Virus record (IMG/VR): IMGVR_UViG_3300042731_000933
Location: 1 to 35,595 of that record
Reading direction: 5' to 3' (one strand)
Length of the DNA: 35,595 bases
Source of the DNA: a virus
Shown: positions 1-35,595 of the stretch, in pieces
How the letters are laid out: each line of letters starts with the position of its first letter
Numbering within the stretch: position 1 is the first letter of the stretch
Notes under the pieces: model-generated
Databases searched by the model: none
What the model was told of the DNA's origin: nothing
The model's input: only the letters and a program-made list of their open reading frames with translations
Translations under genes and position numbers: made by a program

Positions 1-2
1 CT

Positions 3-611
3 CCTGAGGGTGGTCATGGTTCTGACCATGAAACAGAACTTAATGGTAAGCGTGTCATGACAAACATCCGCCTTACCTATTCTGAAGGTCAAGGTGACTT
101 CCCTGTAGATAACGACTTCCGTCGTATCGGTATTATTGCTGATCCATATAACTATGGTACTACAACTTTTGCTACTGCTGATACTCTTTCTGGTCTAAAA
201 GCAGTTAAGATTACTGGTGCTTCTGCAGACTTCTCTGTTGACGAGAAGATTACTCAGACTGTAACTGGTGGTACTGCATACGGCACAGTTGTTTCTTGGA
301 CACTAGACAGTGGTTCTACGACCGCTGGTGTTCTTAAGTACATCCAAACCAACGATGCACATACAGATTCTGGTGTTGTAAGAGCATTTGAGTCTAATGG
401 TTCTAACGCCATCACTGGTGAGTCTTCTACCGCTTCTGGTAACGTAGATACAAGTTATGGTTCTGCTCTACTAGGTGTCACTTTCGCAAGTGGTCTTGCT
501 AACCCAGAGATCGAAAATAACTCTGGTAACGTCATCTACGTTGAGAACCGTCGTCTCATCACTCGTGCTCCTGACCAAATTGAAGACATCAAGCTTGTAA
601 TCGAGTTCTGA
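3..611 (+). CDS. 8: Baseplate wedge protein gp8, C-terminal part (5' end outside window)
   Basis: The reading frame is open from base 3, well upstream of the first in-frame ATG at 57, so this is the end of a longer gene. Two segments match the C-terminal part of T4 gp8, a baseplate wedge subunit: DNDFRRIGIIADP corresponds to T4 GFRQISIITNP, and the final VIYVENRR...DQIEDIKLVIEF corresponds to IYMENRP...DQTEEINILFTF. Between them lie about 120 residues where T4 has roughly 40. This insert is beta-rich and Gly/Ser/Thr-rich, with a GGTAYGTVVSW segment like small modules in the neighbouring virion proteins. Gp8 acts in the tail baseplate. The identification rests on remembered T4 sequence, not on a search. 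The start and N-terminal domain cannot be described. Confidence 0.88.
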   Translation, partial: PEGGHGSDHETELNGKRVMTNIRLTYSEGQGDFPVDNDFRRIGIIADPYNYGTTTFATADTLSGLKAVKITGASADFSVDEKITQTVTGGTAYGTVVSWTLDSGSTTAGVLKYIQTNDAHTDSGVVRAFESNGSNAITGESSTASGNVDTSYGSALLGVTFASGLANPEIENNSGNVIYVENRRLITRAPDQIEDIKLVIEF

Positions 612-629
612 TACTCTTTGATTACTTCG

Positions 630-636
630 CTAAATA
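630..636 (+). promoter_or_regulatory. Putative T4-like late promoter -10 box (CTAAATA)
   Basis: CTAAATA lies in the 61-base gap between gp8 and the 2695-residue protein, 36 bases before the ATG at 673. T4 late promoters have TATAAATA, and T4-like cyanophages use close variants. A 12-base perfect palindrome (AATACTAGTATT, 647-658) and a GGAG ribosome site (665-668) follow. Confidence 0.6.
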
Positions 637-672
637 CTTCAACGAGAATACTAGTATTATTGGCGGAGTACG

Positions 673-3600
673 ATGCCTCAAAAGACGAACCTTAATGTAA
701 GTCCTTACTACGAAGACTTTGATGCGAACAAGAACTTTTATAAGATTCTTTTTCGTCCAGGGTATTCGATCCAAGGCAGAGAATTAACGCAGGTTCAATC
801 GATTCTCCAGAATCAGGTTGAAAGCTTTGGTAAATATGCATTCAAGCAGGGAGAACTTGTCATCCCTGGTGAGGTAGGTCTTAATACAAAATTAGATTAC
901 GTTAAACTATCGTCTGTCTCTGAGGTTGCTATTTCAGAGGGAGACGATATTGTTTATAAGAAGTATGATATTTCTCAACTAGTCGGTCAACAACTGATTG
1001 GTTTAACTTCTGGTGTCAAAGCTACTATTCTCGCAACAACTTTAGCAACAGAAACTTCTGCTGATACTATCTACGTTAATTATATTAACAGCGGTAGTTC
1101 TAACACAGAACCTACATTCCGTCAAGGTGAGACTCTAGAAGTTGTTGATGGTGTTAATACTCCTCTCCTAGTTGTTGGTACAGATGGTAGTGTACTTCCT
1201 ACTAGTATTTCTATTACTAATCCTGACACTGGCGAAACCACATCGCTAGAAAGTCCTGCAATGGGATATGGTTCTGCTGTTAAAGTAGAAGAAGGTATTT
1301 ACTTTGTCAATGGTTACTTCGTCCGTTGTGATGAAGAATTGCTAGTTATTGATGAATATTACAACAAACCGTCTGCAAAGGTTGGTTTTACAATTAAAGA
1401 GGAGATTGTAACACCAGAAGAAGATGCATCTTTGTATGATAATGCAATTGGTTCATCTAACTATACTGCACCTGGAGCACATAGACTAAAAATTAGTCTT
1501 CAATTAAAAGAGTTTTCTCTGAATGCAATTACTGATAAAAATTTCATTCAGTTACTTACTGTTTCTAGAGGACAAGTTCAAAGTAAAATTTCCTCTACAG
1601 ATTTCAGTGTATTAGAGCAAACATTAGCACGTAGAACTTTTGATGAGTCTGGTGACTATGTTGTTGATAACTTCTCTGTAGATATCAGAGAGTGGGCACA
1701 AAAAGATGGCAACAAAGGTTTGTATGCTGTAGACGATTTTGGTCTCTACAATGGATATGACAATGGAACAGCAGCTAGAAAGATGGTTGCCAGCATTGGT
1801 CCTGGTAAAGCATATATCAAAGGATATGAGATTGTTAACAAAGAAACCAAGTATCTTGAAATTAATAAAGCAAGAGAAAGTCTTTCTAGTCAAAATGTGA
1901 CACTTAAGTCTAGAGGTCTTCCTTCTTTTAGCATCACTAATGTTTATGGAAGTGTTCCTCTAAACAAAGAAGGATCAGATCTCACTGCATATCCTGATGT
2001 ATTCTTATACTCTACATTCAATGACGGTTCTATTGGTCTGAATAATACAGAACTATCTACAGATCATAGACAAACAATTAGCAGAAGAGGATTAACATTT
2101 ACTCCTAATGATGGTATTAAAACCATCACTCTACAAATCACCAACCCAGTAACTTTAATTGGTGCAGTTACAGATGCAACATTCCAAACTCAATTTGGTG
2201 AGTTGTTCTATATTAAAACTAGAAGTGATGTCGGAACACCAACAGCTGTTGGTACTTTCAAAACACTATCTTTTGCAACTACTAACAAACCACTAATCAA
2301 TCCATCTGAGAGTGTGCAGTTCTTAGAACTAACTGTCTTTGGTCCTAAGAATGAAATCGAGGCATTACTTTTAGAATATGATCTTTCTGACAATGAAAAT
2401 AAGAGAAAGATTTATCTATCTGAAGCAGATGCACAGGCAGATGCTGATGAATTTGGTTTCATTGTTGATTATTCACCAACAATCACTCCTGTTATCGGTA
2501 AAGCAAAACCAAACAACTTCTTCTTGAAGAAAAGAGGATCTGGTTTCAATTCAGATTCTGATATTGTTTTGTCTAGAGGCAGACTAGCTGCAGGAACTAC
2601 GGCATACAATGGAACATTTGGTATCTCTTATTTTGATCCTCAGTTCTTTACAAAAATTACACTCGAATCTACTCCTACTGGATATGATGAAGGTAAGTAT
2701 GTATTTGGTGTAGACAGTGGAGCATACGGCGTTGTAGAAGGAACTCCATCAGGAGTATACACTACAGGTAATCTATTATATGTCAGAACACTGTCTGGTA
2801 GATTTTTATCTGGAGAAACAATCAGAGATGAAGATGGTAATACTGTAAGAATTGCTAGAGAAAATACCATCTCTCACTTTGTTGTTCAAAATAGAGGTCT
2901 TGGTTATGCAGATGGCGTAACGCTCTTAATTAATGGACAAGAGTATGATAGTTCTAAGATTGAATTATTGAAGAGTGTAGATGGAAAAGTTTATAAAGCA
3001 AGTGTTGTAAATAGATCTTCTGTTTCTATTGAATATGCACAACCACCTGCAGTAACTGCTAAAAACCCAGATGCTGCTGGAACTCCAAATGCCGCTGCTT
3101 CTATTGTTCCTATCTTGTTCAGAGATACTGTAACGACTTACACACCACAAAATGTTAAGTCTATCGGTTGCTCATATGGTTCTGGAAATTCAAATACTTT
3201 CTCTGCAGACGTTGTAGTTGATAGTCAAGAATATTCTGAAATTAAAACTGTTACTGATTATTCTTTCTTTGGATTCCAAGGTGCTACCTTTATTGAATCT
3301 ACTAGTTTCAGTGCAGATGCTTCTAATGCAGTACAACAGGGTGATTTAGTTCAGTTCTCTGATGATAATAATAATCTTGTCAGGGCAATTGTACAATATG
3401 CTACAAAGCAAGAAGGTTCATACAAGTCTAGAATTTACCTAGACACTGCTTTACCAGGAGCAGTTACAAATGCAAGTATCGTAAGATTGCGTCCAAAGGT
3501 AGACAATTCTACAAGTGGCACACTACTATTCTCTACTGGTAGTAAGCAAATTTCTCAAGTTTCTGCTGGTGGCGATGATACTAAGATCAAGTATTATTTC

Positions 3601-6600
3601 CGCAGAGATTTTGTAACCACAGCATCTACTGGTGGTGGTACTATCACATTTGCTGCACAGTTACCATTTGGTACACAGAGATTTGCAAGATTTACCGAAG
3701 AAAACTATATTGTTACTGTTCTTGATCCAGGTGACGCACCTGATATTATCAGGGGAGATATTATTTTCTTAGAAGAAGATGCAGTAGAAATTTCTTCTTC
3801 CACAGACACTTCCAGTGGTTTAACTTCTGGTAGTATTAGTTTGAATCTACCATCCAACTACTTTGGAGATATTCCTTCTAATGGAACGTTCCCTAAACTT
3901 AAGTTGACTGCAACTCTAGAAGTAGAGAATGCAAAACCAAGACTTAAGACTGTAGTTAGAAACAAGAGAATTACAGTTACATCTGCTGGTGACCGTGTTG
4001 TACCTCTTAGAGGAACAGATTATGATACAGAAGTTGTAGAAATTCTATCATACTCTGATGCATTTAAACTCAAATATGTTTATGAGGGCACCTCTTCACA
4101 ACCACCTCAGATTGACACTGCTGGCAATCTAATTTCTGGTACTGACGTAACATCTAGATATTCTTTTGACAATGGTCAAAGAGATACTATTTACGATGTG
4201 TCTCGTATTGTTTTAAAACCAGGATTTGAAGCAACAACTGGACAACTTGTAATTGCATTTGATTACTTTGAGCATTCTCAAGGTGATTTCTGTACTATCG
4301 ATAGTTACTTACATGAAGCAGGTATTGGTGAAGATGAAATTCCTACATTTGATTCTTCTGTACTAGGAATTACCGAACTCAAGAACGTTATTGACTTTAG
4401 ACCTAAGGTAGATAGCACTGCTATCATTCCTGGTTTCCTTGACACTTCCACCTTAGAAAGAACAGAAGGGTCATTTGCTGGATCTGGAGCAATTATTTCT
4501 AGTAGTCCTGCTCCCGATATCAATCTAGAATATACTTTCTCCTTTAGTCAGAAACAATACTTAGATCGTATTGATGGTATTTTCTTAGATAAGAAGGGTG
4601 ATTTTATTGTCAAAGAAGGAAACTCTTCCCTCAACCCATCTAAACCAGATCCTATTGAAGATGCTGTACCTCTCTTCTATGCATATATCCCTGCATTCAC
4701 GAAGACTAGTAAGGATGTAAGAATTACTCCTGTTGATAACCGTCGTTACACAATGCGTGACATCGGTAAACTAGAGAAGCGCATTGAGCGTCTTGAATAT
4801 TATACCACACTTAGCATCCTAGAGCAGCAAGCTCTTAATATGCAAGTCAAAGATGAAATTGGACTTGATAGATTTAAGTCTGGATTCTTTGTTGATAACT
4901 TCGAGGCACATAAAGTAGGTAATCTTAAGTCTTTAGATTACAGATGCTCTGTTGATCCACAACAGTCTGTATTACGTCCACAATCAAAAGAAGATTCAGT
5001 TCATCTCGTAGAAGTTAACACTAGAGAAGACCAAAGATCTGTTTCTGGTTATAAAAAGACGGGCAATATGGTAACGTTACCATACACACCACTCTCCTTA
5101 CTAGGAAATAGTTTCGCATCTTCTAAACTAAATCCAAATCCATTTGTTGTTCTTCAGTATGTTGGAGATAGTGAACTAACACCTTCTATTGACCAATGGT
5201 ATGATCAAAGTGTAGAACCTGTTGTTGTAGATACAAACACAGATCTCTTTAATATTTTCTTAGCAAAAGAAGATGTTAAAGAAAGTTTCTCCAGTCTTCA
5301 CAATTCATTTGTAATTAACTGGGTTGGAGCTTCTTCTTCATTCACAACAATCAATTCTCTTGGTGGTGTAAATTCTCAAGTAGCAAACACTGCTGTACAA
5401 GCAGCATCTGTTGGTAGTTCTTCTAACATTAGTCCTCAGAACAATGAGGTTGGTAAAGGTTTACAAACAAAAACTGTTGGAGATAGTGTAGTTGCTACAT
5501 CCCTATCTTTCTTCGCAAGAAGTGTTCCTGTCAAGTTCAAAGTTGGCAGAATGAAACCAAATACTAGAATTTATGTTTACCTAGAGGGTAGAGATATTTC
5601 TAGATGGGTTAATCCCGATTTGAGATTTACAGGAATTGCTGGAAACTCTCTATCTGCATTCAATGGTCAAATTACCACAGATGAATATGGTAATGCATCT
5701 GGTTTGATCTTACTTCCTGCTGGAAAACCACCTGAGGAAAATGCAACATGGAGTGGTGATGTAGGTACAGTAGCATATGATAATTCTGCTGAAGAATTGA
5801 ATTTTACTTCTGGAATTCTAACTTTCAGATTTACTTCTAGTGCAACTAACGAAGCAAAACTTGGTGTAGATTCTTATACCGAAGTCAAGTATTATGCAAC
5901 TGGTATTCTTCCAGAGAATCCTTCTAGCATTGTATCTACAAAACCATCCACATTCAAATCTAACGAAGGTGTACAACTTATTGAGAGCAATACTGACAAT
6001 CCAGTAAGACCAAACCCTCTCGCTCAGACTTTCAAAGTTGAAAATCTAGATGGTGGTTGTTTTGTTACTGGTGTTGATCTCTACTTCAATAAGAAGAGCA
6101 CTAACATTCCAGTTAAAACATATATTACCAATGTAGATGCAGAAAAACCTGCTAAGAATATTGTTCCTGGATCTGAAAAGATTCTATCACCAAATACTTT
6201 CCTTAAGTGTTTTGCTAGTGGTAATATGTCAGTTCTCAAAGGAGAGAATGTAACTGGTGCATCTTCTGCTGCTTCTGGTCCTATTCTTAAGATCTTTGAT
6301 AAGAACAATGTAGAACTAGTAGCTACTGCATCTGGCAGATACAGTCTTACTAATGAGCAGGTTTATACAGTTGTTCTTAGCAACCATAATGGCAAATCTT
6401 TCATTCCAAATGAAGATCTAATTATCCCATCTGTAACTCTTGCTAATGCAACTGATGGTACAGATTTTGTTCTTGCTATTGCAAAAGATAGTGGCAAATT
6501 GTCTGACATCAGAATTACAAATCCTGGTCTAAATTATGATAGCGCAATCATTAGTATTGAAAGTCCACAACTTCCTGGTGGTTCTAGTGCAACTGCAAGC

Positions 6601-8760
6601 ATTGAAGTATCAGGTGGAAAGATCTACAATGCTGAAGTCGCTCTACCTGGATTTGGATATACCGAAGCACCTTCTGTTGTTGTTAAGGGTGTTGGAAATG
6701 GTGCTGGAGGGTGTGAAATTCAAACCTTTATTGAGATCGATACACCCGCAGTTAGAATGGGCGTAGCAACCGATCAGGAGGGTGTTACAGAGTCTACTAC
6801 ACCTACACACTTTGCGTTTGATTATCCTGTATATCTACAGAATAATACTGAGTATGCACTTGTAGTTGAAACTGATTCTATTGACTATGAGTTATGGTCT
6901 TCTAAGTTAGGAGAAACCGATATTGCTACAAGTACGGTCATCACAACTCAACCATCTCTAGGTTCGGTATACCGTTCCCAGAATACCGAAAGTTGGACTG
7001 AAGATATCTTCGAGGATCTTAAGTTCACTATGTATCGTGCTGAGTTTAATACTACAAGACCAGCAGAACTTCTAGTTAAGAATAGCAGTCTTGGTTATGA
7101 ACTATTGAATTCTAATCCATTTGAAACTAGTGCGAGTGCAAATACAAATGCAACATCTAAGTTATTTAAAAACAATAACTCTATTGTTAAAGTAAATCAT
7201 AGAGATCATGGATTTGAAGACACTGGCAACTCTTATGTTTTCTATAGAACTGCATTAGGAACAGGTGGTATTACATCTTCTATTCTTAATAGCACTTTAT
7301 TCCAGGTATCCAACTCTGGCATTGACGCATATAATATTTCCTCTAGTTCTCAGGCAGCAGGAAATTCTACTGGTGGAGGAGATGCTGTTTATGCTTCATT
7401 CAATAGAAAGTATGAGACATTATATCCACAGGTTAGATACTTGTCATTTACTGGAACTACTTTAAACACAGAAGTTAAAACAACTAATGTTGTTCCTGTA
7501 GATTCTAACACTACAAATTACACTTCTTATTCTCAGACAGAATATGAAAAAACTTTCTTGAATGAACCACATTATTTCACTAATCAGAAGTTTATTGCTT
7601 CGGATATCAATGAAACTTTGAATAATATGTCTGAGTCACTTACATACAAAATGACTCTTACTTCTAATGTGTCTCATTTGAGTCCAATTATTGATCTTTC
7701 TAGTGCTACTGTTAAGACAGTGACAAATAGAATTGAAAATGCTACGGGTAAAGAGGACAGATTTGGTAGAAGAGATCAAGTGATTGAATTCTTCCCAGTT
7801 TATCAGTTCAACCTTGCTGGAAATGGTGCAACAGAACTACAAGCAGATCAAACAATCAAAGGTCTCACTACTAAGACAACTGGTACTATTGCAAGAGTCA
7901 ATGGCAATGTTGTTTATGTAAGAGTCAAGACATCTCAATTCTTCCAAAAAGGTGAGATAGTAACTCTTGGAAATCAGTTAGGTTTAAGCAACGTCAGTGT
8001 AGATTCCAACCCAACTCAAGTTCTATTCAATATTGATGATGCTGCTACTGTGGTAGCACGTAATCCAAATGTATTACTTGAAACTTATGATAATGTCATT
8101 ACTGGAAAAGCAGTTATTTGGAATAGTCAAACTCAAAAACTAACCCTAAGAACTGACATCAATCCAATTAACGATAATTATGATGAGAGAATCATTGATA
8201 ACGTTCTCTATAACAGAAACGCAGTTACTACAGATCAACTTCCAGACATCTTCCGTGTAGGAGACTTTGTTAAGTATCCTAATCAACCAGACGAGGAGAA
8301 GTCATATTTGGAAGTTGGCAAAGTAACTTATACAAATGGTTTGGACTTTGTTGCTGAAGATACATCTAAGAATGGATCTGCTGTTGCCAAATATGTAACT
8401 AAAGAAGTTGCTATTACAAATCCAGCTACTGCAATTGATGTACATCTACTTGCAAATGTCAAGGATATTTCTAACTTGCAGGTCTTCTACAAGTATAAGA
8501 GAGCATCTAGTCAGGAAAACTTTGAAGATATTGATTGGATCTATTTTAATGAGTCTGGTGAACCAGATACATTTGAGATTGCAACTAGTGAAAACACAAT
8601 TTCTGGCATTGTAGAAAAGCAAACTGCATATCAAGATCTTAAGTATAGTGTAGCAAATCTACCAGAATATTCATCTTTCGCAATTAAAGTTGTGATGAAA
8701 GGAGTAGATCCTGCATACGTTCCTAAGGTTCAGGACATTCGTGCTGTTGCTGCATTCTAA
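673..8760 (+). CDS. Giant DUF4815-type virion structural protein
   Basis: This is a 2695-residue protein. The N-terminus (YYEDFDANKNFYKILFRPG, then Q-rich LTQVQSILQNQVESFG) is the hallmark of the DUF4815 virion proteins that follow gp8 in marine T4-like phages. Other family landmarks are a charged helix near residue 1360 (DIGKLEKRIERLEYYTTLSI), NPLAQTFKVE...GGCFVTGVDLYF near 1780, and SLGSVYRSQNTESWTEDIFE...FTMYRAEF near 2100-2120. Between these are many beta-rich insertions, including G-x-x-Y repeats near 1950-2010 and several SGAxGxV / FxxGE modules. No signal peptide or membrane segment is seen. It is likely a baseplate-proximal or fibre-attachment component occupying the place of T4 gp9/gp10; that role is inferred from position. 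The start is set by ATG 673 with GGAG four bases upstream. Confidence 0.8.
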   Translation: MPQKTNLNVSPYYEDFDANKNFYKILFRPGYSIQGRELTQVQSILQNQVESFGKYAFKQGELVIPGEVGLNTKLDYVKLSSVSEVAISEGDDIVYKKYDISQLVGQQLIGLTSGVKATILATTLATETSADTIYVNYINSGSSNTEPTFRQGETLEVVDGVNTPLLVVGTDGSVLPTSISITNPDTGETTSLESPAMGYGSAVKVEEGIYFVNGYFVRCDEELLVIDEYYNKPSAKVGFTIKEEIVTPEEDASLYDNAIGSSNYTAPGAHRLKISLQLKEFSLNAITDKNFIQLLTVSRGQVQSKISSTDFSVLEQTLARRTFDESGDYVVDNFSVDIREWAQKDGNKGLYAVDDFGLYNGYDNGTAARKMVASIGPGKAYIKGYEIVNKETKYLEINKARESLSSQNVTLKSRGLPSFSITNVYGSVPLNKEGSDLTAYPDVFLYSTFNDGSIGLNNTELSTDHRQTISRRGLTFTPNDGIKTITLQITNPVTLIGAVTDATFQTQFGELFYIKTRSDVGTPTAVGTFKTLSFATTNKPLINPSESVQFLELTVFGPKNEIEALLLEYDLSDNENKRKIYLSEADAQADADEFGFIVDYSPTITPVIGKAKPNNFFLKKRGSGFNSDSDIVLSRGRLAAGTTAYNGTFGISYFDPQFFTKITLESTPTGYDEGKYVFGVDSGAYGVVEGTPSGVYTTGNLLYVRTLSGRFLSGETIRDEDGNTVRIARENTISHFVVQNRGLGYADGVTLLINGQEYDSSKIELLKSVDGKVYKASVVNRSSVSIEYAQPPAVTAKNPDAAGTPNAAASIVPILFRDTVTTYTPQNVKSIGCSYGSGNSNTFSADVVVDSQEYSEIKTVTDYSFFGFQGATFIESTSFSADASNAVQQGDLVQFSDDNNNLVRAIVQYATKQEGSYKSRIYLDTALPGAVTNASIVRLRPKVDNSTSGTLLFSTGSKQISQVSAGGDDTKIKYYFRRDFVTTASTGGGTITFAAQLPFGTQRFARFTEENYIVTVLDPGDAPDIIRGDIIFLEEDAVEISSSTDTSSGLTSGSISLNLPSNYFGDIPSNGTFPKLKLTATLEVENAKPRLKTVVRNKRITVTSAGDRVVPLRGTDYDTEVVEILSYSDAFKLKYVYEGTSSQPPQIDTAGNLISGTDVTSRYSFDNGQRDTIYDVSRIVLKPGFEATTGQLVIAFDYFEHSQGDFCTIDSYLHEAGIGEDEIPTFDSSVLGITELKNVIDFRPKVDSTAIIPGFLDTSTLERTEGSFAGSGAIISSSPAPDINLEYTFSFSQKQYLDRIDGIFLDKKGDFIVKEGNSSLNPSKPDPIEDAVPLFYAYIPAFTKTSKDVRITPVDNRRYTMRDIGKLEKRIERLEYYTTLSILEQQALNMQVKDEIGLDRFKSGFFVDNFEAHKVGNLKSLDYRCSVDPQQSVLRPQSKEDSVHLVEVNTREDQRSVSGYKKTGNMVTLPYTPLSLLGNSFASSKLNPNPFVVLQYVGDSELTPSIDQWYDQSVEPVVVDTNTDLFNIFLAKEDVKESFSSLHNSFVINWVGASSSFTTINSLGGVNSQVANTAVQAASVGSSSNISPQNNEVGKGLQTKTVGDSVVATSLSFFARSVPVKFKVGRMKPNTRIYVYLEGRDISRWVNPDLRFTGIAGNSLSAFNGQITTDEYGNASGLILLPAGKPPEENATWSGDVGTVAYDNSAEELNFTSGILTFRFTSSATNEAKLGVDSYTEVKYYATGILPENPSSIVSTKPSTFKSNEGVQLIESNTDNPVRPNPLAQTFKVENLDGGCFVTGVDLYFNKKSTNIPVKTYITNVDAEKPAKNIVPGSEKILSPNTFLKCFASGNMSVLKGENVTGASSAASGPILKIFDKNNVELVATASGRYSLTNEQVYTVVLSNHNGKSFIPNEDLIIPSVTLANATDGTDFVLAIAKDSGKLSDIRITNPGLNYDSAIISIESPQLPGGSSATASIEVSGGKIYNAEVALPGFGYTEAPSVVVKGVGNGAGGCEIQTFIEIDTPAVRMGVATDQEGVTESTTPTHFAFDYPVYLQNNTEYALVVETDSIDYELWSSKLGETDIATSTVITTQPSLGSVYRSQNTESWTEDIFEDLKFTMYRAEFNTTRPAELLVKNSSLGYELLNSNPFETSASANTNATSKLFKNNNSIVKVNHRDHGFEDTGNSYVFYRTALGTGGITSSILNSTLFQVSNSGIDAYNISSSSQAAGNSTGGGDAVYASFNRKYETLYPQVRYLSFTGTTLNTEVKTTNVVPVDSNTTNYTSYSQTEYEKTFLNEPHYFTNQKFIASDINETLNNMSESLTYKMTLTSNVSHLSPIIDLSSATVKTVTNRIENATGKEDRFGRRDQVIEFFPVYQFNLAGNGATELQADQTIKGLTTKTTGTIARVNGNVVYVRVKTSQFFQKGEIVTLGNQLGLSNVSVDSNPTQVLFNIDDAATVVARNPNVLLETYDNVITGKAVIWNSQTQKLTLRTDINPINDNYDERIIDNVLYNRNAVTTDQLPDIFRVGDFVKYPNQPDEEKSYLEVGKVTYTNGLDFVAEDTSKNGSAVAKYVTKEVAITNPATAIDVHLLANVKDISNLQVFYKYKRASSQENFEDIDWIYFNESGEPDTFEIATSENTISGIVEKQTAYQDLKYSVANLPEYSSFAIKVVMKGVDPAYVPKVQDIRAVAAF

Positions 8761-8769
8761 TTTCCGCAT

Positions 8770-8976
8770 ATGGACTTTGTGAAAGTTGAAGGGCATGATG
8801 GTCTCGTTAGAGACGAGACCACAGGTGCCATCTTGAATTTGGATGATTCTGCCATAGCTGCAAGGAGAAAATCCATGCAGTTAAGTTCCGCATTGGACGA
8901 CATAAATACATTGAAGAATGAAGTCTCTGAACTCAAGTCCATACTGCGAGAGTTAATCCAAAATGCCAGCAATTAA
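8770..8976 (+). CDS. Small coiled-coil protein, unknown function
   Basis: This is a 68-residue protein starting nine bases after the previous stop and overlapping the next gene by 14 bases. The first third (DGLVRDETTGAILNLDD) is typical of small conserved proteins in cyanophage structural clusters. The C-terminal half (LSSALDDINTLKNEVSELKSILRELI) shows a heptad pattern, suggesting a parallel coiled coil. Its placement between two giant virion proteins suggests a minor structural or assembly partner, but no function is recognised. A minus-strand frame across the same bases (8757-8972) is judged a shadow because this frame fits the tiling of the operon. Confidence 0.75.
   Translation: MDFVKVEGHDGLVRDETTGAILNLDDSAIAARRKSMQLSSALDDINTLKNEVSELKSILRELIQNASN
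8902..8908 (+). promoter_or_regulatory. Putative late promoter -10 box (ATAAATA)
   Basis: ATAAATA preceded by C lies inside the small coiled-coil gene, 54 bases before ATG 8963 of the 1831-residue fibre protein. It matches the T4-like late box and the spacing seen at other gene starts here. It could be a chance match in coding sequence. Confidence 0.4.
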
Positions 8977-11900
8977 TGTAGCACGCACTGATACCTTTGA
9001 ACAACAAAGGTTGAAAATTAATCAGATCAGTACCCAAATTTTCACGGTTACTGCTGGTGGATCCGATCTTTCTACAGGAAACCTAAAACTAGGAGACGGA
9101 CTAGTATCTGCGCCAAGTTTGGCGTTTGTAAACGATGCTCAGTTGGGTATCTATCGCAACGGTACAGGTGTACTGGGATTTGCTAGTAACAGTAAAAAAT
9201 TATCAGACCTAGCAGCATCTAGTGTCAAATACTATAGAGACTTTGTAATTGAGAAGAACAGTCTCGATACACTAGGTATTGCAATTAACAATGCTGGTTC
9301 TAACTATGATGGTGGAACCTATTCTGAGATTCCTGCTATTGGCGGTACTGGTGATGGTGCTACCTTTGGTATCGAGGTAGATGGATTCACTGGTTCTATC
9401 ACACAGAATGGTACAGGATACACACCTGGCGTATATCTAAACATTCCTGTTCTTGGTGGCAATGGATCTGGTGCCACTATCGACTTCACAGTTGATCAAA
9501 TTGGTGGTGTTATCACAAACGGTGGTATCAACTATGCTGCTGGTGGTTATACAAATATTGCAGTAACAGGTGGCAGTGGTCAGCAGATGACTGCTGATAT
9601 TACTGTTTCTGCTTTTGCAGCAACCGTTACCTCTGGATCTAACTATCCAAACGGGATGTTTAAGAGCATCCCAATGACGGGTGGTAATGGAACAGGTATG
9701 TTGATGAATCTCAACGTACAGAATGGTGGTGTTCAACCTGTTGGTGGAGTTGATAGCAGCGAATTTGTATCTGTTACATCTCAGTATACTGTAGGAGATG
9801 TTCTAACAGCAACTATTCCCCTTGCAGGAACACAAACATTTGAAGTTAAAGCATCTCTAGGAAACGAATACTTTATTGATGGATTTTTAGGTGGAGACTT
9901 TAACTTACTAAAAGGAAAAACTTATATCTTCGATTGTAGTGATGCTACAAACGATCCACACCCATTCTATCTTTCATCTATTCAAGATGACACCAACGGT
10001 ATTCTAGATGCTGCAGATGGTGTTACTTATGAACTAGATGGATCTGCAGTAACTGGAGCACAATTCCTTGCTGGTTGGTTTGCTGCTAATACCAAAGTTT
10101 GTACATATGCTGTACCAGCAAACCCAGCAAACGCTCAAGTTTACTATAGTTGTAGTGTTCACCCCAATCAAGGTGGTACTTTAACACACTCAGATCCAAA
10201 CTCTCAGCAAGGTGGATTCTCATTAGTTGTTGATACTGTTGGTGGTACTGTCAGTGAGTTTATTGTTAGTGCTCCTGGTGATGGTAGTTACGTTGCAGGA
10301 GACGTTGTTAGTGTTGCTGCAACAGATCTATATGATGCCAACACTGCTGATGCAGGTCTATTAGGTTCTGGTTTACAAATTACTCTTGGTGGTAACTTTG
10401 GATCTATTCAAGCACTAGATCAAATTTCTTCCTTCGGTAATAACTATCAAACTGGAGATCAACTTGTTCTAGCAACTGCTGTAAACAATGTTAGCACGTA
10501 TGCTAGAGGAGAACTATTCTTTAATGGTGTTACCTTTACATCGAACGCAGCAGTAACTGCAATTCAGTTTACTGGTAATGCTGTAGGTGCTGCTAGAACA
10601 TATAGTGGTGTTGCTGTACAGAACATTAACAGTAATGGTGCTGGATTGACAGTTGATGTTGTAATCTCAACTGGTGGTGGTAACACATTCTATGACTCTG
10701 TAACAATTGTAAGTGGTGGTTCTGGATACTTACCAGGAGACACTCTATACATTGCAGGTAATACTCTAGGTGGTGCTGCAGGTGCTCAACCTGGATCTGG
10801 TGGTAACGATCTTGCAATCTCTGTTTCTACTATTACCGCAGGTAGTCCTCAAGTTACAGTTGCTGATACTACTGGTATTGAAGTTGGTGATACTGTCGAA
10901 CTAGTACAAAATATCAATAACCCAGGTCAAATTCCTGGTGGTGTAACTGTCGTAAGTGTTGACAGTGCTACACAATTTACAATGTCTGCAGGACCAACTA
11001 TTCCTGGTAATGCTGACCTTAGAATTACTAACTCAAATATTACATACTTGACTGTTCCTTCTTCTGCAGGAATTATTTCTGGTATGCAAGTTGTCAAAGT
11101 GAGTGGCAACGGTGAAATTATTGCTGGTACTACTGTTACTGGTATTATTGATGCAACTACTGTTGAAATTTCCATTGCGCCAACCGCTGCTGGTACGATG
11201 GTTGTTAATTTTGAACCTGAATACGGCGGTGGTACTGGATTCCAGTATACTGTTGGAACCTTGGGTGTTGTCAGTGATGTAAGTATTGTAGAAGGTGGTA
11301 ATGGATACACCATTGGTGACACTCTACAGGTTAGTGCATTTGATCTTGTTCAACCAGAAGTATATGCAGTAACTAATCTGCAGGTCGATAAGATTAATTT
11401 CGTAAGTAATGCAATTCCTGCTGCTACGTTTAGCGTAGGAGATCAAGTAAGAGATGCAGGTGGATCTATCTTAGCATCTACAGTAACAGTTTCTACAGTC
11501 GTAGCAGCTGCTGCTGATGGTGTATACACAGGAGTAGCACAAAGTGCATCATCTGGAAATGGTGTTGGTGCTACATTTGATGTACAGAGAGATAACACTG
11601 GTGCTATTTTATCCGCTGTTGTAACAACAGGATCTGAAGGATCTTTCTACGCAGATAATGATACTATCACAATCCCTGGTGCGTCTGTTGGTGGTTCTAC
11701 ACCTGCAGATAACTTAACAATTACAGTTAATGCTGTTAACGCTGCTGGAAATCCTGTCGTTATTCGTAAGGTTGCAACTACTGCTGGTAACATTGATTAC
11801 ATTGTAATTGATACATTCGGATTTGCTGCTGGAGATGTTCTTGTAAAAGATAACGTTCCTGCTACAGGATATGATATCGATACTGTATCAACAGAGTATC

Positions 11901-14458
11901 GTTACTTCATGGATCTCAATGATGGTAACGGAGCAGTAATGACACCATCTTGGACGGTGTACTCTGGTAACAGTTATACATTTGATCTAAGTGATGCTAC
12001 AAATGGTGGACACGACTTCGCACTATCTGCATTTAGAGATGGTAGATGGGCACCTAGTAGACAAGAAAATATTTCAACCACATTACTTGCAAACGTAGCA
12101 ACAATTACAGTCAATTCAACCAGTGGTATTTCTGCTGGCATGGTTGTCGAGAAAGTATCTGGAGATGGTATTCTCGCAGATAATACAACTGTACTATCTG
12201 TAGATAGTGCAACTCAATTGACATTGAGTGCTAATCCAACTACAGCAGGTGCAATTGTTGTTAATATTTTTGGTGGAAGTTACACAGATGGTGTTACCGT
12301 TGATGGTACAAATGTAACAATTAAAGTTACAGATACAACACCTACTCTCTATTACTTCTGTGCTACAGAAAATATTGATCACCAAAACGAAGGTGGTGAT
12401 GACAACGAAGAAGCACAAATTACAGTCAGCACAAATAATCCTAAGACATTTGGTAGTGGATTTGAAGTAATTGTTACAGATGTTACTGTAGAGGAAGTTG
12501 TTAAAGGAACTGTACAAGACGGTTTCTTCAATGTAAACAAACTAGTAACACCACTAGCAGAAGCAACTGCTGCAAACATTGCTAATGCAGATGTTACTGC
12601 AATGTTGACCTCTGTTGCAATTACTTGTGGTACATTCACTGGTCCTACTGGATCAAACATTGATTTTGCTGTTGCAGATCCAACAACGGATATCATCAAT
12701 TTTGATACTGCAGCACTGAACATTGGTACTAGATTCCAATATGCATCTACAACAGGTGATCTTACTGTTGCTGGTATTCTAAAAGGAACTGAGGTAAGAG
12801 TTGGAGACTATCTAAAGATTGATAGTGTTGACAATGCATTTAAATCACTTGGTGGATTTGATGTTAAAGTCATTCCTGATACAGGTAGAATTGCAGACGT
12901 TCTTACTAATACAGCAATTGCAGTTCCTGCTGGTAATACATCAGAAAGACCTGTTGCTGGTATCGTAAAAGACGGTTGTATCAGATATAACACTGATACT
13001 AATCAGTATGAGGGTTACAGTTCTCAGACTGCTTCCTGGGCATCCCTAGGTGGTGTTCGTGACCTAGATGGTAACACATACATTCTAGCAGAAGAAACTG
13101 TAGGTAGTAACGATAACACTCTATGGTTTATTAATGACAATATCAATACAGTTAGGTTCACACCCAATCATCTTGAATTTGTCAACATGAAGAAGATGCG
13201 TTCTGTGAACGTAACTGCTCCTGCATATTCAGAGTGGGCAGCAAACATTCCTGTAACGTTAGGTCAATATGTCAAGTATAAAAATAACCTCTATGAGGTA
13301 ACACAAGCTGGTACTACTGCTACAAGCGGCAATGAACCAACACATACTTCTGGAGCACAACCAAACGGTTCTTGCGAACTAACATATTCCCAGTTGGCAG
13401 TTGCTCCTCTAACATTTGAGGACATTGAAGAACTAAGAGTTGGACCTCTTGGTAGTTTACCATTAGTTATTAATAGTGACCTAAGACTTTTTGATAACGT
13501 AATTTCTACAGACATCAATGACATCTTCTTAAGACCAAACTCTGGTAAGAAAGTTGTTATTGACGCTGCTACATCTCTTGTTATTCCAAATGGAGCTACT
13601 GGTGATAGAGGAACTGCTGAGCAAGGTTCTATTCGTTTCAACACCACTACGTTTACATATGAAGGTTATGATGGAGCTAACTGGGGTTCTCTTGGTGGAG
13701 TCAAGGACGTTGATCAAAACACTTACATTATTCCTGAGACTGCTCCTGGTGCAAACGAAAACATCTTGTATTTCTACAATGATGGAAGCAATACGATGCA
13801 GCTCACCACAACTGCACTTGATTTCTATTCTGTAGATACAATTAGATCTCAAACAAGCAGTCAGTTTGAAATTACTGCAAACTTGATGACATTCAATAAT
13901 GCAGAAACAACATTCGACAACACTGATGCAACTAAGACTTTCCTACATACTTCTAAGCAATACTTTGATCTTGGTGTTTCTACAGGTGTTTATGTAGATC
14001 CAATTCTTAGACTGGATGATCAAGGTGATGTATATCTGAACACTGGTTTCGGTACTGGAACATACAACGGTGTTAAAGTCTTCGATGGAGACTTGAAAGA
14101 GTTTGAACTTGCTGATGTCAAAATCACAACTGATACATTGACTCTACAAAAAGGATCTGCAAACAATGGTGGATCTAATATCTACGAAGTTGCTACAGCT
14201 AATGGAGCAAAAGTAGTTGTAGTAGCAGAAAACTTACAAGATGGTAATAAAGAGTTTGTTGAGTTTGGTGTTACAGATGATGGTGCAAATATCTTCCATA
14301 CTGAATATGGTAACTTGAGAACAGGTTATCAGGTAATCATTCCAACATTTGAATATACTGCTGGAAATGAAGCAAGATTAAATATTACATTGGGAGCAAA
14401 TGTTCCTGATACAAATCAGGTCAAGATTACCGTTTCGTCCACAATTACTAAGAAATAA
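8963..14458 (+). CDS. Modular fibre/virion protein with G-x-G-Y repeats and cupredoxin-like domains
   Basis: This is an 1831-residue protein. Modules in order: an N-terminal fibre segment (INVARTDTFEQQRLKINQIS); four tandem repeats of about 38 residues from 105 to about 256 (GxxYxxGxYxxIPxxGGxGxG pattern); a cupredoxin-like domain near 300-415 with H333, C397, H400 and Q403; further Gly-rich G-x-G-Y and S-G-Y-x-x-GD repeats; two GIxxGxxV modules near 630-750; a second cupredoxin-like domain near 977-1150 split by another GIxxGxxV module; and two copies of an IRxNTxTxxYEGY...WxSLGGVxDxDxNTYI module near 1330 and 1555. The C-terminus is beta-rich. It is probably a tail-fibre or decoration component assembled on the virion surface. 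Metal binding by the cupredoxin-like folds is inferred from motifs only. Confidence 0.75.
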   Translation: MPAINVARTDTFEQQRLKINQISTQIFTVTAGGSDLSTGNLKLGDGLVSAPSLAFVNDAQLGIYRNGTGVLGFASNSKKLSDLAASSVKYYRDFVIEKNSLDTLGIAINNAGSNYDGGTYSEIPAIGGTGDGATFGIEVDGFTGSITQNGTGYTPGVYLNIPVLGGNGSGATIDFTVDQIGGVITNGGINYAAGGYTNIAVTGGSGQQMTADITVSAFAATVTSGSNYPNGMFKSIPMTGGNGTGMLMNLNVQNGGVQPVGGVDSSEFVSVTSQYTVGDVLTATIPLAGTQTFEVKASLGNEYFIDGFLGGDFNLLKGKTYIFDCSDATNDPHPFYLSSIQDDTNGILDAADGVTYELDGSAVTGAQFLAGWFAANTKVCTYAVPANPANAQVYYSCSVHPNQGGTLTHSDPNSQQGGFSLVVDTVGGTVSEFIVSAPGDGSYVAGDVVSVAATDLYDANTADAGLLGSGLQITLGGNFGSIQALDQISSFGNNYQTGDQLVLATAVNNVSTYARGELFFNGVTFTSNAAVTAIQFTGNAVGAARTYSGVAVQNINSNGAGLTVDVVISTGGGNTFYDSVTIVSGGSGYLPGDTLYIAGNTLGGAAGAQPGSGGNDLAISVSTITAGSPQVTVADTTGIEVGDTVELVQNINNPGQIPGGVTVVSVDSATQFTMSAGPTIPGNADLRITNSNITYLTVPSSAGIISGMQVVKVSGNGEIIAGTTVTGIIDATTVEISIAPTAAGTMVVNFEPEYGGGTGFQYTVGTLGVVSDVSIVEGGNGYTIGDTLQVSAFDLVQPEVYAVTNLQVDKINFVSNAIPAATFSVGDQVRDAGGSILASTVTVSTVVAAAADGVYTGVAQSASSGNGVGATFDVQRDNTGAILSAVVTTGSEGSFYADNDTITIPGASVGGSTPADNLTITVNAVNAAGNPVVIRKVATTAGNIDYIVIDTFGFAAGDVLVKDNVPATGYDIDTVSTEYRYFMDLNDGNGAVMTPSWTVYSGNSYTFDLSDATNGGHDFALSAFRDGRWAPSRQENISTTLLANVATITVNSTSGISAGMVVEKVSGDGILADNTTVLSVDSATQLTLSANPTTAGAIVVNIFGGSYTDGVTVDGTNVTIKVTDTTPTLYYFCATENIDHQNEGGDDNEEAQITVSTNNPKTFGSGFEVIVTDVTVEEVVKGTVQDGFFNVNKLVTPLAEATAANIANADVTAMLTSVAITCGTFTGPTGSNIDFAVADPTTDIINFDTAALNIGTRFQYASTTGDLTVAGILKGTEVRVGDYLKIDSVDNAFKSLGGFDVKVIPDTGRIADVLTNTAIAVPAGNTSERPVAGIVKDGCIRYNTDTNQYEGYSSQTASWASLGGVRDLDGNTYILAEETVGSNDNTLWFINDNINTVRFTPNHLEFVNMKKMRSVNVTAPAYSEWAANIPVTLGQYVKYKNNLYEVTQAGTTATSGNEPTHTSGAQPNGSCELTYSQLAVAPLTFEDIEELRVGPLGSLPLVINSDLRLFDNVISTDINDIFLRPNSGKKVVIDAATSLVIPNGATGDRGTAEQGSIRFNTTTFTYEGYDGANWGSLGGVKDVDQNTYIIPETAPGANENILYFYNDGSNTMQLTTTALDFYSVDTIRSQTSSQFEITANLMTFNNAETTFDNTDATKTFLHTSKQYFDLGVSTGVYVDPILRLDDQGDVYLNTGFGTGTYNGVKVFDGDLKEFELADVKITTDTLTLQKGSANNGGSNIYEVATANGAKVVVVAENLQDGNKEFVEFGVTDDGANIFHTEYGNLRTGYQVIIPTFEYTAGNEARLNITLGANVPDTNQVKITVSSTITKK
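9275..9730 (+). repeat. Four tandem ~38-residue G-x-x-Y beta repeats in the 1831-residue protein
   Basis: Within the translated gene four consecutive units share the pattern GSNY/GTGY/GINY/GSNY, then GxYxxI(P/A), then GGxGxG, and a hydrophobic strand. Units begin near GSNYDGGTYSEIP, GTGYTPGVYLNIP, GINYAAGGYTNIA and GSNYPNGMFKSIP. The period is about 112-115 bases. Related units occur in the two other giant virion proteins. Confidence 0.75.
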
Positions 14459-14460
14459 AA

Positions 14461-14961
14461 ATGGCAACTACAATCGAAAAATTTGATTCCGCTGGTGGAT
14501 TTTCTGTAGAGAAAGTAATTCATATTGATGAATTACACAATGCCAAGGAATTAAATTCTTTGGAAATTAAAAACTCTCAATATACTGATAGCAACACAAC
14601 GACATATATCTTGAGAGGAATTAACACTGCGACGTTGGCATTAGATGGTGTTGGATCACAAGTTCCTATTGGATCCAATACTATGAATTTTATCACTGGT
14701 CATATTATTGCTACTGATTCTAATGGTGTTATCTTTACCAGTAAATTAGAATCAGCAGTTTATGGTGATGGTAGTGGCAATGTTTCTGTTATGTCTACTA
14801 TGGAAACTATTATTAAGGATGATATTCCCTCAGGTCAAACTTGGTCAATTACTCCCGTAGGTGCTGCGAATAGATTTTCCTATTCTACTATTAGAGCAGG
14901 TACAACTTTAGATATCAAATGGGCAGTCTCAACTCAAGTCACATCACTTGAGTGGGCATGA
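14461..14961 (+). CDS. Conserved-looking structural protein, unknown function
   Basis: This is a 166-residue protein starting two bases after the preceding stop, so probably translationally coupled. It is rich in beta-forming, Thr and Ser residues with a short charged N-terminus (EKFDSAGGFSVEKVIHIDELHN), and it ends LEWA. It has no signal peptide, membrane span or catalytic motif that I recognise. Its position between two fibre proteins suggests a fibre-associated or baseplate accessory protein. It could be a trimeric connector, but nothing in the sequence proves this. Confidence 0.7.
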   Translation: MATTIEKFDSAGGFSVEKVIHIDELHNAKELNSLEIKNSQYTDSNTTTYILRGINTATLALDGVGSQVPIGSNTMNFITGHIIATDSNGVIFTSKLESAVYGDGSGNVSVMSTMETIIKDDIPSGQTWSITPVGAANRFSYSTIRAGTTLDIKWAVSTQVTSLEWA

Positions 14962-14966
14962 GGATG

Positions 14967-14973
14967 CTAAATA
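14967..14973 (+). promoter_or_regulatory. Putative late promoter -10 box (CTAAATA)
   Basis: CTAAATA sits in the 52-base gap before the 3460-residue fibre gene, 40 bases ahead of ATG 15014. It is identical to the box before the DUF4815 gene and lies in a true intergenic space, so it is among the better-supported promoters here. Confidence 0.6.
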
Positions 14974-15013
14974 CAACTGAGGATAATACAGGTTCTGGGA
15001 GTTAGGCTGCGAA

Positions 15014-18000
15014 ATGTCAATTCATATTAATTCCGATAAAGAAAAGTTTCAGGGTTCAAAACCTAAACTGGTCGGTAATGATGAACTTACTGTACGAGGC
15101 GGTACAGGTTCATTAGAAAAAGAAATTCTAAGAACGCAGTTAGATGCTAATACGGGTTTGCCCCGTGTTGGTATTAATAGAACGGGGCAGCGAGTTAATG
15201 ATATTAACATTCTTACTGGTGGTTCGGGATATATTTCCCCACCAACAGTAGAAATTGCTGCACCTATTGGTGATGGTGTACAAGCACAGGGTTCTGCTTT
15301 TATCTTCAACGGACAGGTCGTTTCTGTTGCAATTAACGAACCTGGAAGAGGATATACACAAGCACCTCTTGTTACTTTGTCAGGCGGTGGTGGTGTTGGT
15401 GCATCTGCTGAAGCATTACTTGATACTGTTGACTTTGAACTTGACATCAACGGTGCTATTAGAACCTCCACGTCTATCATTTCTGATACGGCGAGAATCC
15501 TCAACTTGGATATCGATAACTTCGTTACTCCAAACGCAGCATTTAGAGCACCATCTCTAAAAACTTTTATTAATAATTCTGGTACTCTATGGTCTCCTGG
15601 TATTATCCTCCAGGAAAATGCGTACAGATATTTTGGTCAGAATGTATATCAAGCATTAAACTCTGGTCAAACTGGAAGTAGTGCTCCTGTTCATACAGAC
15701 GGCACGGAATTAAACGGAGAAGTTAACTTCAAGCACATTGGTTTCCGTGTAGTTGACCAAAATGCTTTTGGTTATTCCGCAACTGGACCTGCTGGTGAAT
15801 TCCCTCGCTCTATTACTCCGCTTCTAGGTGATAGATCTGACAAGATTGCAACTACAGAATATGTCCTCAACCTAGCAACGAACGACGTTGGTGGTCGTAT
15901 TTACGTTTCACAACAGATTGGTTCTGACCTTAACGATGGTCGATCTGCTGTAAACCCAGTTCGTTCTATCAAAAAAGCAGCACAGTTAGCATGGGCAACT
16001 GTTGGTGTTAAAGAAACTATTATTTGTTCTGGTGGTGATTATGTAGAAGATAACCCAATCTCTCTACCACCTGATGCATCTGTTGTTGGTGATAACCTTC
16101 GTCTTGTAATCATCAGACCTGCCAACCCTGGTAAGCACATCTTTAAGTTTGGTGATAAGAACTACGTTACTGGTGTCACTTATAGAGATAAGATTGACTC
16201 TAATGGTGATGCAGTTGCGACTTGGGATTTCGCAATGGTCTTTGATGACAAACAGCGTATCCTAGTTGATGCTGATGCCAACGGTGACTTTGGAACTAGT
16301 TTCCCAATTGGTCACCAAATTTTTGGACCACAGCAATTTAGAGTTGTATTCCAAAACAATACTGGTTTATCTACACTTGTAACTGGATTGCAAGTAGTTG
16401 GTGTTAACACTGGTGCTAGAGCAACTATTCAAAAAGTTACTTTTGATACTCAAACTGGTGCTAGTGCATATGTCAATGGTACGATTGATATTAAACTAGA
16501 TAGCGGTTCTTTTGTTGAGGGTGAACAATTTAATTATGTAACTGGTATTACTCATAATGCAGGAAGTCCTTTAGCACTAACTTCTACAGGGACAACTGCT
16601 ACCAACAAAATTACATTCACTACAGATCCAACTTCTGTAACTCCAGCTGGCACATATGTATATCTAAGTGATGTTGGGAATGCAACATTCACTCCTTCTG
16701 CTGGTTACTATGAAGTAACTCAGATTGAACCTAATGATATCAACAACCCAACTTCATGGGAAGTTAGTTACTTGCCTATTCTGGGATCTACTGGATGGAC
16801 TACTATCGCAAGTGCATCTATCGAAGTATTCACTGGTAATGCTCAAGTAGAGACACTCAACACCACAAACCTCAAGTCGATTCGTGCTGAGGGTGAGGTT
16901 GTAGCGGTAGATGAAGATTATACCACATCTCTACCAATTTCTAGACTTGACTTCTCTCTACAGGGAGATCCAAGTATTGCAACTGGTGGTTTCCAAGATG
17001 CACAGTTTGGTAATGCAGAAGACCTTGGTGGTATTGTATTCTATACTAACGCACTAGTTGGTAGAACTAATACTCACGAGTTTAAAGAAGGTCAAGAAAT
17101 TTTAATTGAAGGACTTCCAACTTCTTCTCCTGATCTCTCTGCTCTAAATGGTAGACAGAGAATTTATAAAGTTATTGAGGATGCTGACGGTCGCTGCAGA
17201 AGATTTGTAATTCCTAAAAAGTATCCAGCAATTACAACTGCTACCTTTGATCCAGGACAATTTGCAACTGTTAAGACAGCAACAAAATCAGTAACACTAT
17301 CGCTACTTAACTCACCAAACACATTTGAACTTTCTTCTCCTGTAGACAGAAGATTCCAAGATGCTTGCACATTCTTACGCAATAATAGAGACTTTATTGC
17401 AGATGAAGTTGTAGGAAAGATCAATGATCAATTTGCAAGATACTTCTATTCTGCATATAACATCAGTGGTAATTCTTTCGATATTTTTGTCGGTCTTGCA
17501 GAACAAGAGCATACTTATGTTTCTGGTGGTACTGTAAAATTTGGTGGTACTACTTACAATGTTACCAATTTTGTTTATAACAATGCTGTAACTGGTGTTG
17601 CAACTGTAACAACTGATAATCCTGTCGCAGGTTTAGCAGAGGATGATCATATCAAGTTAGAGAATATGACTCTTTCTTGTGATGCTGGTCAGAAAATTTA
17701 TCCATCATATAGTTCTCCAAGTGCTAATGGTAGTGATGGAGATCTACAATGTAAGCAAGATGTTATCCATTTTGTTAATGCTGTCATCAGAGACTTAGAA
17801 TTTGGTACAAACCACAACGTAATTGAAGCAGCACAAAAGTATATTGTTGGCGGTAAGATCACTTACATTGAAGATGAAATTATCCAGAACGTTCGTGCTA
17901 TCGAATATGCAAGAGAACTTTGCATCTTCGCAATGCGTAACTGGAGAATTGGCAATGGAACTCCTACAGAACCAATCTATACACCAGAATATTCTAGTGT

Positions 18001-21000
18001 AGCAAGATATTTTGATGATACTGTTATCACAACAACTGCAGGAACACCTGCTTGTGCTAACGTAGCATCTGCTATTGATACTCTAGCATTCCTTTGGGTT
18101 GATATTATCAGCAACAACTCTTCTGGTACATATCTAGATGCAGCATATCTAATTGCAAGAAACAAAGATCTAATTGCAGATCAAGCATTATTAGATACAG
18201 AACTTGCATATCCATCTCTAAATCTTAGTGATACTCATCAAAGAAAGTGTCGTAGAGATATTAGAATTGTACTCAATGGTCTAATCAGAGACTTGGTACT
18301 AGGTGGCAACAATGGTATTGTAACAGTTGCTGACTCTTATTTCACTGGTGTTCAACTAACAGGTATTAGTGAAGCACAACGTCCTTCTACACTTTATGCA
18401 TTCCAGAGAGCAAAACTCTATGCACTAGAGTGTATGAGGAACTGGTGTGATGGAAACGTCATAGAAGTTACTCCAAATAATTCTACTTACAATTCTACTT
18501 CTGGTGAGACAACTGTATCTTTCTCAAATCCAGTAATCAATGTTTCTGTTGGAGACAGAATTGCATTCAAAGAAGAAGCAATTACATACAGCTGCACATA
18601 TAATAGTGTAACTGGAAACCATGCAAGTCCTGAAAGATTTGATTCTAATTTTGGTAACAGTTATGAGATTACCAACCTCGTAAGGAATGCAACAACTACT
18701 ACCATCACATGTAATGTTGGTGATGCAGGTGCAGCTGCTGGTGTTTCTCACACATTTGTAAGTGCTAAGACTGAAGGAACAGTTATCATTTACAACCCAA
18801 CTGTAGTAACTTCTACTATTCCTAAGTTTGAAGACTGGAATATTCTAATTGATGAAGCTGCATCTCCTGCTTCTGCTATATTTACACCAACTGCTGCAAC
18901 TTACGATCCATCTAACGGTGATTTCGTAATGACTGTTGGTTCTGGTCATGGAGTTACAACTAGTAATTTTGTTAGACTAGACGAAGAATCTTTTGTGTTC
19001 ACTTGTGCCATGGATGGTAACAAGACTGAGCACGCTCTACCACAAGCAGGTCAACTTGCATATGGTAATGCAAGACAAGTAACTGCTACATCAACAGATA
19101 CTATTACAATTAACGTTGGTGCATCTGGTCCTGATCAAAGATGGACACCATCTGCTGCAACATATGATCCCGCAACAGGTTATCTTCAGTTAACTATCGG
19201 AGCAGGACACAACTTAAGCATTGGCGAAGGTGTTGTTATCGCTGATAACTCCTTGTCCTTTACTTGCACGATGGACAACAATTCCAGCACGAAGACTTAT
19301 CCTCGTCCTGGTATTGATCCATTTGCTGGTAGGTCTATGCCTATCATTGCAAAAACTGATGATACTATCACAGTTAATGCTGGTATCTCTGGTCCTAACG
19401 TAACATTTACTCCAACTAATGCATTTTATGATCCAACTACTGGTGATCTAACTCTTACTGTTGGACAGCATGGATTGGGAGTTGGTCGTGGAATTATTAT
19501 TGCTGATGAATCTTTAGTATTTACATGTGCTCAAGATGGTGGTGTTTCACAGCACGCATATCCACGCTCTACTGATCCAGCATCTGGTTCTTCTCGTTCT
19601 ATTACTTCTGTTGGTACTACATCGCACACAGTTACTGATGCTGATTATACACCAACAACAGGCAACTTACAACTAACTATTCCTAATCATGGTTTCGCTA
19701 ACGGTGATTACATCAGAGTTCTTAACAGCACTTTGCTGTTTACTTGTGAACTAGATGGAAATACAGTTCAAAAGTCTTATCCTCGTGATGGTTACGATTA
19801 TGCAAGTAACCGCTGGTTGCAGGTTAGTAATGTAACTCAAAATACATTTGATATCAACATTGGTGGATCGTCTTATACGGGTGCTCATACATTTACTGGT
19901 GCTGTTTCTGGTGGTGTTCGTAGACAAGATGGAACTCTTACAGTTAACGTTGGAACATCTAGCAATACAACCGCACACTCTTTTGTAAGTGCAACTGCTG
20001 ATGCAGTTTCTCACAGTCCACAGTCTGCACATACATTCTTAGGTGCAAGCACTGATGCAGTAGCACACTTACCACAATCTGCTCATACTTTTGTAAGAAC
20101 AACAACTGAGTCAGTACAGGTGTTTGCTTCTTCAGGTGCTAATCCACTTTGTGCTAATGTTGAAACGTCTATCAATACTATCTTCGGTACGTTTGAAGAT
20201 ATTCTTGATGGCACAACAGCGGCAGGTTCTGTAGCAAGAACTTTTGGAACTTTATATGACACCTCACTTCTTCCTACATATCCTGACAACTTTATCTACG
20301 ATGCTAACAACAATCGTGTAGCAATCCGTGGTGACTTTGATGATTATCCAATCATTGAAGCATCTCCATATACTCAGAACGCATCTGTTATCTCCTTCCT
20401 AGGTGGTGGCGGTGCTGAGATTGATGGTGATAAAGTCAAGCAACCTAACTGTCCTTTCCCTGGTCTAGAACTAGACGGAACAGCATCGTTCCCGAACCAA
20501 GGTAAGTCGATGGTTGCTGCGGCATTCACGATCGTTTCCTTTGGTGGCACAGGATATAAGGTTGTCAACGATGGTTACACTCAGTTGGTTTCGGTCTTCG
20601 TTATCTTCTGTGCAGATGGTGTTCTTTGTGAGACTGGTGGTTATGCATCTATCACCAACTCTGCTACCAACTTCGGACAGTATGCACTGAGAGGTACAGG
20701 ATTCAGAAGAGATCCATATTCATTTGATATTGCAACAATCTCTAATGTATCTGCAACTCCAACTGGTAGAACTATTCTAACAGTAACTGGTCTTGGTAGA
20801 GAACCACTAGAGCACTATGTTGCTAAGATTGATGGTTACAGAAATACAAATCCTGATATTGAATACTTCATTGATGTCGTTGCTGGCGTCACCGTTGGTC
20901 CTCCTTTCTCTGCTCAGTTAACATTTGACGATGGCACTGGTGGTGCCATGGATCTAACAGATACCACTACAAACCAAGCAGTTTCTACTGGTGTTCTGTT

Positions 21001-24000
21001 AGGTAAGACAATTAATCTACACAGACCTTCTATCGTTAACTCTTCTTCCCACACTTGGGAATTTGCAGGTTCTGGTACTAACTACCTCGCACTACCTGAG
21101 AACGGTGGTACTAAGATCGAAGCATTTGAACAAGTTTCTGAAGACTACGGTCGTGTATACGTTTCTGGCACTGACGAACTTGGTGACTTCAAGGTTGGTA
21201 CATTTGCTAGAATTGAAAACAGAACTGGTGCTATTACCTTTACAGGTACGGTTACGATCTCTGAAGTTGAATTCTTGAAACTGAAAGGTGGCGACGTTGT
21301 TGTTACTGGTTTCGACGCATCCAACACACTTGGTGGTGCAACTTCTAGTGACTCCAAACTACCTACTCAGAAGGCAGTTAAAGATTATATCACCAACTCT
21401 CTTGGTCCATACATCAACAAACCATATTCTACGAACGCTGTTCCTAGAGCACTGGTTGAACTTACCGACTCTGGTAAGATTTCCATCGACCAGATCCCAG
21501 CACTCAGACCATTCAGTGTCTTTACTGTTGCAAACCTAGCAGAAAGAACATCTCTAGAAGGCGCACTTGCTGGTGATATCGCAATTCAACAGGATACATC
21601 ACAGTCCTTCATTCTTAACAATGATAACGACAGTCTGTTCCTTGGATTTGCTCCAGATCCCGCACTCGTATTCAATGTTGGTGATGTTTACACAGGTAGT
21701 CTAACAACTGGTCGTATTCAAGCAACTGAATATAGAAAGGGTGTTGTTTATCAGATCAATGTCAGCAATGGTGGTTCTGGTTATACAGTTGCTCCTACAA
21801 TCACATTCTCTGGTGGTAATCCAGAAGCAGGTGCAGTAGCAGCAGCGGCAACATGTACAATTGCTAATGGCAGTGTCGTTACCGTAACGATTATTGACTT
21901 CAATAACTTTAAAGGTGGTAAAGGATATACCACTGCTCCTACTGTAACATTCTCTGCTCCTCCTGGTGCTGGTACACAAGCACAAGGTAATGCTCTGATT
22001 GAAAGCAGACTATATGGTGATATCGTCAACAATATCAAGATTGAAGATACTGATACATTTGACGATAGTGCAACTCCAACTGCAAATACAGTTAACATTA
22101 ACCGAGTTGTCAATACTTCTTCGTTTAATGCTAATAACTGGGTATCTCTATCTTCTAACCAGATTGCTGCATCTGACATCACATCTGGTGTTATTGAAAC
22201 AGATAGACTTGCATCTGGTGGTGCTGCAAACTCCTTCACCTTCCTCCGTGGTGACCAGAACTTTGCTCTAGCGGTTCAGTCAATCAAGGGTGCTGAGACA
22301 CGTTACTTTGCAAAACTAGCAGCACAGTGTAACTCTGGTTCCAACCAGATGATCTTCACTACAAACTCTGATGTTCTTATCGGTCATGATGTTCTAAGCA
22401 ATGTTGCTGGTATTGCTAACAACACAAATATCACAGGTGTTGTTACTGCTGCTGGTCTAACAACCATCTCCTTAAACAATCCTGTAACTCAGAACATTCC
22501 AATCAACACGATCATTGAATTTGAGCGTGGTGAGTCTCCAATGACATTTGAATCATCCTTTACTCAGGGTGGATTTATTGATGATGTTATCATTGCAGCA
22601 GGTGGTTCTGGTTATACTAATGGTCAATACTTTGATGTTGATCTACAAGGTGGTACTGGTACAGGACTCAAGGCAAACATTGTTGTTGCTGGTAACGCAG
22701 TTACAGAAATTACTGTTACTGATGGTGGTACTGGATATAATTCTGACTTCTCTATTACAGTTTCTCCAACTGAAATTGGAGCAGGTTCAAGTCTAGTCTT
22801 GAATGCGAAGGTCAGCACAGTCAACCGTCAGTATGCAAACGTTTCTCTGGACATTAACAGAGTTACTGACCTAACAATTTCTGCTGACCTCTACGGTACG
22901 ATTGGTGTTTCTAGATATAAGAAATCACAGTTCAACATTGGTCAAGCAGGTAACGGTTCTGTAGAACTTAAGATGGGTCCTGATAGTGGACTTGACGCTG
23001 ACTTGCTAGATGGTCAGCAAGGTTCTTACTATACCAGTGCATCTAACTTGTTCTCAGGAACAATCCCAACTGATAGAATGGCGGGAACATATAACATCGA
23101 TGTTAGTGGATCCTCCAACAATACTATCAGACTACAGACTGGTACTAACAACCCAACATCTAACCCAAATGCTAACAGTTTCGTTGAAGGTGTTATTGCT
23201 AACACAGTATTCAACAGTTCTAATGGACTAGGAACTGCTTATCCTTCTGTTAATACTGGTATTGGATCTGGTACATCTACTAAGCACTTAGTTCTAACTC
23301 TAAGAAATGGTGCTTCTGGTTTCGACGCATCGTTCGGTGGTGTAAGACAACTTGCATTTGCTAACGATGATAACATGTATCTCCGTGGTTCTGGTAACGG
23401 AGTTACAACTTGGAACTCTTGGGCGAAGGTATGGACATCATTAAGTGATGGTGTTGATTCTGGTCTTGACGCTGACAGACTTGATAACAGACAGGGTGAC
23501 TGGTATCAAAACGCACTAAACATCAACTACGGAACACTCTCTGATAATAGACTACCAAGATTTATCAGCGAGACTAAGGTTAGAGATAAAGTTACTATTA
23601 AATCTTTCAGTGGAGATCCTAAGTACAGAATTTATGTTTCTGGATCTATTCTAAACACTGCACCATTTATTCCTGGTGATCCTAACAACCCATCCATCAA
23701 CCTCTATAACGCAAACGCTCAGGGTGTTGGTAGTTTTGTTCTTGATAACGTTATCACTAATGATGATGTTAACGACAACTTTAATGACTACACAATCCTA
23801 ATTGGTAGACTAACATCTGGTAACTTTGTTGGTGCTCTTACTATTGGTACTGCATCCAACAGAGTTGAGTTTGATGACTTTACAATTGAGGATGGCAACA
23901 CTGTAGAGGTTGCTAACTTAGAAAGTAATGGTGGTGTTGCACAACTACAACTTGGTAGAAAAGATGGCAACACTTCTTCTCCTTCTATCCTATTCAATTC

Positions 24001-25396
24001 CTCTCAGGTTGCTGCAGATTATAACGCAAGAATTCAAGCATCTGGTGGTAACGGAAGCAATGGTTCTGGTGCTCTTAACGTTGACGTTGTAAATGCTAAC
24101 GCTCTTACAGTCAACAACCAAGTTGTTTGGAACCAAGGCAACATCCAGTTCAGCAGTGCAAATACTCCAAACTATGCTGTACAGCGTGATGGTTCTGGTA
24201 ACTTCTCTGCTGGTACAATCACAGCAAACGTAACTGGTGCTGCATCACTCAACGTTCTGAAGACTGGCGATACCATGACTGGTTCGCTAAACATTACTGG
24301 AGTATCTAACTCCTTGACAGTTGCTGGTCAAGCAAACCTCAACTACTTCGTCTTCATCGGTAACGATCTTAATGTTGATAGCGGTGCTCTATTTGTTGAT
24401 GCTTCTGCTAATGAAGTTGGTATTAATGCTGGAACCAACCCAATATCTACTCTGGATGTTGTTGGTGATTCTGGTATCTATGTCCGCACAGTTACAAATG
24501 CTGTTGGTGCAAAAATCAGATTTACTGATGTTGCAGGTAGTCAATCTCAGAACGCTACTCTCCGTTATAATCACTCCGATAGTCAATCACCAAATAGTCA
24601 ATATGGTGAAGGATTTACCGTTGAAGGAACAGGATCAGAAGCAGCAGGAAATCTATACTTCCGTGTTGTTGGTGATGTTATTGCTTCCAGAAATATTGGT
24701 ATTAACCTTAACAGAAAACCAAACTATAACTTAGAAGTCAACGGAACTGGATTCTTCCAGAGTGGTATTATCCTCGATAGTGCTAATGATAACTCTGGCG
24801 CTCCAATCACTTTTGTTGGTTCCTCTTCTTATAGAAACTTTAGAGTTGGTAACCAGATAGTTGGTAACCATCTATGGACCGTACAAGCATCCACTAATAA
24901 CGGTGGACAAAATTGGAACGGAACTCCTGCTATCAGTGTCAAGGGTGATGTCAATGCTGTTTCTATTAACACAACATCTACATCTGGTACTGATCCAGAA
25001 ACTAATACTAACAGGAACTATAAGTTCAATGTCCAAGGTGACATGAACATTAACGGTCAGTTCTTCCAGAACAACGCCGAGTTCGTAACCTCTAGATGGA
25101 CTGAAGCGTCTAACGGTAATGACATTTACAGACAGTCTAGAGTTGGTATTAACAGAGCAGATCCTACATATCAACTACACATTTCTGGTGATACTAACAT
25201 CGAGAATGGTGTCCTATATGCTAACGGTGTCAAGCAATGGTTAGATTCCTACGGTATCTTCAAAGCTAACAGCAATACAGTTGCTGAGAATATCACCGTA
25301 CCTGCAAACGTCAACTGTGTCAGTGCTGGACCTATCACTATTGCAAACGGTTACACAGTTACTATAAATAGTGGTGGTAACTGGGCTATTGTATAA
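15014..25396 (+). CDS. Giant modular tail-fibre protein (3460 residues)
   Basis: The modules seen, in order, are: G-x-G-Y beta repeats (about 61-145); the start of a beta-helix (RIYVSQQIGSDLNDG, about 293-430, with GGDYVEDNPISLP); beta modules; two related helical segments (NNRDFIADEVVG near 783 and RNKDLIADQALL near 1050, each ending in MRNW); a block of Cys-bearing repeats (about 1150-1625); short AHTF repeats (about 1620-1700); a second beta-helix part (SFGGTGYKVVNDGYTQLVS, about 1705-1930); the fibre motif SDSKLPTQKAVKDYI near 2113; more G-x-G-Y repeats (about 2250-2333); two fibre motifs, DADLLDGQQGSYY (about 2660) and DADRLDNRQGDWY (about 2820); and a C-terminal GIN-type fibre tip ending TINSGGNWAIV. 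It is probably the main long fibre or adsorption protein. The frame is intact over 10.4 kb, with no frameshift seen. Confidence 0.85.
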   Translation: MSIHINSDKEKFQGSKPKLVGNDELTVRGGTGSLEKEILRTQLDANTGLPRVGINRTGQRVNDINILTGGSGYISPPTVEIAAPIGDGVQAQGSAFIFNGQVVSVAINEPGRGYTQAPLVTLSGGGGVGASAEALLDTVDFELDINGAIRTSTSIISDTARILNLDIDNFVTPNAAFRAPSLKTFINNSGTLWSPGIILQENAYRYFGQNVYQALNSGQTGSSAPVHTDGTELNGEVNFKHIGFRVVDQNAFGYSATGPAGEFPRSITPLLGDRSDKIATTEYVLNLATNDVGGRIYVSQQIGSDLNDGRSAVNPVRSIKKAAQLAWATVGVKETIICSGGDYVEDNPISLPPDASVVGDNLRLVIIRPANPGKHIFKFGDKNYVTGVTYRDKIDSNGDAVATWDFAMVFDDKQRILVDADANGDFGTSFPIGHQIFGPQQFRVVFQNNTGLSTLVTGLQVVGVNTGARATIQKVTFDTQTGASAYVNGTIDIKLDSGSFVEGEQFNYVTGITHNAGSPLALTSTGTTATNKITFTTDPTSVTPAGTYVYLSDVGNATFTPSAGYYEVTQIEPNDINNPTSWEVSYLPILGSTGWTTIASASIEVFTGNAQVETLNTTNLKSIRAEGEVVAVDEDYTTSLPISRLDFSLQGDPSIATGGFQDAQFGNAEDLGGIVFYTNALVGRTNTHEFKEGQEILIEGLPTSSPDLSALNGRQRIYKVIEDADGRCRRFVIPKKYPAITTATFDPGQFATVKTATKSVTLSLLNSPNTFELSSPVDRRFQDACTFLRNNRDFIADEVVGKINDQFARYFYSAYNISGNSFDIFVGLAEQEHTYVSGGTVKFGGTTYNVTNFVYNNAVTGVATVTTDNPVAGLAEDDHIKLENMTLSCDAGQKIYPSYSSPSANGSDGDLQCKQDVIHFVNAVIRDLEFGTNHNVIEAAQKYIVGGKITYIEDEIIQNVRAIEYARELCIFAMRNWRIGNGTPTEPIYTPEYSSVARYFDDTVITTTAGTPACANVASAIDTLAFLWVDIISNNSSGTYLDAAYLIARNKDLIADQALLDTELAYPSLNLSDTHQRKCRRDIRIVLNGLIRDLVLGGNNGIVTVADSYFTGVQLTGISEAQRPSTLYAFQRAKLYALECMRNWCDGNVIEVTPNNSTYNSTSGETTVSFSNPVINVSVGDRIAFKEEAITYSCTYNSVTGNHASPERFDSNFGNSYEITNLVRNATTTTITCNVGDAGAAAGVSHTFVSAKTEGTVIIYNPTVVTSTIPKFEDWNILIDEAASPASAIFTPTAATYDPSNGDFVMTVGSGHGVTTSNFVRLDEESFVFTCAMDGNKTEHALPQAGQLAYGNARQVTATSTDTITINVGASGPDQRWTPSAATYDPATGYLQLTIGAGHNLSIGEGVVIADNSLSFTCTMDNNSSTKTYPRPGIDPFAGRSMPIIAKTDDTITVNAGISGPNVTFTPTNAFYDPTTGDLTLTVGQHGLGVGRGIIIADESLVFTCAQDGGVSQHAYPRSTDPASGSSRSITSVGTTSHTVTDADYTPTTGNLQLTIPNHGFANGDYIRVLNSTLLFTCELDGNTVQKSYPRDGYDYASNRWLQVSNVTQNTFDINIGGSSYTGAHTFTGAVSGGVRRQDGTLTVNVGTSSNTTAHSFVSATADAVSHSPQSAHTFLGASTDAVAHLPQSAHTFVRTTTESVQVFASSGANPLCANVETSINTIFGTFEDILDGTTAAGSVARTFGTLYDTSLLPTYPDNFIYDANNNRVAIRGDFDDYPIIEASPYTQNASVISFLGGGGAEIDGDKVKQPNCPFPGLELDGTASFPNQGKSMVAAAFTIVSFGGTGYKVVNDGYTQLVSVFVIFCADGVLCETGGYASITNSATNFGQYALRGTGFRRDPYSFDIATISNVSATPTGRTILTVTGLGREPLEHYVAKIDGYRNTNPDIEYFIDVVAGVTVGPPFSAQLTFDDGTGGAMDLTDTTTNQAVSTGVLLGKTINLHRPSIVNSSSHTWEFAGSGTNYLALPENGGTKIEAFEQVSEDYGRVYVSGTDELGDFKVGTFARIENRTGAITFTGTVTISEVEFLKLKGGDVVVTGFDASNTLGGATSSDSKLPTQKAVKDYITNSLGPYINKPYSTNAVPRALVELTDSGKISIDQIPALRPFSVFTVANLAERTSLEGALAGDIAIQQDTSQSFILNNDNDSLFLGFAPDPALVFNVGDVYTGSLTTGRIQATEYRKGVVYQINVSNGGSGYTVAPTITFSGGNPEAGAVAAAATCTIANGSVVTVTIIDFNNFKGGKGYTTAPTVTFSAPPGAGTQAQGNALIESRLYGDIVNNIKIEDTDTFDDSATPTANTVNINRVVNTSSFNANNWVSLSSNQIAASDITSGVIETDRLASGGAANSFTFLRGDQNFALAVQSIKGAETRYFAKLAAQCNSGSNQMIFTTNSDVLIGHDVLSNVAGIANNTNITGVVTAAGLTTISLNNPVTQNIPINTIIEFERGESPMTFESSFTQGGFIDDVIIAAGGSGYTNGQYFDVDLQGGTGTGLKANIVVAGNAVTEITVTDGGTGYNSDFSITVSPTEIGAGSSLVLNAKVSTVNRQYANVSLDINRVTDLTISADLYGTIGVSRYKKSQFNIGQAGNGSVELKMGPDSGLDADLLDGQQGSYYTSASNLFSGTIPTDRMAGTYNIDVSGSSNNTIRLQTGTNNPTSNPNANSFVEGVIANTVFNSSNGLGTAYPSVNTGIGSGTSTKHLVLTLRNGASGFDASFGGVRQLAFANDDNMYLRGSGNGVTTWNSWAKVWTSLSDGVDSGLDADRLDNRQGDWYQNALNINYGTLSDNRLPRFISETKVRDKVTIKSFSGDPKYRIYVSGSILNTAPFIPGDPNNPSINLYNANAQGVGSFVLDNVITNDDVNDNFNDYTILIGRLTSGNFVGALTIGTASNRVEFDDFTIEDGNTVEVANLESNGGVAQLQLGRKDGNTSSPSILFNSSQVAADYNARIQASGGNGSNGSGALNVDVVNANALTVNNQVVWNQGNIQFSSANTPNYAVQRDGSGNFSAGTITANVTGAASLNVLKTGDTMTGSLNITGVSNSLTVAGQANLNYFVFIGNDLNVDSGALFVDASANEVGINAGTNPISTLDVVGDSGIYVRTVTNAVGAKIRFTDVAGSQSQNATLRYNHSDSQSPNSQYGEGFTVEGTGSEAAGNLYFRVVGDVIASRNIGINLNRKPNYNLEVNGTGFFQSGIILDSANDNSGAPITFVGSSSYRNFRVGNQIVGNHLWTVQASTNNGGQNWNGTPAISVKGDVNAVSINTTSTSGTDPETNTNRNYKFNVQGDMNINGQFFQNNAEFVTSRWTEASNGNDIYRQSRVGINRADPTYQLHISGDTNIENGVLYANGVKQWLDSYGIFKANSNTVAENITVPANVNCVSAGPITIANGYTVTINSGGNWAIV
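17500..19890 (+). repeat. Six Cys-bearing beta repeats in the giant fibre
   Basis: Units share TxxYxxxTGxLxLTVxxHG, then I-x-D-x-S-L-x-F-T-C-x-x-DGN, then xxYPR, then a hydrophobic strand. Clear units start near 18881, 19142, 19406 and 19630, with spacings of 261, 264 and about 225 bases. A diverged unit is near 18465 (ITYSCTYNS) and another near 17500-17720 (MTLSCDAGQKIYPS), separated by a helical module. The Cys is kept in all six, in FTC or LSC/YSC contexts. Confidence 0.75.
19875..20115 (+). repeat. Short tandem AHTF/AHSF repeats in the giant fibre
   Basis: Directly after the Cys repeats the protein runs through short units of about 17 residues: GAHTFTGAVSGGV, TAHSFVSATADAV, SAHTFLGASTDAV, SAHTFVRTTTESV, with S-P-Q or L-P-Q linkers between the last ones. 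The DNA copies differ at several positions, so they are not an assembly artefact of identical repeats. Confidence 0.7.
25363..25370 (+). promoter_or_regulatory. Putative late promoter -10 box (TATAAATA)
   Basis: This is an exact T4 late consensus TATAAATA at the extreme 3' end of the giant fibre gene, 32 bases before ATG 25403 of the glycine-rich protein. Exact consensus plus typical spacing makes this one of the more likely promoters. Confidence 0.55.
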
Positions 25397-25402
25397 AAAA
25401 TC

Positions 25403-26158
25403 ATGGCAGGTATTCTAAAAGTTGACCAGATCCAAAACACCGCTGGTGTTAATATCATGGATCTGCAAAATGATGAATTAAGAGTTTGGAATGGCAGTGG
25501 ATACTCTCCTATGTCCACTCCTGGTGCTCTAATTGGCATCAGAGTGTATACATCTCAAAGTGGATCTTGGGGTACTACATCTACTGCTGGTGGATCTGGA
25601 ACGTGGACAAAACCTGCGGGTTGTAACCATGTTCTAGTTTATGTCACTGGTGGTGGCGGAGGTTGTCGTTGTAATGACAACAACTACCGTGGTGCTGGTG
25701 GCGGTGGTGGTGCTACCGCAATTAAATATATCGATGTTTCCAACGTCAATAGTGTATCTTACCAATATGGCGGTGGTGGCGGATATGCTCGTAATGGTGG
25801 CAGAGGAGGCAGTGGTGGAACATCTACCTTTGGTTCTTACTGCACAGCGGGTGGTGGAGCAGGTGGATATACCGATAACCCATATGAAGGTGGTAGAGGC
25901 GGAGACGCTTCTGGTGGTGACATCAATCTTCCTGGTGGTCCTGGTGAAATGTCACACGGATCAAATAGAGAAGGATGTAGTGGATCTACATTCTGGCACA
26001 AAGCTGGATCAAACCACCACAACTCCAGTGATGGTGCAGCGAGCACTCACGGAATGTGGGGTTCGGGCGGTGCATATGGATACTATTCACAGAATGGTCA
26101 TGCACACAACAATGGCAACGGCGGTGCTGGTTGCGTTATCGTTTACGAATATACTTGA
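25403..26158 (+). CDS. Glycine-rich adhesin-like fibre protein
   Basis: This is a 251-residue protein. The first about 45 residues (ILKVDQIQNTAGVNIMDLQ, then LRVWNGSGYSPMS) are the short attachment segment common to small phage fibre proteins. A beta segment (GTWTKPAGCNHVLVYVTGG) follows, and then about 150 residues dominated by poly-Gly loops (GGGGG, GAGGGGG, GGGAGG), His, Asn and Tyr, with Cys at scattered positions (CRC, SYC, REGC, AGC). The protein ends with a final strand CVIVYEYT. T4-related gp38-type adhesins and other phage fibre tips use Gly-rich loop arrays for receptor binding. A similar role here is inference. The gene is six bases downstream of the giant fibre and one base upstream of the next start, so co-translation is likely. 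Confidence 0.75.
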   Translation: MAGILKVDQIQNTAGVNIMDLQNDELRVWNGSGYSPMSTPGALIGIRVYTSQSGSWGTTSTAGGSGTWTKPAGCNHVLVYVTGGGGGCRCNDNNYRGAGGGGGATAIKYIDVSNVNSVSYQYGGGGGYARNGGRGGSGGTSTFGSYCTAGGGAGGYTDNPYEGGRGGDASGGDINLPGGPGEMSHGSNREGCSGSTFWHKAGSNHHNSSDGAASTHGMWGSGGAYGYYSQNGHAHNNGNGGAGCVIVYEYT

Positions 26159-26159
26159 T

Positions 26160-26513
26160 ATGTACCAAACACTAGTAAATAAAAATACAGGACGTATTAT
26201 TCAGTTCGTACAGGGAGGAACTGAAGCAAGATTTGATGTTCATGAAGGTTTCATGTGGGTTGATGGTCCATATGAATTAGAACCAAAAGATACGGAAGCG
26301 GACTACCATTACAATTTCCAAGACAGAGAAATTCAAAAGGTAGAACCAACTCCTGCTCCCTATGATCTCGCAAGAAGAATGGAATATCCTGATGTTGCAG
26401 ATCAATTAGATATGCTTTTCCATGACATGGAAACAGGTCTTGTTCCAGGAAAAGAAACTTCCGCTTGGTATGCTACTGTGAAATCTGTCAAAGAAAGTCA
26501 TCCAAAACCATAA
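26160..26513 (+). CDS. Small tail-associated protein with YPxxxDQLDML...VKxxxPKP motif
   Basis: This is a 117-residue protein. ATG 26160 lies one base after the stop of the glycine-rich gene. A longer reading of the same frame back to 25641 would run through that gene out of frame, so the short start is chosen. The C-terminal part carries MEYPDVADQLDMLFHDMETG ... WYATVKSVKESHPKP, a motif common to small phage proteins next to tail-fibre genes. The N-terminal half is acidic and aromatic (GFMWVDGPYELEPKD). Proteins with this tail may aid fibre assembly or form part of the fibre; the precise role is unknown to me. Confidence 0.75.
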   Translation: MYQTLVNKNTGRIIQFVQGGTEARFDVHEGFMWVDGPYELEPKDTEADYHYNFQDREIQKVEPTPAPYDLARRMEYPDVADQLDMLFHDMETGLVPGKETSAWYATVKSVKESHPKP

Positions 26514-26516
26514 ATA
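26510..26516 (+). promoter_or_regulatory. Putative late promoter -10 box (ATAAATA)
   Basis: ATAAATA preceded by C overlaps the stop codon of the 117-residue protein and lies 24 bases ahead of ATG 26541. It is in the 27-base gap before the 428-residue fibre protein and fits the spacing of the other late-like boxes. Confidence 0.55.
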
Positions 26517-26540
26517 CATTCATAGGATAGAAGCGTAACC

Positions 26541-27827
26541 ATGTCTCAGTTAACTGTAGGAACAGTTGTTACAGGAAATGCTAGTTTAACCACACAAGGT
26601 TTAAAGCTACCATCTTTCAACAACGCTGGGAGACCAGCAACACCAAACGTCGGTCAGATTATTTACAACACTGACGAAAACAAAGCACAGATCTGGAACG
26701 GATCTGAGTGGGATGAAGTTGGTGGTGGTATTCCTGAACCTGCTGATGTTACTAGAGGTGCATACTTAGTATCTGATGGATCTAATGGTGTGTTCTGGGC
26801 ATATCCTGGTCAAACTGTTGCATCTGCTCCTCTTACAGGATTTAGATATAGAAGTTTGATTACACATGGTTATCTGGTGGCGGGGTATAAAGGATCTAAT
26901 CCTTGGAGAACAGTCAATAAGACTTGGCACGCAAATGACATTACGTTCTATTGCGGCGAGCAGTTAACCAGAGCACTAACTTATGCTGACTGTACCTGGA
27001 GTGATTACTTCGGATATGGTCATGGTTGCGTTAACGCATTCACGGGATCTTCTAACCATACAGACTCAATCAACCTACACACAGGTATGAGGAGAATGTT
27101 TGGTACTACAGGAAGTAACCCTGGTGGTGGTACTTACTCTCCAACTTCCCCATATGGTTGGGAAGGTGATGACCCTAGAGGCGTCATGGGATATACCGTT
27201 GTTGGTGGTTGGAACATGCCTGTCAACAGAGACAGAAACTCAACCGCTACTGCACAAAAACAACAGTTTGGTTATAACCTAGGTGGTGGTAACTCTGCTG
27301 TTGGTAAACTACACTATCCTTCCGAGATTATGTATCAGGTAGGCAACTCGCCTTCTGGTTCTGACCACACTGCATCTTGTGGTGATGAGGAGAAATCATG
27401 GGCATCCTTCCGTGGATCAAGACATGGTGTTAACCATTCTAATGATTCCTGGTTCGGATGGTCTTCTAACGCTGCTCCTGATGGAGTTTGCAAATTCCTT
27501 CCTTCTAAGTACGGTCATTTCTATGCTGGTACTGGAAACAATGTTACTTCTCCATGGACTAAATACAGCGGTTCAACTGGAGCTGGTCTAAAGAACGGTA
27601 CTAAGGTCCGTGCTTATGGAGAAGAAAACTTCATGATGGGTCAAGACAAAGGATACATGATGGGTCAATATGATGGTCAGCAAAACAATCACACAACTAA
27701 GTGGGATTATACTACTGACGTTGAAACCAACATGGGCGCTGCGACTAGACCTAAAGGTCACTATGGTCAATCTTCTGGCGGTTGCTGTTCTGCTGCCGCT
27801 TCGGTCACTGCAAATCAGGCACAATAA
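26541..27827 (+). CDS. Tail-fibre / virion structural protein (428 residues)
   Basis: The N-terminus has repeated short strands (TVGTVVTGNASLTTQGLKLP) and then VGQIIYNTDENKAQIWNGSEWDEV, a module widespread in phage fibre proteins and related to the IRxNTxTxxYEGY modules of the 1831-residue protein. The middle is Gly-, Trp-, His- and Asn-rich without long repeats, suggesting a globular, possibly receptor-binding, domain. The C-terminus carries GQDKGYMMGQYDGQQNN ... TTDVETNMGAATRPKGHYG, then SSGGCCSAAAS, resembling the closing segment of several marine phage tail proteins. The stop overlaps the next start by one base (TAATG). The function as fibre or tip protein is inferred. Confidence 0.7.
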   Translation: MSQLTVGTVVTGNASLTTQGLKLPSFNNAGRPATPNVGQIIYNTDENKAQIWNGSEWDEVGGGIPEPADVTRGAYLVSDGSNGVFWAYPGQTVASAPLTGFRYRSLITHGYLVAGYKGSNPWRTVNKTWHANDITFYCGEQLTRALTYADCTWSDYFGYGHGCVNAFTGSSNHTDSINLHTGMRRMFGTTGSNPGGGTYSPTSPYGWEGDDPRGVMGYTVVGGWNMPVNRDRNSTATAQKQQFGYNLGGGNSAVGKLHYPSEIMYQVGNSPSGSDHTASCGDEEKSWASFRGSRHGVNHSNDSWFGWSSNAAPDGVCKFLPSKYGHFYAGTGNNVTSPWTKYSGSTGAGLKNGTKVRAYGEENFMMGQDKGYMMGQYDGQQNNHTTKWDYTTDVETNMGAATRPKGHYGQSSGGCCSAAASVTANQAQ

Positions 27828-28636
27828 TGAGATATCTAATCATCAACGAAAGAGAAATCAATCAAGAACAGTTTGTCAACGCTTCGTCAACTGGAGATCT
27901 TCGATTGCACTACAACGAAATGTTTTCGCTGATGCACTTCTCGTGTGTAGAAGTTAGCGAAACAATTTTCCAAATCATCTATAAAGAGTGGGAGCACAAA
28001 TATAGAGAAGTTACTAAGCAACAAGCTTATAACGGATCTAACTTCTTCTCTGAGATTAGACCGTTTGGTAAGGTCGCTGTAAATACAGGTGAAGCAGGTT
28101 TTGCATGGACTCCTGCAAATGAAATTATGAAGGTGCCCATTGAGTTGACTGATAATATCCTCAAAGATGTTATTGACTTCATGGTTTTCTTTGCAAAAGA
28201 AATTATTGAAGATGAATACAATACTAGATTTAGAAATCTCAAGAACACAACTGATCTAGAAACTGCATCTTGGGAAATTCAAAAACATGAAGCAAGAGAG
28301 TGGTTGACATATAAAGGAGCACAAGGACATAAAACTCCTTTCCTAGATTATCTTTCTACTCAAAGACACATGTCTAGAGATGATCTAGCAAATAAAATTC
28401 TAGAAAAAGCAGAAGCATGGGAAGATAAACTCTCCACAATGCTTGTAGAGTATCAAACATTAGTCAAAAAATTTGAAGATTGCACTACTGTTTGGGACCT
28501 AAATATATTATATGAGGATTACATGGGAATCCTCTTGCCCCAAAAACAAGCAATTGATATGGGCAGAACGATCTCTGAAACTGATTGGGATCGCAAACCA
28601 GAGTATGAGGTTGATGCATATGTCTTTAAATTCTGA
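27827..28636 (+). CDS. Hypothetical, mostly helical protein, unknown function
   Basis: This is a 269-residue protein. ATG 27827 shares its A with the TAA stop of the fibre gene, which favours this start over the in-frame ATG at 27782 inside that gene. It is rich in charged and aromatic residues. Predicted helices cover 1-75 and 105-240, with TWxIQKHEAREWL-like amphipathic stretches and no catalytic motif I recognise. It begins a three-gene set of overlapping unknown genes between fibres and the enzyme island. Possible roles include fibre assembly factor or minor virion protein; this is conjecture. Confidence 0.7.
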   Translation: MRYLIINEREINQEQFVNASSTGDLRLHYNEMFSLMHFSCVEVSETIFQIIYKEWEHKYREVTKQQAYNGSNFFSEIRPFGKVAVNTGEAGFAWTPANEIMKVPIELTDNILKDVIDFMVFFAKEIIEDEYNTRFRNLKNTTDLETASWEIQKHEAREWLTYKGAQGHKTPFLDYLSTQRHMSRDDLANKILEKAEAWEDKLSTMLVEYQTLVKKFEDCTTVWDLNILYEDYMGILLPQKQAIDMGRTISETDWDRKPEYEVDAYVFKF

Positions 28637-29462
28637 CGCTAATTTATCCGATATCGTTTCAGACGTAAGAAATATTATTAGTTCTGACACGAATGAAATT
28701 CATTTATCTAAGTCATTTGTAGACGAATTTGGTCTAAACAAAAAAGATTTTGATATCCTGTCTGCCAGTATGCGCTTCAATAGTGGCATGACAGAGTATG
28801 AGTGTGAGCACTTTGTTGCTGACCCTCAACTAACTCCATGGAGAAAAGTTCGTCAAGCATTGATGGAACTAGAAACTAGGTATCATGCCTACATGGAGAA
28901 CAGAAACAGTCTTAGGAAAGCAGAGATTCTTAGAAAGAAACTAGTTATCTCAATGGATCAAGAACCTGATGAACTCAATAAAGAGTTGATGCAGATTGAT
29001 TTAGAGAAGAATGACTATGATATTAGTATCTGGAAAAGAAAACTCAGACAGTCTGAACTAGAACTGAAGTATTTTTTAAATGTTGTTGACAAGTATGTTG
29101 ATGACGAACATCCTCTAGAGTATTTCTGTGAGGAGCAACCACATGAAGTTAAGATGTATTGGATTGCCCGTATGGGTAAGCAAGCAGCAATGGACATCGT
29201 TTCTTACGGTAGAATTGGTGCAGGTAACATGACATCTATCATGGACATGCCAGAAGAAGATCAGGTAGAGGCACTTGGTATTGCTGTTAAATACTCTGGT
29301 ATGATTGGTGGTGGTATTGATAAACTCAATCAAATGATTGCCCCACAAATCCAAGCACAGTTGCAAGAGGAGGGTATTGCATTGCCTAAACTGTCGCAAC
29401 ATAAATACTCAGGACAACTACAATTCGGACAATCTAACAATGTCGAGTCAGAGACACCTTGA
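28620..29462 (+). CDS. Hypothetical protein with long helical/coiled-coil centre
   Basis: This is a 280-residue protein overlapping the previous gene by 17 bases. ATG 28620 is preferred because GAGG (28607-28610) lies nine bases upstream; ATG 28614 is too close to it, and the upstream ATG at 28512 would overlap far into the previous gene. The middle (about 75-170) is highly charged and helical (LRKAEILRKKLVI ... IWKRKLRQSELELKYFL), consistent with a coiled coil. The C-terminal part is Gly/Met/Gln-rich (YSGMIGGGIDKLNQMIAPQIQ). No family is recognised. Confidence 0.7.
   Translation: MSLNSDANLSDIVSDVRNIISSDTNEIHLSKSFVDEFGLNKKDFDILSASMRFNSGMTEYECEHFVADPQLTPWRKVRQALMELETRYHAYMENRNSLRKAEILRKKLVISMDQEPDELNKELMQIDLEKNDYDISIWKRKLRQSELELKYFLNVVDKYVDDEHPLEYFCEEQPHEVKMYWIARMGKQAAMDIVSYGRIGAGNMTSIMDMPEEDQVEALGIAVKYSGMIGGGIDKLNQMIAPQIQAQLQEEGIALPKLSQHKYSGQLQFGQSNNVESETP
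29401..29407 (+). promoter_or_regulatory. Putative late promoter -10 box (ATAAATA)
   Basis: ATAAATA preceded by C lies at the 3' end of the coiled-coil gene, 32 bases before ATG 29440. If real, it would start a late transcript carrying the 71-residue gene, the U32-like/methyltransferase gene and the seven oxygenases. No comparable box was noticed between 29440 and the end of the oxygenase block, except one inside the last oxygenase gene. Confidence 0.4.
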
Positions 29463-29655
29463 ATTGGTTCCTATTATCCACCATTCTATTCTTCGCAGAT
29501 TCGATTGGGTTGATAAGACAAAGGATCTCAATAGAGAAAAACTGCTAGAGTTGGCGGAGACAAACAAATATATTCTGGAAACAAATCCAGAAGCTGAACA
29601 CATTTATATGGAAAAAGTGATTGTAGATTATGGCAAGATTTTCGCTCCCTCTTAA
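29440..29655 (+). CDS. Small hypothetical protein preceding the U32-like gene
   Basis: This is a 71-residue protein, overlapping the previous gene by 23 bases and the next by 26. ATG 29440 is chosen because the frame upstream (from 29338) runs inside the preceding gene and gives low-complexity Cys/His/Asn-rich sequence. The product is helical and charged (HSILRRFDWVDKTKDLNREKL), with no recognised motif. Its tight embedding suggests translational coupling to the U32-like enzyme, perhaps as a partner. Confidence 0.6.
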   Translation: MSSQRHLELVPIIHHSILRRFDWVDKTKDLNREKLLELAETNKYILETNPEAEHIYMEKVIVDYGKIFAPS

Positions 29656-31312
29656 TACCAAATTACCAGAAGATTTTGTACTGAATACTTTTATTCCTTT
29701 CCTTAAGGAACATAAAGATTACATCTACGATATCTACTTCACCTGTCGTATGCCACCTTTTGTGCAGGATGCGATGGGTGATGTTATTGATGGGGATATG
29801 AGAGATACCACTCTCAATGCTTTGTATGTCTCACAAGAGACAGGTATTCCTTTATCAGCAACATTTAATAATATCCAAGTTCCACCTACACAAGAGAACT
29901 TAGATATTTTTATTGAGAATTTTAGATTCCTGTATGACTCAGGAGTTCGTATCATCACTATCCCACATACATCGTGGGTTTTGACTGGACAGTTGCAGAA
30001 AGAGTTTCCCGAACTGTTCATTAAGAATACTATTCTTAGAGAAGTTACTAGACCTAATGAAATTGTAAACCTAGCAAAAGCAGGGTTTCATTATGTCAAC
30101 CTAGATAGAGATCTCATGCGTGACAGAGATACTCTACTGAAAATTAAAGAAGCAAAAGAATACTGTGCTGAGATTGGCAAACCAGTAAAGATCTCACTAC
30201 TTGCTAACGAGTGGTGTTGGGGTGGTTGTCCTATTATGCCAGAACACTATCACTACAACATGGTGAGGGAGAAAGATGACCCTCAGTATTTCAATACCAG
30301 TTTGAGTAGGGTATCTTGTTCTACCTGGGATGAGAGAGATCCTGCTGCATCACTAAAAGCAGCAACGATTCCACCATGGAAAAAAGATTGGGAAGAGTTT
30401 CTTGATCTAGGTATTGATGTATTTAAGATGCATGGTAGAGAGAATGCAATGCGTCTCATGGAAAGCATGGACATCATTAAACGATGGGCAGCAGACGAGG
30501 AGTTGCTACACCCACAGTTCAATGACTACATTGAGGATGTAACTCTCGAAGACAAACCAATTGATATCTGGAGAGAGAAAATCAAGACATGTGGTTTTGA
30601 TTGTTGGAAGTGCAACTACTGTGACTCTGTTGTACAGTCTAGAATGAAGAGGAGTGATAGACACTTTGATGAGGACATTGAATTAGTTCTGTCATCTATC
30701 GAGAAAGCAGCAAGAGGAGACAGTGAGTTTGTAGAAGAAGGATTCAAATATGAAGGACTGTCTTCTAATACCGTAAGACACTTCCTAAACAATCTACTAT
30801 CTAAACCTGACGCTATCTACATGGAGTTAGGTGTACATGCTGGCAGCACATTCTTTGCTGCTACTATGAACAGAGATGTAGAAGCATTTGCTGTCGATGA
30901 TTACTCTGAGAAAGAGATCTCTCCATTTAGAGATGATGTAGAGAAAGAATCATATGATGATCCCAAGAAAGTATTTTTTAGTGGTCTCAAAGAGAAGCAA
31001 TACTTCTGTCCAAAATCTATACAAGATCTGACACCAAAGAATGTACACAAACAACCTAATGTTATTTTCTACGATGCTGATCATGATCCACAAGCACAGT
31101 ATGATAATCTGACATTCTTGGTTCCTGCATTTGCAGACAAGTTTATTCTTGTTATTGATGATGCAAACTTTATGGGTGTTGTGCAAGCAGCAGAGTTCTT
31201 TGTAAAAGAGAACAACTTGAATGTTTTGTTTGAGAGGAAAATCCTCACTAAAGTTCCAGAAGATCCTAATGGATGGTGGAACGGTATTCATGTCATGGTA
31301 ATTTCTAAATGA
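29630..31312 (+). CDS. U32-like Fe-S-type protein fused to a class I SAM methyltransferase
   Basis: This is a 560-residue two-part protein. Residues 1 to about 345 look like a TIM-barrel protein of the peptidase U32 superfamily: alternating strands and helices, NEWCWGGCPIMPEHYHYN at 193-210 (C196, C200, H206), C230, and FKMHGREN at 265-272. U32 proteins (RlhA, TrhP, UbiU/UbiV) support hydroxylation, and several bind Fe-S through Cys. A second cluster, CGFDCWKCNYC (C321, C325, C328, C331), could bind metal. Residues about 365-560 fit a Rossmann methyltransferase (Methyltransf_24-like): ELGVHAGST at 399-407 (SAM loop), AVDDYS at 421-426, YDADHDPQAQYDNL at 481-494 and LVIDDANF at 507-514. The stop overlaps the first oxygenase start. 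Fold and reaction are inferred from motifs; the substrate is unknown. An alternative is a radical or other Fe-S barrel enzyme. Confidence 0.7.
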   Translation: MARFSLPLNTKLPEDFVLNTFIPFLKEHKDYIYDIYFTCRMPPFVQDAMGDVIDGDMRDTTLNALYVSQETGIPLSATFNNIQVPPTQENLDIFIENFRFLYDSGVRIITIPHTSWVLTGQLQKEFPELFIKNTILREVTRPNEIVNLAKAGFHYVNLDRDLMRDRDTLLKIKEAKEYCAEIGKPVKISLLANEWCWGGCPIMPEHYHYNMVREKDDPQYFNTSLSRVSCSTWDERDPAASLKAATIPPWKKDWEEFLDLGIDVFKMHGRENAMRLMESMDIIKRWAADEELLHPQFNDYIEDVTLEDKPIDIWREKIKTCGFDCWKCNYCDSVVQSRMKRSDRHFDEDIELVLSSIEKAARGDSEFVEEGFKYEGLSSNTVRHFLNNLLSKPDAIYMELGVHAGSTFFAATMNRDVEAFAVDDYSEKEISPFRDDVEKESYDDPKKVFFSGLKEKQYFCPKSIQDLTPKNVHKQPNVIFYDADHDPQAQYDNLTFLVPAFADKFILVIDDANFMGVVQAAEFFVKENNLNVLFERKILTKVPEDPNGWWNGIHVMVISK

Positions 31313-31875
31313 ACTCTTTTAGACATCAATATATGGTAGTTCATCTAGACGATGAATTTTTTCCATTACTAGAGAAAGCATTGAAACCATACAATCAGTA
31401 TGAAGAATGCAAAACTGATCAATGGGACGGAGTAAATTACACTAGTGAAGATCATCCAGATAGAAGTTCTAAAGCATGTTGGGTAGATGACCATAAAATT
31501 TATGAGTTGATGGATGGTTTGATTGCTTTTGCAAATTCAAAATGTGAATGGAATTTAGATGTCAATTACATAGAACCATTTCAATTAACAAAATATGATG
31601 TTGGTGATTTTTATGACTGGCACATTGATGAGTCTGACTGGACTCCTGGTAAACGACAAGGAAATAAGATTCGCAAAATAAGTTGTACTATTTTGTTGAA
31701 TGATGATTTTGAAGGTGGTGAATTTGAAATCCAAACAACAGAGAAAAAAGTGATAGAATTAAAGAAGAAAGATATAATTATTTTTCAGTCTGATACTCCA
31801 CACAGAGTAAGACCTGTTACATCTGGTGTCAGACATTCTTTAGTCGGATGGATTCAAGGACCAGCATATAAATGA
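31309..31875 (+). CDS. Fe(II)/2-oxoglutarate oxygenase 1, PiuC/YbiX (PKHD-type) like
   Basis: This is a 188-residue protein. The double-stranded beta-helix core shows YDVGDFYDWHID (ligands H105 and D107), then ISCTILLNDDFEGGEFEI, KDIIIFQSDTPHRVRPV (third ligand H165) and R175 for 2-oxoglutarate, ending SLVGWIQGP. The HRVxPVTxGxRxSxxxWxQ signature is typical of PKHD-type hydroxylases such as PiuC/YbiX, which fits its length of roughly 190-230. The first 90 residues are a helical, acidic cap. It overlaps the previous stop by four bases and the next start by four. The enzyme should couple 2-oxoglutarate decarboxylation to hydroxylation; the substrate is not predictable from sequence. Confidence 0.85.
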   Translation: MNSFRHQYMVVHLDDEFFPLLEKALKPYNQYEECKTDQWDGVNYTSEDHPDRSSKACWVDDHKIYELMDGLIAFANSKCEWNLDVNYIEPFQLTKYDVGDFYDWHIDESDWTPGKRQGNKIRKISCTILLNDDFEGGEFEIQTTEKKVIELKKKDIIIFQSDTPHRVRPVTSGVRHSLVGWIQGPAYK

Positions 31876-32435
31876 AATTTATTAAAGAGTACAAACTATC
31901 AGACTTATCAATTTGTGATAGGTTGATCGATCTCTATAACGATGCAGATAAAAAAGATCTGACTTATGCTGGACGTGTGGGTGGTGGTAGTATCATTCCA
32001 GAAATTAAAAAGAGTAAAGATTTTTTTATTGAAGATGCTGGACCATTAGGTTCTGCAAGCGATTATAAATTTGATCTATACAAAAATCAACTTGATGAAT
32101 TTGTTGAAGACTATCTTAATAGTCTTGATATTATGAATCAAGAATTTGTAATGGAACGATTACCACAGATTCAATATTACAAACCTGGAGATGGATTCTA
32201 TACCTGGCACGTTGATGGTTCTGGTAAAGATGGTTGTGATAGAGCATTTGTATACATCACATATCTAAACGATGTTCCTGACGGTGGTACAGAATTTTAC
32301 TATCAAGACTATACAGTCAAAGCAGAGAAAGGAAAAACTCTTTTATTTCCTGCAGGTCTGACTCATAAACATAGAGGACAGATATCTGAGACACAAGAGA
32401 AATATATTATTACTGGTTGGATTTGGTGGGTATGA
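31872..32435 (+). CDS. Fe(II)/2-oxoglutarate oxygenase 2, prolyl 4-hydroxylase-like
   Basis: This is a 187-residue protein. The core has YYKPGDGFYTWHVDGSGK (H113, D115), FVYITYLNDVPDGGTEFYY, GKTLLFPAGLTHKHRG (H165) and K177 in QEKYIITGWIWW. A Lys rather than Arg at the 2-oxoglutarate site is characteristic of prolyl 4-hydroxylases, and the LNDVPDGGTEF strand is also P4H-like. P4H-superfamily genes are known to be frequent in T4-like cyanophages, with unknown targets. It overlaps both neighbours by four bases. Peptidyl-proline hydroxylation is plausible but unproven. Confidence 0.85.
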   Translation: MKFIKEYKLSDLSICDRLIDLYNDADKKDLTYAGRVGGGSIIPEIKKSKDFFIEDAGPLGSASDYKFDLYKNQLDEFVEDYLNSLDIMNQEFVMERLPQIQYYKPGDGFYTWHVDGSGKDGCDRAFVYITYLNDVPDGGTEFYYQDYTVKAEKGKTLLFPAGLTHKHRGQISETQEKYIITGWIWWV

Positions 32436-32965
32436 AAATCATAAAGAACTTTTTACCAAAGCAATTATTTGATGCATGTGTAGATGACTTTAGATCAAAG
32501 TTAAACACTGATTGTTGGTCTTCTAGTAACTTTGCATGGAAACCATTCTTGAGACAAGGGATCCATGGATCTACTGTAGCTACAGATGTTCCTAAAGTAT
32601 TCACAAATGAAATATCAAAACTACTGAAACCATATGCTCCTGAGTTTAGTAAGTTGACATGTAGATATAATGTATGGCAACCTGGAGCTGGTATTGGAGT
32701 TCATTCAGATACACATCATTTGTTTGGTGCAACAATATATTTGAATGAGCATTGGCATCCAAATGCTGGTGGTTGGTTTGTATGGATGGATCATTCAGAT
32801 CTCAACTTAGATGAAGACCCAACTAAAACTGACATATTCAAAGCAGTTTTACCAGATGCTAATATGTTAGTATTAAATGATTGCAGTGAAAGTCATTTGG
32901 TAACTACTGTTGCTCATGATGTTCCTGAGTATCGATACACTATTCAGATATGGGGTGACTTGTGA
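32432..32965 (+). CDS. Fe(II)/2-oxoglutarate oxygenase 3
   Basis: This is a 177-residue protein. ATG 32432 overlaps the preceding TGA (ATGA); an upstream in-frame ATG at 32417 is disfavoured because it would extend into the conserved end of the previous gene. The core has YNVWQPGAGIGVHSDTHH (H91, D93), GATIYLNEHWHPNAGGWFVW, a Leu-rich strand, then SESHLVTTV (H155, the likely third ligand) and R168 in EYRYTIQIW. H162 is an alternative third ligand but is only six residues from the Arg. The WHPNAGGWFVW segment is typical of small phage and bacterial P4H-like proteins. The N-terminal half is a helical cap with a Ser/Cys/Trp-rich loop. Confidence 0.8.
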   Translation: MKIIKNFLPKQLFDACVDDFRSKLNTDCWSSSNFAWKPFLRQGIHGSTVATDVPKVFTNEISKLLKPYAPEFSKLTCRYNVWQPGAGIGVHSDTHHLFGATIYLNEHWHPNAGGWFVWMDHSDLNLDEDPTKTDIFKAVLPDANMLVLNDCSESHLVTTVAHDVPEYRYTIQIWGDL

Positions 32966-33543
32966 ATAAACCTATTGTTATTAAAAACGTATTGTCAAAG
33001 TCTGAGAGAGTAACACTCTGGGATTATTTTGATCGTAAATCTCCTTCTATGAATAGTCTTGCTACCTGGACGTTCAACAATGCATCGTATGGTCATGGAG
33101 ATCCTGTATCCTGGCAGCATCCTCTCAGGACAGATTTAATCTTCACTAAATGTGCTACTACAGTTAGATTGAAAATGATGAAACACTTGCGTAGAGATAT
33201 CAAACTATGCAAGATTCACGCTAATGGTCAAACTGCTGGACAAAATACTATCTTCCACAAAGATTGGGAAGAACATGGAGTATGGACATTCATCTATTTT
33301 AATCAACCATACTGGGATGTAGAATGGGGTGGAGAATTTGTATGTCAAACACCAGACGACGAATATCACTTCACTCCATATGTTCCTAACAGTGGTGTGT
33401 TTATTCCTTCCAATTGGTTGCATAAAGGACAACCACCTAACAGTTTAATTGGAAACGATATCAGAACAACAATTGCTTTCTCTTTTTGTGATCCTGATAT
33501 TCATCAACAAATTATTTCACAGACTACAAGAAAATGGTATTAG
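32962..33543 (+). CDS. Fe(II)/2-oxoglutarate oxygenase 4 (GTG start)
   Basis: This is a 193-residue protein. The start is GTG 32962 in a GTGA overlap with the previous stop; no ATG near it fits. The core has FHKDWEEHGVWTFIYF (H99, D101), EWGGEFVCQ, VPNSGVFIPSNWLHKGQPP (H154) and R168 in IRTTIAFSF, a complete set of ligand and co-substrate residues. The WTFIYFNQPYWDVEWGGEF run resembles the 2OG-FeII_Oxy families seen in cyanophages. The cap contains a Trp/His-rich stretch near 43-53. It overlaps the next gene by 10 bases. Confidence 0.8.
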   Translation: MNKPIVIKNVLSKSERVTLWDYFDRKSPSMNSLATWTFNNASYGHGDPVSWQHPLRTDLIFTKCATTVRLKMMKHLRRDIKLCKIHANGQTAGQNTIFHKDWEEHGVWTFIYFNQPYWDVEWGGEFVCQTPDDEYHFTPYVPNSGVFIPSNWLHKGQPPNSLIGNDIRTTIAFSFCDPDIHQQIISQTTRKWY

Positions 33544-34049
33544 GAATTAGAGGATATCCAGTAGATGTTGATGCAAATGAACTCATAGATTTTATTGATT
33601 CATCTATTGAAAATGGTAGTCTTACTAAAAATATGGCACATGTGTCCAAACTCACTTTCAATGATGGTAAAGATGATTTCTTAGAACAAGACAATCCCAT
33701 GATCAAAAAACTTAGATGGTCATTCTATGATGCTTGTTCTAGATTTTGGGGTATGGATGTGTTTGACTATAATATGAATTCGTGGGTGTATGTTGATTGG
33801 GACAAAAATCCAATTGAACCATATATGCACTGCCACAATCCAGAGAATCCATTTACATTGTCTGGTATAATGTATGTGAAGTTGGGTGAATCTGGAACTA
33901 CTATGTTCCCCATACCAAAAAGAGATCCATACTACTTGCCAAGTAAAGAATTGATGTGGTTTATTTTCCCATCAAATCTACCACACACACCTGGCAAAGG
34001 AGTGGAAGATCAAAAACGATATAGTATAAGTGCTGATTTGTATCCATGA
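33534..34049 (+). CDS. Fe(II)/2-oxoglutarate oxygenase-like 5, HxH variant
   Basis: This is a 171-residue protein. The pattern resembles the 2OG-FeII_Oxy_5 family (PF13759): YMHCHNPENPFTLSGIMYV with H99-x-H101 where the classical motif is HxD, then GTTMFPIP, a strand WFIFPSNLPHTPGKG (H151) and R162 in KRYSISADL. Members of this family carry H-x-H-x-N/P-x-x-x-x-SGxxY in cyanophages. Whether H101 or a solvent ligand replaces Asp is unclear. The start overlaps the previous stop by 10 bases, and the next start overlaps its own stop (ATGA). Confidence 0.72.
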   Translation: MVLGIRGYPVDVDANELIDFIDSSIENGSLTKNMAHVSKLTFNDGKDDFLEQDNPMIKKLRWSFYDACSRFWGMDVFDYNMNSWVYVDWDKNPIEPYMHCHNPENPFTLSGIMYVKLGESGTTMFPIPKRDPYYLPSKELMWFIFPSNLPHTPGKGVEDQKRYSISADLYP

Positions 34050-34651
34050 TTTACCAACAAAGTAACCTCTCATTTATATCAGAGAAAATACCAGACAATA
34101 TATACAAAGATCTTCTTACATATACAAAAAAACGTAGGAAAGATGAGACATGGAATTACAATGGGAGATTAGCTGGTGCTTTAGCACAACAGTCTAGTTT
34201 GTCTGAATGGAAATATGAGTGTCCTAGTTTTGAAGATTATGTAATTAATCTATCTAAAGAATTGTGGAATGAAGTATATGAAACTTGTCCATGGGATTTT
34301 CAAGAGACAAGAGATGTATCTCCTTTCATCAAGTTGAGAAACCTTTGGGTAAATTATCAAAAACAAAATGAATATAATCCAATTCATACACACTCTGGCA
34401 TTGTAAGTTTTGTTATCTTTGTTGATATACCATATGGATCAGAAGAAAGAACCACGCATAGAAGCAATGGTGCATTTCAATTGGAAGCGGAAGTATTGCC
34501 AGTTGACAGATCTTGGAATGGTGTCATACTCATGTTTCCTTCTACGACAAAACATGCGGTATATCCATATAAATCTACTACAAATGAAAGAGTAACTGTG
34601 TCTGGTAATCTTACTTGGAATGTGGAGGGTCCTGATGAAGAACATTATTAA
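34046..34651 (+). CDS. Fe(II)/2-oxoglutarate oxygenase-like 6, HxH variant
   Basis: This is a 201-residue protein. The core has LWVNYQKQNEYNPIHTHSG (H114-x-H116), SFVIFVDIPYGSEERTT, VILMFPSTTKHAVYPY (H170) and R182 in ERVTVSGNL. This is the 2OG-FeII_Oxy_5-like arrangement, the W-N-x-x-x-x-x-x-N-x-x-x-x-H-x-H form. The N-terminal 90 residues are a charged helical cap. It overlaps gene 5 by four bases and gene 7 by 17 bases. Its sequence differs widely from gene 5 despite the shared fold, so they are not a recent duplication. Confidence 0.72.
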   Translation: MIYQQSNLSFISEKIPDNIYKDLLTYTKKRRKDETWNYNGRLAGALAQQSSLSEWKYECPSFEDYVINLSKELWNEVYETCPWDFQETRDVSPFIKLRNLWVNYQKQNEYNPIHTHSGIVSFVIFVDIPYGSEERTTHRSNGAFQLEAEVLPVDRSWNGVILMFPSTTKHAVYPYKSTTNERVTVSGNLTWNVEGPDEEHY

Positions 34652-35177
34652 AGACAATTGCATCAATCCAAACTATCAAAACCTTATCGAAGAAACTCTG
34701 AGGTTTGATACTGATTTTAGATGGGTCTACCATGACAACTTAGTTGAAGATGGCATAAGTCAGTTAGTAGGATTCTCTCATATGTTCTTACTCAATGGTA
34801 AATCTACTAGTAGTTACACTGGATTGTTTATGCCACTGGTATTTGAAGCATGTCACAATACAGGTATTAGTATATCAAAAGTAATTCGTGGCAGATGTTT
34901 TTTACAGACACCTGGAACTAGAATTAATGAATATGATTCTATGCATGTAGATTTAGGTGATCCACATATGGTTTGCCTATACTATGCTACGGATAGTGAT
35001 GGGGACACGTATTTTAGTGAAAGAATGTACGGAGATCCGATTGCTGAATATCCTATAAATAGCACAGTATCACCCGTAAAAGGGAGATGTGTTTTCTTTG
35101 ATGGACTACGCTTCCATGCAAGTAGTAGACCTACAGAGAAACCTAGATTTGTAATCAACTTTAATTTCATTCCTTGA
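34635..35177 (+). CDS. Fe(II)/2-oxoglutarate oxygenase 7
   Basis: This is a 180-residue protein. ATG 34635 (MKNIIKDNC) follows GGAGG at 34624-34628 with suitable spacing; ATG 34620 lies before that site and is rejected as the start. The core has SMHVDLGDPHMVCLYY (H104, D106), DGDTYFSE, VSPVKGRCVFFDGLRFHASS (H161) and R171 in RFVINFNF, a full HxD...H...R set. The VKGRCVFFDGLxxHAS strand is shared with cyanophage 2OG oxygenases. It is the last gene of the oxygenase block and is followed five bases later by a small coiled-coil gene. Confidence 0.8.
   Translation: MKNIIKDNCINPNYQNLIEETLRFDTDFRWVYHDNLVEDGISQLVGFSHMFLLNGKSTSSYTGLFMPLVFEACHNTGISISKVIRGRCFLQTPGTRINEYDSMHVDLGDPHMVCLYYATDSDGDTYFSERMYGDPIAEYPINSTVSPVKGRCVFFDGLRFHASSRPTEKPRFVINFNFIP
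35054..35061 (+). promoter_or_regulatory. Possible internal late promoter box (TATAAATA)
   Basis: Exact TATAAATA inside the last oxygenase gene, 121 bases before ATG 35183. The long distance and coding location make a chance match likely. Confidence 0.2.
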
Positions 35178-35182
35178 TAACT

Positions 35183-35374
35183 ATGGATCCCGTACAACTT
35201 AAGGCAAATTTTGAGGAGCAAATTGCTACCACAGAAAAGCAGATTCGTGAACTCGAAGAGAATCTAAAAAAAGCAAACGAGTATAAAATTAAACTACAAG
35301 GTGGTCTAGAAACCCTAGGTCTTCTAGAAGGAGAGAAACCAGAAGAAGCACCAGCAGAGGCACCAGCAGAATAA
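35183..35374 (+). CDS. Tiny coiled-coil protein with Pro/Ala/Glu tail
   Basis: This is a 63-residue protein. ATG 35183 is used; an upstream in-frame TTG at 35174 is a weaker option. Residues 6-40 form a strongly charged heptad-like helix (FEEQIATTEKQIRELEENL ... ANEYKIKLQ), and the end is GEKPEEAPAEAPAE, an acidic, Pro/Ala repeat tail. It lies between the oxygenase block and gp13. It may be a minor virion or scaffold-like component; no family is recognised. Its stop codon is part of the hairpin before gp13. Confidence 0.65.
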   Translation: MDPVQLKANFEEQIATTEKQIRELEENLKKANEYKIKLQGGLETLGLLEGEKPEEAPAEAPAE

Positions 35375-35401
35375 TCCCTAAATATAAAAGAAGGGATTAT
35401 T
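35370..35401 (+). terminator. Perfect 10-bp hairpin, possible terminator/promoter element before gp13
   Basis: AATAATCCCT (35370-35379) pairs perfectly with AGGGATTATT (35392-35401) around a 12-base A-rich loop. It includes the stop codon of the coiled-coil gene. Only a weak T-rich tail follows (TTGTGTGT), so it is not a classical terminator. A late-like box spans the stem end and loop. Confidence 0.5.
35378..35384 (+). promoter_or_regulatory. Putative late promoter -10 box (CTAAATA) in hairpin loop
   Basis: CTAAATA sits 24 bases ahead of ATG 35409 of gp13, identical to the boxes at 630 and 14967, and lies in the loop and last stem bases of the perfect inverted repeat. Confidence 0.55.
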
Positions 35402-35408
35402 GTGTGTA

Positions 35409-35595
35409 ATGGCATCTCCAAGTTCTAGAGCTGAACTCATCACATATTGCAAGAGGCAACTTGGCGAACCCGTGTTGCAAGTTAATATTGATGACGAACA
35501 GGTCAACAATGTAATAGACGATACGTTTCAGTTCTTCCAAGAGAACTGCTACAACGGTATGGAGCGTGCATACTTATACCACGAAATCACTGCTG
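35409..35595 (+). CDS. 13: Neck protein gp13, N-terminal part (3' end outside window)
   Basis: The frame stays open to the window edge (62 codons). It begins MASPSSRAELITYCKRQLGE, then PVLQVNIDDEQVNNVIDDT, then QFFQENCYNGMERAYLYHEI. T4 gp13, a neck (head-to-tail connector) protein, has ILRRLGAPIINVELTPDQI ... LYGEYHFDGVNKGF in the same order, and cyanophage gp13 proteins start with the same SSRxxLxxYCxRxLG run. In T4-like phages gp13 and gp14 close the head before tail joining. The match covers only the N-terminus. Confidence 0.85.
   Translation, partial: MASPSSRAELITYCKRQLGEPVLQVNIDDEQVNNVIDDTFQFFQENCYNGMERAYLYHEITA

Follow-up and report, generated by a model that had tools for sequence, protein, structure and literature searches.

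Cupredoxins and immunoglobulin-like domains are both built as Greek-key sandwiches, and in stellacyanin, a cupredoxin of the phytocyanin group, the ligand loop is spaced C-x4-H-x4-Q. Iron in phage tails attracts much current interest in marine biogeochemistry. T4 gp37 is known to have iron sites at HxH motifs, such sites have also been proposed for marine phages, among them cyanophages, and the Trojan Horse hypothesis is concerned with the iron at these motifs in T4-like tail fibres (PMC11705849). Our literature search, which covered subscription journals only a little, found nothing relevant on phage virions with domains of the cupredoxin, blue copper or copper-binding kind, nor did it find a copper measurement for any such virion.

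The window, by which we mean the whole stretch of 35,595 nucleotides that was analysed, is a 35.6-kb IMG/VR fragment of a cyanomyovirus (Kyanoviridae) near S-RSM4, to which megablast aligned 53% of its first 25 kb at 74.8% identity. The protein of interest has many beta-rich repeats and matches PHROG 6005 (cyanophage virion structural) over most of its length (E 0, 1721.6 bits). Its orthologues, gathered via the downstream T4-GC512/PHROG 5449 gene, include S-RSM4 SRSM4_148, S-PM2p086 and ACG-2014h S-MbCM7_081, and they are annotated as virion structural protein in S-PM2, S-RSM4, S-CAM4, Syn1, ACG-2014h and others. Annotations of this type rest on the virion proteomes of S-PM2, Syn9 and S-SM1 (PMC3037559). 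Elsewhere in the window, downstream of the tail-fibre genes, a methyltransferase-like ORF (29630-31312) precedes seven consecutive short, non-identical ORFs (31309-35177) that are 2OG-Fe(II) oxygenase-like (PF13640, PF13759), four of the seven above the Pfam cut-off; such a run looks unusual.

Table 1. Features of the window around the two cupredoxin-type domains.
Feature	Position (nt)	Strand	Basis
gp8, end of gene	57-611
gp7-region protein, 2695 aa	673-8760
1831-aa virion structural protein with D1 and D2	8963-14458	+	orthologues, synteny, PHROG 6005
D1, cupredoxin-type domain, aa ~300-411	9860-10195	+	family alignment, AlphaFold model, profile match
H333, predicted first His ligand	9959-9961	+	ligand column of profile
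C397, predicted Cys ligand	10151-10153	+	ligand column of profile
H400, predicted second His ligand	10160-10162	+	ligand column of profile
Q403, predicted axial ligand	10169-10171	+	Met (ATG) in sister orthologues
D2 first half, with H1017 (12011-12013)	11894-12052	+	alignment
Module inserted in D2, about 65-70 aa	12068-12280 (boundaries approximate)	+	alignment
D2 second half, loop C1133-x6-H1140-x2-E1143 (12359-12391)	12281-12442	+	alignment
Small conserved virion structural protein (T4-GC512, PHROG 5449)	14461-14961	+	downstream of 1831-aa protein
Tail-fibre-like protein, 3460 aa	15014-25396

The preliminary description had read H333, C397, H400 and Q403 as the ligands of a cupredoxin-like domain in a virion protein, and all four residues were found exactly where it had put them: YIFDCSDATNDPHPFYLSS (aa 321-339, nt 9923-9979) contains H333, and YYSCSVHPNQGG (aa 394-405, nt 10142-10177) contains C397, H400 and Q403. 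The type 1-like order that it described, His...Cys, His and an axial Met or Gln, can indeed be read from D1. A disulfide between C325 and C380 was considered as well and was dropped, because the nearest relatives (L004-L006) keep C325 without a Cys at position 380. D1 is absent as a block from the orthologues of S-RSM4, ACG-2014e, S-B43 and S-PM2 (L262, L267, L271 and L024), and it therefore behaves as an exchangeable module.

Judged from its sequence, D1 belongs to a large, unnamed domain family of marine phages that is related to cupredoxins. This kinship holds by computation at the level of profiles. Compared with a profile of 15 bacterial amicyanin-type proteins and two cyanophage plastocyanins, the family profile scored 31.3 (P 2.8e-5, probability 74%) over 70 columns, with the H, C, H and M ligand columns all in register, against a best score of 18.9 for 60 column-shuffled controls and 12.7 for the reversed one. 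Together with the virion annotation of the orthologues, this register bore out the reading of a cupredoxin-like domain in a virion protein. One family member from another cyanophage protein (L207:2084-2380) matched PF00127 Copper-bind with 34.3 bits (E 3.2e-8), the curated cut-off being 21.2 bits, and others matched the amicyanin model TIGR02657 at best with E 2.2e-4, below its curated cut-off of 110.2 bits. D1 of the window itself had no cupredoxin match in Pfam (PF00127 included) or NCBIfam (TIGR02657 included), and the window sequence alone as a query against Pfam, NCBIfam and PDB gave no credible one. When PDB sequences were searched with the family profile, a multicopper oxidase came best (E 4.3e-4), pseudoazurin and plastocyanin followed behind it (E 0.08-0.6), and antibody chains were also among the matches, which in their case centre on the YYC strand.

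The AlphaFold model of D1 is mostly beta and confident (mean pLDDT 92.4; folding from the single sequence reached only 41.5), and in it predicted strands follow immediately on H333 and flank the C397-Q403 loop on either side, just like those of cupredoxins. It had been proposed to compare such a model with plastocyanin and stellacyanin by Foldseek; against the PDB nothing fell under E 1e-3, and neither protein nor any other cupredoxin stood among the best 50 of 1873 rows, which were mostly Ig-like folds with TM-scores up to about 0.45. Against BFVD the model matched cyanophage structural proteins, the best match being an unnamed viral protein of 112 aa (E 1.5e-9). Two further BFVD matches, A0A481Z6J5 and A0A481YVH3, are called 'beta-sandwich protein' and come from Pithovirus LCPAC302 and Marseillevirus LCMAC201; giant viruses may thus have the domain too.

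The family is widespread, as had been anticipated for marine phages. By tblastn the domain occurs in 247 phage records, nearly all of them from cyanophages, with a Pelagibacter phage and an uncultured marine phage in addition. The matching stretches in IMG/VR number 418 for the gp9 subtype and no fewer than 553 for another. Its carriers are baseplate subunits of the gp7-like type, the gp9 tail-fibre connector (at the C-terminus), tail fibres and an S-TIM5 virion protein, in some cases with two copies close together (e.g. L071 and L080). Only four loci were found in GTDB, in SAR86 and in a Bacteroidetes genome, where the carrier is a giant protein; these are too few to root the family with respect to a cellular origin. 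Two SAR86 proteins (L108:6027-8288 and L109:7371-8348) are lipoprotein-like and have the domain at their C-terminus with H/C/H/M intact, which points to an extracytoplasmic setting there.

Conservation of the ligands was assessed in an iterated family profile of 336 full copies, clustered at 60% identity into 34 representatives. The H, C and H columns are kept or lost jointly in 33 of them: all three residues are kept in 20 and none in 13, and one has the first His only. In 20,000 permutations at most 19 representatives were joint (relatedness uncorrected). We regard this as the fair test of conservation, because the 49 aligned copies in which only F, H, C and H are invariant had been picked as ligand-intact. 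The loss of all ligands in about a third of these diverse representatives suggests that the fold is useful without metal. Intact copies, clustered at 90%, comprise 127 with HCHM, 19 with HCHQ and two with a shifted Met, so that the fourth position is Met or Gln save in the two copies with shifted alignment. The sister orthologues L277 and L278 have Met at this position, and the codon is ATG in L007 and L220 and CAA or CAG in the window's clade. The axial Gln of D1 is a recent change from Met inside its orthologous group. Gln seems to have arisen twice separately, in the window's clade and in the P-RSM6-type protein, whose loop has CAA or CAG in each of its 21 occurrences. The change from Met to Gln needs two base changes, and only ATG and CAA/CAG, with no intermediate codon, were seen.

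New here is a second cupredoxin-type copy in the same protein, D2 (aa ~978-1160), whose two halves are separated by an inserted module that is missing from D2 of S-WAM2. Its loop in the window, C-x6-H-x2-E-G-G, is unusual. A C-x5/6-H-x2-E-G-G loop occurs in 19 of the 78 orthologues (the window and 18 more), and all 19 keep the first His and the Cys; S-RSM4, ACG-2014e, Sf-FR1, Sf-CH11 and others have the canonical C-x2-H-x2-M, and the other 39 orthologues have no Cys left at the place of the loop. Among the described type 1 sites, none with a C-x5/6-H-x2-E-G-G loop is known to us. Counting canonical sites only, the 78 full-length orthologues have one site (in D1 or D2) in 67 cases, two in 1 and none in 10. 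Counting the C-x5/6-H-x2-E loop as well gives 18 with two sites, 52 with one and 8 with none, which weakens the one-site pattern. One whole clade has a site in neither domain. Among laboratory phages, ACG-2014h, S-RSM4 and S-SSM5 have intact sites; in S-WAM2 the orthologue of the 1831-aa protein has none. The orthologue tree, which carries long-branch warnings, offers about five well-supported independent comparisons (sign test, median p 0.375, not significant). With so few independent switches, one site per protein is a pattern rather than a result.

Taken together, the computed observations are the profile-level membership, the joint conservation of the ligands, the axial position restricted to Met or Gln and the presence in virion-annotated proteins. 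We consider it probable that D1 is a divergent cupredoxin beta-sandwich with a selected type 1-like metal site, filled outside the cell and serving stability or adsorption. D1 would be one module of a long virion protein of the baseplate/tail-fibre region, in which selection keeps H333, C397, H400 and Q403 as a mononuclear site, presumably for copper. Assembly of the particle takes place in the cytoplasm, which offers negligible free copper, so the site would take up its ion later, either from sea water once the cell has lysed or at the cell envelope. The bound ion could then stiffen an exposed face of the loop that contributes to particle stability or to contact with the host surface. There is no sign of a redox partner, which makes electron transfer an unlikely role.

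Of the other explanations, the one to be taken most seriously, though we hold it to be unlikely, is that the domain is a cupredoxin-derived spacer or adhesin without metal, in which the ligand residues persist for packing. The 13 of 34 representatives that lack all three ligands and still sit in virion proteins would suit it, as would a protein made of many beta-rich repeats; however, joint rather than piecemeal loss, like the axial position of the intact copies, fits a metal site better than packing. It is less probable still that the site binds a different metal, either Zn or, as in the HxH motifs of T4-type tail fibres, Fe, and helps the virion to adsorb to its host or stabilises the protein. 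Zn too is encountered by virions in sea water, and iron at HxH is known from T4 gp37 and proposed for marine phages (PMC11705849), but HxH pairs are a different motif, and His-Cys-His with Met or Gln is the copper set of the matched family.

The predominance of Ig-like folds in the best 50 of 1873 Foldseek rows, along with the antibody chains in the sequence search, might also indicate that the fold is Ig-like and its C-x2-H loop convergent. This we think very improbable, since the structural TM-scores are low, the antibody matches centre on the YYC strand, the cupredoxin profile match is ordered and in register over 70 columns and a family member exceeds the Copper-bind cut-off.

Since the ligand set is intact in D1 and hundreds of marine virus sequences conserve it, the particles of these viruses may contain copper. 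A wider proposal, which we put forward only tentatively and rather doubt, is that the baseplate and tail-fibre proteins of many marine cyanomyoviruses, and those of other marine phages, place type 1-like copper centres in the virion, usually one canonical site per copy of the 1831-aa-type protein, in either domain, with two unusual sites in the window's protein. If so, these two would be the Gln-axial site of D1 and the C-x5/6-H-x2-E-G-G loop of D2, such virions would count among the copper ligands of sea water, and the metal might serve adsorption or protection against oxidants. If abundant cyanophages have a conserved copper-type site in their virion proteins, a second metal would join iron in phage tails, one with a cleanly testable spectrum; the natural versions with Met, Gln, an extended loop or no ligands form a ready comparative series.

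Among known systems, amicyanin and the plastocyanin-azurin group (TIGR02657, PF00127) share with D1 the order of segments, the His...C-x2-H-x2-axial loop and the ligand register, a likeness at profile level only; D1 differs from them in its greater size, some 25 additional residues preceding its last strands, and in being an internal module of a giant virion protein, without signal peptide. As to stellacyanin, to which D1 had been likened, the axial Gln is indeed common to both, but the loop spacing is not, since C-x2-H-x2-Q is of the amicyanin type; moreover, no close sequence match links the two, and the Gln of D1 is recently derived from Met. The cyanophage plastocyanin PetE, encoded in related cyanophage genomes, belongs by profile to the same superfamily, yet it is a free, exported-type protein with C-x2-H-x4-M, whereas D1 is part of a virion protein. 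The HxH iron sites of T4-like tail fibres are likewise proposed metal ions in phage tails, from which the putative copper site of D1 differs in motif, fold and metal.
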